DNA of 64,000 nucleotides from Flavobacterium cheongpyeongense. GTDB lineage: Bacteria > Bacteroidota > Bacteroidia > Flavobacteriales > Flavobacteriaceae. Shown here piece by piece: positions 1-64,000 of this stretch. The number at the start of each line of letters is the position of its first letter. Position 1 is the stretch's first letter. Under the pieces are notes generated by a model. The model searched no databases. It was not told the DNA's origin and saw only the letters and a list, made by a program, of their open reading frames with translations. The DNA is taken from contig NZ_QJHK01000001.1 of assembly GCF_003202435.1 (NCBI RefSeq), positions 248,001-312,000 on the forward strand, in the 5' to 3' direction. A program made the translations under genes and the position numbers.

Positions 1-496
1 TATCCGGATCTAAAGGTGTTTTGATGGTTTTGTTTTCTAAATCTTCCAAACCATTGAAAGGATCGAGAAGTTCACCGAAGTTATTTTCGTTTAGCGAAAG
101 TGCAAAAGCGTTTATTGTAAAATCACGACGGTTTTGATCATCCTGCAAAGTTCCGTTCTCCACAACCGGATTTCGGCTGTCACGATTATAGGATTCTTTT
201 CGTGCTCCTACAAATTCAATATCCGTATCTTCAAAACGAAGCATCGCTGTTCCGTAGGATTTAAAAACCTGAACTTTGGGTTTATTCGGAAGTAATTCTG
301 AAACCTTTAAAGCTAATTCGATACCGCTTCCAACCGCAACAACGTCAATATCTTTTTTGGAGCCTCTTTTTAAAAGCAAATCACGAACAAATCCGCCGAT
401 AACATACGAATCGAGATTCAATTCCTGAGAGGCTTTAGAAATGATACCAAAGATTTTGTTTTGTAAAGCTGCTTTATAATTTGTTTGTATGGCCAC
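1..496 (-). CDS. cca: CCA tRNA nucleotidyltransferase, 5' part (runs off the window)
   Basis: This is the N-terminal 165 codons of a class II nucleotidyltransferase of the CCA-adding/poly(A) polymerase family, which adds or repairs the 3' CCA of tRNAs. The signature GGFVRD is at residues 34-39 and the catalytic DID carboxylates at 49-51. The family motif RRDFTINAFA and the LLDPFNG segment follow. No ATG is available in frame near the domain start. I chose GTG at 496; an upstream in-frame TTG near 525 is also possible. The gene is divergent from yaaA, and a TAAATTTG -7-like box lies at 554-561 on the minus strand. The HD or tRNA-binding C-terminus lies outside the window. Confidence 0.9.
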   Translation of the reverse strand, partial: MAIQTNYKAALQNKIFGIISKASQELNLDSYVIGGFVRDLLLKRGSKKDIDVVAVGSGIELALKVSELLPNKPKVQVFKSYGTAMLRFEDTDIEFVGARKESYNRDSRNPVVENGTLQDDQNRRDFTINAFALSLNENNFGELLDPFNGLEDLENKTIKTPLDPD

Positions 497-813
497 GAAT
501 TCACTAATTTTTGAGTAAAGGCATTTCAAATTTCAGACGAAATAAAATGCATGCAAATTTACAACATAGAAAATGCCTTTTATAATCTATTGTAGACTTT
601 TTTGAATAAATTCACAATTCTTCAATTGAATTTTATCAAAATAAAAAATACTACTTCTGAATTACATGAATTAATACAGATCATACCCCAAAGATTTAAA
701 AAATAATTTGTGAATTTGTGGCAAAAAAACTATACCGCAATAAAACAAATCAATTACGATAATCTGTTTTTAGAAATTCAATTTGTATTTTTGAATCATA
801 GAAAAACGTACAA
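497..813. promoter_or_regulatory. Divergent cca/yaaA intergenic region with two -7-like boxes
   Basis: This 317-bp AT-rich gap separates the divergent cca and yaaA genes. On the plus strand TATTTTTG (786-793) matches the Bacteroidota -7 consensus TAnnTTTG and sits about 20 bases before the yaaA ATG. On the minus strand TAAATTTG (554-561) could serve cca. Neither has a clean TTG at the -33 spacing. I see no coding potential or repeat in the rest. Confidence 0.45.
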
Positions 814-1572
814 ATGAAAATTGTTATCTCTCCTGCTAAGTCTTTGAATTTCGAAAAAGAATTACCAACATCTCAACATACTGAACCGTCATTTTTAAAA
901 GAAGCACGTCAGGTACATAAAGTTTTAAAACCCAAAAAGCCAGCTGATTTGGCAGAATTAATGGCTATTTCAGAAAAACTGGCCGACTTAAACTGGCAGA
1001 GAAATCAAGATTGGAAAACGCCTTTCACGCCTGAAAATGCACGCCCGGCAGTTTATACTTTTGATGGAGATGTTTATACCGGTCTGGATGCCTATACAAT
1101 TCCGTTAGATAAATTAGATGCTTTACAACACAAATTAAGGATTTTATCCGGACTTTACGGCGTTCTAAAACCACTGGATTTAATGCAGGCCTATCGTTTA
1201 GAAATGGGTACAAAATTGCCTGTGGGTGAATATAAAAACCTGCATGAATTCTGGAAGCCAACGGTTACAAAAGCTTTAAATAAAGAATTAGAAAAAGGAG
1301 AATTATTCGTGAATTTAGCCAGTAATGAATATTTCTCAGCTGTTGATGTTAAAGCTTTAAAAGTTCCCGTAATCACACCGGACTTTAAAGATTATAAAGA
1401 TGGAAAACTTAAAATGATCAGTTTTTTTGCCAAAAAAGCGAGAGGAATGATGGTTCGTTATATTATTGATACCAATGCAGAAACTATTGATGATCTAAAA
1501 GGTTTTAATTATGAGGGCTATCAGTTTGATGCCAATCTTTCAAAAGGAAATCATTTGGTTTTTACAAGATGA
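814..1572 (+). CDS. yaaA: Peroxide stress protein YaaA (DUF328 family)
   Basis: The 252-residue product has the usual YaaA length and hallmarks: PAKSLNF near residues 7-13, TFDGDVYTGLDA in the middle and NLASNEYF near residue 165, followed by the FAKKARGMMVRY block. E. coli YaaA lowers intracellular free iron and limits Fenton damage during hydrogen peroxide stress; a similar cytosolic role is inferred here. The ATG follows AAAACGTACAA and a TATTTTTG promoter box at 786. It appears to be a single-gene transcript that converges on the efflux operon, with a shared bidirectional terminator at 1676-1712. Confidence 0.93.
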   Translation: MKIVISPAKSLNFEKELPTSQHTEPSFLKEARQVHKVLKPKKPADLAELMAISEKLADLNWQRNQDWKTPFTPENARPAVYTFDGDVYTGLDAYTIPLDKLDALQHKLRILSGLYGVLKPLDLMQAYRLEMGTKLPVGEYKNLHEFWKPTVTKALNKELEKGELFVNLASNEYFSAVDVKALKVPVITPDFKDYKDGKLKMISFFAKKARGMMVRYIIDTNAETIDDLKGFNYEGYQFDANLSKGNHLVFTR

Positions 1573-1675
1573 TTTTAAAGCAGCTAAGACTCTAAGATGT
1601 TATTTTTAAGCTTTAACGTTTAAGTTTTTTTTTCAAAATATTTTACTTCTTACAAAGCACATTTTACAAAAAACT

Positions 1676-1712
1676 AAAAAATCCGTGTCACAGGAAACTG
1701 ATACGGATTTTT
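1676..1712. terminator. Bidirectional terminator between yaaA and the efflux operon
   Basis: AAAAATCCGT (1676-1686 region) pairs with ACGGATTTTT (1703-1712) around a short loop, giving A/T tracts on both sides. It sits between the convergent ends of yaaA (1572) and emrB (1734), so it can stop transcription in both directions. Confidence 0.75.
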
Positions 1713-1733
1713 TGTATTATAAATTACTAAATA

Positions 1734-3323
1734 TTAATGCATCGCATCTGCGGGATTAATCTTGTTCTTACCTCTTTTGATAAAAAAGATAATTGGAATA
1801 CAACATAAAAACAGTAGTCCTAAGTACATGAAAATATCCATGTAAGCCATTACAGTACTTTGTTTAAGTACGGAAAGGTCTATAGCCTGATATGCTTTTT
1901 TCAAAGCGACATCGGCACTATATCCTTTTGCCATAAAAGCGTGCTGCATTCCTGCAATACGCTGCTGAACATCAAATTTTGCAGGATCTAAATTGTTGAT
2001 TAGATTTACTCTGTGTTCCTGGCTAAAACGTGTAATGAAAGTGGTAATAATAGCAATACCAAAAGATCCGCCTAACTGACGCATCATTCCGGTAAAAGCT
2101 GCTCCTTCACCAATCTGTTTTCCTTTTAAAGTTGAAAGAGAAAGTGTGGTAATAGGAACAAAAAGCAATCCCAAACCAATACCTCTTAAAATTAATGGCC
2201 AGAATAAATGTTCTTCACCCGTGTCAGGAGTCAAACGATTATGCATCATGAAAGTAAAGAAAAAGAAAATTAAAAATCCAACTCCCACCATATAACCCTG
2301 AGGAACGCCTTTTTGAATCATATTTCCAACAAAAGGCATCATTAATGCAGTTGTGATTGATCCGGGAATCAGTAATAATCCGGCTTCAGTAGCTGTCCAT
2401 CCTAAAATTGACTGTGTATAAATCGGAATAATCAAAGTTGATCCATATAAACCGAAGCCAAGAATAAAACACATTACGATTCCAATTCTTAAGTTTCCGT
2501 CTTTTAAAACACTTAAGTTTACGATTGGGTATTTATAAGTAAGCTCTCTCCAGATAAATAAAACCAATCCTAAAACTGTTACAACACTTAAGGTTATGAT
2601 TAAAGAATCATCAAACCAGTCATCTTGTTGCCCGTGTTCCAGAACAAATTGTAAAGATCCAATAAAAGTAGCTAATAATATGATTCCCCACCAGTCAACC
2701 TGATTGGCTTTTAATTTTTCACCATATTTAGGGCTTCTTACAAATGAAATAGCTAAAACTGTAGCAATAATTCCTAACGGTATGTTGATATAAAAAATAT
2801 AGGGCCAGGAATAATGTTCAACTAAATATCCCCCTAAAGGTGGTCCTAGGGTAGGTCCAACAATTACACCCATTCCATAAATCGCCTGTGCCATTCCACG
2901 TTTTGCTACCGGATAACTTTCTGTAATAATCGTTTGGGCTGTTACCAGCAACGCGCCCCCACCCATACCTTGTACGAATCGAAAAGCAACCAGTTCCCAT
3001 ATATTAGTGGCATTTCCGCATAAAAAAGAACAGACTGTAAATATTATAATGGAGGCCACAAAATAATTACGTCTTCCAAATTGCTGCGATAGCCAGCTCG
3101 TCATCGGAATTACAATCACATTCGCAATGGCGTATGCTGTAATTACCCACGCAACGTCAGTCAGGGTTGCCCCAAGACTTCCCCGCATGTCTGTCAGTGC
3201 TACGTTTACAATCGTGGTATCTACAATTTCAAGCAATGCACAAAGTACTGCTGTAATTGTAATGATAACACGTCTATAACCGTATTCTACTAAATCATCA
3301 TCTGATTGTACTGCTGCTGCCAT
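1734..3323 (-). CDS. emrB: DHA2-family MFS drug efflux permease (EmrB/QacA type)
   Basis: The 529-residue inner-membrane protein fits the 14-TM DHA2 drug:proton antiporter subfamily. The first half has RFVQGMGGGAL, then the antiporter motif GPTLGPPLGG. An early DTTIVNVAL segment in TM1 is typical of EmrB/QacA. It should be the energised permease of a tripartite pump with the HlyD-family protein (5 bases upstream) and the TolC protein before that. The substrate cannot be read from sequence. It is the last gene of the tetR-tolC-emrA-emrB operon and ends at the shared terminator at 1676-1712. Confidence 0.92.
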   Translation of the reverse strand: MAAAVQSDDDLVEYGYRRVIITITAVLCALLEIVDTTIVNVALTDMRGSLGATLTDVAWVITAYAIANVIVIPMTSWLSQQFGRRNYFVASIIIFTVCSFLCGNATNIWELVAFRFVQGMGGGALLVTAQTIITESYPVAKRGMAQAIYGMGVIVGPTLGPPLGGYLVEHYSWPYIFYINIPLGIIATVLAISFVRSPKYGEKLKANQVDWWGIILLATFIGSLQFVLEHGQQDDWFDDSLIITLSVVTVLGLVLFIWRELTYKYPIVNLSVLKDGNLRIGIVMCFILGFGLYGSTLIIPIYTQSILGWTATEAGLLLIPGSITTALMMPFVGNMIQKGVPQGYMVGVGFLIFFFFTFMMHNRLTPDTGEEHLFWPLILRGIGLGLLFVPITTLSLSTLKGKQIGEGAAFTGMMRQLGGSFGIAIITTFITRFSQEHRVNLINNLDPAKFDVQQRIAGMQHAFMAKGYSADVALKKAYQAIDLSVLKQSTVMAYMDIFMYLGLLFLCCIPIIFFIKRGKNKINPADAMH

Positions 3324-3328
3324 TTATT

Positions 3329-4408
3329 TTATTTCAGGTGTACGTCTACATCAACATTCATTCCTGGTCTCAAAAGTTTTACTTTCTCAGGATCGTTTGA
3401 AGAATCTAAACTGATTTTAACGGGTAATCTCTGGATTGTTTTGACGAAGTTTCCTGTCGCATTGTCAGGAGGCAATAATGAAAAACGGGATCCTGTAGCA
3501 GGAGAAAATGACGTTAAAGTACCCTTAAACTCGTAGTTAGGGTAAGCGTCTACTTTTAAACTTACTTTTTGTCCCACAATCATCTTGTTTAATTGTGTTT
3601 CCTTGAAGTTAGCTACAACCCAGGCTTCATTGTTATTGATGATGTAAAATAAAGATTGTCCCGGTTGAACCAATTGTCCTGGCTGAATATCTACTTTAGA
3701 GACCTGACCATCTATTGCAGCGGTTACAACTGTGTAGGTAAGGTTTAGTTTTGCTACTTCGAGCATAGTCTGAGCTTTTTTGATATTAGCTGCCGCAACT
3801 TCTGTTTGTTTGTCAGAAACTTTAGATTTTGATTGGATAACCGATTTTTGGTAAGAACTTGCTCTTTGTTGCTGCTCTAAAACACGTACCTGATTTTCTG
3901 CTTCTTCTTTTGCAGTTAATGCCTGCTCGTACTGCTGTTTTGTAATAGTATGCGTTTTGTACAGATTATTGTAACGGTTATAATCGTTTGTAAGCTGTCT
4001 CAGTCTGATTTTCGCACTTTCAATTGATCCGCTAGCTGATTTCATATTGGCATCAGAAACATTTATGCTGGCATATGCACTTCCAATATCCGCTTTTGCA
4101 GCTTCGTATTGACTTTCAGCACCTAATAATGCTGCTTGAGCTTCATCAATTTTTAACTGATAATCTCTTTTGTCAATAGTAAATAAAGTATCTCCTTTTT
4201 TTACAAAATCGTTATCTTTTACAAATACTTTACTAATATATCCGGAAACTCTCGGGATAATTGGGTTCATTTTTTTCTCGATTTGAGCATCGTCTGTTTC
4301 TTCGTGAGCCTGAGAGTGTAAATATTTTGAAATTCCGTAAGTTCCTCCCACTAAAACCAAAACGGTTAGTATGATGATGAATTTTTTATTTGTCTTTTTC
4401 TTTTCCAT
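3329..4408 (-). CDS. emrA: HlyD/EmrA-family membrane fusion protein
   Basis: The 359-residue periplasmic adaptor starts with a short basic segment (MEKKKTNKK) and one N-terminal TM helix (about residues 10-28). A barrel-sandwich half-motif (PRVSGYISKVFVKDNDFVKKGD) comes next. A long alpha-hairpin of coiled-coil character spans about residues 85-215. The second lipoyl half and beta-barrel (DGQVSKVDIQPGQLV) complete the fold. The role is to bridge the inner-membrane EmrB permease to the outer-membrane TolC channel. It lies 12 bases after tolC and 5 bases before emrB, consistent with one transcript. Confidence 0.93.
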   Translation of the reverse strand: MEKKKTNKKFIIILTVLVLVGGTYGISKYLHSQAHEETDDAQIEKKMNPIIPRVSGYISKVFVKDNDFVKKGDTLFTIDKRDYQLKIDEAQAALLGAESQYEAAKADIGSAYASINVSDANMKSASGSIESAKIRLRQLTNDYNRYNNLYKTHTITKQQYEQALTAKEEAENQVRVLEQQQRASSYQKSVIQSKSKVSDKQTEVAAANIKKAQTMLEVAKLNLTYTVVTAAIDGQVSKVDIQPGQLVQPGQSLFYIINNNEAWVVANFKETQLNKMIVGQKVSLKVDAYPNYEFKGTLTSFSPATGSRFSLLPPDNATGNFVKTIQRLPVKISLDSSNDPEKVKLLRPGMNVDVDVHLK

Positions 4409-4420
4409 GAGAGCTAGCGA

Positions 4421-5743
4421 TTATATTTTAGAAAGATTGAATGATTGAGATAATTGTCCTGATACTGAAAGCAGTTCATAATATTTTTGAATAATAGTCG
4501 CTTTTGATAAAGCGGTGTTGATTTTAGCACTAAGATTTTCAACATCGGCCTCTACCAAATCATTAGTATCTGATAAACCATTATCAAATTTATCTTTTAC
4601 GAGTCTGTAGTTTTCAGTTGCCTGTTGAAGTGCCTCATTATAAACCACACTTTGATTAATGGCTAAGTCATAATCTTCAATAGATTTTTGAACTTCAATT
4701 TTGATGCGATCCGTTAAAAGTGCTTCAGAATTTTTTACTTCAAGGGCTCTGCTTTCGGCTTCTTTTACATGAGAATTGTTCTTGAGAATTCCGGATAAAT
4801 CATATGATAAACCAACGCCAAAATTCATGGCATATTTTACAGTAATAAAATCCTTAAGATCAAAAGCAGTGTAGCCACCCAACAAAACAAGGGAAGGATA
4901 ATAGCCTGCTTTTGCAACCCTGATGTTTGCTTCACTGGCTTTTGACTGTAAACGAATTGCCTCTAAGTCTTTTCTGTTTTCTAAAGCTAATGCATCAGAT
5001 GTTGGAGCATTGCTTGTTTTTAAATTAAAGAAATCCTGCTCATTCACCTGAAGTTTTACAGAAGGCTCTAATTTTAGTAACGTTGTTAAGTAGAAATTGA
5101 TGTTGTTGAGATTGTTATTCGCTTCATCTATTGATAATTGCGTTCTGGATACCAACAATTGTGCTTTCAATAAATCATTTCTCGGAATAATTCCGTTTTT
5201 CTCTAATTCGGTAAAATCAGTTACACGCTGTTTCGCTTGTTTTTGATTTTCGTTTAAAAGATCTAATGTTTTTTGAGCTTTGTATAATGCAGTATAATAC
5301 GTAATCACACGAAGTGCTACATCTTCTTTGGTTTTAGCTGCATTTGCTGTTTCAGCTTCGTATAAATTATCGTAAGCGTCAATACTGCTCTGGATTTTAA
5401 ATCCGGAAAAAAGGGGTAAACTAAGATTAGCCATTCCTAACATAGCGCGATCCGGAGATGCAATTGGCTCAGAGCTTGCTTGGTCATTGTGCATATCAAT
5501 CGAAGCTTTTCCTAAGCGTTGGTATTGACCCGAAACTTTCAGGTCTGGATACTGATTATTTTTAACCGACTGTAATTCGTATTTTTTCGTGTTTACCTTA
5601 GTGTTAGCGAGAGTAACTTCGTTACTTTTTTCCCAGGCCAGTTTAACAGCCTCATCTAAGGTTAAACTTGTTTTTTCTTGTGCTTCTACTGAAGATATTC
5701 CGATAAAGAAAACTCCAAAGAGCATTAATTGACTAATTTTCAT
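4421..5743 (-). CDS. tolC: TolC-family outer membrane efflux channel
   Basis: This 440-residue protein has a signal peptide ending about FIGISSVEAQ and two repeated coiled-coil/beta-barrel halves, as in OEP/TolC family members (LTLDEAVKLAWEKS near the mature N-terminus). It should form the trimeric outer-membrane duct of the pump encoded downstream. I prefer the ATG at 5743 over a TTG two codons upstream. This ATG lies inside the last codons of tetR (stop 5733-5735), an 11-base overlap that suggests translational coupling. Confidence 0.92.
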   Translation of the reverse strand: MKISQLMLFGVFFIGISSVEAQEKTSLTLDEAVKLAWEKSNEVTLANTKVNTKKYELQSVKNNQYPDLKVSGQYQRLGKASIDMHNDQASSEPIASPDRAMLGMANLSLPLFSGFKIQSSIDAYDNLYEAETANAAKTKEDVALRVITYYTALYKAQKTLDLLNENQKQAKQRVTDFTELEKNGIIPRNDLLKAQLLVSRTQLSIDEANNNLNNINFYLTTLLKLEPSVKLQVNEQDFFNLKTSNAPTSDALALENRKDLEAIRLQSKASEANIRVAKAGYYPSLVLLGGYTAFDLKDFITVKYAMNFGVGLSYDLSGILKNNSHVKEAESRALEVKNSEALLTDRIKIEVQKSIEDYDLAINQSVVYNEALQQATENYRLVKDKFDNGLSDTNDLVEADVENLSAKINTALSKATIIQKYYELLSVSGQLSQSFNLSKI

Positions 5744-6362
5744 AAACAAGTAGTGCTTTTATAGTTTGTTGAATGTGCTTTTTAAGAGTCGTTTTTATAT
5801 AATTATCATACAATTCTTCAGTGTTTAAATTCAGTAACTCGACGAAGAAAGGTTTGTTCATATGAAAATGAAAAAAAGTGCCAATTATTGTAGGTGTAAT
5901 GAGCGGAATAATAACATCTTTTCTAAAAACGCCTTTTGACTGACCCTGCTTAATAATGCTTTCTACCGACTTTAGATTCCCTTTTTTTAATTCGGTAAAA
6001 GCGGTCATGCTTTTTTCTCTCTCTTTTGAATTGAGTTCAAAATGTAAAACCCTGAAAATACCTTTGTTACAATTGATTCTGGTAATGTAAATTTCAATTA
6101 ACTTATTTACCTTCTCAAGTGGTTCGATATTTTCCTGCAATAAATTTTCAAGTTTTAATTTTAAATCAGAAGTTTTGTAGATAATGAGTGATTCAAGTAA
6201 TCGGTCTTTTGAACCAAAATAATACGAAATCATGGCCACATTAATTTTTGCAATCTTTGAAATATCCCGTATTGAGGTGCCTTCAAATCCCTTCTCAGAA
6301 AACAGCTTTTCAGCTACCTCCAGAATCTGAATTTTTTTGTCGTTTAATTCGATGTTTGACAT
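5733..6362 (-). CDS. TetR/AcrR-family repressor of the efflux operon
   Basis: The 209-residue regulator has an N-terminal TetR helix-turn-helix: ILEVAEKLFSEKGFEGTSIR, then ISKIAKINVAMISYYFGSKD (about residues 12-57). An all-helical ligand-binding C-terminus follows. I start at the ATG at 6362 (MSNIELND); a longer reading from 6413 adds residues encoded within the operator DNA and is unlikely. It is the first gene of the operon it presumably controls, with two tandem palindromes overlapping its promoter (6390-6420). Derepression by a toxic compound is the usual mode for this arrangement and is inferred here. Confidence 0.93.
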   Translation of the reverse strand: MSNIELNDKKIQILEVAEKLFSEKGFEGTSIRDISKIAKINVAMISYYFGSKDRLLESLIIYKTSDLKLKLENLLQENIEPLEKVNKLIEIYITRINCNKGIFRVLHFELNSKEREKSMTAFTELKKGNLKSVESIIKQGQSKGVFRKDVIIPLITPTIIGTFFHFHMNKPFFVELLNLNTEELYDNYIKTTLKKHIQQTIKALLVYEN

Positions 6363-6383
6363 GATCGTGTTTCTAATCGAATA

Positions 6384-6391
6384 CAAAATTA
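6384..6391 (-). promoter_or_regulatory. -7 promoter box of the tetR-tolC-emrAB operon
   Basis: On the minus strand this reads TAATTTTG, a match to TAnnTTTG, about 22 bases before the tetR ATG. No convincing TTG lies at the -33 position. The box overlaps the first operator palindrome. Confidence 0.6.
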
Positions 6392-6420
6392 AACACTTGT
6401 TTAAATTAAACACTTGTTTA
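6390..6420. promoter_or_regulatory. Tandem TetR operator palindromes
   Basis: TAAACACTTGTTTA occurs at 6390-6403 and again at 6407-6420, a 17-bp repeat period. Each copy is a palindrome TAAACA-n2-TGTTTA. They overlap and flank the promoter upstream of tetR. Two adjacent operators at an autoregulated efflux promoter fit binding by two TetR dimers. This is direct sequence evidence for a site; the identity of the binder is inferred from position. Confidence 0.8.
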
Positions 6421-6488
6421 GTTTTGTTTTAACGCAATATTAACATAAAACGGTTTCGATAATTTGTGTTAATTTTATGTTTTTGAAA

Positions 6489-6528
6489 TAAAAAAAGCTG
6501 AAACACATTAGTATTTCAGCTTTTTTTG
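6489..6528 (-). terminator. Rho-independent terminator
   Basis: AAAAAAAGCTGAAA and TTTCAGCTTTTTTT form a strong hairpin with A/T flanks on both sides. It follows the stop of the 6570-6992 gene in the minus direction and separates it from the efflux operon promoter. Confidence 0.8.
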
Positions 6529-6569
6529 CAATCTTGTCATTCTTTTTATAGTATTTTAGCCCACTGTAT

Positions 6570-6992
6570 TTAGTTTTCTAATTGTAAGTATCCTAACAAT
6601 ATTCCTTTCACTTCTCTTTCATCGTAATACATTATTGTCAAATCTATTTTTGTTTTTTCAAATAAACTTTGAATTTTACTTCTGACTATTTCTAATTCGT
6701 TATTATTTTCATAATCAAATTCTATCACGACTCTTTCTCCGTTCAATAATTTAATTTTTTGTTTTCCATATGACTTTGTATCACGAAAAAGAACAATTTT
6801 TAAAGACTTAAAATCATCGTTCTTCTTTACTATTCCTGTTAGTTTATAACATTCGAACTCATTGCTATGAAATAATAATTCTGAGCCTTTGTATATCTGC
6901 CAATTTGTAATCGTATCTGTTTCAGTTTTTGCCAAACAAAATTGAGAAAAACCGATCAAACAAAATAATAGAAATGTTTTAATATAGCTCAT
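6570..6992 (-). CDS. Hypothetical secreted/periplasmic protein
   Basis: I do not recognise this 140-residue protein. It starts with a classical signal peptide (MSYIKTFLLFCLIGFSQFCLA) and probable cleavage after residue 21. The mature part is small, rich in charged residues, with alternating beta-like segments (IKLLNGERVVIEFDYENN) and no metal-binding or catalytic motif that I can see. It lies 31 bases downstream of trpA in the same direction, so it could be cotranscribed. Its content has no evident link to tryptophan, and it ends at its own terminator (6489-6528). Confidence 0.65.
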   Translation of the reverse strand: MSYIKTFLLFCLIGFSQFCLAKTETDTITNWQIYKGSELLFHSNEFECYKLTGIVKKNDDFKSLKIVLFRDTKSYGKQKIKLLNGERVVIEFDYENNNELEIVRSKIQSLFEKTKIDLTIMYYDEREVKGILLGYLQLEN

Positions 6993-7023
6993 TTGAATAG
7001 TATTTATCTGAAATGCCGTCTAA

Positions 7024-7785
7024 CTATTTAATTTTACCAACAAATTCCGCAATCTTCCCACTTCCGTTTTCAGATAAATGTTTGATGAAAGCACTCCCAA
7101 TAATCGCCCCTTTTGCATATTTGGTAGCCTGACTGAAGGTTTCTTTATTTGAAATTCCGAAACCAACTATCTGTGGATTTTTCAAGTTCATGTTTCCAAT
7201 TCTTTCGAAATAACTTTCCTGAACATTTCCAAAACCGGACTGAGAACCTGTAACACTTGCAGAGCTTACCATATAGATAAATCCGTTTGAAACACTGTCA
7301 ATAAAACGAATACGCTCTTCTGAAGTTTGCGGTGTAATTAAAAACACATTAATTAAACCGTATTTTTCGAAAATAGCTTTGTATTGGTCTGCATAAACAT
7401 CTACCGGAAGATCCGGGATGATTAAACCGTCGATACCAATTTCGGCACACTTTTTACAAAAGGCTTCGACCCCGTATTGTAGCATTGGGTTAAAGTAGCC
7501 CATGATGATCAATGGGATTTTTACGCTTTCGCGGATGTTAGCCAGCTGATTGAAAAGAACTTCTGTTGTCATTCCGTTATGAAGCGCCTGCGTAGAACTT
7601 GCCTGAATGGTTGGGCCATCTGCCAACGGATCACTAAACGGCAAACCAATTTCGATTAAGTCAACACCGTTTTTTTCTAAATCCTGAATGATTGGAACGG
7701 TATCATTTAAATCTGGATATCCTGCAGAAAAATAAATAGAAAGAATCTTTTTATCTTCTTGTAGTTTTTGAGTTATTCTGTTCAT
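7024..7785 (-). CDS. trpA: Tryptophan synthase alpha chain
   Basis: This cytosolic subunit cleaves indole-3-glycerol phosphate to indole and glyceraldehyde 3-phosphate, passing indole to TrpB. The 253-residue TIM barrel has the catalytic Glu45 in DLIEIGLPFSDPLADG and Asp56 at the end of that motif. The phosphate-binding GFGISNKE and GAIIGSAFIK segments near the C-terminus are also present. It is the most distal trp gene and is separated from trpB by a gamma-glutamylcyclotransferase-like gene and a structured repeat, so it may be expressed at a different level from trpB. Confidence 0.97.
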   Translation of the reverse strand: MNRITQKLQEDKKILSIYFSAGYPDLNDTVPIIQDLEKNGVDLIEIGLPFSDPLADGPTIQASSTQALHNGMTTEVLFNQLANIRESVKIPLIIMGYFNPMLQYGVEAFCKKCAEIGIDGLIIPDLPVDVYADQYKAIFEKYGLINVFLITPQTSEERIRFIDSVSNGFIYMVSSASVTGSQSGFGNVQESYFERIGNMNLKNPQIVGFGISNKETFSQATKYAKGAIIGSAFIKHLSENGSGKIAEFVGKIK

Positions 7786-7913
7786 TTTATGTCTTAATTA
7801 TTTATTCCTTTAAGTTTTTTAAAAACTAAAAGGGGTATTTTATCTAAAGTAAATTTTTCTAAATCTTCAAGGGCCTTAAAACCTGAAATAGTTAAATTGG
7901 AATCTTTTACAGA

Positions 7914-8231
7914 TTAATTTTCAATATAAATCCATGCTGTTATTCCGGATTTCAGTGTTATCTGAACTCTTTTATAGGCATTGGATTCAAATTGGTCCGC
8001 TTTGACCAGATCTGAGCTGGAAATACTATAAACGATACCATCAATTGCATCCGATGGATTTTCGCTGGGAGCAGCGACAAAATAGTCTTCAATTCCAAAT
8101 TCTTCTTCTATTTGCAGGTCTTTTAGTTTATAGCCTGTCAATTGGTCTGGTGTTCCGGTTAACAGTTTATTAAAAACCTGCATCTGAATTTCTTTTGACT
8201 GTAATGTTCCGTAAGAAAATATCTGTTCCAT
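7914..8231 (-). CDS. Gamma-glutamylcyclotransferase-like (AIG2) protein
   Basis: The 105-residue protein has the GGCT/AIG2 fold signature: a phosphate-binding FSYGTLQS loop at residues 5-12 and the proposed catalytic glutamate in ADQFESNAYKR (about residues 77-87). Family members cyclise gamma-glutamyl amino acids or amines to 5-oxoproline; the substrate is unknown here. It lies between trpB and trpA in the same direction, an insertion unrelated to tryptophan synthesis. There are 128 bases to trpA and 148 bases (filled by a repeat element) from trpB. Confidence 0.8.
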   Translation of the reverse strand: MEQIFSYGTLQSKEIQMQVFNKLLTGTPDQLTGYKLKDLQIEEEFGIEDYFVAAPSENPSDAIDGIVYSISSSDLVKADQFESNAYKRVQITLKSGITAWIYIEN

Positions 8232-8257
8232 AAATTTTATTTTTCTCGTTATTGTTT

Positions 8258-8363
8258 GCGTTAGGGATAGCAGCGGTATCTCCCGTTTTAGAAAAACAAG
8301 GCTTTTTTGCCGTAGTTTTTGTTAAACGGGAATTTAGCGGATAGCCCGACCGTAGGGAACGCC
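8258..8363. repeat. Structured intergenic element, copy A (Flavo-1-like candidate)
   Basis: Terminal GCGTT (8258-8262) and AACGC (8358-8362) are complementary. An inner stem pairs CCCGTTT with AAACGGG. The conserved signatures GGGATAGCAGCGGTATCTCCC and GCGGATAGCCCGACC are shared with copy B at 33013, and in part with copy C at 20372. It sits between trpB and the AIG2 gene, inside the trp transcription unit. It may be a member of the Flavo-1 non-coding RNA family described in Flavobacteria; this is recalled from memory and not checked. Confidence 0.7.
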
Positions 8364-8379
8364 CAAATTACGATTTTTA

Positions 8380-9561
8380 TTACAATTTAAAATAATCTAT
8401 GTAATTATCTAAATCTTTATCGCCACGCCCCGAAAGGCTGATTACCACAATATCTGTTGGTTTGAATTGTTTCTGGTCGAGAACAGCAAAGGCGTGAGCA
8501 CTTTCAATTGCCGGAATAATTCCTTCTAATTTCGTAAGTTGCAAGCCTGCATTCATAGCATCGTCATCGGTCACTGAGAAGAATTCGCCACGTCCTGATT
8601 GTGCCAAATGTGCGTGCATAGGGCCAACTCCGGGATAATCAAGACCTGCAGAAATCGAATATGGTTCTGTAATTTGACCGTCAGGAGTTTGCATTAAAAG
8701 GGTTTTACATCCGTGAATAACGCCTACTTTTCCCAGTTTGCTTGTCGCAGCACTATGACCGCTGTCAACACCTTTTCCGGCTGCTTCGACTGCGATAATT
8801 CCCACTTCAGGCTCGTGTAAAAAGTGATAATAGGTTCCGGCAGCATTACTTCCACCACCAATACAAGCGACTACGTAATCCGGGTTTTCGCGGCCTTCTT
8901 TTTCTTTTAGCTGCCATTTGATTTCTTCTGAAATAATGCTCTGAAAACGGGTTACCATGTCCGGATACGGATGAGGTCCAATTGCAGAACCAATGATATA
9001 ATGAGTATCAACCGGATTATTGATCCAGTCTCTAATGGCTTCGTTTGTAGCATCTTTTAAGGTTCTTGAACCAGAAAGTGCCGGACGAACTTCGGCACCC
9101 AGCATTTTCATTCGTGCTACGTTTGGTGCCTGACGTGCAATGTCGATTTCGCCCATGTACACGATGCATTCCATTCCCATTAGAGCACAAACTGTCGCTG
9201 TTGCAACTCCGTGCTGACCGGCACCGGTTTCGGCAATAATTCGTTTTTTGCCCAAACGTCTGGCAACTAATATTTGACCAATAGTGTTGTTCACTTTATG
9301 GGCTCCGGTATGGTTTAGGTCCTCTCTTTTCAGATAAACTTTGGTATTGTATTTTTCAGATAAGCGTTTGGCAAAATAAAGCGGACTAGGGCGGCCAACG
9401 TAATCTTTGAGCAATTGGTCAAACTCTGCTTTAAAATCAGGTTCAGCTGTAATTTTTAAATAATTCTGGCGTAATTCTTCGACATTTGGATAGAGCATTT
9501 CCGGAATATAAGCGCCTCCAAATTCTCCATAATATCCTTTTTCGTCTACGTTAAAATTCAT
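8380..9561 (-). CDS. trpB: Tryptophan synthase beta chain
   Basis: This PLP enzyme condenses indole with L-serine to give tryptophan. Its 393 residues are the normal length for a TrpB1-type subunit. The Schiff-base lysine is Lys89 in NHTGAHKVNNTIGQ; the PLP phosphate loop GGGSNAAG and the ETGAGQHGVATA segment are present. It starts 12 bases after the trpF stop. It pairs with TrpA, whose gene is displaced downstream by a non-trp gene. Confidence 0.98.
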   Translation of the reverse strand: MNFNVDEKGYYGEFGGAYIPEMLYPNVEELRQNYLKITAEPDFKAEFDQLLKDYVGRPSPLYFAKRLSEKYNTKVYLKREDLNHTGAHKVNNTIGQILVARRLGKKRIIAETGAGQHGVATATVCALMGMECIVYMGEIDIARQAPNVARMKMLGAEVRPALSGSRTLKDATNEAIRDWINNPVDTHYIIGSAIGPHPYPDMVTRFQSIISEEIKWQLKEKEGRENPDYVVACIGGGSNAAGTYYHFLHEPEVGIIAVEAAGKGVDSGHSAATSKLGKVGVIHGCKTLLMQTPDGQITEPYSISAGLDYPGVGPMHAHLAQSGRGEFFSVTDDDAMNAGLQLTKLEGIIPAIESAHAFAVLDQKQFKPTDIVVISLSGRGDKDLDNYIDYFKL

Positions 9562-9573
9562 TTTGTTTAAATT

Positions 9574-10206
9574 TTAGATGTTGACAATTTCAAATTTTCG
9601 TTTGAAATTGCTTAATAGGTTTTTATTCTTCAGTCCCGGTTCGATTTCAAATTTACTATTTATATCGACAGCATAGATAGGTAATTTGCTTTTTGAAATT
9701 TCTTCGATGGCTTTTAATTCGTTCATTCCGATGCCGCCACTTAAAATGAAAGGCTTCTCCGAATTGTATTTTTTTAATATTGTCCAGTCAAAAGTGGTTC
9801 CGTTACCGCCTGGTAATTTTCCTTTGGTGTCAAACAGAAAATAATCGCAGACATTTTCAAATGGTTTTATCATATCAAAATCAAAATTTTCATCGGCAGA
9901 AAAAACTTTTATGATTTCGGTTTTTTGGGGTAATTGTTTTTTTAGTTCCGAGCAAAAAGCTACCGATTCATTTCCATGTAACTGAACGGCCTGTAAATGG
10001 TGTTTTTCGACTTTTTCCAGAATTTCTTCCTCGCTTTGATTGACGAAAACACCGACTTTTTTAATTGTTTTTATAAGTTCCGGAATGTTTCCGTCACAAT
10101 ATCTTGCGGATTTATCCCAGAAAATAAATCCCATATAATCGGGTAGGAGCGCACCTACTTCGAGGATATTTTCGGGATATTTCATGCCGCATATTTTGAG
10201 TTTCAT
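9574..10206 (-). CDS. trpF: Phosphoribosylanthranilate isomerase
   Basis: This enzyme catalyses the Amadori rearrangement of N-(5-phosphoribosyl)anthranilate to CdRP, step three of tryptophan synthesis. The 210-residue TIM barrel carries the catalytic Cys6 in KLKICGMK and Asp126 in FLFDTKG, with phosphate-binding LSGGIG near the C-terminus. It is a free-standing gene, not fused to trpC. A run of five heptamer repeats lies just before its start (10214-10248), in the spacer from trpC. Confidence 0.97.
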   Translation of the reverse strand: MKLKICGMKYPENILEVGALLPDYMGFIFWDKSARYCDGNIPELIKTIKKVGVFVNQSEEEILEKVEKHHLQAVQLHGNESVAFCSELKKQLPQKTEIIKVFSADENFDFDMIKPFENVCDYFLFDTKGKLPGGNGTTFDWTILKKYNSEKPFILSGGIGMNELKAIEEISKSKLPIYAVDINSKFEIEPGLKNKNLLSNFKRKFEIVNI

Positions 10207-10213
10207 TTTGTTC

Positions 10214-10248
10214 GCTTTGGGCTTTGGGCTTTGGGCTTTGGGCTTTGG
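10214..10248. repeat. Five tandem GCTTTGG heptamers
   Basis: Five perfect copies of the 7-base unit occupy the short spacer between the trpC stop and the trpF start. On the transcribed minus strand they read as CCAAAGC repeats, ending 8 bases before the trpF ATG. This is a simple-sequence repeat able to change copy number, which would change trpC-trpF spacing without altering either protein. Confidence 0.9.
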
Positions 10249-10272
10249 GCTGATTGCCCACAGCTGGAAGCT

Positions 10273-11052
10273 TTATAGCTGTTTAATAAATTCTGTTGCT
10301 GCCTGTCCGGCATTATCTGTTTTCATAAAGTTTTCTCCAATTAGGAAACCTTTGTAGCCATATGGTTTTAGTTCCTGAATCGCTTCGATTGACGAGATTC
10401 CGCTTTCGGACACTTTTACAAATTCATCCGGGATTTGAGATGCCAGCTGTTTGCTGAAATCAAGGCTTACTTCAAAAGTTTTCAGGTTTCTGTTGTTCAC
10501 GCCAATCATATCCAGACTTGGCATAATCGATTTTTCGAGTTCCTCCTGATTGTGGACTTCCAGTAAAACTTCGAGACCTAATTTCTTTGCAAATTCAGAT
10601 AAGGATTTGATTTCTTCACGGGTTAAAACGGCGGCAATCAATAAAATCAAATCAGCTCCATGCGCTTTTGCTTCGAGAATCTGGTATTCATCAACAATAA
10701 ATTCTTTTCGCAATAGCGGAATATTTACACTTGCTCGTGCTAAAAGTAAATCGTCCAGTGAACCGCCAAAGTATTTTCCATCAGTTAAAACTGAAATTCC
10801 GCAAGCTCCTGCATCTTCATATCCTTTAACGACTTCTTCAACTGTGAAATTGTTGTTGATAATTGATTTTGAAGGCGAACGACGTTTATGTTCTGCAATA
10901 ATTCCAGTTGAGCTTTGTCTTAATTTTTGACTTAGAGAAATCGTTTGTCTTTCAAAAAATACTGAATTTTCCAATTGCGAAACCGGTATGATTGATTTTT
11001 TAAGAATAACTTCTCGTTGTTTGTCAAATATGATTTTATCTAAAATATTCAT
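10273..11052 (-). CDS. trpC: Indole-3-glycerol-phosphate synthase
   Basis: The enzyme closes the indole ring of CdRP to form indole-3-glycerol phosphate. I start it at the ATG at 11052 (MNILDKII, 259 residues, normal family length). An in-frame ATG ten codons upstream lies within a spacer hairpin and gives a non-conserved tail. Catalytic features: Glu54 and Lys56 in IIAEHKRRSPSK, the LLRKEFIVDEYQ segment, GVNNRNLKTF and SESGISS. It is cotranscribed with trpD upstream and trpF downstream. Confidence 0.96.
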   Translation of the reverse strand: MNILDKIIFDKQREVILKKSIIPVSQLENSVFFERQTISLSQKLRQSSTGIIAEHKRRSPSKSIINNNFTVEEVVKGYEDAGACGISVLTDGKYFGGSLDDLLLARASVNIPLLRKEFIVDEYQILEAKAHGADLILLIAAVLTREEIKSLSEFAKKLGLEVLLEVHNQEELEKSIMPSLDMIGVNNRNLKTFEVSLDFSKQLASQIPDEFVKVSESGISSIEAIQELKPYGYKGFLIGENFMKTDNAGQAATEFIKQL

Positions 11053-11068
11053 TTTTTCTTTGTTTCTG

Positions 11069-11114
11069 GTTTCAGGTTTCAAGCTTCACGTTCCAACAAC
11101 TTGAAACCTGAAAC
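11069..11114. repeat. 15-bp perfect inverted repeat between trpD and trpC
   Basis: GTTTCAGGTTTCAAG (11069-11083) and CTTGAAACCTGAAAC (11100-11114) are exact reverse complements with a 16-base loop. There is no adjacent T-run on the minus strand, so a processing or mRNA-stability hairpin is more likely than a terminator. A related GTTTCAGGTTTCAGG recurs near 13338 in the trpE-trpG spacer. Confidence 0.8.
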
Positions 11115-11136
11115 TAAGAAAACTTGAAACTAAATT

Positions 11137-12129
11137 TTATTTACTTAATTCTTTCAATTTATTCAAAGCTACTAATCCTTTTCCGGAAAATAAGCTTTCC
11201 TTCGCTAATTCAAATCCTTCCATCGGTGAACATTTTGTTACTGTTGCAATTGCCATTGCAGCATTGGCTAAAACTACATTATTCTGGGCTTCTGTACCTT
11301 TTCCTGAAATGATATTAGTAAAGATTTCTGCCGATTCTTCAATGGTTTTCCCACCTTCGATTTCGGTTTGTGATAAAAGACGAACGCCAAAATCTTCCGG
11401 TTTTAGCATTCCTTCCATATTGCTGGTAATGATTTTGGTTGGTCCCGTTAATGAAATTTCGTCATAGCCGTCAAGCGAATGTAAAATCGTAAAATTCACA
11501 TGGGTACTTTGATATAAATAAGCATACATTCTTGCTAATTCAAGGTTGAAAACGCCAACCAGCTGATTTTGTGGAAACGCAGGATTTACCATTGGCCCCA
11601 ACATATTAAAGAATGTTTTTACAGCCAGTTCTTTACGGATTGGCCCAACATGTTTCATTGCAGGGTGAAATAACGGTGCATGTAAAACACAAATTCCTGC
11701 CTCATCGATACATTTTTCTAAAAAAGAAGGATCATTGCTGAATTTAATCCCCATTTTTTCCATTACGTTGCTTGATCCTGAAATAGATGAAACACCATAA
11801 TTTCCGTGTTTGGCTACTTTTATTCCGGCTCCTGCAGCAACAAATGAAGCTAAGGTTGAAATATTGAAAGTGTCTTTTCCGTCACCTCCCGTTCCGCATA
11901 AATCGATGGTGTTGTAAGCTGATAAATCTACACGAATGCACAATTCTAATAAAGCTTCACGAAAACCCGAAAGTTCATCAATCGTAATGCTTCGCATCAT
12001 AAATACGGTCAAAAAAGCCGAAATCTGACTCGGATTATACTGACCGCTTGAAATATTAATCAATACATTTTTTGCTTCTTCTTTGGTAAGCACTTCGTGG
12101 TTGATTAATTTATTTAATATATTTTTCAT
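11137..12129 (-). CDS. trpD: Anthranilate phosphoribosyltransferase
   Basis: It transfers the phosphoribosyl group of PRPP to anthranilate, the second committed step. The 330-residue protein has the PRPP-binding CGTGGDGKDTFNIST motif at residues 78-90 and the downstream KHGNYGVSS motif. NMLGPMVNPA is also as in the family. It is not fused to the glutaminase, which is the separate trpG gene. A GNAT acetyltransferase gene sits between trpG and trpD in the same direction. Confidence 0.97.
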   Translation of the reverse strand: MKNILNKLINHEVLTKEEAKNVLINISSGQYNPSQISAFLTVFMMRSITIDELSGFREALLELCIRVDLSAYNTIDLCGTGGDGKDTFNISTLASFVAAGAGIKVAKHGNYGVSSISGSSNVMEKMGIKFSNDPSFLEKCIDEAGICVLHAPLFHPAMKHVGPIRKELAVKTFFNMLGPMVNPAFPQNQLVGVFNLELARMYAYLYQSTHVNFTILHSLDGYDEISLTGPTKIITSNMEGMLKPEDFGVRLLSQTEIEGGKTIEESAEIFTNIISGKGTEAQNNVVLANAAMAIATVTKCSPMEGFELAKESLFSGKGLVALNKLKELSK

Positions 12130-12206
12130 TTTTTTAAGTTGCTAAAGTTCTAAGTTACTGAGGCTCTAAGTTTTTTTGAAAATTGAGACTGGGACTGAAA
12201 ACGGCT

Positions 12207-12614
12207 TTAATGTTCATTTCCCTGATAAATCCACATTGGTTCTGTTTTCCCTGCACGTTCGAATCCGTTTTTTTTGTAAAAATCAACTGCTCTTCCATCA
12301 GCAGTTAACATCTGCATATGGAAGTGTTTGTATTTCTCCTGCATTTTATCCATAATCAATTTCCCGATCCCTTTTCCCTGATATTCAGGAAGTACTAATA
12401 AATGCGGATAATAAACGGTTAAATACCCGTCTGAAATTGCATTTCCTAATCCCACTAATTTCTTTCCCTCCCAGGCCGTTACTAAAGTTTCAGAATTCAG
12501 AAGTCCGTTATACAACTCATTTGGTTTATTAGCAGAACTCCATTTATTAGCTTTATACAATACTAAAATATCTTCAATATTGATTTCTTTAGTTTCTAAA
12601 ATTGTTATTTGCAT
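12207..12614 (-). CDS. GNAT-family N-acetyltransferase inside the trp operon
   Basis: This 135-residue protein is a single GNAT domain. The acetyl-CoA binding motif A is VLPEYQGKGIGKLIMDKM (about residues 75-92), followed by DGRAVDFYKKNGFERAG, the common motif B. The substrate is unknown. It lies between trpG and trpD with spacers of 142 and 77 bases, so it is probably carried on the trp transcript without acting in the pathway. The long 5' spacer has its own inverted repeats (12622-12738). Confidence 0.88.
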   Translation of the reverse strand: MQITILETKEINIEDILVLYKANKWSSANKPNELYNGLLNSETLVTAWEGKKLVGLGNAISDGYLTVYYPHLLVLPEYQGKGIGKLIMDKMQEKYKHFHMQMLTADGRAVDFYKKNGFERAGKTEPMWIYQGNEH

Positions 12615-12621
12615 AAGTCTT

Positions 12622-12738
12622 AAAGTCTAAAGTCGAAGGTCTTAAAGTCTTTGACTTTTAATATTAATTTTAATTACATGTTTTTTAAAATACCGAAAGT
12701 CTAAGTTTTTAATATTTGACTTTATGACTTTGGACTTT
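12622..12738. repeat. Short inverted and direct repeats in the trpG-GNAT spacer
   Basis: AAAGTCTAAAGTC (12622-12634) is complementary to GACTTTGGACTTT (12726-12738) except at one G-U position. Several further AAGTCT and ACTTTGGAC copies lie between. The spacer can fold back on itself across most of its length. No open reading frame is credible here. Confidence 0.6.
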
Positions 12739-12756
12739 AAAACTTTGGACTAGTTT

Positions 12757-13323
12757 CTATCCTTTAATCCAGTTCTCTAAAATTCTTTTTCCGTTTGGTG
12801 TTAACACGCTTTCAGGATGAAATTGTACGCCGCGAACATCGTATGTTTTATGACGTAAAGACATTACCTGACCATGTTCTTCAAATGAAGTTGCTTCTAA
12901 AACCTCCGGAAGATCTGCGTCAACAACCCACGAATGGTATCTTCCTACTTCAAATTCGTCTTCCAGTCCTTCAAATAAGGATTCGTCTGAAACTGCTTTT
13001 TTTACATTGGTGGCAACACCGTGATATACTTTGTCCAGGTTTGAGAGTGTTCCTCCAAAAACTTCCCCGATGGCCTGTTGTCCTAAGCAAACTCCTAAAA
13101 TACTTTTTGTCGGGGCATACTTGCGAATTACGTCCTTAAGCAAACCCGCTTCATCCGGAATTCCCGGGCCAGGGGAAAGCAATATTTTATCGAAAGAAGC
13201 GATTTCGTCAATATCAAATTCGTCGTTTCTGTAAACGGTTACTTCGCAGTTTAAATCTTCCAGATAGTGTACTAAGTTGTAAGTGAAACTATCGTAATTG
13301 TCTATAACTAATATTTTTTTCAT
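12757..13323 (-). CDS. trpG: Anthranilate synthase component II (glutamine amidotransferase)
   Basis: The 188-residue class I glutaminase supplies ammonia to TrpE. The catalytic triad is visible: Cys79 in LGVCLGQQ, and His169 and Glu171 in VQFHPES. The oxyanion segment SPGPGIPDEAG lies near residue 50. Some bacteria share this subunit with para-aminobenzoate synthase (PabA); operon position next to trpE makes TrpG the primary reading. The spacer to trpE contains a TTTCAGGTTTCAGG repeat related to that at 11069. Confidence 0.96.
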   Translation of the reverse strand: MKKILVIDNYDSFTYNLVHYLEDLNCEVTVYRNDEFDIDEIASFDKILLSPGPGIPDEAGLLKDVIRKYAPTKSILGVCLGQQAIGEVFGGTLSNLDKVYHGVATNVKKAVSDESLFEGLEDEFEVGRYHSWVVDADLPEVLEATSFEEHGQVMSLRHKTYDVRGVQFHPESVLTPNGKRILENWIKG

Positions 13324-13391
13324 GATGTTTTGTTTTTGTTTCAGGTTTCAGGTTCTGCAACTGAGAACTGTAACTGAAAACTGAATACTAT

Positions 13392-14792
13392 TTATATTTT
13401 CTCAGCCATTTCTAAAGCCGTATTCAATGCTCTTAACTTATTATAAACTTCCTGCATTTCGCTTTCTTCGTCAGAGCTTGCAACGATTCCTGCTCCGGCC
13501 TGACAATGTAATTGATGGTTTTTTGAAAGGAAAGTCCGAATCATAATCGCATGATTGAAATTCCCATCAAAATCCATAAAGCCAATGGCACCTCCGTAGA
13601 AATTACGGTTTGTTTTTTCATAATCTTCAATCAATTGCATCGCTCTGTGTTTTGGTGCACCGCTTAAAGTTCCTGCCGGAAAAGTATCGGCAACCACCTG
13701 CATCGTTGTCGCTTTATCGTGTAAATGTCCTGTAACTTTTGAAACCAGGTGAATAACATGTGAGAAAAACTGAACTTCTCTGTATCTTTCTACATTTACT
13801 TCATGCCCATTTCGGCTTAAATCGTTTCTTGCCAAATCTACCAGCATTACGTGTTCGCTGTTTTCTTTTTTGTCTTCGGATAATTTTTTCGCTAATTCGG
13901 CATCTTTTTCATCATTCCCCGTTCTTCTGAAAGTTCCGGCAATTGGATGAATTTCTGCTTTTCTGTTTTTTACAATAATCTGGGCTTCAGGTGAAGAACC
14001 AAATATTTTAAAATCACCATAATCAAAAAAGAATAAGTACGGAGATGGATTAATGCTTCGTAAAGCACGATACACATTGAATTCATCACCTTTGAAACCT
14101 TGTGTAAAGCGACGTGATAAAACCAATTGGAAAACGTCTCCACGAAAACAGTGTTTTTTGGCTAAAGCCACATTGTGTTTAAATTCATCATCGGTCAGGT
14201 TAGAGAAACCTTCGCCTTCTTTTGAGAATTTATAAGACGCTATATTTCTGGATTGTAATAATTGTTCAATTTCTGAGATATTATTTTTTCCGTCCAGGCT
14301 GTGACAAAAAATATAGGCCTCGTTTTTAAAGTGATTGATGGCAATAATGTTTTGATACACCGCATAAAAAACATCCGGAATTAAAGTAGCGTTATCTTTT
14401 TTAGCAATTTCAACTTTTTCGAAATAACGGACAGCATCGTAAGAAATGTATCCAAACAAACCATTATTGATGAATTTAAAATCGTTTTTCTCCGATTTGA
14501 ACTGGCCTGAAAATTCCTGAATTACCTGTGGGATATTTGTTGCTGCATCAATGTTGATTTGCTGCGATGTTCCGTCAGGGAAATTTTTCGTAATAACTTC
14601 GTTTTCGATTTTAATCGTTGCAATCGGATTACAGCAGATGTAAGAGAAGCTATTGTCATTTCCGTGATAATCACTACTTTCCAGTAATAAGCTATTAGGG
14701 AATTTATCTCTTATTTTAAAATAAACACTAACCGGCGTAATCGTGTCTGCCAGAATTTGTTTGTAGTGCGTGTTGAGTATAAAAGGTTTCAA
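13392..14792 (-). CDS. trpE: Anthranilate synthase component I
   Basis: This enzyme converts chorismate and ammonia (from TrpG) to anthranilate. The 466-residue protein shows the C-terminal chorismate-binding core: IAGTFRRTGNDEKDAELA, TFPAGTLSGAPKHRAM and HCQAGAGIVASS. The N-terminal LLESS motif at residues 36-40 is the tryptophan feedback-inhibition site of this family, so enzyme activity is probably controlled by tryptophan as well as transcription. It is the first structural gene of the operon, about 50 bases after the attenuator hairpin. Confidence 0.97.
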   Translation of the reverse strand: MKPFILNTHYKQILADTITPVSVYFKIRDKFPNSLLLESSDYHGNDNSFSYICCNPIATIKIENEVITKNFPDGTSQQINIDAATNIPQVIQEFSGQFKSEKNDFKFINNGLFGYISYDAVRYFEKVEIAKKDNATLIPDVFYAVYQNIIAINHFKNEAYIFCHSLDGKNNISEIEQLLQSRNIASYKFSKEGEGFSNLTDDEFKHNVALAKKHCFRGDVFQLVLSRRFTQGFKGDEFNVYRALRSINPSPYLFFFDYGDFKIFGSSPEAQIIVKNRKAEIHPIAGTFRRTGNDEKDAELAKKLSEDKKENSEHVMLVDLARNDLSRNGHEVNVERYREVQFFSHVIHLVSKVTGHLHDKATTMQVVADTFPAGTLSGAPKHRAMQLIEDYEKTNRNFYGGAIGFMDFDGNFNHAIMIRTFLSKNHQLHCQAGAGIVASSDEESEMQEVYNKLRALNTALEMAEKI

Positions 14793-14842
14793 TGTATGTT
14801 GTTTTTTAGTTTTTAATTATTTGCTAAAGTTCTGGACAAAAA

Positions 14843-14871
14843 AAAAGGCCTGTCGTGATGACAAGCCTTTT
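14843..14871 (-). terminator. trp attenuator: intrinsic terminator hairpin
   Basis: On the minus strand AAAAGGCTTGTC pairs with GACAGGCCTTTT (12 pairs, one G-U) around ATCAC and is followed by a run of Ts. It lies between the leader peptide and trpE, the position of a classical attenuator. It is mutually exclusive with the antiterminator pairing of 14852-14866 with 14900-14913. Confidence 0.9.
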
Positions 14872-14913
14872 ATATTTATAGTTTACAATACCATAGGAAG
14901 CTTTGTTCACGAC
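14852..14913 (-). promoter_or_regulatory. trp antiterminator pairing
   Basis: On the minus strand GTCGTGAACAAAGC (14900-14913, covering the leader stop codon) can pair with GCTTGTCATCACGAC (14852-14866). This gives 7 contiguous pairs, then 6 more after a small bulge. It uses the loop and inner arms of the terminator hairpin. A ribosome stalled on the Trp codons would leave the first strand free to form this antiterminator; a ribosome at the stop codon would cover it. Confidence 0.82.
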
Positions 14914-14963
14914 GTTTGACGTAAATTCTTCCACCACCAAGTATTGTTCATTGTAATTTTCAT
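14907..14963 (-). CDS. trpL: trp operon leader peptide
   Basis: An 18-codon ORF encodes MKITMNNTWWWKNLRQTS, with three consecutive tryptophan codons at residues 9-11. It is too short for ordinary gene calling. It begins about 12-14 bases after the predicted start of transcription and ends just before the antiterminator/terminator region of trpE. Ribosome stalling at the TGG codons under tryptophan starvation is the known mechanism for such peptides. Here it is inferred from codon content, position and the two alternative RNA structures. Confidence 0.9.
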   Translation of the reverse strand: MKITMNNTWWWKNLRQTS

Positions 14964-14981
14964 AAAATTATTTTGATACTG

Positions 14982-14989
14982 CAAATATA
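14982..14989 (-). promoter_or_regulatory. -7 promoter box of the trp operon
   Basis: TATATTTG on the minus strand matches the TAnnTTTG consensus. It lies 18 bases before the leader-peptide ATG, so the leader mRNA would be short and the attenuated RNA about 130 bases. A clear -33 TTG at the usual spacing is not seen. Confidence 0.65.
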
Positions 14990-15087
14990 TAAATGTAATT
15001 TGAATTAAAATGGGTCAAAAGCAAAAAAAAACTTTCCTTAATTTATAAATTTGTTAAATATGTAAAAGGGCAGGTTGTTTTAGCTGC

Positions 15088-16365
15088 TTATTTGCCACTT
15101 GCAACTGTATTGTTGAGTTTTATTCTAAAGTCTGGATTTCCTTTAATATTAGGGGTCAGGAACAGTTCGCTGCTTTTTATTTTTGTGGTTTCTATTGCAA
15201 ATTCAGGATTGCTGTACCAATTTTTAATTGCAGTATTATTGCTTGAAGATTCGCTCATAATTTCCCCGTTACAATTGTTAACTATCACGTTTTTTACTGT
15301 AACTTTTGATAAATTTTCGTTATCAGTTCCAATATTTCCATTCAAAAGGATGAAAGGTGTGAACCCGGAAACAACGCTATTGGTTAAATTGAAAAAAGTA
15401 TTTTCTCCAATGTGAGCAGATTCACGAACCAGTCCCTGATTATTTTCTTCCAGATTTACCAGTGTGATATTACTGGCATTTATTTTGGTCATTTTTTTAG
15501 TCATGTCCGTATTTTCAATTTTGTCGTATGAATCTACTTCGAAACATCTGGATCCTGAAATGTCTGATGAAAAAGGATGGCGGATAGCAATACTGTTAAT
15601 GATATTGATTTGAGCTCCCTGAGTAAAATCAAAGTCATCGTCTGTAGTTCGGTATGAAATTAAGTTATTCAGATTCAGATCGCCTCCATAACATTCAAAA
15701 GAATCATCATTAGAATAACTAATTTGGATGTTGTTTAAAACTGTTTTTCTCCCGACACCAGCCAGTGAAAGTCCGTTAAGTTCTTTTAAAGCGCTTAATT
15801 TTCTGCCTGAAAATTCAATGCGTACATATTTCAGGATTCCTGAATTATCTTCTGCATCCTGACCTCCGTAATGATTCACCATTTCGTCGAGGTTAAATGG
15901 TAAAGTAGCTATACCGCCTAGTTTACTGATAGGAGCTTTTCCCATGATTATAATTCCGCCCCAGTCACCTGGTCTTCTTTCAGTAGTTTCTTTATTTGAA
16001 GTAAAAATTATGGGGTCTGTTTCTAGGCCTTCAGCTATAATTTTTGCACCATTTGTAATTACTAATGTTCCGCAGGTTTTGTCATCGCCCCTGATAACAG
16101 TTCCGGGCTCGATTGTAAGCACAGCATTATTGGTCACGTAAACAACACCAACTAACTGATAAGTATTCCGTTTGGTAAGTTTTGTGTCTTTATCGATCGT
16201 TCCGGCAATGATATTTGTAGCTTCGTTGTATTCAACTGCAGCTGGCTTAAAATTAGTCCAGTTATTCATCCAGTTTGATGCTCCGATGATTCCTTTTTGT
16301 TGTTGTGCCTGAAGAAAGAAAGTGCTGAATAATGTTATAATGATAATGTGAATTTTAGTTTTCAT
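15088..16365 (-). CDS. Secreted right-handed beta-helix protein
   Basis: The 425-residue protein has a signal peptide (MKTKIHIIIITLFSTFFLQA). Its body is parallel beta-helix-like, with recurring short strands such as VVYVTNNAVLTIEPGTVIRG, LVITNGAKIIAEG and ISYSNDDSFECYGG. Bacteroidota have many such surface or periplasmic proteins, often annotated only as hypothetical. No T9SS C-terminal sorting domain, lipobox or catalytic triad is evident, so a pectate-lyase-like activity cannot be claimed. It stands alone upstream of the trp leader on the same strand, with 103 bases from its stop to the predicted trp -7 box. Confidence 0.7.
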   Translation of the reverse strand: MKTKIHIIIITLFSTFFLQAQQQKGIIGASNWMNNWTNFKPAAVEYNEATNIIAGTIDKDTKLTKRNTYQLVGVVYVTNNAVLTIEPGTVIRGDDKTCGTLVITNGAKIIAEGLETDPIIFTSNKETTERRPGDWGGIIIMGKAPISKLGGIATLPFNLDEMVNHYGGQDAEDNSGILKYVRIEFSGRKLSALKELNGLSLAGVGRKTVLNNIQISYSNDDSFECYGGDLNLNNLISYRTTDDDFDFTQGAQINIINSIAIRHPFSSDISGSRCFEVDSYDKIENTDMTKKMTKINASNITLVNLEENNQGLVRESAHIGENTFFNLTNSVVSGFTPFILLNGNIGTDNENLSKVTVKNVIVNNCNGEIMSESSSNNTAIKNWYSNPEFAIETTKIKSSELFLTPNIKGNPDFRIKLNNTVASGK

Positions 16366-16522
16366 AACTATAATTTTGATTTCTAGTTTTTGATTTATTG
16401 TTTCTTAACGAAGCCAAAATTAGAAGCAGAATGTTAATCAAATCATCCTATCATATTATCATAGTGTTAGTATAACTTTAAGAACGTTACTATTTTGTTT
16501 TCTGTTGATATTAAAAAAAAAA

Positions 16523-16554
16523 GAAACCCCAACAATTTTATTTGTTGAGGTTTC
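16523..16554 (-). terminator. Terminator after yceI
   Basis: GAAACCCCAACAA (16523-16535) pairs with TTGTTGAGGTTTC (16542-16554) with one G-U pair, flanked by an A-run that reads as T-run on the minus strand. It lies 22 bases beyond the yceI stop. Confidence 0.85.
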
Positions 16555-16575
16555 CTGAAAAAAGTTTGTTGAAAT

Positions 16576-17142
16576 TTAGAATTTCAAAGAAACAGCCAAT
16601 TCAAATTCGTCTTTGATTGTTTTGTCTCCTAAACCATCAAAGAAACTTCCTGAACCGTATTTGATATCGTATTTAGTTCTGTCAACTTTAAATACAGTAG
16701 TGGCAGTATTTTCGTTTACAGCGATGTCAAAAGTTACCGGTTTAGTAATTCCTTTGATAGTTAAATCTGCAGTTGCAGTGTAAAGATCTTTAGATTTAGT
16801 TCCGATAGTTTTGATTACTAAGGTTGCAGTTGGATATTTTTCAGTTCCAAAGAAATCATCAGCTTTTAAGTGACCGTTTAATTTTCCTTGGTATTCTCCT
16901 GTCAAATCAGTTGATGTTAAAGAAGTCATGTCAACAGTAAAACTACCTCCAACTAATTTTTTTCCTTTTAATACTACAGCTCCCTCTTTGAAGTTTACAG
17001 TTCCGGAGTGCTCTCCTGTTACTTTTTTACCTACCCATTTGATAGTACTCGCTTTTACGTCGATTTTTTTAGTTTGTGCGTTTACTGAAACACCAGCTAC
17101 TGCTACGAATAATGCTATTGCAATTGTTTTTAAATTTTTCAT
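16576..17142 (-). CDS. YceI-family periplasmic protein
   Basis: The 188-residue protein has a signal peptide ending about GVSVNA and a lipocalin-like YceI barrel: STIKWVGKKVTGEHSGTVNF at the mature start, then FKVDRTKYDIKYGSGSFF and a C-terminal FELAVSLKF strand. YceI proteins bind polyisoprenoid lipids in the structures known; the physiological role is unclear. It is the last gene of a MarR-nitroreductase-YceI operon (33-base spacer), a pairing often seen with redox or quinone-stress genes. Confidence 0.92.
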   Translation of the reverse strand: MKNLKTIAIALFVAVAGVSVNAQTKKIDVKASTIKWVGKKVTGEHSGTVNFKEGAVVLKGKKLVGGSFTVDMTSLTSTDLTGEYQGKLNGHLKADDFFGTEKYPTATLVIKTIGTKSKDLYTATADLTIKGITKPVTFDIAVNENTATTVFKVDRTKYDIKYGSGSFFDGLGDKTIKDEFELAVSLKF

Positions 17143-17175
17143 GTTGTAAAATGATTTTGATTGTTTATTAATAAT

Positions 17176-17808
17176 TTATAATGTGATAAAAAAATCTTCT
17201 TGTGGTTTTCTGACTTTTTTGTAATGCTGTGCCTCATCTTCAGTATGTCTGTACCCGATGGCAGCAATAACAGCAGCGTTTAAGCCTAATTTGTCGAAAC
17301 CTAAAATTTCATTGAAAGCGGCTGGATTGAAACCTTCCATTGGTGTAGTATCAATTTTTAATTCGGCAGCAGCACCCAATAAATTTCCTAAAGCGATATA
17401 AGTTTGTTTTGCTGTCCAGTTGTTTTTAGCTTCATTTGATAAGTTAGAAATGACATTATTCATCATATCGCTAAAGCCGCCCAAAGCATCTGTAGGAACA
17501 CCTCTGGTTTCGCTGATGTTTTTAATGTATGCCTCAACTGATTTTGCATCAAGGTTAAGATCATTTGCAAAAATAAACAGGTGAGAGGCATCTGTGATTT
17601 GGGTTTGTCCGTAAGCAGCAGCTTTTAACTGTTCTCTCAATTCCGGATTTTCAACGATAACAACTTTATAAGGCTGTAATCCGTATGAAGAAGGGCTAAG
17701 TCTAACAACTTCTTTAAGTGTATTTAAATCTTCAGTAGAGATTTTTTTTGTAGCATCAAATTGTTTTGTTGCATATCTCCAATTCTGACTTTCTAAAAAT
17801 GTACTCAT
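17176..17808 (-). CDS. NAD(P)H-dependent FMN oxidoreductase, nitroreductase family
   Basis: The 210-residue enzyme belongs to the NfsB/nitroreductase fold. The N-terminal RYATKQFDATKKIS carries the FMN phosphate arginine; LSPSSYGLQPYKVVIV is the FMN-binding block; AVIAAIGYRHTEDEAQ is the C-terminal FMN segment. It likely reduces quinones, nitro compounds or other electrophiles in the cytosol. It lies 12 bases after the MarR gene and is presumably induced with it by a redox or aromatic signal. Confidence 0.9.
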   Translation of the reverse strand: MSTFLESQNWRYATKQFDATKKISTEDLNTLKEVVRLSPSSYGLQPYKVVIVENPELREQLKAAAYGQTQITDASHLFIFANDLNLDAKSVEAYIKNISETRGVPTDALGGFSDMMNNVISNLSNEAKNNWTAKQTYIALGNLLGAAAELKIDTTPMEGFNPAAFNEILGFDKLGLNAAVIAAIGYRHTEDEAQHYKKVRKPQEDFFITL

Positions 17809-17820
17809 AAATATTTAATT

Positions 17821-18276
17821 TTATTGGGTTCTGTATTTTTCTAATAATTGATTTAATAATTCTAATTCTTCCGGGCTTATATTGGCAGCAAATTCACGCT
17901 CGTGTGCATCTATTTTCGGGTCTAATTCTTTTAAAACGTCCAATCCTTTCTGGGTAATCAGGACTTCAATTTTTCGACGATTATCCGGACATACATTTCT
18001 GGTAACATAGTCTTTTAGTAATAACTTGTCAACTAATCGTGTTGTGTTGCTGGTTTTAGCCAGCATACGTTCCTGTATTACACACATATTAGCAGGATTC
18101 CCTTTTTGTCCTCTTAATATCCGTAGTACATTATACTGTTCTCCGGACAGATCATACGGTTTTATCAACTCGTTGAAATGATCCTGAAGCACATTTTGCG
18201 TGTACATGATATTCAGAATAACTTTTTTCGCATTATCCATCTTAACTGTGCTTTTTATAACTTCTTCAATCGTCAT
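17821..18276 (-). CDS. MarR-family transcriptional regulator
   Basis: The 151-residue protein has a central winged helix (SGEQYNVLRILRGQKGNPAN, then MLAKTSNTTRLVDKLLLKDY and VCPDNRRKIEVLITQKG) as in MarR proteins. Cysteines occur in NMCVIQ and NVCPDNRR, so redox sensing is possible but unproven. It heads an operon with an FMN oxidoreductase and YceI. Two perfect palindromes around its promoter (18292-18335) are its probable autoregulatory operators. Confidence 0.92.
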   Translation of the reverse strand: MTIEEVIKSTVKMDNAKKVILNIMYTQNVLQDHFNELIKPYDLSGEQYNVLRILRGQKGNPANMCVIQERMLAKTSNTTRLVDKLLLKDYVTRNVCPDNRRKIEVLITQKGLDVLKELDPKIDAHEREFAANISPEELELLNQLLEKYRTQ

Positions 18277-18291
18277 AGTTGTAAGTGTATA

Positions 18292-18335
18292 ATTTGTATA
18301 TACAAATGTATATCTTTTAATTGTTGTATATACAA
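18292..18335. promoter_or_regulatory. Twin MarR operator palindromes and promoter
   Basis: ATTTGTATATACAAAT (18292-18307) is a perfect 16-bp palindrome. TTGTATATACAA (18324-18335) repeats its 12-bp core with centres 30 bp apart. A minus-strand TACATTTG box lies between and partly inside them, so a bound dimer would block the promoter. Confidence 0.82.
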
Positions 18336-18658
18336 ATGTTTATGTTAATCTTTTGTTAAGATGCGAGTTTTGCGATTATTCAATAAAAACTGGAATTTCA
18401 ACTCTATGAAATTAATGAATTTTATTTTTTAAAACATTGATTTTGTAATAATTAACTTAATGGTAACCTGTCGGGTGCAAGGATTCAAAAACGTCAGCTC
18501 GAATATTTTCGGGCAGAGAAAAGAAACAAAAAATGGTAGGGAACCTTTTCAAAGAAAATTTTTCTGTTTCCGATACAACTTTCAATCGAAAATTACGAAC
18601 AGCCGAAAAAAATTATCATCAAAAACTAATTACACCAAAGTGTTTATTTTAATACGGC
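18336..18658. other. Non-coding gap between the MarR operon and glpD
   Basis: About 320 bases without a credible gene. A plus-strand ORF of 80 codons runs from 18460 into the 3' end of glpD, but its product is low-complexity and basic with no recognisable motif. I see no hairpin terminator or repeat of note. Confidence 0.4.
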
Positions 18659-20236
18659 TTATTGATATTCTGATAAAAGAAAACCTTTGGAAATGGACCT
18701 GAAATTTGAAATTTCTTTAGTTACCCAGGTCTCATCATGTCCAAGTTCTTTGGCAATCAGTCTTGCTGTTTTTTCTGAACACTCAATTGCTGCTCTGGCA
18801 TCTAAAAATAATAAACGGACACGTCTTGCCAGTACATCATCGACAGTTCTTGCCATTTCATAGCGAATAGCCCAGACAACTTCTGCCATAGTGAATTCGT
18901 GATCAGGGTGCAGTTTTTCGTTCAAATGAGGTTCGTTATTTTGTAATTCGATTATTTTCGGAATATCAGAACCATAAATATATAAGTGATTTTCACGATC
19001 AAAAGTGGTAGTAGATTTGTTTCCGTGTATAGAAAGATGTTCTGTAACACACATTTTTTTTGGCAGTTTACCTGTACTGATTGCCTTATCAATAATATCC
19101 TCTGCTATTTTTCTGTAAGTGGTCCATTTTCCTCCTGTAATGGTAATTAAGCCGGTTTTTGAAACGAGAATTTTATGGCTTCTCGAAACTTCTTTGGTAC
19201 TTTTTCCTTCTTCTTTAGGTGCTGCTAACGGACGTAAACCTGCAAAAACTGATAAAACATCGGCTCTGGTAGGTTTTTTTGCTAAAAATCGCTGGGCTGT
19301 TTCAAGTATAAACTGAATTTCGTTTTCTAAAGCAATTGGTTCTAAGCTATGGCTTTTGATTAAGGTATCTGTTGTGCCAACAACAACACGATTATGCCAC
19401 GGAACAGCAAATAAAACCCTTCCGTCTTTGGTTTTTGGAATCATCAGGGCGTGATCACCAGGTAAAAAAGATGGATCAAACACGAGATGTATTCCCTGAC
19501 TTGGAACGATATACTTTTTATAAACGTTGTCGTTTAGTTTCATGATCGCATTAGTGAAAACGCCAGTTGCATTTATTATCACAGATCCTTTTGCATCATA
19601 TTTATTTCCGGTTTCCTGATCGGTTACCTGAACACCAATAAGAATTCCTTTCTCGTTCTTTAATAAATTAACCACTTTTGAATAATTCAGTACACAGGCT
19701 CCATTTTCAATAGCAGTCTGAGCAAGATTAATAGCTAAACGGGAATCATCAAATTGGCCGTCATGATAAATAACACCATTTACCAAACCGGTTTTCTGCA
19801 CATTAGGAAGCATTTCGACTGTTTTCTGTTTTGAAATGTATTTTGAAGTACCTAAACTTAAGCGACCAGCCAATAGATCATAAATCTTGAGTCCGAGAGT
19901 ATAAAAATAGCCTCCCCACCAATTGTAATTTGGAATGACAAAAGATTGATTTTTGACTAAGTGACCTGCGTTTTGAGCGAGTAAACCTCTTTCTTTTAAG
20001 GCTTCCCTGACCAAATGTATATTTCCTTGTTCGAGATAGCGCACGCCGCCATGAACGAGTTTTGTACTTCTGCTGGATGTTCCTTTTGCAAAATCAATTC
20101 CTTCGAATAAAATGGTTTTATAACCTCTGCTGGAAGCATCAAGAGCAGTTCCGAGGCCGCTTGCTCCTCCGCCTATTATTATTACGTCCCAATTTTCTGT
20201 GTTTTGTAGTTTTGATAATTGTTCTGAGCGATTCAT
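18659..20236 (-). CDS. glpD: Glycerol-3-phosphate dehydrogenase (FAD, respiratory)
   Basis: The 525-residue flavoprotein oxidises sn-glycerol 3-phosphate to dihydroxyacetone phosphate and feeds electrons to quinone at the membrane. The dinucleotide-binding fold IIIGGGASGLGTALDASSRG is near residues 20-40. STKLVHGGVRYLEQGN and VVVGTTDT are family signatures, as is the C-terminal TGGKWTTYRKIAEDII block. It stands as a single gene here, without glpK or glpF beside it. Confidence 0.96.
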   Translation of the reverse strand: MNRSEQLSKLQNTENWDVIIIGGGASGLGTALDASSRGYKTILFEGIDFAKGTSSRSTKLVHGGVRYLEQGNIHLVREALKERGLLAQNAGHLVKNQSFVIPNYNWWGGYFYTLGLKIYDLLAGRLSLGTSKYISKQKTVEMLPNVQKTGLVNGVIYHDGQFDDSRLAINLAQTAIENGACVLNYSKVVNLLKNEKGILIGVQVTDQETGNKYDAKGSVIINATGVFTNAIMKLNDNVYKKYIVPSQGIHLVFDPSFLPGDHALMIPKTKDGRVLFAVPWHNRVVVGTTDTLIKSHSLEPIALENEIQFILETAQRFLAKKPTRADVLSVFAGLRPLAAPKEEGKSTKEVSRSHKILVSKTGLITITGGKWTTYRKIAEDIIDKAISTGKLPKKMCVTEHLSIHGNKSTTTFDRENHLYIYGSDIPKIIELQNNEPHLNEKLHPDHEFTMAEVVWAIRYEMARTVDDVLARRVRLLFLDARAAIECSEKTARLIAKELGHDETWVTKEISNFRSISKGFLLSEYQ

Positions 20237-20579
20237 ATTGTTTTTCAGGCTTGTTTTACGGAGGGCTGTTCAAAGACAAACTTAACAAAATGAAACTAAA
20301 AACAGCCTGCGGAATTTATAATTGTATGTGAAAAAAATGTGCTATTATATTGATCTTAGTATCGATATTGCGCGTGAGGGATAGAAAGAAGCTACCGAAG
20401 TAGCCTGGATAGCCCGACAGCATTTAAGAAAAGGCCTCATGAGCGCAATGAATTTCAGGCCTTTTTTTAGATGGTGGCACGCCCGGATTAATTTTAGGAT
20501 TTTAGATAAAAAAGTAAACCCGACAGATTTTAAAAATTTGCCGGGTCTTCTTATGTCAATTTGAAACTTGAAACAAATT
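20237..20579. other. Gap between glpD and the YeeE pair
   Basis: This 343-base gap holds the structured repeat copy C (20372-20482) and a weak hairpin ACCCG/CGGGT (20518-20546) just after the YeeE gene. Apart from these I see no gene; a plus-strand ORF at 20062-20331 is a shadow of glpD. Confidence 0.5.
20372..20482. repeat. Structured intergenic element, copy C
   Basis: Ends GCGTG (20372-20376) and CACGC (20478-20482) are complementary. The left part GCGTGAGGGATAG and the GGATAGCCCGAC segment match copies A and B, while the middle differs. A short GCTACCGAAGTAGC hairpin replaces the longer stem, and AAAAGGCCT/AGGCCTTTTTTT forms a terminator-like hairpin. It lies downstream of the YeeE pair on the minus strand. 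Confidence 0.65.
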
Positions 20580-21056
20580 TTAATGTGGCAGTTTGTCTTT
20601 AATCAATCCATAAACCCAGGTTCCTGCAATAGCACTTAATAAAGTAACTACAATTACAGTAACGCCGGTTCCTATTTGAGCAAATAGTGGTCCCGGGCAA
20701 GCTCCAGTAATTGCCCATCCAAAACCAAATAATAACCCACCATAAATTTGCCCTTTGTTAAAAGTCTTGGGCTGGATTTCTATTTTCTCGCCCTGAATGG
20801 TTTTGATATTCAATTTTTTAATTAATTGAATTGAAATTATTCCGACTACAATTGCGCTTCCAATTACGCCATACATGAAGAAAGACTGCAGTTGAAACAT
20901 TTCCTGAATGCGAAACCAACTGATGATTTCGGCTTTTACAAATACGATCCCGAAAAAGATTCCGACAATTAAATATTTGAAATTTGAAAAGCCGGAATCT
21001 TTTAATAAGCTACTGTTTTTTCCTTTAGTGTCAGTAATTTTATTTTCTAAATTCAT
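20580..21056 (-). CDS. YeeE/YedE-type transporter half (DUF6691-like)
   Basis: I start this 158-residue membrane protein at the ATG at 21056 (MNLENKITD); an upstream in-frame ATG would overlap the previous gene. It has about four TM segments and the motif TGACPGPLFAQIG, with the conserved cysteine of YeeE/YedE thiosulfate/sulfur-compound permeases. It is one of two adjacent short YeeE proteins (10-base gap) that probably form one transporter for thiosulfate or a sulfane sulfur species; the next gene upstream is a persulfide dioxygenase. Confidence 0.85.
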   Translation of the reverse strand: MNLENKITDTKGKNSSLLKDSGFSNFKYLIVGIFFGIVFVKAEIISWFRIQEMFQLQSFFMYGVIGSAIVVGIISIQLIKKLNIKTIQGEKIEIQPKTFNKGQIYGGLLFGFGWAITGACPGPLFAQIGTGVTVIVVTLLSAIAGTWVYGLIKDKLPH

Positions 21057-21066
21057 TTTTGAAGTT

Positions 21067-21636
21067 TTAAAGTGAAAGAATATGAGGCAGAAGTAAATTT
21101 GCCATGATAAAACCGCCAATCATAAAGCAGATTGTGGCTACCAATGAAGGCCACTGCAGGTTAGATAATCCCATAATGGCATGACCGCTGGTACATCCGC
21201 CGGCATAACGGGTTCCGAAACCGACTAAAAATCCGCCTGCGACAATCATGATAAATCCACGGATGGTGAATAAGCTTTCCCAGGAGAAAAGTTCTTTTGG
21301 TAATAATCCGGAATGGTCTGCGATTCCGTAACTGGCTAGTTGTGCTGAAAGTTGTGGTGTAATCTCAACTTGGTTTGGATTGGATAAAAAATAAGCAGCA
21401 ATGATCCCGCCAAGGAAAATTCCGAAGATGAAAAATAAATTCCAGCTTTCTTTTTTCCAGTCGTATTTAAAGAATGAAATGTTGGATGGAATGCAGGCGG
21501 CACAAATATGCCTTAGTGAAGAACTGATCCCAAAAGATTTATTTCCGATAATTAATAATATAGGTACAGTTAATCCGATTAACGGACCTGCAATGTACCA
21601 CGGCCAAGGTTCTTTTATAATTTCTAGTATACTCAT
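21067..21636 (-). CDS. YeeE/YedE-family transporter half
   Basis: The 189-residue polytopic membrane protein has about five TM helices. The YeeE signature GGCTSGHAIMGLS near residue 145 has a conserved cysteine lining the proposed sulfur relay path. In full-length YeeE both cysteine motifs sit in one chain; here they are split over two genes, as is common in Bacteroidota. Context with the CstB-like enzyme (21744) suggests movement of thiosulfate or persulfide-derived sulfur. Confidence 0.87.
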   Translation of the reverse strand: MSILEIIKEPWPWYIAGPLIGLTVPILLIIGNKSFGISSSLRHICAACIPSNISFFKYDWKKESWNLFFIFGIFLGGIIAAYFLSNPNQVEITPQLSAQLASYGIADHSGLLPKELFSWESLFTIRGFIMIVAGGFLVGFGTRYAGGCTSGHAIMGLSNLQWPSLVATICFMIGGFIMANLLLPHILSL

Positions 21637-21743
21637 GTTTATTTTATAATTAAAATGTTTTTCACCATATAAGGTATGAAAGAAAATAGGAGTTAAACTA
21701 ATATTAACTTAAAAAACTTATATGATGAATTGTTGTTTAATGT

Positions 21744-23162
21744 TTATGCTTTCAAAACCTTACTCTGGCAAACAAAATCGGATTTTGGGATATTGGTTTT
21801 TGCAATTGCCCCAAAACCACCTTCTATTTCGGTAAAATTTCTGAAACCGCGAGCTTGCAAGATAGAAGCTGCAATCATGCTACGGTATCCACCGGCACAG
21901 TGCAGGTAAAAATGCTCTTTTGGTTCGATATCTTTTACCCAGTCATTAATGTAGGCAAGTGGTTTGCTATAAGCGTTTTCAATATGTTCTGCTTCGTATT
22001 CTGTTTCTTTGCGAACGTCAATTACTTTATTGTTTTCAGTTTTAAATTCAGATGCAAATTGTGCTGCTGAAATTCGGTTTACAGCATCTGTTTCGAAACC
22101 CGCTTTTTGCCAGGCTTCAAAACCGCCGTCCAAATGTCCGATGATCGTATCAAAACCTACACGGCTTAAACGGGTAACAGTTTCTTCTTCCAGACCAGCT
22201 TCAGTCACTAAAATGATAGGCTGTTTTACATTGGCAATCAAAGTTCCCACCCAGGGAGCAAAATCGCCATTGATTCCGATATTAATGGATTGCGGAATAA
22301 ATCCTTTACTGAAATCAACTGCATTTCTGGTATCCAGAATCAAAGCTCCGGTATCTTTGGTGACAGCTTCAAAATCTTTAACGTCAATAGCTTTCATTCC
22401 GTTATGCAAAACTGTTTCAAAGCTTTCGTAACCATTTTTATTCATGGCGACATTCATGCCAAAATAGGCTGGGGGAGGCAGTAGACCATCTGTAACCTCT
22501 TTGATAAATTCGGCTTCGGTCATATTAGCACGCAAAGCATAATTAGTAGCTTTTTGATTCCCAATAGTCGAAATCGTTTCTTTGCTCATGTTTTTTCCGC
22601 AGGCGCTTCCCGCACCGTGTGCAGGATACACGATGACATCATCAGACAAAGTCATGATTTTATCTCTTAACGAATGAAATAAAATTCCGGCTAACTGATC
22701 CTGAGTCATTCCTGCTGCTTTTTGTGCCAAATCTGGACGACCGACATCGCCAATAAATAATGTATCTCCGGAGAAAATAGCGTGATCTTTTCCGTTTTCG
22801 TCAATCAGTAAAAAAGTAGTACTTTCCATAGTATGCCCGGGTGTGTGAAGGACTTTTATGGTAATTTTTCCAATTTTGAATTCCTGCCCGTCTTTCGCAG
22901 AAATACAGTCAAATTCACAGGTCGCATTTGGTCCATACACGATTGGAGCCTGAGTTTCTTTGCTTAAATCGACATGACCGGAAACGAAATCAGCATGGAA
23001 ATGCGTTTCAAAAATATATTTCAGTTTTACGCCATCGCGCTCTAAACGATCCAGATAAGGCTGGATTTCCCGAAGCGGATCAATAATGGCAGCTTCTCCA
23101 TTTGAAGTAATATAGTACGCACCTTGTGCGAGGCATCCGGTATAAATTTGTTCAATTTTCAT
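21744..23162 (-). CDS. Persulfide dioxygenase-sulfurtransferase (MBL plus two rhodanese domains, CstB-like)
   Basis: I start at the ATG at 23162 (MKIEQIYTG, 472 residues); a longer frame start at 23213 adds a poorly conserved tail. Residues 1-240 are a metallo-beta-lactamase domain with THFHADFVSGH (His54, His56, Asp58). Two rhodanese domains follow. The first lacks a cysteine in its active loop (ILVTEAGLEEE) and is probably structural. The last has HCAGGYRS with the catalytic cysteine near residue 430. This order matches staphylococcal CstB, which oxidises persulfides and makes thiosulfate. Sulfide or persulfide detoxification with the adjacent YeeE pair is inferred. Confidence 0.88.
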   Translation of the reverse strand: MKIEQIYTGCLAQGAYYITSNGEAAIIDPLREIQPYLDRLERDGVKLKYIFETHFHADFVSGHVDLSKETQAPIVYGPNATCEFDCISAKDGQEFKIGKITIKVLHTPGHTMESTTFLLIDENGKDHAIFSGDTLFIGDVGRPDLAQKAAGMTQDQLAGILFHSLRDKIMTLSDDVIVYPAHGAGSACGKNMSKETISTIGNQKATNYALRANMTEAEFIKEVTDGLLPPPAYFGMNVAMNKNGYESFETVLHNGMKAIDVKDFEAVTKDTGALILDTRNAVDFSKGFIPQSINIGINGDFAPWVGTLIANVKQPIILVTEAGLEEETVTRLSRVGFDTIIGHLDGGFEAWQKAGFETDAVNRISAAQFASEFKTENNKVIDVRKETEYEAEHIENAYSKPLAYINDWVKDIEPKEHFYLHCAGGYRSMIAASILQARGFRNFTEIEGGFGAIAKTNIPKSDFVCQSKVLKA

Positions 23163-23565
23163 GATTTTCGTAATAAATAATTGTATAACAAAGGTATATT
23201 TGTTTTGGAGCAATGTAAGTGACTAATGTTACAGAAATTTGTTTTTTTTAGATGAAAAATCGAAATAAAATAATATAAGATTTATCTTTCAAGTAGATAT
23301 GCGGATTTTGAAAACGTTAAAAAAAGTTGTTTTACTCATCATCAATTCACATAACTATGTGTGTAAAGGAGTTTCTTTTAAACTCTTTATTTATTATAAC
23401 ATAAATTTCTGTTTCTCCTCTGTTTTAAAAGAAACTAAGCGCAACAAACTTAAATGTACTTATATCACGTATGTGGTTCAAAACTTTACAAATAAACTGC
23501 TTTGGCAGGATAGCTGTTTGGGTTTTAATGGGTAAATTTGTGGAACTTCATAAACAAATTACCTT
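23163..23565 (+). promoter_or_regulatory. Divergent region upstream of cydA
   Basis: The 403-base gap separates the persulfide dioxygenase (minus) from cydA (plus). TAAATTTG at 23533-23540 is a good -7 box 25 bases before the cydA ATG; no clear -33 TTG precedes it. Further upstream GTTTCTTTTAAA (23371-23382) and TTTAAAAGAAAC (23424-23435) form a perfect 12-bp inverted repeat with a 41-base loop. The ORFs starting at 23299 and 23471 are low-complexity and not credible. Confidence 0.5.
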
Positions 23566-24912
23566 ATGGAAGAAATGCTCTTTTATGACCGAATGCAATT
23601 TGCCTTCACCATTACCTTTCACTATCTTTTTCCACAGCTTACAATGGGGCTTTCGCTCATCATTGTGTACTTTAAGTGGAAATATTTAAAAACGAACAAT
23701 GAACACTACAATCACGCTACTCATTTTTGGATGAAGATTTTTGCCCTGAATTTTGCTATGGGTGTTGTAACCGGTATTCCGATGGAATTTCAGTTTGGAA
23801 CCAACTGGGCCAAATTCTCTGAATTGACAGGAGGAATTATAGGGCAGACACTGGCGATGGAAGGGATGTTCTCTTTTTTTCTGGAATCGTCCTTTTTAGG
23901 AATATTTTTATTTGGCGAAAAACTTCTTGGGCATAAATGGCATTTTGTAACCGGATTATTAATTATGATTGGCTCATGGGCCAGTGGATTTTTAATCATA
24001 GCAACCCATTCGTGGATGCAGAATCCTGTAGGTTATGAAATTCTGGAAAACGGAAAATTTGTCTTAAATAATTTTCAGGCATTATTTTTAAATCCGTGGT
24101 TGTGGCCTTCTTATCTGCACAATCAGGCAGCTTCTATGATAACGAGTTCATTTGTCGTTGCCGGAATTGGCGCATTTTATATTTTAAGCAGAAAGAATGT
24201 TTCTTTTGGGAAATTGTTCTTGAAAACCGGAGTAATCTTTGGATTGATTTCGAGTATTGTTGTAGCAGTGCCAACGGGAGATTTATTAGCTAAAAACGTT
24301 GTAAAATACCAGCCCGTAACTTTTGCCGGAATGGAAGGGATTTTTCATACCGAGAAAAAAGGTTCTGAAATTGTTTTAATCGGTCAGCCGGATGTAAAAG
24401 ATAAAAAACTGGATAATAAAATCGCCGTTCCTAATATCCTGAGCTTCCTGACTTACGGCAACTGGGATCAGGAAATTAAAGGACTGGATCAGTTTGAAGC
24501 GGATTTGCATCCAACCAATATTTCAGGATTGTATTATGCCTATCATATTATGGTAGGGCTCGGAACTGTTTTTATTGGATTAATGATTATTTCACTTTTT
24601 CAGTTAATCAGAGGGAAATTGTTTGAAACCAAATGGCTTTTATGGTCGCTGATGTTTATGATGCCATTCCCTTATATCGCTAACACTACAGGATGGTACA
24701 CCGCAGAATTAGGAAGACAGCCGTGGCTGGTTTATAATTTAATGCGAACGGCTTCCGGTGCTTCGCCAACGGTTTCATCCGGAAATACCTTGTTTACTTT
24801 ACTGGGTTTTATCGGATTGTATCTATTGCTTGGTATGCTGTTTTTGCTTTTAATTGGAAAAATTATCAATAAAGGGCCGCATTATGTGGAACTTTCAACA
24901 GAAAAAATATAG
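23566..24912 (+). CDS. cydA: Cytochrome bd ubiquinol oxidase subunit I
   Basis: The 448-residue membrane subunit carries the haems and the quinol site of a high-affinity oxygen reductase. Haem ligands are in place: His19 in TITFHYLFP, His185 in YLHNQAAS, and Met393 after GRQPW (residues 383-387). The protein is shorter than the E. coli subunit and has the short-Q-loop form. It should serve microaerobic respiration and resistance to sulfide or NO. Only two bases separate it from cydB, and the sulfide-related genes lie divergently upstream. Confidence 0.96.
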   Translation: MEEMLFYDRMQFAFTITFHYLFPQLTMGLSLIIVYFKWKYLKTNNEHYNHATHFWMKIFALNFAMGVVTGIPMEFQFGTNWAKFSELTGGIIGQTLAMEGMFSFFLESSFLGIFLFGEKLLGHKWHFVTGLLIMIGSWASGFLIIATHSWMQNPVGYEILENGKFVLNNFQALFLNPWLWPSYLHNQAASMITSSFVVAGIGAFYILSRKNVSFGKLFLKTGVIFGLISSIVVAVPTGDLLAKNVVKYQPVTFAGMEGIFHTEKKGSEIVLIGQPDVKDKKLDNKIAVPNILSFLTYGNWDQEIKGLDQFEADLHPTNISGLYYAYHIMVGLGTVFIGLMIISLFQLIRGKLFETKWLLWSLMFMMPFPYIANTTGWYTAELGRQPWLVYNLMRTASGASPTVSSGNTLFTLLGFIGLYLLLGMLFLLLIGKIINKGPHYVELSTEKI

Positions 24913-24914
24913 GT

Positions 24915-25991
24915 ATGGAATTTTTTTGGTATGTAGTTTTAATGGGAATCCTTGCCGTTTATATTGTGTTGGACGGCTACGATTTTGGGGCAGGAATTAT
25001 TCACTTGTTTTTTGCGGAAACTGAAAGAGATAAAAAAGTCATTACAAACTCGATTGGTCCGTTTTGGGATGCCAATGAAGTCTGGCTGATTGCAGCCGGA
25101 GGGGTTTTGTTTTTTGCTTTTCCAACTTTGTACGCGTCGTCTTTCAGTGGTTTTTATTTGCCCCTGATTATGATTTTATGGCTGTTGATTTTCCGTGCTA
25201 TTGGTCTGGAAATGCGTGGTCAGGTGCATCATCACATGTGGGAAGCCATTTGGGATAAGGCTTTCGGGATTGCAAGTCTGCTTCTGGCTTTGTTCTTCGG
25301 AATTGCTTTGGGAAATATCGTTCGCGGAGTAAATCTCGGAATGGTAGAAAACGGTGTTTCTACGCAGGAGCCACATTATTTTTTTCTTCCTTTATGGAAT
25401 CCGACTTTTAGCCCGCAGGCAGATCAATTGGGAATTATCGATTGGTTTACTTTGTTTTTGGGAATCGTAAGTGTTGTCGCATTGATGATTCACGGTGCGA
25501 ACTGGATTATTTATAAAACGAATTCTTCCTTAAACGAAAAACTTAAAAACTTAGTTTTTAAACTGAATATTGCTTTGTTGGTTTTAGTGATTATTTCACT
25601 TCAGATCTGGCATTTTATTGAACCGAAACCATTTCATAATTTTGTCGAAAATCCAATTTTATGGTTTTTTCCTGTAATGACTTTTGTTGGAATTTTAGGA
25701 TTGTTCAAAGTGCGGACTTTTAAAAAAGACGGACAGGCTTTTATATTTTCTACCTTATTTCTTGTTGGCGGATTTGCTTCAACAGCCGTTTCGATTTTCC
25801 CAAATGTTCTGCCGTCTACCAATAAGGTAAATCCTTCGCTTACGATTTACAATACTGCTGCCGGCGAATACGGACTCAATGCCGGTCTGAGCTGGTTTTT
25901 TGTGGCTTTGTTTCTGGTGATTGTGTATTTTATTATTCAGTATCATGTTTTTAGCGGAAAGATGGATGATGTTGGGTATGGGGAGCATTAA
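24915..25991 (+). CDS. cydB: Cytochrome bd ubiquinol oxidase subunit II
   Basis: The 358-residue, 8-9 TM partner of CydA shows the family blocks VLDGYDFGAGIIH near residue 20 and GPFWDANEVWLIAAGG near residue 55. It stabilises the haem subunit and completes the oxidase. It starts two bases after cydA, so the genes are translationally linked. I searched the following 250 bases for a CydX-like small ORF and found none. Confidence 0.95.
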   Translation: MEFFWYVVLMGILAVYIVLDGYDFGAGIIHLFFAETERDKKVITNSIGPFWDANEVWLIAAGGVLFFAFPTLYASSFSGFYLPLIMILWLLIFRAIGLEMRGQVHHHMWEAIWDKAFGIASLLLALFFGIALGNIVRGVNLGMVENGVSTQEPHYFFLPLWNPTFSPQADQLGIIDWFTLFLGIVSVVALMIHGANWIIYKTNSSLNEKLKNLVFKLNIALLVLVIISLQIWHFIEPKPFHNFVENPILWFFPVMTFVGILGLFKVRTFKKDGQAFIFSTLFLVGGFASTAVSIFPNVLPSTNKVNPSLTIYNTAAGEYGLNAGLSWFFVALFLVIVYFIIQYHVFSGKMDDVGYGEH

Positions 25992-26181
25992 AGTATTTTA
26001 ATATTCTACTCAAAAAATAGAGCATAATTATATACAATACAAGGGAAGAGCTCAAAATAGGGCTAGACCCAATAGAAGAAACTGTAATTACAGAGTTTGT
26101 GGATTTAGTTTTTTTTCAATAAAATTAGACTGTTATTTATTCAAAAATGGTATTATTCATTAAAAAGAAAGCCAACCAAAA

Positions 26182-26218
26182 AAAGCGCAAGAAGAAATAC
26201 ACCTCCTTGCGCTTTTTA
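26182..26218. terminator. Bidirectional terminator between cydB and the T9SS protein gene
   Basis: AAAAAGCGCAAG and CTTGCGCTTTTT form a strong hairpin around a 16-base loop, with A and T runs on both sides. It lies between the convergent cydB and the 26250 gene. Confidence 0.8.
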
Positions 26219-26249
26219 GTCTTTTAGTAATTGGCTTTTATAAGAAAAA

Positions 26250-29087
26250 CTATAAGCCTTTTTTAATCAACTTTGTTGTTCCTTGATTAGTTTTCAGGAA
26301 ATAAACCCCATTATTGTACCCAGACAAATCGACTTGTGAAGTTGCTGAAGTTGCTTTTTGAGATGTTACTTTTCTACCTGTAACATCATACACTTCCAAT
26401 AAACCATCTTCTTTAGTTTGTATGTTAAAAATTCCTGATGACGGATTTGGGTAGACTTGAAAATTATTCGAACTTAGAAAATCATCAGTTCCAAGGCTGG
26501 CACAGGTTACTCCAGATGTAATAGGAGAACCGTTTAACCAATTTGATTTGGTTCCATAAAGATTAAAGTTATTCAAAACACCATTTGAACCTCCAGTAAC
26601 CGAGTTGGTCAAAGTACTAATAGCAGTATTATTCGCTTGGTCATATCCTTGATTGAATTTATAGTAGGCTAGTAAGCCATTTTCGTTACCAAGTAATTCG
26701 CAGTCTTTAGACGCATTAATTTGAGTAGCTGTTCTGGCAACATTCCAAATTCGTATTTCATCTAGTTCGCCTTCATAAAATTCAAAAGGACCTGAATTAT
26801 TATAGGTTCTGCCCCCAATCAATAAATTATCTGAGGTAATATTAATGTTTACGGTACCAGTTGCTCCTAAAACACCATCCACATAAATTTCAAGGTTATT
26901 TGTAGGATTTGCATTTTTTACTACGGCTATATGATGCCAGTTACTATTGATATGGATTGAAGATGAAATAGTACTACTTACATCATTGACATTATCATAA
27001 GTGTAGAAATCTACATCTCCATCATGTACACGTAATTTAGTATGACTGGTATCATTGGTGTTTTTACCCCAGCAGATAATAGTACCAGAGTCATAATCAT
27101 TTTTTACCCAAGCCTCGATGGTAAATTCGTTTGGTTTTTCAAAATGAGTTAATGGAATGTAATCATTAGTACCATCAAAATGTAAATGAGTAGCAGGGGT
27201 TGTTGTAGTGGCTACTTGTACCGCTACACGGTTACTGGTTGAGGCTTCAGTGATGCGTTTTATGACATTATTACTATAATCTGCCACTATAATTTTACCA
27301 TCGGCTTGTAAGGCAACTCCGGTTGGTTGGTAAAACCCTGAACCCAATGTTATTATATTGGTTCCATCGGTATTCATACGTTTAACGGCATTATTTCCAT
27401 AATCAGCTATTACAATTTTACCATCGGCTTGCACGACAACTCCATATGGTTCATTAAATCCCGAACCTAGTGTAGCGATATTCATACCATCTGGATCCAT
27501 ACGTTTGATAGCATTATTATAAGAATCAGTTACGATAATTTTACCATCCGCTTGTAAGGCAACACCAGAAGGATAATTAAACCCTGAACCTAATGTTAGT
27601 ATATTGGTTCCATCGGCATTCATACTTTTGATAGCATTATTATTATAATCTGCTACTACAATTTTACCATCGGCTTGTAGGGCAACTCCTGTTGGTTGGT
27701 TAAAACCTGAACCTACTATTTCTATATTGGTTCCATCGGCATTCATTCGTTTAACGGCATTATTACCAGTATCTGCTACTATGATTTTACCGTCTGCTTG
27801 TATGGCAACTCCTACCGGAAGAGAAAATCCTGAACCTAAAGTAATCACATCAGTACCGTCAACATTCATGCGCTTTATTGAATTATTAGCATAATCTGCT
27901 ACTATAATTTTACCATCAGTTTCAATCGCAATTCCTGCAGGTAAATTAAACCCATTTCCAAGAGTTTCTATACCTGTTGTTAGTACTTGTTCTACATAAT
28001 AAGTTCCAGAAGTAATGGCATCCGAACTAGCTAAAGGACTACCGCCAGACGGAGTTGTAAACCATTGTGCTGTTGCGCCTGTAAGCGTATTAGCAACTAA
28101 ATTGGCAACAGTACTGGCTGGAGGCACAATTTGTGTAGCATTAGAAATTCTGTTTACGGGTATGGCTAATCGATTTGTACTTTCTACACCTGTTACAGTT
28201 TGTGTCGCATAGTACATTAATTTATCATATAACGGATAATTGTTGGATAGTAAGTAATTTCCTGGAGGTTCATAATACCATTTGATGTTGTTTCCAGTAA
28301 TTTGAAGATCGGCTAGTGTTTTGTCGTCGCCTGCAAAAATTTGTGTAGCATAATTTGTTGTGGGAGCAGCTGGAACCATTGGTGTACAACCTGTACCAGC
28401 CGTATTTGAAAAACTACCTGTAATAGTACCATTTTGGCTGCCGTTATTTCCAGCCATATCAGGAACGGTATTTCCGGAAATGTTTTCAAAGGTGTAATAA
28501 ATATCTAAGCCTGCTTCATTTCCAGTTAAACAGGTACTTCTGTTATTTTGTATTTCTGAAAAGGCTCTTGCTACAGACCAAATGCGAACGTTGTCAAATT
28601 TTGCATTGGCGTCTGTTACGCCATCCATACGGTCTCCAATTCTAATATTACCAGTGCTTGATAATGAACTACCTATAAAAGAAAGAGTTGTTAGGTTGCC
28701 ATTTATCTGTACTCTCAAAGTTCCATCACCTACCACTATAGCAATATGGTACCATTGCCCTGCATTTAAGGTAGTTAAATTAATAGTGTCAGATTGGGAA
28801 CCATTGCCTAAAGCCAGTTTAGCTTCTCCCAGATTATTTACATAGAAATCAAAGGGTTGAGGGATGCCAGCATTATTGGTTGAGGAAATCCCTCCATTAT
28901 AATCCTGTAAGGAATTCATATAAAAATCAAATTCGACAGTAAAGGCACTACTGTTTATAGAATAGGTATTAGGAATGCTTACATAATTAGCCGTTCCATC
29001 AAGATTGAGTGCATTGTTTTGTGCATGTAGCGCAGTGGTTATTCCACATAACAGTACTACGATTAGAAAAGCGTAATTTTTTTTCAT
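26250..29087 (-). CDS. T9SS-secreted protein with two LamG domains and a six-repeat NHL-like propeller
   Basis: The 945-residue protein has a signal peptide (ending TTALHA). A LamG/concanavalin-like domain spans about residues 25-200 and an Ig-like linker follows. Six 41-residue repeats (about 376-616; pattern GSGF..P.GVALQADGKIIVADY.NNAIKRM) form an NHL/SMP-30-like beta-propeller. A second LamG domain (about 635-800) comes next. A type A T9SS sorting domain (QVYPNPSSGIFNIQ to the C-terminal LIKKGL) completes it. It is exported by the type IX system to the surface or medium. LamG and NHL domains suggest glycan or protein binding rather than catalysis. It lies 20 bases downstream of a paralogous cargo gene. 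Confidence 0.9.
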   Translation of the reverse strand: MKKNYAFLIVVLLCGITTALHAQNNALNLDGTANYVSIPNTYSINSSAFTVEFDFYMNSLQDYNGGISSTNNAGIPQPFDFYVNNLGEAKLALGNGSQSDTINLTTLNAGQWYHIAIVVGDGTLRVQINGNLTTLSFIGSSLSSTGNIRIGDRMDGVTDANAKFDNVRIWSVARAFSEIQNNRSTCLTGNEAGLDIYYTFENISGNTVPDMAGNNGSQNGTITGSFSNTAGTGCTPMVPAAPTTNYATQIFAGDDKTLADLQITGNNIKWYYEPPGNYLLSNNYPLYDKLMYYATQTVTGVESTNRLAIPVNRISNATQIVPPASTVANLVANTLTGATAQWFTTPSGGSPLASSDAITSGTYYVEQVLTTGIETLGNGFNLPAGIAIETDGKIIVADYANNSIKRMNVDGTDVITLGSGFSLPVGVAIQADGKIIVADTGNNAVKRMNADGTNIEIVGSGFNQPTGVALQADGKIVVADYNNNAIKSMNADGTNILTLGSGFNYPSGVALQADGKIIVTDSYNNAIKRMDPDGMNIATLGSGFNEPYGVVVQADGKIVIADYGNNAVKRMNTDGTNIITLGSGFYQPTGVALQADGKIIVADYSNNVIKRITEASTSNRVAVQVATTTTPATHLHFDGTNDYIPLTHFEKPNEFTIEAWVKNDYDSGTIICWGKNTNDTSHTKLRVHDGDVDFYTYDNVNDVSSTISSSIHINSNWHHIAVVKNANPTNNLEIYVDGVLGATGTVNINITSDNLLIGGRTYNNSGPFEFYEGELDEIRIWNVARTATQINASKDCELLGNENGLLAYYKFNQGYDQANNTAISTLTNSVTGGSNGVLNNFNLYGTKSNWLNGSPITSGVTCASLGTDDFLSSNNFQVYPNPSSGIFNIQTKEDGLLEVYDVTGRKVTSQKATSATSQVDLSGYNNGVYFLKTNQGTTKLIKKGL
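27240..27962 (-). repeat. Six tandem 123-bp coding repeats
   Basis: The DNA encoding the six 41-residue propeller repeats is itself highly repetitive: CCATCGGCTTGTA, TCAGCTATTAC-like and GGTTCCATCGG blocks recur every 123 bases. Recombination between copies would keep the frame and change blade number. Confidence 0.85.
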
Positions 29088-29107
29088 TTAAAAGGCGTAT
29101 TATGTAG

Positions 29108-30457
29108 TTATTCTTTAATTATCTTATAACTTTTATTGTTTCCAGTAGCATCGGTTACTTTTACTAAATATAACCCATTAGGAAAGTTAGTGAGGTTTAT
29201 TTTTTCTGAATCCAGTACATTATTTCTAACCAAAATCATTTTACCCATAACATCAAAAACCTGAATAGTAACCTTTTCTTTGACTTCAACATTCAAGATA
29301 TTAGGGGTTGGATTAGGGTAAATGGAAATATTTTCTTCTAATTTTTGATTTGTAGTGGCTAAAGTAGTACAGTGTGTAGTGTAAACAGTAACATTACTAG
29401 TCCATCCTGCACAGGGAGGCAGTGTTGTATCATTTGAATTAATACCAACAGCTAATCCCGAATAAGACACTGGAACACAAGCTTCTCCAAGCTCCCAAAC
29501 ACAACCTCCAGTGCGTATTATCCATTGGTTGTTTTCCCAAATTATTTCTGAATATGAAGGTGAACTAGCACATCGGGCTTGACTGGTATTGATACCGCAA
29601 TCCACACGATCTGTTTTATAGTTTGGTTTTCCGTTGATTTGATCTGCATAATAAAAAGTTGCATTAAAATCACCCGTTACGGTGATAGGGTCGTATAAAG
29701 GAGGCATAGCACAACCACTACCTGAAACGAAAGAATAGTTATTAAAAATATAAAATATACTATATTCAGGACTATAGGTAAACAAGTTTTCAATACGTCG
29801 GCCATTATATCCATCAAAATTAAAATAACTCACTAGTCCAGGTTCATTCCCAACCAAACAGGAAGCATAATTATTCGCTATTTCTGATGTCGTTCTTGCC
29901 GAAGACCATATACGGAAATTATCATATTTAGCATTCCCCGTATTAGTGGTAGAACTGTAACTGGTGGCGCCAAGATTAATATCGGTTAGTCCGTCAAAAC
30001 CATCTAAAGTAGCAGTAAAATTATAGTCAATAGTAGGTACTCCATTTACATATACCTTTACATTTTTAGTACCTGAATTTGTCACGACAAAGGCAATATG
30101 ATACCACTGTTGTGCGTTAAAAGTTGGCATTCCAGGAACCGCTTCTTCTGTTGTGCCGTTTCCTAATAATAAGGCAGAAGCCCCTGTATTATTCACATAA
30201 AAATGGATAGGTTTTGCAACAACCCCATTGCTGGCAAAGGAACTAAATCGAGCATTGTAATTATTTGATGCGTTTAAATAAAAATCATACTCGATAGTAA
30301 AACTAGTACTGTTTAAGTAATAATCACTGTAAAAAGAGGAGTTTCTATTGTAGCTACTAAAATAACTGTCATTACTCATTTGTAATGCATTGTTTTGCGC
30401 ATTTGTGATTCCAAATAGTAAAGACAGAAAAACTGTAATGAAGTATTTTTGTTTCAT
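29108..30457 (-). CDS. T9SS-secreted LamG-domain protein
   Basis: The 449-residue protein has a signal peptide (ending LLFGITNA). A LamG domain at about residues 25-210 resembles the first domain of the neighbouring 945-residue protein (shared FYVNN, QWYHIAFVV and FDNFRIWS-type blocks). A cysteine-containing middle region (DRVDCGINTSQARCASS, GGCVWELGEACVP) follows. A C-terminal T9SS type A sorting domain (ISIYPNPTPNILNVEV) ends in YKIIKE. The function is unknown; adhesion or glycan binding is plausible. It is downstream of the LytTR signalling operon with an 87-base gap. Confidence 0.88.
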   Translation of the reverse strand: MKQKYFITVFLSLLFGITNAQNNALQMSNDSYFSSYNRNSSFYSDYYLNSTSFTIEYDFYLNASNNYNARFSSFASNGVVAKPIHFYVNNTGASALLLGNGTTEEAVPGMPTFNAQQWYHIAFVVTNSGTKNVKVYVNGVPTIDYNFTATLDGFDGLTDINLGATSYSSTTNTGNAKYDNFRIWSSARTTSEIANNYASCLVGNEPGLVSYFNFDGYNGRRIENLFTYSPEYSIFYIFNNYSFVSGSGCAMPPLYDPITVTGDFNATFYYADQINGKPNYKTDRVDCGINTSQARCASSPSYSEIIWENNQWIIRTGGCVWELGEACVPVSYSGLAVGINSNDTTLPPCAGWTSNVTVYTTHCTTLATTNQKLEENISIYPNPTPNILNVEVKEKVTIQVFDVMGKMILVRNNVLDSEKINLTNFPNGLYLVKVTDATGNNKSYKIIKE

Positions 30458-30544
30458 ATAATGTGGTATTTAATACCCAAAATTATCACAAAAAAGCACC
30501 TCAAGTCTTAATTTGGGACGAACAGCAGAACTTTGTGGACGAAT

Positions 30545-31195
30545 CTAAATTCGGAAGTCGATCTCTCTGGAAATAGGAATTTCATACTGTTCAATTTTTA
30601 CAAACGAACTGGATTTTATTGAAATTTTATCTTTATTTACAATATATGAGCGATGGACTTTGTAAAAAGTGGAAGCATCTAATTCTTTATGAAAATTATC
30701 TAAAGTAGTTCGAATGGTATGGGTTTTAGAAGTGGTTATAATATCGATATAATTTTTATCACTTTTAATAAATAAAATAGAATCTAATAAAATTTTCACA
30801 TCCTTATAACCATCTTTAACAGTGATTGATTTTGGTTTGGATTGTTCTCTTGCTACTTCGATAGCAGCAATTAAATCGATTTTTTTTATAGGTTTTGTTA
30901 AATAGGCAACAGGCTGAATTTTTAATGCCTTTTGTAAGGTTTCCATTTCCGTTTGACCCGTAATGAAAATGACTTTTTCATTAGTTAGGTTCATTTTTGC
31001 CCATTCAATTCCGGTATCGTGGTCTTCTACATTGATGTCTAATAAAATAATTTCGGGAGAAAAGTGATGTAATGTAATTGTAGCATCATTTAAATTGAAA
31101 GCCAATTCAATAGAGGCATAACCGCAATCTGTTAAAATATTTTTTATATGATTTGCAATTAAAACCTGGTCTTCTACAATTACTATTTTAGGCAT
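30545..31195 (-). CDS. LytTR-family response regulator
   Basis: The 216-residue protein has a receiver domain (residues 1-115) with phospho-acceptor Asp53 in IILLDINVED and the conserved Lys101 in VAYLTKPIKK. A LytTR DNA-binding domain follows (about 120-216; FIKSDKNYIDIITTSKTHTI, FYKVHRSYIVN). It should be phosphorylated by the adjacent HisKA_2 kinase (5-base gap). Its targets may include the two T9SS cargo genes directly downstream, an inference from position only. Confidence 0.93.
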   Translation of the reverse strand: MPKIVIVEDQVLIANHIKNILTDCGYASIELAFNLNDATITLHHFSPEIILLDINVEDHDTGIEWAKMNLTNEKVIFITGQTEMETLQKALKIQPVAYLTKPIKKIDLIAAIEVAREQSKPKSITVKDGYKDVKILLDSILFIKSDKNYIDIITTSKTHTIRTTLDNFHKELDASTFYKVHRSYIVNKDKISIKSSSFVKIEQYEIPISREIDFRI

Positions 31196-31200
31196 AAAGG

Positions 31201-32079
31201 CTATAAATTAAAATATAAATGGAAACCTTTGGCAGTTTCTATCGTTGGGTTGACTTTTAATTGCTGACAAAGTTGTAGTACTAATTTAGGACTAACTTTT
31301 TTATCTGTCGAATTTAATCCATTGTCTTTATAATCAAATGAAATGAAATTATTCTCTTTGTTAATTTCTAAATTCATTCGTTTTTCATGATTTTTTTCAA
31401 AGGCATGTTTTACCGAATTTATGATTAATTCGGTAACTAGTAAACCAATATACATAGCATTATCAGAATGAATTTGAATCGAATCGATCTCAAAAGTAAT
31501 CTCAAATTCTTTATCTTCTTCTAAACTTGTAAAATTATTTTTTACTTCCAGAAGATATTCCTTTAAGTCAATTTCATTGTTGGTTTTTGTTTGATACAGA
31601 TGTCTATGTAAAGAAGCAATAGTTTCTACTTTTGATAAAAGCTTGACAAAATCATTTCTATTCTCGTCCCCTTGCTTTTTACGAAGTGTATCAGCTATAA
31701 GTAATGAAATTAGTTGTAAATTATTATTGACCCGATGATTGGTTTCGCTAATTAAAAATTCGTTTTGTTTGGAATAACTTTCTAACTGCTGGTTTATAAT
31801 TCGTACTTTTTTTAAGTGATAAATTAAGAACAGAAACCCACTCACAAAAAAAGTAACAACAACCAGTAATAAAATTTGGCTTTTCTTTACTTCATTTATC
31901 GTCTGGTCAGAAATAGGCTGCTTTTTATTTAGAAATGTTTTTTCAATTGTGGTAACATCACCATTTGGGTTTTGAAGTGAAAAATTCTTTGTTTGAAAAG
32001 AAAAAACAAGCGACGTATTAAAAAAAACGACTGCATAAAAAATAAACAAAATGGGTTTTAGAAACACTTTAATGTTCAT
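31201..32079 (-). CDS. HisKA_2-type sensor histidine kinase
   Basis: The 292-residue protein has an N-terminal membrane/signal segment (about 7-28), a short extracytoplasmic part and a TM helix at 69-87. A HisKA_2 dimerisation domain with His115 in ISETNHRVNNNLQLI follows, then an HATPase domain (N-box LLVTELIINSVKHAF, G1 YKDNG). The ATP lid and second glycine box are reduced (KGFHLYFNL at the C-terminus), as in many short HisKA_2 kinases. The ATG overlaps the stop of the upstream membrane gene (ATGA), so it probably takes its signal with that protein. Confidence 0.9.
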   Translation of the reverse strand: MNIKVFLKPILFIFYAVVFFNTSLVFSFQTKNFSLQNPNGDVTTIEKTFLNKKQPISDQTINEVKKSQILLLVVVTFFVSGFLFLIYHLKKVRIINQQLESYSKQNEFLISETNHRVNNNLQLISLLIADTLRKKQGDENRNDFVKLLSKVETIASLHRHLYQTKTNNEIDLKEYLLEVKNNFTSLEEDKEFEITFEIDSIQIHSDNAMYIGLLVTELIINSVKHAFEKNHEKRMNLEINKENNFISFDYKDNGLNSTDKKVSPKLVLQLCQQLKVNPTIETAKGFHLYFNL

Positions 32080-32720
32080 TCCATTTGTTTTTTTGATTTC
32101 AGAAAAAGATACTCCTTAAAGATAAAGATTTGAAAAATAATATAGAAGACAATATTAAAAATCCATATATCTATAAAAGGATCCTCACATAAAACTAATT
32201 CTAAATTGCCTACAGAAAAAATCGTGACACTACACGCAAAATATAGAATTAAACCAATAGAAAAGTTGAAATAACGATGCTCGGTTGCTAAATTGGAGAT
32301 AATATAATAAAGCGCATAAAGTATTAAAATTATAGAGATGGAAATAATTTCATAATTATTAAAGTTCCAAAATGAATTTGGATCTTTTATATACATTGAC
32401 GCTAAAATTACGGTTTGTGCGATTAAAACTGTCCATATAACTTTTTTCAAAATCGTATTTGAAATTAATTTTTTGAAAAGTATAGATAAAAATAATAGTT
32501 GGAAATAAAAATAAAAGTGCGATACAAAAAAGTTTTGTCCAAAGTATAAAAATCCTATCAGATGGCATATTATTTCTACAATACAAAGAGAAAATAGATA
32601 CCACAAAAAAGTTTTTTCAGTTTTTTCACGTACTTGTTTATTTTTAAAAAATAAAAAGGTATTCAATATTAGAAAAAACAAACCTAATAAGCTTGAAGAG
32701 AATGCAATTATATCTGTCAT
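32076..32720 (-). CDS. Polytopic membrane protein, putative sensor partner of the kinase
   Basis: I do not recognise this 214-residue protein as a named family. It appears to have about seven TM helices (first at residues 5-24, last near 187-205) with short loops and a basic tail (FLKSKKQME). It is the first gene of a three-gene operon with a HisKA_2 kinase (4-base overlap) and a LytTR regulator. The kinase has almost no sensory domain of its own, so this protein may provide signal input. It could instead be a simple membrane anchor. Confidence 0.7.
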   Translation of the reverse strand: MTDIIAFSSSLLGLFFLILNTFLFFKNKQVREKTEKTFLWYLFSLCIVEIICHLIGFLYFGQNFFVSHFYFYFQLLFLSILFKKLISNTILKKVIWTVLIAQTVILASMYIKDPNSFWNFNNYEIISISIILILYALYYIISNLATEHRYFNFSIGLILYFACSVTIFSVGNLELVLCEDPFIDIWIFNIVFYIIFQIFIFKEYLFLKSKKQME

Positions 32721-33328
32721 GTGGTATTTGTATATATTATGGCCACCTTAAAAAGCAAAAATAGTAATTTATTTTTATACTTGAATTTAGTCAATTTGTA
32801 AGCACTATAAATAGCCTGATTTTTCAAAATCTAATCTGTTGGAACAGGCAAAATATACCGGTTATTCAAATTATTTTTCCTCATGTAAAACCTACTCCAT
32901 ACTAAACCTCTCTAGTTTGTAATTAAATTTTAGATGTTTCTCAATTCTCAAAAAAATGGATCATTCCAGACTTTTCCAGATACGTAATAAAAAACATTAT
33001 GATTAGTTGACCGCATTAGAGATAGCACCGGTATCTCCCTATACGAAAAAAGCGCTTTTCAGCCGTAGGTTTTGTTAGCAGGGAATTTAGCGGATAGTCC
33101 AGCCTTACCAAATGCCATGATGATATTCTCGATTTTTAGCAAATATGAATAAAATTTAAGGTAATTAGGCTTGTTTTTTTTAAGTATTTAATTACAACTA
33201 CGAGTTATATTTTATAATTTGATTTGTAGAAAAAAAAAGAGGTTAATGCGTAATATTGCACACGTAAGATTTTCCGGAAGTTGTCTTAAGAAAGATGTTT
33301 TATTCAAACTTTTATTTCTTATTTTATT
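32721..33328. other. Intergenic region with repeat copy B
   Basis: This 608-base gap divides the LytTR operon (minus) from the small membrane ORFs (plus). It holds the structured element copy B at 33013-33115. The rest is AT-rich with no credible ORF, terminator or operator that I can support. Confidence 0.5.
33013..33115. repeat. Structured intergenic element, copy B
   Basis: The copy has complementary ends GCATT (33013-33017) and AATGC (33111-33115). Its internal blocks GAGATAGCACCGGTATCTCCC, GCCGTAGGTTTTGTTA and GGGAATTTAGCGGATAG are shared with copy A. Compensating end changes (GCGTT/AACGC in A, GCATT/AATGC here) support a conserved terminal stem. Confidence 0.75.
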
Positions 33329-33511
33329 ATGTTCATAACAATTTTTAGCGATACAATTAAATTTAAATACAAATCAAAAAACTGGCAGTATAATTTTGAT
33401 GAAATTAAAGAACTTGGATTGCTAAGAAAAAAGAAAGAATATTTTCTTGAAAGCATTGCTTTTATTGCAGTAACAGCCGTAGTATATTTTTGTATGATTT
33501 TACTGAAATAA
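33329..33511 (+). CDS. Small hypothetical membrane protein
   Basis: The 60-residue ORF encodes a basic, possibly soluble N-terminus (IKFKYKSKNWQYNFDEIKEL, a pattern like a short PH-type strand pair). A C-terminal TM helix (ESIAFIAVTAVVYFCMILLK) follows. I do not recognise the family. It overlaps the next ORF by one base (TAATG), an arrangement that supports both as real, translationally coupled genes. Coding status is inferred from this overlap and amphipathic composition. Confidence 0.5.
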   Translation: MFITIFSDTIKFKYKSKNWQYNFDEIKELGLLRKKKEYFLESIAFIAVTAVVYFCMILLK

Positions 33512-33732
33512 TGAATTTATACGGTATTATTGCCACAGTTGTATGTTACGCTTGTATTATAATCGCAAGATTTCATAATGCTTCAGAGTTTATATATTTT
33601 GTTTATGTAAAAGATATTTATCAAAAAGAAACAAGAATTAAAATTGAATCAAATGATCGTTTTCTGATAGGCAGGCAGATAGATCAATATCTGTATTTTC
33701 AGTTTGAAAGAAATATAAAAAATACTGCTTAA
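33511..33732 (+). CDS. Small hypothetical protein with N-terminal TM helix
   Basis: I start at the ATG at 33511 (MNLYGIIATVV, 73 residues), which shares a base with the previous stop; an upstream in-frame start at 33490 would lie within the preceding gene. One N-terminal TM helix (about 3-20) is followed by a charged cytoplasmic segment (YVKDIYQKETRIKIESNDRF) and a tail that could form short strands. No known family is recognised. It is coupled with the upstream 60-residue ORF. Confidence 0.5.
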   Translation: MNLYGIIATVVCYACIIIARFHNASEFIYFVYVKDIYQKETRIKIESNDRFLIGRQIDQYLYFQFERNIKNTA

Positions 33733-33749
33733 ATAAAGAAAAAAAGAAA

Positions 33750-33836
33750 ATGTATGTATTTGGAATTCAACAGGATTTGTTTTTCATAATGGCTGCTTTG
33801 ATGTATGGTTATTTTATCACTATCAGAAAAAAATAA
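33750..33836 (+). CDS. Very small hydrophobic ORF (28 residues)
   Basis: MYVFGIQQDLFFIMAALMYG and a C-terminal basic TIRKK describe a single-helix micro-protein. It begins 17 bases after the preceding ORF in a tight plus-strand series and is preceded by a purine-rich AAAAAGAAA stretch. A chance ORF cannot be excluded at this size. Confidence 0.3.
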   Translation: MYVFGIQQDLFFIMAALMYGYFITIRKK

Positions 33837-33971
33837 TGAAATAAAGCATGGGAATGAACTTTATAAAATAAATAAATAGAAAAGCTTTTAAGCAGGATAG
33901 AAGTTGAGTCTGGGTGTTATAAACAAAAATTTGGGGAAATTTGATGTAACCCCAGATAAAATGTGTCCTGT

Positions 33972-34000
33972 TTTTAGCCCAAAATCTTTTTGGGCTAAAA
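33972..34000. terminator. Bidirectional terminator
   Basis: TTTTAGCCCAAAA and TTTTGGGCTAAAA form a strong hairpin between the small plus-strand ORFs and the convergent TauE/SafE gene. Confidence 0.8.
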
Positions 34001-34016
34001 GCTTTTTTATAAAGAA

Positions 34017-34802
34017 TTAAAACAAAACTTCTTTAGCAATAATATAAACTCCCATAACAAGTACAAACCACCCAAAAAGCGGCTTCAGTTTTGTTCCGTC
34101 TATTTTTTTGGAAAGCTGGCTTCCTATTAACATTCCGATGAGTGCCATAGCCGAAATACTGAGTAAAAAAGGATACTCTATTGGTGTTCCGATATACAAA
34201 TCGCCTGTGAAACCAATTAAGGAATTGATGGTAATAATTAGCAATGAAGTTCCTACGGCCTGTTTCATAGGTAATTTGGCGAAAAATAAAAGAGCAGGAA
34301 TAATTAAGAATCCGCCTCCGGCACCCAGAAATCCACTTACAATTCCAACGGCAAATCCTATTAAACTTAATCGCATATAATTGGTTTCGGTGGCTTTTAT
34401 TTCGGGCTGGGTTTTTCGAATCATTGAAATTGCCGCAGTAATCATTAAAACAGAAAAGACAATCATAATCAGGAAATCTTTCGAAACCGAATAGGAGGCA
34501 ACAGAAAATAAGGTAGCTGCAATCTGAGGGAAAATAACTTCTCGGATGATTAAAATTGAGATCACAGAAGGAATAGCAAAATACAACGCCGATTTGAGTT
34601 TGAGGTTGCCCATTTTGTAATGGTTGTAACTTCCAAAAATGGAGGTCAAGCCTACAATAAACAAGGAATATGAAGTGGCCTGTTCAGGATTGACTTTAAA
34701 TAAATACACTAAAATAGGAATGGTCAGTATAGAACCGCCTCCTCCAATTAAACCCAGTGAAATTCCAATGATGATGGATGCAAAATAACCGATATATTCC
34801 AT
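34017..34802 (-). CDS. TauE/SafE-family sulfite/sulfur-compound exporter
   Basis: I start at the ATG at 34802 (MEYIGYFAS, 261 residues), 18 codons after the first in-frame ATG; this places the first TM helix at the N-terminus as usual. It has about eight TM helices in two pseudo-repeats, with the glycine-rich signatures SLGLIGGGGSILTIPILVY and SGFLGAGGGFLIIPALL. Family members export sulfite, sulfoacetate or related anions. It is followed downstream by nothing on its strand and preceded by a Crp/Fnr gene, close to a rhodanese gene. Confidence 0.88.
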   Translation of the reverse strand: MEYIGYFASIIIGISLGLIGGGGSILTIPILVYLFKVNPEQATSYSLFIVGLTSIFGSYNHYKMGNLKLKSALYFAIPSVISILIIREVIFPQIAATLFSVASYSVSKDFLIMIVFSVLMITAAISMIRKTQPEIKATETNYMRLSLIGFAVGIVSGFLGAGGGFLIIPALLFFAKLPMKQAVGTSLLIITINSLIGFTGDLYIGTPIEYPFLLSISAMALIGMLIGSQLSKKIDGTKLKPLFGWFVLVMGVYIIAKEVLF

Positions 34803-34919
34803 TGCTATTGTTTTTTTAGCAAAGATGCTTTGTAAAATGGAAACCCACAGTAACATTTATCACAGATGGAACAGTAAACATGAATTTTACGAATTGTTAC
34901 TAATACTATTTATAAGCAC

Positions 34920-34979
34920 TGTTAGTTCGAGCCGAGTCGAGAACCGCCAAGCATCTTGACTCTGCTCAATGTGACAGTT
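34920..34979. repeat. REP-like imperfect inverted repeat
   Basis: GTTCGAGCCGAGTCGAGAA and CTTGACTCTGCTCAATG face each other as an imperfect inverted pair sharing GAGC-GAGTC cores, followed by GTGACAG. A further CGAGCGAAGCGAACTGAC lies at 35002. This resembles the GAGC-n-AGTCGA type short repeats common in bacterial intergenic regions. Confidence 0.5.
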
Positions 34980-35035
34980 GAATTAGTGCAAATTAGTGAC
35001 ACGAGCGAAGCGAACTGACAAAGTAAATTCGTGTT

Positions 35036-35668
35036 TTAATTCTTTTTCAAAAGTTCAATCTGGTTTCGGTTTAATTTGACCAGACCTCGCTGTTCCATTT
35101 TTTTGAGCAGTCTTGAAACGACTTCTCTAGACGTATTAAGTTCGTTTGCAATTTCCTGATGTGACAATTTTATTTCGTTGCAGCCACAGGAATCGGAATG
35201 CCGTTTTAAATAAAATTCCAGGCGCTCATCCATAGATCGAAATGCGATATTGTCAACGACTTCGAGGACTTCTTCAAAACGGCTTCGGTAGGTTTCGATT
35301 ACAAATTCGTACCAGGTTCTGTGTTCCATCATCCATTTGTCCATTAGCTGAAGCGGAATCATCATAACCGAAACATCTTCAACAACTTTGGCCATGATCT
35401 GGCTTTTTTCGCTTTTTGCGGTACAGATCATAGAAATGGCGCAGGCTTGCCCTGGATGCAGATAATACAATAAAAATTCGCCTCCGTCTTCGTCTTCACG
35501 GAAGATTTTGATTTTCCCTTCGATAATCAGAATTGTATTTTTTATGTATTGTCCGGTGCGCATCAAAACGGTTCCGGTTTTGAAATCCTGAGGACTTCCA
35601 TTCTCTTCAATAGTATTAATCAGTTCACCCGAGAAATTTGGAAAAAGTGTTTTTAATGAATTTTGCAT
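35036..35668 (-). CDS. Crp/Fnr-family transcriptional regulator
   Basis: The 210-residue protein has an N-terminal cyclic-nucleotide-binding fold (FKTGTVLMRTGQYIKNTILI, then EDGGEFLLYYLHPGQACAIS). A long dimer helix follows, and a C-terminal helix-turn-helix (LSHQEIANELNTSREVVSRL, about 169-190). Cysteines occur at CAISMIC in the sensor and SCGC just before the HTH. They do not match the N-terminal cluster of oxygen-sensing FNR, so redox or sulfur sensing is only a possibility. The gene lies between TauE and a divergent rhodanese. Confidence 0.92.
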   Translation of the reverse strand: MQNSLKTLFPNFSGELINTIEENGSPQDFKTGTVLMRTGQYIKNTILIIEGKIKIFREDEDGGEFLLYYLHPGQACAISMICTAKSEKSQIMAKVVEDVSVMMIPLQLMDKWMMEHRTWYEFVIETYRSRFEEVLEVVDNIAFRSMDERLEFYLKRHSDSCGCNEIKLSHQEIANELNTSREVVSRLLKKMEQRGLVKLNRNQIELLKKN

Positions 35669-35977
35669 CGATCAATAATAAAAATTAGATAAAATAAGTT
35701 TACAAAAAAGATTTACAAAAGTTAGAGTTACGACAAAGATAATAGATTCGAATGCGTCAATTGTCAGAAAACTATTTTTAAGATTAGAATTCCTGAAATG
35801 AAAAAATCCTATTTTCTATGGAAATTGAAGAACGATTTTTTAAAAATAGTGAGTAAATTTGTAAAACACTAATTATAATGCTTATTCTAAAACGTTTTCT
35901 CTGAATAATAATCGAAAACGTATTTTGAACGTATTTTATGTAGTAAAAACTTTTAATTTTACAAAAAACACAATACT
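35669..35977. promoter_or_regulatory. Divergent promoter region, crp-like gene / rhodanese gene
   Basis: The 309-base gap holds a minus-strand TATCTTTG (-7-like, 35734-35741) that could serve the regulator and a plus-strand TAAATTTG at 35854-35861. I cannot pick a start for the rhodanese transcript. The repeated AAAACGT motifs at 35889-35935 are of unknown meaning. Confidence 0.4.
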
Positions 35978-36289
35978 ATGAATTTATCACAAGAAGATTG
36001 GGTTGCACAATTAGAGTCTGATGAAAATGCGGTTATACTTGACGTAAGAACTGAAGACGAGTTTAATGACGGCTATATTGAAAACGCTGTAAATATCGAC
36101 ATAAATAAAGGCCAGGCTTTTATTTATGAAATAGAAGAACTGGATAAAAATAAAAATTATTACGTGTATTGCCGTTCAGGGGCGAGAAGCGCAAAAGCAT
36201 GTCAGATTATGAATGAATTAGGTTTTGAGAATGCCTATAATCTGCTTGGTGGAATCCTGGATTGGGAAGGTGAAATCGTAAATCCATAA
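35978..36289 (+). CDS. Single-domain rhodanese
   Basis: The 103-residue protein is one rhodanese domain. ILDVRTEDEFNDGYIENAVN is the N-terminal block, and the active loop YVYCRSGARS has the catalytic cysteine (about residue 70) carrying the persulfide. Such proteins move sulfane sulfur to acceptors or act in sulfide detoxification. It is cytosolic, with no signal peptide. It is divergent from the Crp/Fnr and TauE genes, giving a second small sulfur-related cluster in the window. Confidence 0.92.
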   Translation: MNLSQEDWVAQLESDENAVILDVRTEDEFNDGYIENAVNIDINKGQAFIYEIEELDKNKNYYVYCRSGARSAKACQIMNELGFENAYNLLGGILDWEGEIVNP

Positions 36290-36366
36290 AAAGACTAAGA
36301 GAGGCGAAAGAAGCCTCTTTTTTCTTTTAAAAACAATTAAATAACTAAAACTAAAACTACCAGATT

Positions 36367-37947
36367 ATGAGTTTTATACCCGATGAATATCAAATTAAAG
36401 AACTTCTAAATCAGGATACTTATCTTGTAAACGGAGAATTAAAACAGTGGATAGGTCAGACAACTCCGGTGTTTTCAACTATTTCTTCTACAGAAAAATA
36501 TGCGCCTACCTTATTAGGATCTATCCCGTTCATGGCCGAAAAAGAAGCTGCCGAGGTAGTAGAAGCTGCTACTTCTGCCTACGATAAAGGTCAGGGGTTA
36601 TGGCCAACCATGAAAGTGATTGACCGGATCAAATGCATGGAAAACTTCGTAAGACAAATGAAGGAAACCCGTGAAGAGGTGGTGAAACTTTTGATGTGGG
36701 AGATTGGAAAAAACCTAGGCGATTCGCAAAAAGAATTTGACAGAACCGTTGAATACATTCAGGATACAATTGACAGTTATAAAGAATTAAACGGGCGCAG
36801 TTCTAAATTCTCTAAAGTTCAGGGCGTAAATGCGATGATCCGTCGCGGACCTCTTGGTGTTGTTCTGTGTCTTGGCCCTTACAACTATCCTCTTAACGAA
36901 ACCTTCTCGTTGTTGATTCCGGCATTGATTATGGGAAATGCCGTAATTTTTAAACCGGCAAAATTTGGCGTTTTATGTATTTCGCCATTGTTGGAAGCGT
37001 TTAGAAGCAGTTTCCCCAAAGGCGTTATCAATATCGTATACGGAAGAGGTCGTGAAGTAGCGTCTCCTATTATGAAGTCAGGCAAAATTGATGTTCTGGC
37101 ATTAATCGGAAACAGTAAATCTGCAATTGCTTTGCAGGATCAGCATCCAAATAAAAACAGACTGCGTTTGATTTTAGGTCTAGAAGCTAAAAACCCGGCG
37201 ATTATTTTACCGGATGCAGACTTGGATTTGGCCATTCAGGAGTGTATTACAGGATCATTATCTTTTAACGGTCAGCGTTGTACAGCTTTGAAAGTATTGT
37301 ATGTGCATGAGTCTATTGCCGAGGAATTTAATAAACGTTTTTCAGAAAAAGTTGATGCTTTGGTATTTGGAAATCCATGGGAAAAAGGAGCTTCTTTAAC
37401 ACCGCTTCCTGAACCGGAAAAACCAGAATATATTCAGGGATTAATTGATGATGCTACAAGTAAAGGAGCAAAAATCTTAAATACAAAAGGAGGGAAACAT
37501 TCAGAAAATTATATTTTTCCGGCAGTTTTATATCCAGTAAATAAAGATATGAGAGTGTATCATGAAGAACAATTTGGACCAGTAGTGCCTATTATTTCTT
37601 TCAAGGATATCAATGAGCCTTTAGGAGATATGGCTGAATCAAATTACGGACAACAAGTAAGTCTATTCGGTAAAGACATCAAAACCCTGGCTCCACTTAT
37701 TGATGCTTTGGTAAATTTAGTGTGCAGGGTAAATTTAAACAGTTCTTGCCAGAGAGGACCGGATGCGTTTCCGTTTACAGGTCGTAAAGATTCAGCAGTA
37801 GGAACATTGAGTATTCCGGATGCATTGCGTTCGTTCTCTATCCGTACGTTTGTGGCGTCAAAAGACATTGCTTATAATAATGAAATCCTTCAGGAATTAT
37901 TGAACAGTAAAGAATCTAATTTCATCAATACAGATTATATTTTATAA
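36367..37947 (+). CDS. gapN: GapN-like NADP-dependent glyceraldehyde-3-phosphate dehydrogenase
   Basis: The 526-residue aldehyde dehydrogenase has the catalytic Cys305 in [10 protein letters not shown] and the general-base glutamate segment [36 protein letters not shown] is the N-terminal cofactor-domain motif. Close relatives are annotated as non-phosphorylating GAPDH, which oxidises glyceraldehyde 3-phosphate directly to 3-phosphoglycerate and makes NADPH. Assignment within the superfamily is by overall resemblance, so another aldehyde substrate is possible. It is a single gene with a terminator at 37965-38006. Confidence 0.8.
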
Positions 37948-37964
37948 TTTTCAGATTATATATT

Positions 37965-38006
37965 AATTTTCAAAACCGCCTTTTTCTTCTGAATCAGGCG
38001 GTTTTT
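37965..38006 (+). terminator. Terminator after gapN
   Basis: AAAACCGCC and GGCGGTTTTT form a hairpin with a 16-base loop and a T-run on the plus strand, shortly after the gapN stop. Confidence 0.85.
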
Positions 38007-38215
38007 CTTTATAGATTTTTTCGATCTTAAAATTGATAGTACACGCTGACAGCTGTGTAAAATGAGCGTGAATGGGTAAAATTTACACATCAATTTTTTG
38101 TTGTTATTTGGTTAATTCATTGATAATCTGGCCTAAGGATTATTGGTATAACGCTTGTAAAATGATATACAACAACATTTAATAAAGACCATTCAGGAAT
38201 TAATATCAACATCAC

Positions 38216-39718
38216 ATGGAAATAGAAACAATAACTTCAAAACAATTTTACTCAACAAAGAGAAAAAATAAAAATGAGCACATTTTACAAAATACTGTTT
38301 TTGAAATGAATCAGAAAGCTGCAACAAAAGCTATCAGTAAAACTTTAAATCTATTACCGGTTTTTATTCTTAGTGGCACTGTTACCTTACTATTTACAGG
38401 AGCTTTTTTGGTTTATAAATTCCAGTCAGATTTTGAACAGTTTCAATTCGAAAGAATAGAATCTACAATAGGTTTTCCATTTTTGATCGTGGCTGCCATT
38501 TTATTTTTTTTCAAAGCCGGAGTTTTTCTGTACAAGTCATTTCTTTATTTCAAATATAAGCCTATTGAATCTGTTTCAGATGATTTACTGCCTACTTGTA
38601 CAGTTATAGTTCCGGCTTATAATGAAGGTAAACTGGTTTGGGAAACCCTACTAAGTTTGGCAGACAGTGACTATCCGGAAGATAAAATGCAAATTCTGAC
38701 TATTGACGACGGAAGTAAAGATGATACCTGGTATTGGATCCAACAGGCCAAAATAAAATTGGGAGACCGTTTAGCCATTTATCAGCAGCCTCAAAACAAA
38801 GGAAAACGTCACGCGCTTTACAGAGGGTTTAAATTGGGAACAGGCGAGATTTTTGTAACCGTGGACAGTGATTCTATTGTAAAAAAAGACACGTTACGAA
38901 ATTTAGTCAGCCCTTTTGTCCACAACAAAAAATGCGGGGCTGTTGCCGGAAATGTTCATGTGCTGAACAATAAAAAAGCAATACTTCCAAAAATGCTGAA
39001 CATAAGTTTTGTAATGAGTTTTGAATTTGTGCGTTCTGTAGAAAGTGTATTGGGGTCAGTGTTTTGTACTCCGGGAGCTTTGGCCGCATATCGTAAAACT
39101 TCGCTATTTGCGTGCCTGGAAGAATGGATCAATCAGACTTTTATGGGCGAACCATCAGACATAGGAGAAGATCGTGCGATGACCAATATGATTTTGAAAC
39201 AGGGATATAAAGTGTTGTTTCAAAGAAATTCGGTTGTATTAACTAATGTTCCCGAAGAATATACAGGATTGTATAAAATGTTGATCAGATGGGGGAGAAG
39301 CAACGTTCGTGAAAACCTGATGATGGCAAAATATGTTTTTAAAAATTTCAGAAGTGAATCCAAATTAGGAACCAGACTTTTGTACTTAGACCAGACCGCA
39401 AAAATTATAATGTCTTTTCCATACTTAATCTTTATGTTCTTTTTTATCGCCACACATCCGCTGTTGTTTTTTAGCTCTACCTTGTTAAGCATACTAATTA
39501 TATCCAGTTTTTCAGCTTTCTTTTACGGTAAAAAATATAGTTATTCTGAATCAATTTGGGCATATTCTTATAGTGTGTTTTATACCTTCAGCCTGTTTTG
39601 GATCACTCCGTATGCTATTGTTACGGCACATAAAAAAGGATGGCTGACTCGTGGGCTGTCTGAAAAGAAAACAGAAGAATATTTTACATTAGAACAATAT
39701 AGTCCGTTAGCGAAATAA
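38216..39718 (+). CDS. Processive family 2 glycosyltransferase (membrane)
   Basis: The 500-residue protein has two N-terminal TM helices (about 47-68 and 82-104). A GT-A catalytic domain follows, with VIVPAYNEGKLVWETLLS, DDGSKDDT, the DxD in TVDSDSIVKK, GEDRAMTN and the processive RW motif (LIRWGRSN). Two to three C-terminal TM helices end the protein. This is the hyaluronan/chitin/poly-N-acetylglucosamine synthase type, which polymerises a sugar at the membrane while exporting the chain. The polymer is unknown and no modifying genes lie adjacent. An internal ATG (MNQKAATK) is an alternative start. Confidence 0.88.
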   Translation: MEIETITSKQFYSTKRKNKNEHILQNTVFEMNQKAATKAISKTLNLLPVFILSGTVTLLFTGAFLVYKFQSDFEQFQFERIESTIGFPFLIVAAILFFFKAGVFLYKSFLYFKYKPIESVSDDLLPTCTVIVPAYNEGKLVWETLLSLADSDYPEDKMQILTIDDGSKDDTWYWIQQAKIKLGDRLAIYQQPQNKGKRHALYRGFKLGTGEIFVTVDSDSIVKKDTLRNLVSPFVHNKKCGAVAGNVHVLNNKKAILPKMLNISFVMSFEFVRSVESVLGSVFCTPGALAAYRKTSLFACLEEWINQTFMGEPSDIGEDRAMTNMILKQGYKVLFQRNSVVLTNVPEEYTGLYKMLIRWGRSNVRENLMMAKYVFKNFRSESKLGTRLLYLDQTAKIIMSFPYLIFMFFFIATHPLLFFSSTLLSILIISSFSAFFYGKKYSYSESIWAYSYSVFYTFSLFWITPYAIVTAHKKGWLTRGLSEKKTEEYFTLEQYSPLAK

Positions 39719-39739
39719 AATAAAAAATTAGATTATTTT

Positions 39740-39777
39740 AGAACCGTCTGTTCCTTTGTGGATTTAGACGGTTTTTG
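39740..39777 (+). terminator. Terminator after the GT2 gene
   Basis: GAACCGTCT and AGACGGTTTTTG form a hairpin with a T-rich tail. It ends 10 bases before the next ATG, ruling out the TTG at 39775 as that gene's start. Confidence 0.75.
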
Positions 39778-39786
39778 TTTTTTAAT

Positions 39787-40191
39787 ATGATGATAAAATT
39801 AATTAAAGCTTCGGATACCTGGCAAATCAGGCATGAAGTAATGTGGCCGGATCAGCCTTTGGAATTTGTGCAGTTGGAAGAAGATGAATTGGGCTTCCAT
39901 TTAGGCTTTTTTATACAAGGAAAACTCGTTTCAATTGTATCTTGTTTTATTTCAGATAATGCAATGCAATTTAGAAAACTGGCTACTCTAAAAGAGTTTC
40001 AGGGTCAGGGAATAGCTTCTGAACTTTTAAAGTATATTTTTGAATTAGCCGAAAAAAAGGATGTAAAAAGAGTTTGGTGCAATGCCAGATGCGGTAAAAA
40101 ATCGTTTTATGAAAAGTTAGGCATGACAGATACTTTTAAAACCTTTACCAAAGCAGGTCAGGAATTTACCATTATGGAGATTTGCCTTTGA
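39787..40191 (+). CDS. GNAT-family N-acetyltransferase
   Basis: The protein (134 residues from ATG 39787; a second ATG follows directly) has the motif A LATLKEFQGQGIASELLKYI and a C-terminal block WCNARCGKKSFYEKLGM, as in small-molecule acetyltransferases. N-terminal WPDQPLEFVQLEEDE resembles ElaA-like GNATs. The substrate is unknown. It stands alone between two terminated or independent genes. Confidence 0.85.
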   Translation: MMIKLIKASDTWQIRHEVMWPDQPLEFVQLEEDELGFHLGFFIQGKLVSIVSCFISDNAMQFRKLATLKEFQGQGIASELLKYIFELAEKKDVKRVWCNARCGKKSFYEKLGMTDTFKTFTKAGQEFTIMEICL

Positions 40192-40292
40192 TTTATTGAA
40201 ATGTGAAAAAAATCCTAATTGAGCTTGATTTATAGAAAACCTCAATTAATTATCTTAATTTAACCACAGACAAATTACTATTTTAGTTTACT

Positions 40293-42551
40293 ATGAACGA
40301 TTCGAAAATGAAGGCTTTTATACCACTTTTATATCTTGTTTGGTCAGATGATCTTTTAACCCAAAAAGAGTTTTCTACACTGCAGCAGTTTATTAATTCT
40401 CTGGCCCAGCTTTCGTCTGAAGAGCAACAATACCTTCTTTCGAAAGTGGATATTTCTAATCCGCCTTCGCGAAAGGAACTCATGCAATGGAAATCGGATA
40501 TTGAAAAAAGTATTAAAGATAAAGCATCTGTAAAATGCATTTTTGATATTGCGCTGGCACTTTCTGAAAAAGACTTTGATATTTCAGGATTAGAATTAAA
40601 GTTTACGAAACTGGAAAATGATCTTGGTGTTTTAGGGGAAGAATTAATTCAGAACTTCAAGACAAAAGCCGATTCTTTTACGGCAACTTCTCAAACCAAT
40701 AACAATTTTAATGTTTTAAAACTTACTGAAATTCTGGATGGTAACGAATCTAGAATTATAAAAAAAGTAAAATCGGTTATTTCAAGACCTGAGTTTGCTT
40801 ATGAAACTTCAACAGATATCAATGTCTATCGTCAGACGGTTTACAATTGGTGCAAAATCTTAGCCGATGAAAACTTCGGAAATATGGCGTATCCGAAACA
40901 ATATGGCGGAGAGGAAAACATTGCAGATTATTTTGCAATTATGGAAACGCTGAGTTACCACGATTTGAGTCTGGTGATAAAATTTGGAGTGCAGTTTGGA
41001 CTTTGGGGAATGAGTGTTCAGTCATTAGGAACAGAGAAGCATTATGCTAAATACTTAAAAGATATTGGCTCCTTAAAACTTCCGGGCTGTTTTGCGATGA
41101 CTGAAACCCATCACGGATCGAACGTAAAAGGACTTGAAACAACAGCTACTTACAATCATAGCGATCAGACATTTACTATTCACACACCTCACGAAAAAGC
41201 ACAGAAAGAATACATAGGCAATGCCGCAGTTCACGGACAAATGGCGACCGTTTTTGCCAAACTGATTATTGACGGTCACGATTATGGTGTAAATGCCTTT
41301 ATAGTGCAGTTGCGGGATACCAAGGGAAATATTTTAAACGGAATTACAATTGGCGATTGTGGTCATAAAATGGGACTTAACGGAGTGGATAACGGAACAA
41401 TCCGTTTTGAAAATGTGGCAATTCCAAAGGAAAATATGCTGGACCGTTTTGCTTCTGTAAATGACAAAGGCGAATTCGAAAGTCCGATTCCAAGTGACAA
41501 CAGACGTTTTTTTACGATGCTGGGCACTTTGGTTGGAGGCCGAATTGGGATTCCGCGTTCGGCTTTGGCAGCAGCGAAATCCGGTCTTACCATTGCCATT
41601 CGCTACAGCGATCAAAGAAGACAATTCGGACCCGAAGGAGATCCTGAAGTTCCAATTTTAAATTACAGAATGCACCAACGCAGATTGCTCCCGCATTTGG
41701 CAAAAACCTATGCGGTTCATTTTGGACTACAATATCTTACCAGTCGTTTTTTAAACAGAACCGAGTCTGAAATGCAGGAAATCGAAGCCTTAGCAGCCGG
41801 AATGAAATCCTATTCGACCTGGAGCACCAGAGATATTTTGCAGGAATGCCGAGAAGCTATTGGCGGAAAAGGATATTTGTCTGAAAATAGAATTGATGCA
41901 TTAAAAAACGATACTGAAATCTATACCACTTTTGAAGGTGATAATACCGTTTTGATGCAATTGGTTGCCAAAAACCGTCTGGCCGAATTCAGAAAATCAT
42001 TTGGCGAAATGGGGTCTTTTGGAATCATTAATTATGTGTATGAAAATGCCAAAACAGCGATTGCTGAAAAAAATCCAATCATTACCCGCAAAACTGATGA
42101 TGAACATTTGCTTGACGATCAGTTTCATCTGCAGGCTTTTGTACACAGGGAAAAAACAATTTTAGCATCGGCAGCAAGACGTGTCAAAAAGCTGATTGAT
42201 GAAGGTCTGGAAGCGTATGATGCTTTTAATGTGGTTCAGCACCAAATGATCGATGTGGCTCAGGCTTATTTGGAAAGAGTTGTTCTGGAACAATTTCAAA
42301 TTGCGATTTCAAAAGTGGAAGATGCAAAAATTAAGAGTATTTTGTTGAAATTGAATCAGTTGTATGCACTTTCACAAATAGAAAAAAACAAAGGCTGGTA
42401 CCTTGAAGATGGCTATATGGAAGCGGTAAAAACCAAAACCATCCGTAAAATGGTCAATCAGCTTTGCTGGGACATCAGACCGGATGCGCTTTCTTTGGTA
42501 AATACATTTGATATTCCGCAGAGTTGTCTGGCGGCTCCAATTGCTGTTTAA
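40293..42551 (+). CDS. Acyl-CoA oxidase/dehydrogenase-like flavoenzyme
   Basis: The 752-residue protein fits the acyl-CoA oxidase branch: an N-terminal helical extension of about 130 residues, then the acyl-CoA dehydrogenase core. FAMTETHHGSNVKGLET is the FAD/substrate block, RYSDQRRQFGPEGDPE the middle signature, and TTFEGDNTVLMQ carries the probable catalytic glutamate. It should introduce the 2,3 double bond in acyl-CoAs, with either oxygen or an electron carrier as acceptor. It is longer than ordinary acyl-CoA dehydrogenases (about 380-600). An ATG at codon 6 (MKAF) is an alternative start. Confidence 0.88.
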   Translation: MNDSKMKAFIPLLYLVWSDDLLTQKEFSTLQQFINSLAQLSSEEQQYLLSKVDISNPPSRKELMQWKSDIEKSIKDKASVKCIFDIALALSEKDFDISGLELKFTKLENDLGVLGEELIQNFKTKADSFTATSQTNNNFNVLKLTEILDGNESRIIKKVKSVISRPEFAYETSTDINVYRQTVYNWCKILADENFGNMAYPKQYGGEENIADYFAIMETLSYHDLSLVIKFGVQFGLWGMSVQSLGTEKHYAKYLKDIGSLKLPGCFAMTETHHGSNVKGLETTATYNHSDQTFTIHTPHEKAQKEYIGNAAVHGQMATVFAKLIIDGHDYGVNAFIVQLRDTKGNILNGITIGDCGHKMGLNGVDNGTIRFENVAIPKENMLDRFASVNDKGEFESPIPSDNRRFFTMLGTLVGGRIGIPRSALAAAKSGLTIAIRYSDQRRQFGPEGDPEVPILNYRMHQRRLLPHLAKTYAVHFGLQYLTSRFLNRTESEMQEIEALAAGMKSYSTWSTRDILQECREAIGGKGYLSENRIDALKNDTEIYTTFEGDNTVLMQLVAKNRLAEFRKSFGEMGSFGIINYVYENAKTAIAEKNPIITRKTDDEHLLDDQFHLQAFVHREKTILASAARRVKKLIDEGLEAYDAFNVVQHQMIDVAQAYLERVVLEQFQIAISKVEDAKIKSILLKLNQLYALSQIEKNKGWYLEDGYMEAVKTKTIRKMVNQLCWDIRPDALSLVNTFDIPQSCLAAPIAV

Positions 42552-42583
42552 TTGTAAATTTATAAATCTTATTTGCTGGCCAC

Positions 42584-44227
42584 TTGAAAAATTATTTTCT
42601 GTTTTTTATAACGCTCCTGGTTTCCTTTTTTTGTTATTCATCGAATAATAAAGATACTATTTTGAATAAGCTAAACGATGCTGTTAAAAACAAACAGCAT
42701 TATGTCCGCTTAAAAGAAGAACGCATCTTAAATTTTAAAAAACTAAAATCACAAAATCTTTCAAAGGAGCAGGAGTATAATTATAATGAAGCCCTATACA
42801 AAGAGTATCAGAAATTCAATTCAGATTCGGCTATTTTTTATGTAAAGAAAAACCTTAAGATCGCTGAAGAGCTTCGTGAAAAAAAATTACTGAATCTGGC
42901 TCAATTGCAATTGGCAAACCTTTATTCTTCATCAGGAAAGTATCGTGAATCAGAAACCATTTTAAAAAGTATCAGTAAAAAAGAATTAGAAAAATCATTA
43001 TTGGCAAATTATTATATTACCTATCGTGAATTTTATGAACATTATAATGCAAACAGCCGTAATAGAGAGTTTCTTGGTCAAATTGGTAAATATCGTGACT
43101 CATTGCTGGGAGTTTTAAACCCCAGTTCGTTAGATTATAAAATCAATAAGATTCAGAAAAACATTTATCACAGGCAATTTGATATTGCCAAGAAGGAGCT
43201 GCTGGTTTTGTTGAAAGACAGAAAAGATGATAATCCGCAATATGCTATGATTACGTATCTTTTGGGAAATATTTCAGAAAAGACCAATCAGATAGAATTA
43301 GTCAAAAAATATTATGCTCTTTCAGCGACCTCAGATATTAAACAAGCCATAAAAGATAATGCTTCACTACAGGAACTGGCAATGGTTTTCTATGATTTGG
43401 GAGATGTCGATATGGCTTATAAACTCACTCAATCGGCTATTGAAGATGCTCTTTATTGCAATGTACAATTCCGTACGCTTTTGATGTCACAAGTGTATTC
43501 GATTATCAATACGGCTTATTTAGAGCGGGAAGCCCAAAGAAAAACAGAACTTAAGGTCTATCTTTTATGTATTAGTCTGTTATCCCTCTTTTTAATTGTC
43601 GCCATTATTTACGTTTACAAACAAATGAAAAAAGTATCCCGAATCAGAGGAGAACTTTATGAATCCAGCCAAAAATTAGCCGAATTAAACAAAGATATTA
43701 CCGAAACGAATAAGCAGCTTCAGGATCGAAATGCGCAATTATCTGAATCCAATCATATCAAAGAAGAATACATTGCACATTTCTTTAATCTGTGTTCTGC
43801 TTACATTAATAAGTTAGAAAATTACCGTGTTATTTTAAATAAAAAAGCGACAGCCAAACAATTTGATGAGATTTACAGAATGCTCAAATCGACGACTCTG
43901 GTTGATAATGAGCTGGAGGAATTATATAAAAATTTCGACATCATCTTTTTAAACTTATACCCCACTTTTGTAAAAGATTTTAATGCCTTACTTGTTAACG
44001 ACGAGCAAATTGTATTGAAGCAAGGAGAAATGCTTAACACAGAACTTCGAATTTTTGCACTCATAAGACTTGGAATAACAGATAGTGTAAAAATTGCTGC
44101 TTTCCTTCGTTATTCCTTAAGCACCATTTATAATTACCGAACCAAAGCCAGAAATAAGGCTGTAGTTTCCCGAAATGATTTTGAAGAAATGGTAATGAAA
44201 ATAGGTCTGATTTCTCAGAAATCCTAA
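42584..44227 (+). CDS. DUF6377-type transcriptional regulator with periplasmic TPR region
   Basis: The 547-residue protein begins with a signal peptide from a TTG start (no upstream ATG; LVSFFCYSS end). Helical TPR-like repeats follow to about residue 320, then a TM helix (about 325-345; LCISLLSLFLIVAIIYVYK). A cytoplasmic coiled coil and a C-terminal domain ending in LNTELRIFALIRLGITDSVK and YSLSTIYNYRTKARNKAV complete it. This C-terminus is the DUF6377 region found in Bacteroidota regulators near glycan-use genes. It probably senses a periplasmic ligand and may regulate the following GH3 gene. Confidence 0.82.
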   Translation: MKNYFLFFITLLVSFFCYSSNNKDTILNKLNDAVKNKQHYVRLKEERILNFKKLKSQNLSKEQEYNYNEALYKEYQKFNSDSAIFYVKKNLKIAEELREKKLLNLAQLQLANLYSSSGKYRESETILKSISKKELEKSLLANYYITYREFYEHYNANSRNREFLGQIGKYRDSLLGVLNPSSLDYKINKIQKNIYHRQFDIAKKELLVLLKDRKDDNPQYAMITYLLGNISEKTNQIELVKKYYALSATSDIKQAIKDNASLQELAMVFYDLGDVDMAYKLTQSAIEDALYCNVQFRTLLMSQVYSIINTAYLEREAQRKTELKVYLLCISLLSLFLIVAIIYVYKQMKKVSRIRGELYESSQKLAELNKDITETNKQLQDRNAQLSESNHIKEEYIAHFFNLCSAYINKLENYRVILNKKATAKQFDEIYRMLKSTTLVDNELEELYKNFDIIFLNLYPTFVKDFNALLVNDEQIVLKQGEMLNTELRIFALIRLGITDSVKIAAFLRYSLSTIYNYRTKARNKAVVSRNDFEEMVMKIGLISQKS

Positions 44228-44431
44228 TTGTTTACTTTTAAAATTACTACTTTTTTTAATATTTATTTGCTTTTAAGTATTTGTTTATTAATGATTTAAT
44301 TCTTTTAAGCACTACTTTTTTTATTCAAAATTATTACCAATGCAATAACGTTTTAGTTTTACCTTATTATTTAGAAAGCATTTGAAATGTAAGTCTAAAA
44401 AATATAGTAATGAACAATAAATAAAGAAGGT

Positions 44432-46648
44432 ATGTTTAAAAACGTTAAAGTAATAGTGGTTTTACTTTTACTGAATTCATTTGGAATTAATGCACAACAT
44501 AAAATTCCAAATTATCTTGATGATAAAAAGCCAATTAATGAGCGTGTAGAAGATGCACTTTGGCGACTGACAACTGATGAAAAAATTGCCATGATTCATG
44601 CGCAGTCTAAATTTAGTTCGCCGGGTGTACCGCGTTTAGGAATTCCTGAAAACTGGATGACTGATGGTCCGCACGGAATTCGTACTGAAGTCAAATGGGA
44701 TGAGTGGGATCAGGCAGGCTGGACAAACGATTCCTGTATTGCTTTTCCGGCGTTAACTGCTTTATCTGCCACATGGAATAAAGAATTAGCCTCTTTGTAT
44801 GGAAAATCATTGGGAGAAGAAGCCCGTTTTCGAAATAAAAATGTACTCTTAGGGCCTGGTGTAAATATTTACAGAAGCCCATTAAACGGCCGTAACTTCG
44901 AGTATATGGGAGAAGATCCTTTCCTGACATCCAAAATGGTTGTTCCATACATCAAGGGTGTTCAATCAAATGGTGTGGCTGCCTGTGTAAAACATTTTGC
45001 CCTGAACAATCAGGAGACTAATCGTAATTCGGTCAACGTAATTGTAGATGACCGTGCCTTGTACGAAATCTATTTGCCGGCTTTTAAAGCAGCCGTTCAG
45101 GAAGGCGATACCTGGGCAATTATGGGTTCCTACAATAGATACAAAGGACAGCATTGTTGTCATAATGAGTTTTTACTTAATGATATTCTTCGTGGTGAAT
45201 GGGGATTCAAAGGTGTTGTTATTTCAGATTGGGGAGGAGTTCATGATACCAGACAGGCTATTTACAACGGTTTGGATATGGAGTTTGGTTCCTGGACAAA
45301 CGGACTTTCTTGGGGGACAAGTAATGCGTATGATAATTATTACCTGGCAAAGCCGTATTCTGAAATGATAAAAAAAGGGGAAGCAGGAACTAAAGAATTA
45401 GACGAAAAAGTGCGTCGTATTTTGCGTTTGTCTTTCCTGACAAATATGAATAAAGAAAGACCTTTCGGTTCTTTCGGAACAGAAGAACATGCAAAAGCAG
45501 GTTTGAAAATTGCTGAAGAAGGAATTGTATTGCTTCAGAATAACAACAATATTTTACCCATTAATCTTTCTAAGACTAAAAAAATAGCTGTGATTGGTGA
45601 AAACGCTATCAAAATGATGACAGTTGGAGGAGGAAGCTCATCATTAAAAGCAAGATATGAAATCACTCCGCTTGAAGGTTTAAAGAAAAGAATTGGTAAT
45701 CAGGCTGAGATTGTATTCGCCCGGGGTTATGTTGGCGATCCGACAAGCAATTATAACGGAGTAGTAGCAAAAGTGAGTTTAGAAGACAAACGTTCTGTTG
45801 CTGAATTGACTGCTGAGGCTTTGAAGGTTGCCAAAGATGCCGATATAGTACTTTTTATTGGAGGATTAAACAAAAGCGATAATCAGGATGCTGAAGGAGC
45901 AGACCGTAAAGATTTAGGACTTCCATACAATCAGGATAAATTAATTACTGAAGTAGTAAAAGTAAATAAGAATATAGTTTTTGTAAATATTTCAGGAAAT
46001 GCCACAGCAATGCCTTGGGTTAAAGAAGTTCCGGGGATTGTGCAGGGATGGTTTCTAGGTACTGAAGCCGGAAATGCATTGGCAAATGTTTTAGTAGGTG
46101 ATGTAAATCCGTCAGGAAAACTGAGTTTTACTTTTCCTGTAAAATTATCTGATAACGCATCACATGCTTTAGGTGAATTTCCGGGTGGTGATGAGGTGAA
46201 ATACAATGAAAGTATTTTTGTAGGTTACCGTTGGGCAGACAAACAAAAAGCAAAACCATTGTTCTCTTTTGGTCACGGATTGAGCTATACAACTTTTGCG
46301 TACGGAAAAGTAACGGCTGATAAAAAACAGTTGTCAGTCAATGAGCAGATTACATTTTCAGTAAAAGTAAAAAATACCGGAAACAGGGAAGGTTCAGAGA
46401 TTGTTCAGCTTTATATCAGCGATTTAAAATCGTCATTGCCTCGCCCGATAAAGGAATTAAAAGGGTTTGAGAAAATTTCGCTTAAAGCGGGTGAAGAAAA
46501 AACAGTAGCTTTTACAATAGATAAAACGGCTTTGAGCTTTTTTGACGATAAAAAACACGAATGGGTTGCAGAACCCGGAGTTTTTGAAGCTATTGTTGGT
46601 GCATCCTCAACAGATATAAAATCTAAAGTGAATTTCTCACTTCAATAA
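44432..46648 (+). CDS. Glycoside hydrolase family 3 beta-glucosidase-like enzyme
   Basis: The 738-residue exported enzyme has a signal peptide (ending SFGINAQ). An N-terminal TIM barrel carries the nucleophile Asp266 in GVVISDWGGVHDT. A second alpha/beta domain (about 400-620) and a C-terminal fibronectin type III-like domain (KNTGNREGSEIVQLYISD) follow. Members release terminal beta-linked glucose or related sugars; exact specificity cannot be read. The WMTDGPHGIRTE and GVNIYRSPLNGRNFEYMGED blocks match Bacteroidota beta-glucosidases. It follows the DUF6377 regulator by about 200 bases. Confidence 0.92.
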   Translation: MFKNVKVIVVLLLLNSFGINAQHKIPNYLDDKKPINERVEDALWRLTTDEKIAMIHAQSKFSSPGVPRLGIPENWMTDGPHGIRTEVKWDEWDQAGWTNDSCIAFPALTALSATWNKELASLYGKSLGEEARFRNKNVLLGPGVNIYRSPLNGRNFEYMGEDPFLTSKMVVPYIKGVQSNGVAACVKHFALNNQETNRNSVNVIVDDRALYEIYLPAFKAAVQEGDTWAIMGSYNRYKGQHCCHNEFLLNDILRGEWGFKGVVISDWGGVHDTRQAIYNGLDMEFGSWTNGLSWGTSNAYDNYYLAKPYSEMIKKGEAGTKELDEKVRRILRLSFLTNMNKERPFGSFGTEEHAKAGLKIAEEGIVLLQNNNNILPINLSKTKKIAVIGENAIKMMTVGGGSSSLKARYEITPLEGLKKRIGNQAEIVFARGYVGDPTSNYNGVVAKVSLEDKRSVAELTAEALKVAKDADIVLFIGGLNKSDNQDAEGADRKDLGLPYNQDKLITEVVKVNKNIVFVNISGNATAMPWVKEVPGIVQGWFLGTEAGNALANVLVGDVNPSGKLSFTFPVKLSDNASHALGEFPGGDEVKYNESIFVGYRWADKQKAKPLFSFGHGLSYTTFAYGKVTADKKQLSVNEQITFSVKVKNTGNREGSEIVQLYISDLKSSLPRPIKELKGFEKISLKAGEEKTVAFTIDKTALSFFDDKKHEWVAEPGVFEAIVGASSTDIKSKVNFSLQ

Positions 46649-46773
46649 TTTCATTATTTCTAAAATTGGTTGGTTGTAAAGCTGTAATTGTAAAAAGTTG
46701 CAGCTTTGCTTTTTAATTTTTGAAGTAATTAGCTGAAAAAGACGAAAAAAGTTCGGATTAATTTATTGGAGGC

Positions 46774-47230
46774 TAGTCACTCAATCCTGAACAAATAAAT
46801 ATTGGGTTTACACGTTTATTATATCCCTTCTTCGGGGGAATTTTGCTTTCCAGAGCAATTGTACTTATGGTGCCAAGAATTGGAGACGAAAATAGCCTTT
46901 GGATGAACGGTTTACATGAATCGTTTTGCATTATTCGGATATTCCCTTTAATAATACCAATGGGATCAGGAGGTGAATAAAAAATCTGTTTTCGCTTAAA
47001 AATCTGTAAAGTTGTATGTGACATTTCGTATCCGCTCTCTATTGCACATTATCTACTGATTTATTGGTTTACAGCCTGGGGTGTAGATGATAAAATTTCG
47101 TTACAGGATGAATATCTGTTAGGTATTGGGGTATTGGTTGTCAGTATTGTACTTGCTTATTATGTTTGAAAATGTACGACGAACTGGTTCGAAGATGGCT
47201 TTAGCATCAATTTTCAAAAAAGGAAAGTAG
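46774..47230 (+). pseudogene. Decayed acyltransferase-3 family gene, C-terminal remnant
   Basis: In one plus-strand frame the segment reads like the C-terminal part of an OafA/acyltransferase-3 membrane enzyme: SLNPEQINIGFTRLLYPFFG, ILLSRAIVLMVPRIG, NGLHESFCIIRIFPLI and DISYPLSIAHYLLIYWFTAW. There are in-frame stops at 46774 (probably a lost Trp) and 46978. A one-base loss in the T-run at 47164-47167 follows; after it the family ending YDELVRRWL continues in the next frame, with another stop. No intact 5' half is present. Confidence 0.75.
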
Positions 47231-47336
47231 CTTAAATACTATAGGTAGATTCAAAGTGACAAAGTTTCACAGACTCAGGGAAAGAAAAAAACTTAACCAC
47301 TTTGAACCTTTGTCACTTTAAACCTTTTTTTTAAAT

Positions 47337-48443
47337 TTATTCTAAAACCAGTTCTGCCAAAGCTTCTTTACTGAAACCTTTTAATTGATCTGTTTTTCCT
47401 GCTTTAATTTTAGTCACCCAGTTTGGATCTGAAAGGAGAGGTCTTCCAACGGCAACTAAATCAAAATCGCCCCTGTCGAAACGTCGGTTTAATTCTTCTA
47501 AAGAAGTTGGTTCAGAACTTTCTCCTGCAAACGCACCAAAGAAATCATTCGATAAACCAACAGAACCTACCGTAATAGTGGGAGCGCCTGTTACTTTTTT
47601 AGCCCATCCTGCAAAATTCAAGTCAGAATCTTCAAATTCTGGCTCCCAGAATCTTCTTTGTGAGCAGTGTAAAATATCGACTCCGGCATCAACAATAGGA
47701 TTCAGCCAGGCTTCTAACTCCTGTGGATTTTTTGCCAGTTTATAATTGTAATCAGAAGGTTTAAATTGAGAAAAACGCATGATTACGGCGAAATTATTTC
47801 CAACTTGTTTTCTGATTTCTTTTATTACTTCAATGGCAAAACGATTACGTTCAGGCAGCGTTTTTCCACCATAAACATCGGTACGTAAATTAGTTTCGGC
47901 TCTAAAAAACTGATCAATCAAATAACCGTGTGCTCCGTGAATTTCGATAGTGTCAAAACCTGATTTTTTGGCATCAGCCGCTGCTTTTCCAAAGGCTAAA
48001 ATTGTGTTTTCAATATCTTTTTCAGACATTGTATTGCCGTTATTAAAATCAGGTCTGTTTAATCCTGAAGGACCTTCGAAAGGAGCAGGGGGTACCCATC
48101 CTGAATGATGGTTGTCCATAATTCCCATATGCCAGATCTGCGGCCCCATCTTACCTCCGGCTTCATGAACTCCGTCAATAACTTTTTTCCAGCCTTTTAA
48201 TGCATCCTCTCCATAAAAGTGCGGGACATTAGCATCATTTGATGATGAAGGCCTGTCGATAACAGTTCCTTCAGATAATATCAGGCCAACTTCGCCTTCA
48301 GCTCTTTTTTGATAGTAAGTAGCAACTTCGTCAGTTGGAATTCCGTTTGGAGAAAAGGATCGCGTCATGGGAGCCATCACAATTCTGTTTTTAAGATGTA
48401 GTGTTTTCAGGTCAAATGGCGAAAACAGACTATTTGTATTCAT
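47337..48443 (-). CDS. NADH:flavin oxidoreductase / old yellow enzyme family
   Basis: The 368-residue FMN-dependent ene-reductase fits the 12-oxophytodienoate/NemA class. Landmarks: RIVMAPMTRSFSPNGIP at the N-terminus, the substrate-binding region EIHGAHGYLIDQFFR, the FMN segment PTITVGSVGL and the C-terminal FDLVAVGRPLLSDPNW. It reduces activated double bonds or nitro compounds using NAD(P)H. Six bases separate it from an upstream ArsR-type repressor, so it is probably induced by an electrophile sensed by that regulator. Confidence 0.92.
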   Translation of the reverse strand: MNTNSLFSPFDLKTLHLKNRIVMAPMTRSFSPNGIPTDEVATYYQKRAEGEVGLILSEGTVIDRPSSSNDANVPHFYGEDALKGWKKVIDGVHEAGGKMGPQIWHMGIMDNHHSGWVPPAPFEGPSGLNRPDFNNGNTMSEKDIENTILAFGKAAADAKKSGFDTIEIHGAHGYLIDQFFRAETNLRTDVYGGKTLPERNRFAIEVIKEIRKQVGNNFAVIMRFSQFKPSDYNYKLAKNPQELEAWLNPIVDAGVDILHCSQRRFWEPEFEDSDLNFAGWAKKVTGAPTITVGSVGLSNDFFGAFAGESSEPTSLEELNRRFDRGDFDLVAVGRPLLSDPNWVTKIKAGKTDQLKGFSKEALAELVLE

Positions 48444-48449
48444 AATAAT

Positions 48450-48749
48450 TTATAAATTAGATTGAATTAATTTACTGAGTGCTTCAAAGGCACTTTCGTT
48501 GCGTTTGTAGTATGTCCATTGTCCGACACGTGTAGATTCTATAAATCCGGCGCGTTGCAAAATCGACAAATATTCAGAAACTGTAGATTGCGTAAGTCCA
48601 GCCTTGGCTTGTATCTGACCAACACAAACACCATGTTCAAATCCTGCAGTGATTTGTTCAGGAAAGTTTGTCTCTGGTTCTTTTAGCCACTCCAGCATTT
48701 GTAATCTGGACTTGTTGGACAATGCCTTAAAAATTTCTACTTGTTCCAT
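48450..48749 (-). CDS. ArsR-family winged-helix repressor
   Basis: The 99-residue protein is a compact ArsR winged helix: EIFKALSNKSRLQMLEWLKE, then IQAKAGLTQSTVSEYLSILQ as the recognition region and GFIESTRVGQWTYYKRNE as the wing. A single cysteine in EHGVCVGQIQ lies before the recognition helix; the metal-binding CxC motif of ArsR/SmtB is absent, so a thiol-reactive or non-metal signal is more likely. It is first in an operon with an old yellow enzyme and is probably autoregulated through the inverted repeat at 48759-48778. Confidence 0.92.
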   Translation of the reverse strand: MEQVEIFKALSNKSRLQMLEWLKEPETNFPEQITAGFEHGVCVGQIQAKAGLTQSTVSEYLSILQRAGFIESTRVGQWTYYKRNESAFEALSKLIQSNL

Positions 48750-48753
48750 GATA

Positions 48754-48778
48754 CAAATATATCGACTTTTCTCGATAT
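48754..48778 (-). promoter_or_regulatory. ArsR operator overlapping a near-leaderless promoter
   Basis: ATATCGA (48759-48765) and TCGATAT (48772-48778) form an inverted repeat with a 6-base spacer. The minus-strand -7 box TATATTTG (48754-48761) overlaps it and ends only 4 bases before the ATG at 48749. The transcript would have almost no 5' leader. Confidence 0.75.
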
Positions 48779-48830
48779 GTGAATTAATTAAAAATAATTT
48801 TAGATAAATTTTATGATAAGCGATTCGTTT

Positions 48831-49775
48831 TTATAAGATGTAATGATTGTCTATGAGCCATTCTCTCAGGGCAATAGTCCAAAACTGACTGGTGTCTTTT
48901 GCTCCTAAACCAAACCCATGCCCGCCTTTTTCGTAAATATGCAATTCAGCAGGGATATTATTTTTCTTTAAAGCTAAATAATAGTTGATGCTGTTTTCAG
49001 GCAAAACGGCTCCGTCATCTGAAGCATGTACTAAAAATGTTGGAGGTGTTTGTGGGGTTACTTTTTTTTCATTAGAGAAAGCATCAAGAAGAGCCTGAGA
49101 TGGATTTTTGCCTAATAGGCTTGTTTGTGAGCCTTTGTGTGTAATAGCGTTTTCCATAGATATTACCGGATAAATTAAAATTGAAAAGTCTGGTCTGGCA
49201 CTGATGCTGAATTTGGATTCATATACTTTATCATCAAAATGTGTCGCTAATGTTGATGCTAAATGTCCTCCGGCGGAAAAGCCTATTGTGCCAATTTTAT
49301 TTGGATCAATATTCCATTTTGCCGCATTAGATCTAATATAGCGAATGGCTTCCTGAGCATCCTGCAAAGGGCCAATGGATTTGTTTTTCATAATTAAATC
49401 GCTTGGTAATCGATATTTTACAACAAAAGCCACGATCCCTAAAGTGTTTAGCCATTCTGCTATTTTACTTCCTTCTTTATTCATTGATAAATGCGAATAC
49501 CCCCCGCCCGGAAAAATAAGGATAGCAGTTTGAGCAGGTTTTATTTCTTTTGGGATGAATATCCGTAATGTCGGAATAGTAACGAAACTTGTACTTTGGA
49601 TTCTGCCTTCTTTTATCACTTCATTTTCGTTATAATCGGGTGTATTTATCTCATCAGGTATTTTATTCCATAGAGGTAGAATTTCATTTTGAGAATGTAA
49701 ATTAGTGATGATTCCAAATAAAAAAAAGAATGAATAAAGATTTGTTTTTTGAATAATGTTTGTAAATGTTTTCAA
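48831..49775 (-). CDS. Secreted alpha/beta-hydrolase, carbohydrate esterase-like
   Basis: The 314-residue protein has a signal peptide (SFFFLFGIITNLHS). Its hydrolase fold has the oxyanion block ILIFPGGGYSHLS, the nucleophile serine in GTIGFSAGGHLASTLA, an acid in VHASDDGAVLPENS and the histidine in KGGHGFGL. This is the acetyl-xylan/pectin acetylesterase-like branch. Deacetylation of plant polysaccharide would fit the uronate locus that begins 430 bases away on the other strand, but the substrate is not proven. A TACTTTTG box on the minus strand near 49941-49948 could be its promoter. Confidence 0.85.
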   Translation of the reverse strand: MKTFTNIIQKTNLYSFFFLFGIITNLHSQNEILPLWNKIPDEINTPDYNENEVIKEGRIQSTSFVTIPTLRIFIPKEIKPAQTAILIFPGGGYSHLSMNKEGSKIAEWLNTLGIVAFVVKYRLPSDLIMKNKSIGPLQDAQEAIRYIRSNAAKWNIDPNKIGTIGFSAGGHLASTLATHFDDKVYESKFSISARPDFSILIYPVISMENAITHKGSQTSLLGKNPSQALLDAFSNEKKVTPQTPPTFLVHASDDGAVLPENSINYYLALKKNNIPAELHIYEKGGHGFGLGAKDTSQFWTIALREWLIDNHYIL

Positions 49776-50030
49776 CTTAAGAGGAATTAGAATTTAAATA
49801 CTAATTGTTTTACCAGAATGGAATGCTTAATTAATTATAACCTGCAGAACAGATTGTTTAATGAAAGATCAGTAAAAAAACGTAATAATAATCAATTTTA
49901 TTTAACATTATATCAATGTTTTAACTGGTTTTTGATTTAACAAAAGTATTATTTATTATGTAATTTTACACCTGTTTTTTTACTAAATATGTTTAATTTA
50001 TTGCATGAAATAATTTTATAAGTAATTAAT

Positions 50031-50060
50031 TTGGAATATAAGTATTTAAACTTATATTTG
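50031..50060 (+). promoter_or_regulatory. Promoter of the exuT-like gene (TTG-N19-TATATTTG)
   Basis: TTG at 50031-50033 and TATATTTG at 50053-50060 are separated by exactly 19 bases, a full match to the Bacteroidota housekeeping promoter. The LacI operator begins at the next base. Confidence 0.85.
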
Positions 50061-50074
50061 TGCAATCGATTACA
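50061..50074. promoter_or_regulatory. LacI operator, site 1
   Basis: TGCAATCGATTACA differs from the perfect palindrome TGTAATCGATTACA (site 3) at one base. It directly follows the -7 box, so a bound repressor would cover the transcription start. Confidence 0.85.
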
Positions 50075-50205
50075 TTTTTAGGTTTGTATTACAAATAGTT
50101 ATACTTTTGAAACTTTGTAATTTAACACGAAATCGATTTAATAAATTGAAATATTTGTTTTAAAATTAATTTAAAGGTTTTTTAACCAAAACAAACATAG
50201 TTACT

Positions 50206-51651
50206 ATGAGTCAAACCAACAAATCTATTGGAAATTATCGCTGGAGTATATGCGCATTACTGTTTTTTGCAACAACAATTAATTATTTAGACAGACAAGT
50301 ACTTTCTTTAACTTGGACGGATTTTATTGCGCCTGAGTTTCATTGGACAAATAGTGATTACGGTAATATTACAGCCTTATTCTCTATTTTTTATGCAGTT
50401 TCTTTATTGTTTGCAGGGAAATTTGTAGATTTTATGGATACGAAAAAAGGATTTCTGTGGGCTATTGGTATATGGTCTGTTGGAGCTTGTTTACATGCTT
50501 TTGCAGGAATTGCAACAGCCGGATACATAACAGGCGACTGGTTTCTTGGATTTCAAGGTGCAAAAGAAGCAATCCATAATATAGAGGATACAGCTTTGGT
50601 TCTTAACGTGAGTGTTACCTTGTTTATTTTTGCACGTTTTGTTTTGGCAGTTGGAGAGGCAGGAAATTTTCCCGCAGCCATTAAAACTACAGCTGAATAT
50701 TTTCCTAAAAAAGACAGGGCGTTTGCAACAAGTATCTTTAATGCAGGTGCAACGGTAGGGGCTTTAGCTGCTCCAATAACGATTCCGTTTATTGCAGAAG
50801 CTTTTGGATGGGAAATGGCCTTTATTATTATTGGTGCTTTAGGTTTTATTTGGATGGGATTTTGGATTTTTATGTATGACAAACCAGAGAGACATTCGAG
50901 AGTTAATGCAGCAGAATTAGCGTATATCCAGCAAGATGATGTTGCAGATAGTAAATTAGTGGGGTATGTGGCTGAAACTACAACAAAAGTTTCTCTTGCA
51001 GACTGTTTTAAATACAAACAAACCTGGGCTTTTGCTTTTGGGAAATTTATGACTGATGGTGTCTGGTGGTTCTTCTTGTTCTGGACTCCGGCATATTTAA
51101 GTTCAGTTTACGGAATGGATTCTACTGAAGCTGCCTTTCCATTGTTTGTTTTATATATGATTACATTATTATCAATCATCGGAGGATGGCTTCCAACCTA
51201 TTTCGTTGAAAAGAAAGGTATGAATCCGTATGAAGGAAGAATGAGAGCAATGTTAATTTTTGCATTCTTTCCGTTATTGGCATTAGTAGCACAGCCTTTG
51301 GGGTATATTAGTTACTGGGCTCCGGTAATTATTATTGGTATTGCAGGAGCGGCACATCAATCATGGTCGGCTAATATTTTTACAACTGTAGGAGATATGT
51401 TTCCTAAAAAAGCAATTGCAACGATTACAGGTATTGGAGGTTTAGCAGGAGGATTGGGGTCTACTTTAATTAACAAAGGTTCTGGATTATTATTTGATTA
51501 TAGTAAAGATACAAATATGTCTTTTATGGGCTTTCATGGAATTGAGGCTGGATATTTTATCATTTTTTCAATTTGTGCAGTATGTTATTTAACAGGCTGG
51601 GTCGTAATGAAATCTTTAGTACCAAAATACAGACCAATTACAGATCTTTAA
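50206..51651 (+). CDS. MFS hexuronate transporter, ExuT-like (first copy)
   Basis: This 481-residue, 12-TM transporter belongs to the anion:cation symporter group that includes ExuT. Signatures: NYLDRQVLSLTW in TM1, GEAGNFPAAIKTTAEYFPKK in the first half and AAHQSWSANIFTTVGDMFPK in the second. It probably imports galacturonate or glucuronate across the inner membrane. An insertion of about 40 residues between TM3 and TM4 (residues 106-140) is absent from the second copy at 51694. It is first in the LacI-controlled transcription unit. Confidence 0.9.
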   Translation: MSQTNKSIGNYRWSICALLFFATTINYLDRQVLSLTWTDFIAPEFHWTNSDYGNITALFSIFYAVSLLFAGKFVDFMDTKKGFLWAIGIWSVGACLHAFAGIATAGYITGDWFLGFQGAKEAIHNIEDTALVLNVSVTLFIFARFVLAVGEAGNFPAAIKTTAEYFPKKDRAFATSIFNAGATVGALAAPITIPFIAEAFGWEMAFIIIGALGFIWMGFWIFMYDKPERHSRVNAAELAYIQQDDVADSKLVGYVAETTTKVSLADCFKYKQTWAFAFGKFMTDGVWWFFLFWTPAYLSSVYGMDSTEAAFPLFVLYMITLLSIIGGWLPTYFVEKKGMNPYEGRMRAMLIFAFFPLLALVAQPLGYISYWAPVIIIGIAGAAHQSWSANIFTTVGDMFPKKAIATITGIGGLAGGLGSTLINKGSGLLFDYSKDTNMSFMGFHGIEAGYFIIFSICAVCYLTGWVVMKSLVPKYRPITDL

Positions 51652-51693
51652 AAAGTTTTAACTAGCTAATAACCAATCAAACCAACCAAAATC

Positions 51694-53010
51694 ATGAACC
51701 AAACCAATGCAGGGATAGGAAAATATCGCTGGACAATCTGTAGTTTAGTATTTTTTGCTACTACTGTAAATTATTTAGACCGAAATGTAATCAGTTATTT
51801 GAGGCCTTTTCTTGCAGAAGCCTTTCATTGGACTCCTGAGCAGGAAGTAATTGATTATTCTAACATAGAATTGGCTTTTAAAATTGCTTACGCACTGGGA
51901 ATGCTCGTTGCAGGAGGAATTATTGATAAATTAGGTACAAAACTGGGGTATGCGATAGCGACTGGTTTGTGGAGTTTAGCCGCTGTAGGACATGCGTTTG
52001 CAACTGGTACTGTTGGTTTTTTAATTGCCCGTGTGTTTTTAGGAGTTACAGAAGCAGGAAATTTTCCTGCTGCAATAAAAGCGACAGCCGAATGGTTTCC
52101 GCAAAAGGAACGTGCTTTGGCAACAGGTATTTTTAATTCAGGGAGTAATATCGGAGCCATAATTGTCCCTCTTTCAGTGCCTTTTATAGCTGAAAACTAT
52201 GGTTGGCAGTGGGCTTTTATTGCAACTGGTATTATAGGATTTATATGGCTGGCATTATGGTTTGTTTTTTATGAAGTACCTCAAAAACAAAAACGCTTAT
52301 CTCAGGCAGAGTTAGACTATATTACTGCTGATAAAACGGATATAGTTAAAGAAAAAGATACTGATAAAGTATCTTGGTTAAAATTGTTAGCTTTCCGTCA
52401 GACATGGGCTTTTGCAATTGGGAAGTTGTTGACAGATCCTGTTTGGTGGTTTTACTTATTCTGGTTGCCTGATTTCCTTATGAAACAATATAAACTTTCT
52501 GCAACTGAAATTATTTGGCCTTGTGCTTTGGTGTATGTGATAGGAAGTATAGGAAGTATCTTTGGAGGCTGGCTTCCTTTAAAATTAATTGAAAAAAACT
52601 GGCCGGCATACAAAGCCCGCAAAACAAGTATGCTGCTGTATGCATTTGCAGTTTTACCTGTGCTGTTTTCTCAATATTTAGGAGCTGTAAACATGTGGTT
52701 GGCAATTCTGGTAATTGGTTTCGCTGTCTCGGCTCATCAGGCCTGGAGCGCCAATATCTTTACAACGGTTTCTGATATGTTTCCTAAAAAAGCTACTGCC
52801 TCAGTTACCGGAATAGGAGGAATGTTTGGAGCACTTGGCGGAATTTTACTAACTGTTTTAGTTCAAAAAAATATGTTTGTATACTATACCAAAATTGGTA
52901 AAATTGAAACAGGTTACTTTATTATGTTTTGTATTTGCGGGGCTGCCTATTTATTAGCCTGGCTTATTATGCATATTTTAGTTCCAAAGATGAAAAAAGT
53001 AGAAGTGTAG
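51694..53010 (+). CDS. MFS hexuronate transporter, ExuT-like (second copy)
   Basis: The 438-residue paralogue of the preceding gene (42-base spacer) keeps NYLDRNVISYLRPFLAEA, EAGNFPAAIKATAEWFPQ and SAHQAWSANIFTTVSDMFPK. It is closer to the canonical ExuT length. The two copies could divide substrates, for example galacturonate against glucuronate or an unsaturated uronate; sequence alone cannot tell. Its stop lies 60 bases before the operator of kduI. Confidence 0.9.
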   Translation: MNQTNAGIGKYRWTICSLVFFATTVNYLDRNVISYLRPFLAEAFHWTPEQEVIDYSNIELAFKIAYALGMLVAGGIIDKLGTKLGYAIATGLWSLAAVGHAFATGTVGFLIARVFLGVTEAGNFPAAIKATAEWFPQKERALATGIFNSGSNIGAIIVPLSVPFIAENYGWQWAFIATGIIGFIWLALWFVFYEVPQKQKRLSQAELDYITADKTDIVKEKDTDKVSWLKLLAFRQTWAFAIGKLLTDPVWWFYLFWLPDFLMKQYKLSATEIIWPCALVYVIGSIGSIFGGWLPLKLIEKNWPAYKARKTSMLLYAFAVLPVLFSQYLGAVNMWLAILVIGFAVSAHQAWSANIFTTVSDMFPKKATASVTGIGGMFGALGGILLTVLVQKNMFVYYTKIGKIETGYFIMFCICGAAYLLAWLIMHILVPKMKKVEV

Positions 53011-53062
53011 AAATTACACAAATAAATTTTCATTTGTATTATGATATTTAAATATAAAAATA

Positions 53063-53084
53063 TAATTTTGTGCAATCGATTACA
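53063..53084 (+). promoter_or_regulatory. kduI promoter -7 box and LacI operator, site 2
   Basis: TAATTTTG (53063-53070) is followed at once by TGCAATCGATTACA (53071-53084), identical to site 1. The -33 position has ATG in place of TTG at the correct 19-base spacing. The kduI ATG is 15 bases after the operator. Confidence 0.8.
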
Positions 53085-53098
53085 TTAAAAATAAAATT

Positions 53099-53938
53099 AT
53101 GACAAAATATAGTTCTAGATATGCTTCAAGCCCTGAAGCTGTGAAAAAATACGATACTCAGGAATTGAGAAATGAGTTTCTGATTGATGATTTGATGCAG
53201 GAAGATGAAGTGGTGTTGGTTTATTCACATTATGACCGATATATTACAGGTTCTGCAGTTCCGGTAAAAGGAGATTTAGCATTAGAAACTATTGACCCGC
53301 TAAAAGCACCCTATTTCTTAGAGCGAAGAGAAATTGGTATTATTAATGTAGGAGGAAACGGTTCTGTAGTTGTTGAAGGAACTACATATCAATTAGGATT
53401 AAAAGATGCTTTATACATCGGAAGCGGTAATAAAGAAGTGATTTTTAAAAGTGAAGACAAAAACAATCCTGCAAAATTCTATATTAACTCTGCACCGGCT
53501 CATACTACTTACCCAACAGTAAAAGTAAGTTTGGCAGAAGCAAATAAATTGCAACTGGGTACGATGGAAACTGCAAATCACCGTACCGTAAACCAAATGA
53601 TTATTGGAAGTGTAGTTACCACTTGTCAATTGCAAATGGGAATGACAGAATTAAGACCGGGAAGTGTTTGGAATACAATGCCTGCTCACGTACACGATCG
53701 TCGTATGGAAGTATATTTTTATCTTGATATTCCCGAAAACCAGGCAGTTTGCCATTTTATGGGGCAACCACAAGAAACCAGACACATCTGGATGAATAAT
53801 CATCAGGCAGTTATTTCTCCACCATGGTCTATTCACTCAGGTTCAGGGACAAGTAATTATACTTTTATCTGGGGAATGGCAGGTGAGAATTTAGATTACG
53901 GTGATATGGATGTTTGTAAAATCACGGATTTAAGATAA
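53099..53938 (+). CDS. kduI: 5-keto-4-deoxyuronate isomerase
   Basis: This cupin enzyme converts 5-keto-4-deoxyuronate (from unsaturated galacturonate) to 2,5-diketo-3-deoxygluconate (DKII). The 279-residue length is typical. The metal-binding histidines and glutamate lie in PAHVHDRRMEVYFYLD and the last ligand in WSIHSGSGTSNY. It begins the kduI-kduD-uxaC-kdgK-kdgA operon and has its own LacI-controlled promoter. KduD, five bases downstream, takes the product. Confidence 0.97.
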   Translation: MTKYSSRYASSPEAVKKYDTQELRNEFLIDDLMQEDEVVLVYSHYDRYITGSAVPVKGDLALETIDPLKAPYFLERREIGIINVGGNGSVVVEGTTYQLGLKDALYIGSGNKEVIFKSEDKNNPAKFYINSAPAHTTYPTVKVSLAEANKLQLGTMETANHRTVNQMIIGSVVTTCQLQMGMTELRPGSVWNTMPAHVHDRRMEVYFYLDIPENQAVCHFMGQPQETRHIWMNNHQAVISPPWSIHSGSGTSNYTFIWGMAGENLDYGDMDVCKITDLR

Positions 53939-53943
53939 GAATC

Positions 53944-54735
53944 ATGACAAACTTATTTGATATAAATGGAAAAGTTGCCTTAATTACAGGAAGTACACAC
54001 GGACTGGGAATGGCAATGGCAAAAGGATTAGGTCAGGCTGGAGCAACTATCGTTGTAAACGGAAATTCTTCTCAGGAAAAGATCGATGCAGCTGTAAAAG
54101 AACTTCAGGACCAAGGTATAAAAGCCGTAGGTTACAAATTTAATGTAACTGTGGAAGAGGAAGTAAAAAGTGCTGTTCAAAAAATTGAAGGTGAAGTTGG
54201 AGCAATTGATATCTTAATCAACAACGCCGGAATTATCAAACGAATTCCGTTAATCGATATGGAAGTTGCTGATTTCAGAGAAGTGATTGATATTGATTTA
54301 GTAAGTCCTTTTATTGTTTCTAAGCATGTAGCAAAAGGAATGATCGAAAGAAGGCAAGGTAAGATTATCAATATCTGTTCAATGATGAGTGAGTTGGGAA
54401 GAAATACTGTTTCTGCCTATGCTGCTGCAAAAGGAGGCTTGAAAATGCTGACTAAAAATATGGCTACCGAATGGGCAAAATACAACGTTCAGATCAACGG
54501 AATCGGGCCTGGTTATTTTGCTACAGAACAGACTAAGCCGATCAGAGTGAACGGACACCCATTTAATGATTTTATTATCAGCAGGACTCCGGCAGCTAAA
54601 TGGGGTGATCCAAGTGATCTAGCAGGAGCTGCAATATTTTTATCATCAAAAGCCAGTGATTTTGTAAACGGTCACATTTTATATGTTGATGGCGGAATCC
54701 TTGCTACAATTGGAAAACCATCTAACGAAGAATAA
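53944..54735 (+). CDS. kduD: 2-keto-3-deoxygluconate dehydrogenase (SDR family)
   Basis: This SDR enzyme reduces DKII to 2-keto-3-deoxygluconate (KDG) with NAD(P)H. The 263-residue Rossmann protein has the cofactor loop ITGSTHGLGMAMAKGLGQAG, NNAGIIKRIP and the catalytic YAAAKGG. Gluconate 5-dehydrogenases are close relatives, but the adjacent kduI points to KduD. The joint product, KDG, is where the galacturonate branch also arrives. Confidence 0.95.
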   Translation: MTNLFDINGKVALITGSTHGLGMAMAKGLGQAGATIVVNGNSSQEKIDAAVKELQDQGIKAVGYKFNVTVEEEVKSAVQKIEGEVGAIDILINNAGIIKRIPLIDMEVADFREVIDIDLVSPFIVSKHVAKGMIERRQGKIINICSMMSELGRNTVSAYAAAKGGLKMLTKNMATEWAKYNVQINGIGPGYFATEQTKPIRVNGHPFNDFIISRTPAAKWGDPSDLAGAAIFLSSKASDFVNGHILYVDGGILATIGKPSNEE

Positions 54736-54757
54736 TATTCTATTTTATATTTAAATC

Positions 54758-56164
54758 ATGAGCTCGAATAAAACATTCATAAACGATAATTTTTTACTTG
54801 AAAATAAATACGCTGAAGAATTATACCATAATTACTCAAAAAATCAGCCTATTATAGATTATCACAATCACCTCAATCCACAATTTATTGCAGAAGATAA
54901 AATTTTTGACAATATTACAAATGTGTGGATAAACGGAGATCACTACAAATGGCGCGCAATGCGTACATTAGGTGTTAATGAGCAGTTTATTACAGGAAAT
55001 GGCGCAGATAAGGATAAATTCATTAACTGGGCAAAAACAGTTCCGTATACTATGCGTAATCCTTTGTACCACTGGACACATTTAGAATTAGCACGCTATT
55101 TTGATATTTACGATTTGTTGAATGAAAAATCAGCTGAAAGAATATATGAAGAGGCCTCTGCAAAAGTAAATTCGGCAGAATACAGTACACGTAATTTACT
55201 TAAAAAAGTAAATGCTGAACTGGTTTGTACTACTGAAGACCCTATTGATACTTTAGAGTTTCACCAAAAATTAAATAGTAATCCTTTTGAAACTAAAATG
55301 AGTACGGCTTTCAGGCCAGATAAAGCTATTTTGATTTCGAATGACGGTTACAACGCTTATCTGGACACATTGGGGGATGTATCCGGTGTGGCAATTAATA
55401 CCTATTCAGATTTACTTTCAGCATTAAGAAAGAGAATTCAATTTTTTAATGAAAATGGATGTAAATTAAGTGACCATGGTTTAGATCAGATTTATTTTGA
55501 AAACTTTACCGAAGCTGAAGTAAATGCAATTTTCAAAAAGAAAAGAGAAAATCAAACGATAACTCCTGAAGAAGCCTTGAAATTCCAAAGTGCTGTATTG
55601 TTGTTTTTATCTGAAACGTATCATGAACTTGGATGGGTTCAGCAATTTCACCTGGGTGCTTTGCGTAATAATAATGCCCGTATGCACAGAATTTTAGGGC
55701 CTGATACAGGGTGGGATTCAATTGGGGATTATCCACAGGCTCAAAAATTGTCTGCTTTCTTAAATGCCTTAGACAGTAAAGATAAATTAACAAAAACAAT
55801 TATTTATAACTTAAATCCTGCTGATAACGAAGTGATGGCTACCATGATCGGTAACTTTAATGACGGAAGTGTTAGAGGAAAAGTGCAGTTCGGATCAGGA
55901 TGGTGGTTTTTGGATCAGAAAGACGGAATGACAAAACAATTAAATGCTCTTTCAAACATGGGATTAATTAGCTGTTTCGTGGGAATGCTGACCGACTCAA
56001 GAAGCTTCTTATCTTTTCCTAGACACGAATATTTCAGACGTATTCTTTGTAATCTTTTAGGAGATGAAATTCAAAGAGGTGAACTTCCTGCTGATATGCA
56101 ATGGATCGGAAAAATGGTTTCTGATATTTCATATAACAATGCAAAAGAATATTTTAAATTTTAA
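54758..56164 (+). CDS. uxaC: Uronate isomerase
   Basis: The enzyme isomerises D-galacturonate to D-tagaturonate and D-glucuronate to D-fructuronate. The 468-residue amidohydrolase-superfamily protein has the N-terminal DYHNHLNPQFIAED metal motif (HxH) and the later QFHLGALRNNN, DTGWDSIGDY and GMLTDSRSFLSFPRHEYFRR blocks. It opens the uronate branch that continues with uxaB and uxaA further downstream. It lies 22 bases after kduD. Confidence 0.96.
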   Translation: MSSNKTFINDNFLLENKYAEELYHNYSKNQPIIDYHNHLNPQFIAEDKIFDNITNVWINGDHYKWRAMRTLGVNEQFITGNGADKDKFINWAKTVPYTMRNPLYHWTHLELARYFDIYDLLNEKSAERIYEEASAKVNSAEYSTRNLLKKVNAELVCTTEDPIDTLEFHQKLNSNPFETKMSTAFRPDKAILISNDGYNAYLDTLGDVSGVAINTYSDLLSALRKRIQFFNENGCKLSDHGLDQIYFENFTEAEVNAIFKKKRENQTITPEEALKFQSAVLLFLSETYHELGWVQQFHLGALRNNNARMHRILGPDTGWDSIGDYPQAQKLSAFLNALDSKDKLTKTIIYNLNPADNEVMATMIGNFNDGSVRGKVQFGSGWWFLDQKDGMTKQLNALSNMGLISCFVGMLTDSRSFLSFPRHEYFRRILCNLLGDEIQRGELPADMQWIGKMVSDISYNNAKEYFKF

Positions 56165-56177
56165 TTAAGTATTGAAA

Positions 56178-57200
56178 ATGACTAAAGTAGTTGCATTCGG
56201 CGAAATAATGTTGCGTTTTTCTACAGAAAGACATTTGCGTTTTTCTCAGGCTAAAGCATTTACAGCATCTTATGGTGGAGGTGAATTTAATGTTTGTGTT
56301 TCTTTGGCAAATTACGGTATTAATGCTGAGTTTGTTACCAGATTACCTGAAAATGAAATAGGTTACTGCGCAGTGCAGGAAATGCGTAAAATGAATGTTG
56401 AATCTAAAAGTATTGTTTACGGCGGAGAACGTTTAGGGACTTATTATTTAGAAACGGGAGCAGGAACCAGAGGAAGTAATGTTGTGTACGACCGCGCACA
56501 TAGTTCGATGGCAACTATTCAGAAAGGAGATATTGACTGGAAGAAGGTGCTTCAAGGAGCAACCTGGTTTCACTTTAGCGGAATTTCAGCTGCAATTTCT
56601 CAAAGTGCTGCAGAAGCCTGTCTTGAAGCAGTTCAGATCGCATACGAATTAGGATTAACTATTTCATGCGATTTAAATTACAGATCAAAATTATGGCAAT
56701 ACGGAAAAACTCCAAGTGAGGTTATGCCTGAGTTATTAAAATACAGTCACGTTATTTTAGGAGATATTGATACGGCCTATTTTATGTTAGGAATTCCTAA
56801 AGTAAATCCGGATTATCAGGATGAAAAATCATTGCCGGCTTTATATTCTAAACTATATGAACTTTGTCCAAATTTAAAAACGGTAGCTACTACATTACGT
56901 TATTCTGTAAGTGCTTCTCATCAAAGAATTGGCGGTGTTTTATTTGACGGGACTTCAGTTTATAATGCTGCTGTACAGGAAGTAACACCGGTGATTGACC
57001 GTGTTGGTAGCGGAGACGCCTTTATGGGAGGATTAATTTATGGATTAGTTGAATATAAAGATAATAAACAAAAGGCATTAGATTTTGCAGTTGCGGCTTG
57101 TTGCCTGAAACACACTATTGCCGGAGATTATAATTTAGTTACGTTAAAAGAAGTTGAAAATATGGCTGGAGGTAACTCGGCCGGATTAGTATCAAGATAA
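56178..57200 (+). CDS. kdgK: 2-keto-3-deoxygluconate kinase (PfkB family)
   Basis: It phosphorylates KDG to KDPG. I use the ATG at 56178 (MTKVVAFGEIMLRF, 340 residues) rather than the TTG two codons earlier. The PfkB signatures are present: N-terminal ASYGGGEFNVCVSLANYG and the C-terminal anion-hole and base region VIDRVGSGDAFMGGLIYG. It lies 13 bases after uxaC and 7 before kdgA, the enzyme that cleaves its product. Confidence 0.95.
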   Translation: MTKVVAFGEIMLRFSTERHLRFSQAKAFTASYGGGEFNVCVSLANYGINAEFVTRLPENEIGYCAVQEMRKMNVESKSIVYGGERLGTYYLETGAGTRGSNVVYDRAHSSMATIQKGDIDWKKVLQGATWFHFSGISAAISQSAAEACLEAVQIAYELGLTISCDLNYRSKLWQYGKTPSEVMPELLKYSHVILGDIDTAYFMLGIPKVNPDYQDEKSLPALYSKLYELCPNLKTVATTLRYSVSASHQRIGGVLFDGTSVYNAAVQEVTPVIDRVGSGDAFMGGLIYGLVEYKDNKQKALDFAVAACCLKHTIAGDYNLVTLKEVENMAGGNSAGLVSR

Positions 57201-57207
57201 ATAAAGT

Positions 57208-57879
57208 ATGGCAAAGTATTCAAGAATTGAAGTAGCTCAGATGATGAAAGACAACGGAATGGTTCCCTTGTTTTTTCATTCGGATATTGAAATTAGTAAA
57301 AAAGTATTAAAAGCCTGTTACGATGGAGGTTCCAGATTAATGGAATTTACAAGCAGAGGTGATTTTGCTTTTGAAGTTTTTGGAGCATTAAATAAATATG
57401 CGCTGGCTGAATTGCCGGGAATGATGTTAGGTGTTGGTTCTGTTACTGATGCTGCTGCAGCTTCATTGTACATGCAGCTTGGTGCTAATTTTATTGTTAC
57501 TCCTGTTTTTAGAGAGGATATTGCAATTGCCTGCAATCGTAGAAAAGTTTTATGGTCTCCGGGTTGTGGAACTCTTTCAGAAATTGCAAGGGCTGAAGAA
57601 TTAGGCTGTGAAGTCGTAAAATTGTTTCCCGCAGATATTTACGGACCAGAGTTTATTAAAGCGATAAAAGGACCTTGTCCTTGGACAACAATCATGCCTA
57701 CTGGAGGTGTTTATCCAACGGTTGAAAGTTTGTCGTCATGGTTAAATGCAGGTGCTACCTGTGTTGGTCTTGGTTCACAATTAATTTCAAAAGATTTGCT
57801 TGATAAACAAGATTTTGAAGGATTAAAAAACAAAGTAAGTGATGTTTTAAACATCATAAAAGATATTAGAAAAAATTAA
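57208..57879 (+). CDS. kdgA: KDPG aldolase (bifunctional KDPG/KHG type)
   Basis: This class I aldolase splits KDPG into pyruvate and glyceraldehyde 3-phosphate. The 223-residue TIM barrel has the Schiff-base lysine in EVVKLFPADIYGPEFIKAI. MEFTSRGDFAFEVF stands at the position of the usual vE-T-R catalytic block, and IMPTGGVYPT is the phosphate loop. It is the last gene before a 210-base gap with a long nested hairpin, after which uxaB and uxaA follow. Confidence 0.95.
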   Translation: MAKYSRIEVAQMMKDNGMVPLFFHSDIEISKKVLKACYDGGSRLMEFTSRGDFAFEVFGALNKYALAELPGMMLGVGSVTDAAAASLYMQLGANFIVTPVFREDIAIACNRRKVLWSPGCGTLSEIARAEELGCEVVKLFPADIYGPEFIKAIKGPCPWTTIMPTGGVYPTVESLSSWLNAGATCVGLGSQLISKDLLDKQDFEGLKNKVSDVLNIIKDIRKN

Positions 57880-57947
57880 TAAGGGATAAATTAGTTAGTT
57901 CCTTATTTTAAAGCAGTTTTTTTTAGAGTTTTAAAGGTTGTAATTGA

Positions 57948-58019
57948 ACATTACGCTTGAAAAATAAAGCTTGTCACTCCTCACAGCAAGCTTTATTTTA
58001 ATCTTTACAAGTGTAATGT
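57948..58019. repeat. Nested inverted repeats between kdgA and uxaB
   Basis: The inner pair AAAATAAAGCTTG (57961-57973) and CAAGCTTTATTTT (57987-57999) is perfect. The outer pair ACATTACGCTTG (57948-57959) and CAAGTGTAATGT (58008-58019) matches at 11 of 12 positions. The structure could terminate, stall or protect transcripts between the two halves of the pathway. There is no long T-run after it, which argues against a simple terminator. Confidence 0.7.
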
Positions 58020-58089
58020 TTCTTTTACAATAAAAAACGGATAAGGGATTAATGAGGTTATTTATAACACTTTTAAGAGAAGATTTAAA

Positions 58090-59532
58090 ATGAAAAAATT
58101 AAATAGAGTAAATACAGGATTAGAAAAATTAAATCCAATTAAAGTAGTTCAGTTTGGAGAAGGTAACTTTTTAAGAGCTTTCGTTGATTATGCTTTTCAA
58201 AGATTAAACAACGAAGTTGATTTTAATGCAGGTATTGCAATTGTTCAGCCATTAAAAGATGGTATGGTGCACCTGATTAACGATCAGGATGGTCTTTATA
58301 CTTTGTTTATGAACGGTATTAAAAAAGGTGAAAAGATACAAGATATCCAGTTAATTTCTAATATTGTAAAAGCGATAAATCCATATAGCGATTTTGCAGA
58401 TTATTTAGCACTAGCCAAAGAAGAAGAACTTCAATTCATAGTTTCAAATACTACTGAAGCCGGAATTGAATTTCTTGATACAGATACTCCAGATATGCAG
58501 CCGCCTGCAGCTTTTCCAGCAAAATTGACGGTTTTGTTACACGAAAGATTCAAACATTTCAACGGAGATGCTTCAAAAGGAGTGACTGTTATTCCTTGTG
58601 AATTGATTGATTATAACTCAGAAACCCTAAAAAAATGTATCTTACAATATTGTGATTTATGGAAATTAGAAGATGCATTTAAAACTTGGGTTTCAGAAGC
58701 GTGTACGTATCACAGTACTTTGGTCGACAGAATTGTTCCTGGATATCCAAGAGCAGAAATTGAAGATTATAATAGCAAATTAGATTATCAGGATAATTTA
58801 ATTGTTGCTGCTGAACCTTTTTTCCTTTGGGCAATTGAAGGCGGTGAAGATTTAAAACAAAAACTGCCTTTCCATAAAACAGATTTGAATGTGAAAATCG
58901 TTGATGATATTCGTCCTTTCAAAATGATAAAAGTTCGTATTTTGAATGGTGCACATACAGCGATGGTTCCTACTTCACTTTTGTACGGTAACAAATTAGT
59001 TATGGAAACTGTTAACGGTGATTTTACCGGAAAATTCGTAAACAGTGTTATCAGTGAAATTAGCGAAACTCTGGCAATGGATAAAAATGAAATCACTGCC
59101 TATACTGAAGAGGTAATGGATCGTTTTAAAAATCCATTTATCAAACATGCACTTGCTGATATTGCTTTAAATTCTATCTCAAAATTCAAAGTAAGAGTTT
59201 TGCCAAGTTTATTAGGATATTATAATGCAAACAACAAATTACCTGTTAGTTTGACTTTTTCACTGGCTTCTTTGATTCAGTTTTACAAAGGAACATGGAA
59301 TAACGAAGCATTGCCAGTAAAAGATACTCCGGAATTAGTGGAAGCATTTAAAGATGCGTGGGAATTAGGGGCTTTGGATGCGGTTGTAGCTGCTGTTTTA
59401 GCGAATACAGATTTTTGGGGTGAAGATTTAACAAAAATTAACGGTCTGTCTGAGGCATTAGTAGTAGCTTTAACTGAAATTGAAGCTAACGGAATTGAAA
59501 AAGGTTATGCTCATTTCAGCAAACAATATTAA
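58090..59532 (+). CDS. uxaB: Tagaturonate reductase (altronate oxidoreductase)
   Basis: It reduces D-tagaturonate to D-altronate with NADH. The 480-residue polyol-dehydrogenase-family protein has VVQFGEGNFLRAFVDYAFQR at the N-terminus, TEAGIEF, and KVRILNGAHTAMVPTSLLYG, which carries the catalytic Lys-Asn-His region. No LacI operator is visible just upstream, so expression may depend on read-through past the nested hairpin or on an unseen promoter. Confidence 0.95.
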   Translation: MKKLNRVNTGLEKLNPIKVVQFGEGNFLRAFVDYAFQRLNNEVDFNAGIAIVQPLKDGMVHLINDQDGLYTLFMNGIKKGEKIQDIQLISNIVKAINPYSDFADYLALAKEEELQFIVSNTTEAGIEFLDTDTPDMQPPAAFPAKLTVLLHERFKHFNGDASKGVTVIPCELIDYNSETLKKCILQYCDLWKLEDAFKTWVSEACTYHSTLVDRIVPGYPRAEIEDYNSKLDYQDNLIVAAEPFFLWAIEGGEDLKQKLPFHKTDLNVKIVDDIRPFKMIKVRILNGAHTAMVPTSLLYGNKLVMETVNGDFTGKFVNSVISEISETLAMDKNEITAYTEEVMDRFKNPFIKHALADIALNSISKFKVRVLPSLLGYYNANNKLPVSLTFSLASLIQFYKGTWNNEALPVKDTPELVEAFKDAWELGALDAVVAAVLANTDFWGEDLTKINGLSEALVVALTEIEANGIEKGYAHFSKQY

Positions 59533-59562
59533 TTAGAATAGTTACTTTCTAAAATTATTATC

Positions 59563-61179
59563 ATGCAAAAAAAATTAATAAAAGTAAACCCTTCTGATAA
59601 TGTAGCTGTAGCATTAGTTAATCTGGTTGCTGGCGAAGTTGTTAACTTTGAAGGAGAAGAAATCACTATCGAGTCTGATGTGAAAATGAAGCATAAAATT
59701 GCGATGTATCCTTTCGAACAAGGAGAACGCATTATTATGTATGGAGTTTTGGTGGGTAAAGCGAGTGCTCCAATTGCAAAAGGAGGCTTACTTTCTACTG
59801 AAAATGTGAAGCACGAAAGTGCAAAGGTAACTGCTAAAACTGAATCTATCGGCTGGACGGTTCCTAATGTTGATAAATGGAAAGATAAAACTTTCATGGG
59901 TTATCACAGAACAGACGGACAAGTTGGTACTGAAAACGTATGGTTGTTCTTCCCATTGGTATTTTGTGAAAACAGAAATATCGAAATCTTAAAAGGAATT
60001 TTTGAAAAAGAATTGAAAAAACCAAAAGAAAACGACTACCAATTGCTGCTTCGTTCTTTAGTGAATTCTGAAAAAGGGGCTGAAGATGCGGTCGCAAAAT
60101 CAACAGAAGTTGATTTGTTTGAAAATATTGAAGTAAAATTCATTCAGCATCAGGGTGGTTGTGGAGGAATTCGTCAGGATTCACACTCTTTGGCTAAATT
60201 ATTAGCAGGGTATGTTAATAATCCAAACGTTGCAGGAGCTACCGTATTGAGTTTAGGTTGTCAAAACCTGCAAATCTCTATTTTTCAGGATGCAATGAAT
60301 GCGATTAATCCAAATAGTGATAAGCCTGTTTTGATTTATGATCAACAGCAAATTGGAACAATTGAAGAAATGTTGAGTACCGTAGTAAAAGACTCTTTTG
60401 CTGCTATAAAAGAAGCTAATAAAATAGTAAGAAAGCCTGCTCCATTGTCAAAATTAAGAATTGGTTTAGAGTGTGGTGGTTCTGATGGATTTTCAGGGAT
60501 TTCTGCTAACCCGACGTTAGGCGTATTGTCTGATAATTTAGTTGCTTTGGGCGGAACTACAATTCTTTCGGAATTCCCTGAATTATGTGGTGTAGAACAA
60601 GAGTTGGTAAACCGTTGCGTAGATGATAAAGACGGAAAACGTTTCTTAGAATTAATGCAATGGTATGAAAAAACTGTTGTGGATGCAGGATCAGGATTTG
60701 ATATGAATCCGTCTCCGGGTAACATCAAAGATGGTTTGATTACAGATGCCATGAAATCTGCAGGTGCTGCCAAAAAAGGAGGTACTTCACCAATCGTTGG
60801 CGTTTATGATTATGGAGAATATATCAATGAACCTGGTTTTACATTATTGTGTACTCCTGGTAATGACGTTGAGTGTACTACTGCAATGGTAGGCTCCGGA
60901 GCGAATATGGTATTGTTTACTACAGGTTTAGGAACACCAACAGGAAATCCGATTGCTCCGGTTGTAAAAGTATCTTCAAATACGCAATTGGCTACAAAAA
61001 TGTCTGATATTATTGATATTGACACTGGTGGTATTATTACCGGAGAAAAATCAATTAATGAAATGGCAGACGAAATGCTAGAGTTTATAATTGATGTTGC
61101 TAGTGGAACAATCAAGACCAAAGCAGCGATTTTAAATCAGAATGATTTTATTCCTTGGAAAAGAGGAGTTTCACTTTAA
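59563..61179 (+). CDS. uxaA: Altronate dehydratase
   Basis: It dehydrates D-altronate to KDG. The 538-residue enzyme joins an N-terminal SAF domain (about residues 1-95, NPSDNVAVALVNLVAGE) to the C-terminal catalytic UxaA region. YHRTDGQVGTENVWLFFPLV, QHQGGCGGIRQD and IGLECGGSDGFSG contain conserved cysteines for the Fe-dependent site. It ends the galacturonate branch, converging with KduD at KDG. It is convergent with the first lacI gene, with only a 20-base gap. Confidence 0.96.
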   Translation: MQKKLIKVNPSDNVAVALVNLVAGEVVNFEGEEITIESDVKMKHKIAMYPFEQGERIIMYGVLVGKASAPIAKGGLLSTENVKHESAKVTAKTESIGWTVPNVDKWKDKTFMGYHRTDGQVGTENVWLFFPLVFCENRNIEILKGIFEKELKKPKENDYQLLLRSLVNSEKGAEDAVAKSTEVDLFENIEVKFIQHQGGCGGIRQDSHSLAKLLAGYVNNPNVAGATVLSLGCQNLQISIFQDAMNAINPNSDKPVLIYDQQQIGTIEEMLSTVVKDSFAAIKEANKIVRKPAPLSKLRIGLECGGSDGFSGISANPTLGVLSDNLVALGGTTILSEFPELCGVEQELVNRCVDDKDGKRFLELMQWYEKTVVDAGSGFDMNPSPGNIKDGLITDAMKSAGAAKKGGTSPIVGVYDYGEYINEPGFTLLCTPGNDVECTTAMVGSGANMVLFTTGLGTPTGNPIAPVVKVSSNTQLATKMSDIIDIDTGGIITGEKSINEMADEMLEFIIDVASGTIKTKAAILNQNDFIPWKRGVSL

Positions 61180-61199
61180 TTAAACTGAATATAAAACTA

Positions 61200-62228
61200 T
61201 TAAAAGGTGGTTCTTGTTGAAGATTTACGAATGTGTAATTCTGGTGCAAGAACTACCTTTTTTTCGATTTTAATAGTGTCGTTTTTGTCTACTTGTTCAA
61301 GGAAAACACGTGCGGACATTCTTCCCATTTCAAGTGGTGACTGATCTACAGAAGTTATAGAAAGTTCCATAAATTTAGTAAAAGGTTCGTTACTGAAACC
61401 TGCTACACAAAAATCAGTTGGAATGCTTATATTTCTCTCTTTTAATTCCTGAATAGCTCCCAAAGCAGCAAAATCACTTGAGGAAAATATAGCGTCTGGT
61501 GGAGTTTCAAGTTGTAATAAAATACTTATCGCTTCTTTTCCTGATTCCACACTACTCTTGATAGGAATTACATACTCCTCTTTAAAAGTTAGTCCGCTAT
61601 CTAATAACGCTTGTTTGTAGCCTAAAAACCTATTCTTAAAAATATCAAGTGACTGGTCTCTGGAAAAATGAGCAATATGTCTGCAACCTTCATTGATTAA
61701 GTGTTTTGTAGTAAGATACCCCCCTTTAAAATCGTTAATAGTAACTGAGCTAACACCATTAAAATGTCGGGTTCTGTCAAAAAAAATCAAAGGAACATTT
61801 TTTTGTAATACGTTCAGAAATGCATCATAGTTTTGATCACCAACATCTGTAACCGACATTAAAATACCATCAACCTGTGCATCTATTAAAGCATAAAGGT
61901 TTTCGTTTTCTCTTTTTGGATCATCATGTGTTTGTGAAATAATTACATGATAACCATGAGGATTAAGTTCTTCCTCGATCCCCCTAATTACAGTTCCAAA
62001 AAAATTATTATCAACACGAGGAACAATAATACCAATATTGTTGCTTCTTCCGCTTTTTAAAGCCAAAGCTAATTTGTTTTGTTTGTAGTTCATCAAATCA
62101 GCCGTTTCCTTGACCAATTCACGCGTACTTTTTTTTATTTTTGGGCTGTTATTTAATGCTCTGGAGACGGTAGCAGCAGTAATGTTAAGTCTTTTGGCAA
62201 TATCGTAAATAGTGGTTTTCTCGCTCAT
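61200..62228 (-). CDS. LacI-family regulator, copy 1
   Basis: The 342-residue regulator has the LacI helix-turn-helix TIYDIAKRLNITAATVSRAL (residues 5-24) and hinge helix (KLALALKSGRSNNIGIIVPR). A periplasmic-binding-like effector domain follows (FSSSDFAALGAIQELKERNI, VAGFSNEPFTKFMELSITSV). It is very similar along its length to the next gene. Its promoter is TTG-N18-TATTTTTG (62285-62259 on the minus strand), with a degenerate TGTAATCGATTACA site upstream. Control of the uronate genes is inferred from position and shared operators; a uronate or KDG is the likely effector. Confidence 0.93.
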   Translation of the reverse strand: MSEKTTIYDIAKRLNITAATVSRALNNSPKIKKSTRELVKETADLMNYKQNKLALALKSGRSNNIGIIVPRVDNNFFGTVIRGIEEELNPHGYHVIISQTHDDPKRENENLYALIDAQVDGILMSVTDVGDQNYDAFLNVLQKNVPLIFFDRTRHFNGVSSVTINDFKGGYLTTKHLINEGCRHIAHFSRDQSLDIFKNRFLGYKQALLDSGLTFKEEYVIPIKSSVESGKEAISILLQLETPPDAIFSSSDFAALGAIQELKERNISIPTDFCVAGFSNEPFTKFMELSITSVDQSPLEMGRMSARVFLEQVDKNDTIKIEKKVVLAPELHIRKSSTRTTF

Positions 62229-62524
62229 TCAAAAAAAATATCTTTGATTATTTTGGCACAAAAATACCTCTTTTTTGAATAATTCAATGTAAATTATTAT
62301 CGATTACTAAAATGGTATAATAATTTTAATTATCGTGTAAGAATAGAAATATAAAGTTTCTAATTTTTCGATAAATGCAATTGATGCTAAAAAATAAATA
62401 AATGAAAAAAGCACATTTAATTGATTAAATTGGAAGAAGATAAAATAAGAAATTTCATTTTTTTTATGTTTTGTACTTTCATAAATCTGATGATAGGCTA
62501 AAACTATAATTAGTTAATGATATA
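62229..62524 (-). promoter_or_regulatory. lacI copy 1 promoter and degenerate operator
   Basis: On the minus strand TTG (62287-62285) and TATTTTTG (62266-62259) are 18 bases apart. TATTATCGATTACT (62295-62308) matches the operator consensus at 11 of 14 bases and lies just upstream of the -33 box. The rest of the gap, up to the stop of copy 2, shows nothing clear. Confidence 0.6.
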
Positions 62525-63553
62525 TTAAGAGTTTTTTCTTGTTGAAGATTTACGAATATGTAATTCTGGCGCAAGGACTACCTTTTTTTCGATTTTTATG
62601 GTGTCTGTTTTTTCAACTTGTTCAAGGAAAACACGAGCAGCCATTCTTCCCATTTCGAGAGGTGACTGGTCAACAGAAGTTATAGATAATTCCATAAACT
62701 TAGTAAAGGGTTCGTTGCTAAAGCCTGCTACACAAAAATCATCCGGAATGGCAATATTTCTTTCTTTTAATTCCTGAATAACTCCCAAGGCAGCAAAGTC
62801 GCTCGAAGAAAATATGGCATCTGGAGGTGAATCAAGTTCTAATAGCATATCAATTGCCTTTTTTCCTGCATCTACACTACTTTTAGACTGAATAACATAC
62901 TTTTCGTTAAATGTAATTCCGTTGTCTAATAATGCCTGTTTATACCCCAGGAAACGATTTTTGAAAATTTCCAGAGATTGATCTCCGGAAAGATGTGCTA
63001 TGCACTTGCAGCCCTGATTAATTAATTGTTTAGTTGCAATGTATCCTCCCTTAAAATCATTTATTGTTACAGAACTTACACCATCTATGTGTTTACTTCT
63101 GTCAAAAAATATGAGTGGTACATTTTTTTTTAGGACGTTATGAAATGCATCATCATTTTCATTATTAACATCAGTAACAGACATTAAAATACCATCTACC
63201 TGTGCATCAATTAGGGTATATAGATTCTCGCTTTCCCTTTTTGGATTTTCATGAGTCTGGCAAATGATAACCTGATAACCATGAGGATATAGTTCTTCTT
63301 CGATCCCTCTGATTACAGATGCAAAAAAATTACTGTCTATTCGGGGAACGATTACACCAATGTTATTGCTTCTGCCACTTTTCAACGCTAAAGCTAATTT
63401 GTTTTGCTTGTAGTTCATTAAAGAAGCAGTCTCTAAGACTAATTGTTTTGTGCTTTCCTTTATTTTAGGATTGTTATTTAAAGCTCTTGAAACCGTAGCA
63501 GCAGTGATATTTAGTTTTTTTGCAATATCATAAATGGTTATTTTTTCACTCAT
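62525..63553 (-). CDS. LacI-family regulator, copy 2
   Basis: This 342-residue protein is equal in length and very similar to copy 1. It has the same HTH (TIYDIAKKLNITAATVSRAL), hinge and most of the effector domain (VTINDFKGGYIATKQLINQG; IFSSSDFAALGVIQELKERN). Differences concentrate in effector-domain surface residues. It follows copy 1 in tandem orientation, suggesting duplication in situ. It is divergent from the lipoprotein gene at 63838 and shares that promoter region. The pair may bind the same operators with different inducers. Confidence 0.93.
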   Translation of the reverse strand: MSEKITIYDIAKKLNITAATVSRALNNNPKIKESTKQLVLETASLMNYKQNKLALALKSGRSNNIGVIVPRIDSNFFASVIRGIEEELYPHGYQVIICQTHENPKRESENLYTLIDAQVDGILMSVTDVNNENDDAFHNVLKKNVPLIFFDRSKHIDGVSSVTINDFKGGYIATKQLINQGCKCIAHLSGDQSLEIFKNRFLGYKQALLDNGITFNEKYVIQSKSSVDAGKKAIDMLLELDSPPDAIFSSSDFAALGVIQELKERNIAIPDDFCVAGFSNEPFTKFMELSITSVDQSPLEMGRMAARVFLEQVEKTDTIKIEKKVVLAPELHIRKSSTRKNS

Positions 63554-63837
63554 TCAAAAAAAATATTTTGATTATTTTAACACAAAAATACATTTTTTTT
63601 GGATATTCCAATATAAAATGTTATCGATTACCAAAAATCTTTTAATTGCCAAATAAAGATTTAGCTATAATAAAAATATATGTTATTTTTTATTGTAAAT
63701 GTAATTTAAATTATAATAAAAAAGATATTTGTAAATTTTTGATAAATTAATTTGTTGAATTCAATCTATTTTTTTACTTTCGTGTAATCGATTACATAGT
63801 TAATAAAATCTTAATTCTGAAATAGAAGTAGTACAAA
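63554..63837. promoter_or_regulatory. Divergent lacI-2 / lipoprotein control region
   Basis: Minus strand: TTG (63611-63609)-N18-TATTTTTG (63590-63583) for lacI-2, with operator-like TGTTATCGATTACC (63619-63632; 12 of 14 matches) behind it. Plus strand: TTG (63752-63754)-N20-TACTTTCG (63775-63782), then the perfect operator at 63783. One region thus carries two sites controlling both directions. Confidence 0.7.
63783..63796. promoter_or_regulatory. LacI operator, site 3 (perfect palindrome)
   Basis: TGTAATCGATTACA is a perfect 14-bp palindrome that begins immediately after the -7-like TACTTTCG, as at sites 1 and 2. It precedes the lipoprotein ATG at 63838. Confidence 0.88.
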
Positions 63838-64000
63838 ATGGAAGTATATAAGGCTTTAAACAAGAATTTGGTGTTTTTAATAGTGGCTTGTATTGTGTTT
63901 TTTATGTCTTGTGGTGGTAAGACGTTAGAAAAGACGATCGATAATCCATGGGAAAGAATGAGCTTAATTGAAGAGAGTGTTCCTCAGGTGAGATTTTTGG
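63838..64000 (+). CDS. Lipoprotein of the uronate/pectin locus, 5' end only
   Basis: The first 54 codons encode an N-terminal basic/hydrophobic signal (MEVYKALNKNLVFLIVACIV) and a lipobox FFMSCGG with Cys25 as the lipidation site. The mature start is KTLEKTIDNPWERMSLIEES. The gene runs off the window. The operator upstream places it in the LacI regulon. The NPWERM..I.ESVP segment recalls the region ahead of polygalacturonase (GH28)-type domains, but too little is present to assign a function. Confidence 0.75.
   Translation, partial: MEVYKALNKNLVFLIVACIVFFMSCGGKTLEKTIDNPWERMSLIEESVPQVRFL

Follow-up and report, generated by a model that had tools for sequence, protein, structure and literature searches.

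The trp attenuator of enterobacteria (Rfam family Trp_leader) combines a leader peptide rich in Trp codons, 1:2, 2:3 and 3:4 hairpins and a terminator before trpE. For the Bacteroidetes, an RNA named Bacteroid-trp is given in Table 1 of Weinberg et al. 2010 as likely cis-regulatory and not as a riboswitch (PMC2864571), and a Flavobacterium psychrophilum study describes it as conserved ahead of the trp operon and notes its resemblance to the leader of E. coli (PMC6414381). A transcriptome map of the same species speaks of strong clues for leader-peptide attenuation before amino acid operons, which the passage concerned leaves unnamed (PMC9723704), and passages of two further papers treat leader peptides in Bacteroidetes in general terms (PMC4833913, PMC7366714). 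We analysed a stretch of 64,000 nucleotides from Flavobacterium cheongpyeongense, called the window below, which carries one such element:

14860 to 14983, minus strand: match to Rfam family RF01692 (Bacteroid-trp), 68.3 bits at a gathering score of 49, model positions 1-131 of 131

RF01692 is the sole Rfam family above cut-off in the window, and the whole assembly of this strain (5.2 Mb, 89 contigs) holds one match to it in total. The score, the site upstream of trp genes in a genome of the Bacteroidota and the ORF with Trp codons all agree with membership of the family. Given this match and the papers that name the element, the finding is real and without novelty: the element is well conserved and already known as a named family.

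The window and RF01692 are alike in sequence, protector hairpin, leader ORF and site before trp genes. The model ends at the 5' arm of the terminator (GGCUUGUC) and holds one hairpin only, its paired part being the 1:2 (protector) hairpin; it lacks the 3' arm of the terminator and the partner strand of the antiterminator, both of which the window has. With the enterobacterial attenuator the window shares the Trp leader peptide, the 1:2, 2:3 and 3:4 hairpins and the terminator before trpE; unlike the enteric design, its predicted antiterminator straddles the terminator, with 7 pairs to the loop and proximal 3' arm and 6 pairs to the 5' arm. Six Rfam matches had an E-value of at most 1 in positions 14600-15200; Trp_leader was not one of them, and Phe_leader (20.8 bits) and Thr_leader (19.4 bits) stayed far under their cut-offs of 55. 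No match to the Trp repressor (TrpR) family was found in 31 genomes, that of the window included, and in a control set of 14 genomes the family gave matches in E. coli and B. subtilis.

Architecture of the trp locus

The element stands at the head of a row of trp genes:

14792 down to 7024, minus strand: trp gene row trpE-trpG-GNAT-trpD-trpC-trpF-trpB-GGACT-trpA, from ORF coordinates and domains
13392 to 14792, minus strand: trpE, with a TTG start according to the ORF list; first structural gene of the row, the putative attenuator lying directly 5'

Domain search places Anth_synt_I_N and Chorismate_bind domains in the trpE product. Within the row, trpG and trpD are separated by a GNAT acetyltransferase gene (12207-12614), and trpB and trpA by a GGACT (AIG2-like) gene (7914-8231); in the trp operon of F. 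psychrophilum, as described in the study cited above, an elastinolytic protease gene is co-transcribed instead (PMC6414381). On the other side of the leader, a gene on the same strand (15088-16365) ends 125 nt ahead of the leader ATG. Between this gene and trpE the following features were recognised:

14982 to 14989, minus strand: TAnnTTTG (TATATTTG), presumed Bacteroidota-type -7 element, from the sequence and its recurrence in related leaders
14907 to 14963, minus strand: leader peptide ORF MKITMNNTWWWKNLRQTS, ATG at 14963-14961 and stop codon TGA at 14909-14907
14931 to 14939, minus strand: three tandem Trp codons, TGG TGG TGG, read from the sequence; presumed stall site
14898 to 14913, minus strand: strand 2, consisting of GUCGUGA (14913-14907, overlapping the stop codon) and AAGCUU (14903-14898), from duplex prediction
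14852 to 14868, minus strand: strand 3, consisting of AGGCUU (14868-14863, terminator 5' arm) and UCACGAC (14858-14852, terminator loop and start of the 3' arm), from duplex prediction and covariation
14843 to 14871, minus strand: intrinsic terminator hairpin (3:4) of 12 pairs with a loop of 5 and a U-run, with covariation among 141 leaders

These features bear out the first-pass annotation, which had described an 18-codon ORF with three consecutive TGG codons, a strong terminator hairpin with a T-run before trpE, a 13-pair antiterminator joining 14900-14913 to 14852-14866 and an overlap of the antiterminator strand with the leader stop codon. The ORF is present on the minus strand, the hairpin and T-run extend from 14871 to 14843, the stop codon lies within strand 2, and an antiterminator of 13 pairs is predicted over closely similar ranges, with 14913-14907 paired to 14858-14852 and 14903-14898 paired to 14868-14863 (-17.3 kcal/mol). 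The LLESS motif claimed for TrpE is likewise present near the N-terminus, where LLES aligns with LLES of the anthranilate synthase chain 7bvd; we take it to be the motif that binds feedback tryptophan, and a two-layered control of the trp genes, by attenuation and by feedback on TrpE, would be a reasonable reading.

The region 14836-14975 folds with a z-score of -4.0, a stability equalled in none of 200 shuffles, and the hairpin is the only terminator-like site in 14500-15300 (one found, against a mean of 0.6 in shuffles). Two copies of TGGTGGTGG occur in the window, against 0.11 expected from shuffles, of which one in 100 had two copies; the second copy (8852-8860, minus strand) lies within the trpB gene. 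Since a scan for sigma-70 promoters gave no sites (3.5 in shuffles), the TAnnTTTG element was taken instead, which fits the -7 promoter motif of the Bacteroidota.

Comparison of related leaders

Among 149 genomes from the taxonomic family of this strain, 109 had a match to RF01692 (95 over the cut-off) and 40 had none; across the phylum the count was 42 of 395 genomes (38 over the cut-off), a set that overlaps with the 149. A looser DNA pattern of Trp codons, GTGA and a terminator arm was matched in 115 of the 149 genomes, several of the matches being plainly chance sites. This pattern also gave leader-like matches in genomes with no Rfam match (for example G025, G050 and G138), and the Rfam search misses some leaders. 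Exact copies of the 44-nt core of the leader, with one ambiguous base, occur in 28 public stretches, of which 27 have Flavobacterium in the title and one has [Flexibacter].

For the comparison 143 loci were fetched, with one match at a contig end (G082:C26) left out, and the terminator finder placed a hairpin in 141; the two loci dropped (L083 and L093) both have TGGTGGTGG and a hairpin outside the limits of the finder. TrpE was matched in 141 of the 143 loci. The next gene is trpE in 137, trpB in four (L031, L036, L055 and L137) and trpD in two (L142 and L143); as it precedes trpB-first and trpD-first rows too, the leader has kept its place in front of trp operons whose gene order has changed. 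The gap between terminator and trpE is at most about 120 nt in 135 of the 137. In the other two (L029 and L078) the terminator is 262 and 397 nt away from trpE, and short ORF fragments in this interval resemble, in both loci, what is left of a similar gene.

A TGGTGG pair stands where it is expected in each of the 143 fetched relatives, a conservation which, like that of strand 2, is partly by construction, because the leaders were found through a model that contains both. Three of the 141 leaders have no in-frame ATG; among the other 138, to which the peptide counts refer, the Trp run is WWW in 133 and WW in five, and the residues outside the run are variable. TAnnTTTG occurs no more than 45 nt upstream in 133 of the 141 related leaders, against eight of 141 shuffled regions. 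A TTG upstream of it lies at a distance of 19-20 nt in 101 of these 133 and of 26 nt in the window; the -33 promoter box is thus off its usual spacing here, which counts against an attenuator as the best explanation of this locus.

The terminator is strongly supported by covariation. Across the 141 leaders 97.7% of the alignment cells are paired, falling to 23-64% when the partner is slid, and eight of the 12 pairs have changes on both sides; double-change cells number 45, against 4.5 in shuffled alignments, and none of 500 shuffles reached as many. These cells, and those of the antiterminator below, are not independent events, because the leader sequences are related. Since the Rfam model covers neither the 3' arm of the terminator nor its loop, the search did not select for pairing there. 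For the full alignment, RNAalifold returned the terminator alone (10 pairs), as expected where folds exclude each other. An intrinsic terminator conserved by covariation therefore stands ahead of the first structural gene, as in an attenuator.

The core of the antiterminator joins GUCGUGA to UCACGAC, and in the 141 leaders its cells are paired to 90.3%. Four pairs have double changes, a number reached by four of 500 shuffles, and there are 11 double-change cells against 1.8 in shuffles, with none of 500 as high; the outer pair is formed in only 70 of the 141 leaders, the inner six pairs are complete in 123, and sliding the partner by +3 gave an equal covariation score (0.083). When strand 2 was swapped between 43 terminator classes, the native combinations averaged -15.6 kcal/mol and the swapped ones -13.95, and the native one ranked top for just two of the 43 terminators; this plain swap is weak, since a strong strand 2 comes out ahead on every terminator. 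Once row and column effects had been removed by centring, the native combinations were better by 1.61 kcal/mol (permutation sd 0.32, none of 5000 permutations as low), and against shuffled strand-2 regions the native strand-2 duplex had a mean z of -2.5. Concerted changes are seen in two divergent leaders: in L131 GCCGU-AAGU pairs with ACUU-ACGGU, and in L138 UCAAAGUCUU pairs with AAGACUUUGA, which belongs to the 5' arm of the terminator and the edge of its loop. These comparisons point to a mutually exclusive antiterminator which covaries modestly, less than the terminator does, and co-evolves with its own terminator.

The protector hairpin and the position of the codons follow the same plan. 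When folded without a ribosome, all 141 leaders have half or more of strand 2 paired upstream, the mean share of its bases so paired being 0.81, against 0.43 with the upstream part shuffled. The first Trp codon lies 26 nt ahead of strand 2 in 103 and 25-27 nt ahead of it in 135 of the 141 leaders, a spacing at which a stalled ribosome would free strand 2. Relative to strand 2, the stop codon starts 4 nt inside it in 82 leaders, 9 nt inside it in 28 and 5 nt ahead of it in 14, and lies between -12 and +18 nt from the start of strand 2 in 140 of the 141. On the logic of established attenuation, which takes the footprint size of the ribosome as given, this is the placement that would be expected, since strand 2 has to be freed by a ribosome that stalls and covered by one that terminates. 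Taken by itself the single trp locus is an ordinary, well-conserved regulator annotated by Rfam; the comparison of 141 leaders adds support for the spacing, the stop placement and the covarying terminator and antiterminator.

Proposed mechanism and alternative explanations

A promoter-like element, the ORF with Trp-Trp-Trp, the predicted 1:2, 2:3 and 3:4 pairings and trpE can all be read from the DNA, and we hold with high confidence that the window carries the ribosome-mediated trp attenuator of the Bacteroidota (RF01692). The element would very probably let transcription through only when ribosomes stall for want of tryptophan. RNA polymerase would start near 14975. With plentiful tryptophan, the ribosome would reach the stop codon in strand 2 and cover this strand (or the 1:2 hairpin would re-form), so that the 3:4 terminator folds and the RNA ends after about 130-140 nt. 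With charged tRNA-Trp scarce, it would halt on the TGG codons and cover the 5' half of the protector hairpin; the freed strand 2 would then pair with the terminator, in its loop and in both of its arms, and the polymerase would proceed into the trp genes. The first-pass annotation had already read the locus as attenuation by ribosome stalling, and named a lack of conservation of the short ORF or of covariation in relatives as evidence to the contrary. Its reading has gained from the relatives, in which the ORF and the spacing are conserved and covariation is strong in the terminator and modest in the antiterminator. With three RNA states, a near-fixed ribosome spacing and the stop placement, these leaders form a clean natural alignment and a good test bed for the coupling of transcription and translation in Bacteroidota.

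Terminated leaders are released as short RNAs, and the window has a weak match to an sRNA family at 14831-14905 (RF00519 suhB, 23.9 bits at a cut-off of 41), as might be seen if the leader acted mainly as a stable sRNA or through a trans-acting peptide. A role of this kind has been reported for peTrpL in Sinorhizobium (PMC7298713). The residues beyond the Trp run differ between the relatives of our leader, and we consider such a main role very unlikely here.

Slightly less likely still is that tryptophan is sensed without a stalled ribosome, by a T-box, a TRAP-like protein or direct binding of tryptophan to the RNA. Switches of these kinds between terminator and antiterminator exist for trp genes elsewhere, but in the window no Rfam family apart from RF01692, the T-box included, scores above its cut-off, and the fixed distance between Trp codons and strand 2, together with the placing of the stop codon at that strand, is best accounted for by a ribosome that translates the leader. 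Equally improbable, and rejected, is a constitutive terminator that merely ends the co-directional upstream gene (15088-16365) next to a chance Trp-rich ORF: this gene does end close to the leader ATG, but the promoter-like element sits between the two, and the peptide, the spacing and both structures recur in 141 leaders before trpE, trpB or trpD.

Candidate leaders ahead of other amino acid genes

Beyond the trp leader, the same genome has further candidate leaders outside the window, which we regard as a more useful lead than the trp locus. A run of His codons followed by a terminator is found upstream of hisG (L144, G000:C11; MFTNQLHHHHFHNCSQAMC), a Phe/Tyr-rich leader with a terminator upstream of the prephenate dehydratase (PDT) gene (L148, G000:C3; MATNRFYFSNNFYFFFSRS) and an Ile/Val-rich leader with a terminator upstream of ilvD (L147, G000:C25; MQISINITSVIVVNVYNTFASGMV). 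Upstream of an aspartokinase-homoserine dehydrogenase gene (L236, G000:C24) there is a Thr-rich short ORF resembling a thr leader (MKRNSYKYQSSETTQTRVAIAVTTISTTTTTTP); the second such gene (L237) has no such leader upstream. No Rfam leader family attains its cut-off at the His, Phe or Ilv locus here: His_leader scored 34.7 bits at the his locus (cut-off 49), and the Rfam scan of L145-L148 listed no amino acid leader family.

We sampled 30 of 49 hisG matches and 30 of 51 PDT matches, the locus of this genome included in each. A His-rich leader with a terminator was found in 29 of the 30 hisG loci and a Phe/Tyr-rich one in 25 of the 30 PDT loci, by thresholds (3 of 8 residues for His, 5 of 8 for Phe/Tyr) that were chosen after seeing the peptides and are without a random control. 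Four of the five misses in the PDT set start less than 700 nt from a contig end, where extraction at a fixed offset fails; the fifth is L190. At ilvD, a short ORF with at least seven I/L/V in 10 residues within 500 nt was found in 13 of 30 loci, a soft and uncontrolled criterion which the leader of our own genome failed and by which one candidate (L219) is doubtful. Pairing between strand 2 and terminator exceeded that of shuffles on average (mean z -1.7 for His and -1.9 for Phe/Tyr), with z below -2 in only 11 of 29 His and 11 of 25 Phe/Tyr leaders; we take this predicted pairing as a lead and no proof.

On balance we favour the view that Flavobacteriaceae may possess a set of attenuators of the ribosome-mediated type, for Trp, His, Phe/Tyr, Ile/Val and Thr, that share a common design in which strand 2 coincides with the leader stop codon or lies close to it, and that in the trp leader the core of the antiterminator takes hold of the loop and the proximal part of the terminator 3' arm. 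Members of the phylum are not known to depend on Shine-Dalgarno sequences for the initiation of translation. If the set is real, attenuation, and hence coupling of transcription and translation without Shine-Dalgarno initiation, would be a main route of amino acid control there. Near the prephenate dehydratase locus we also observed a Flavo-1 RNA (RF01705, 80.2 bits, L148 positions 2791-2868).
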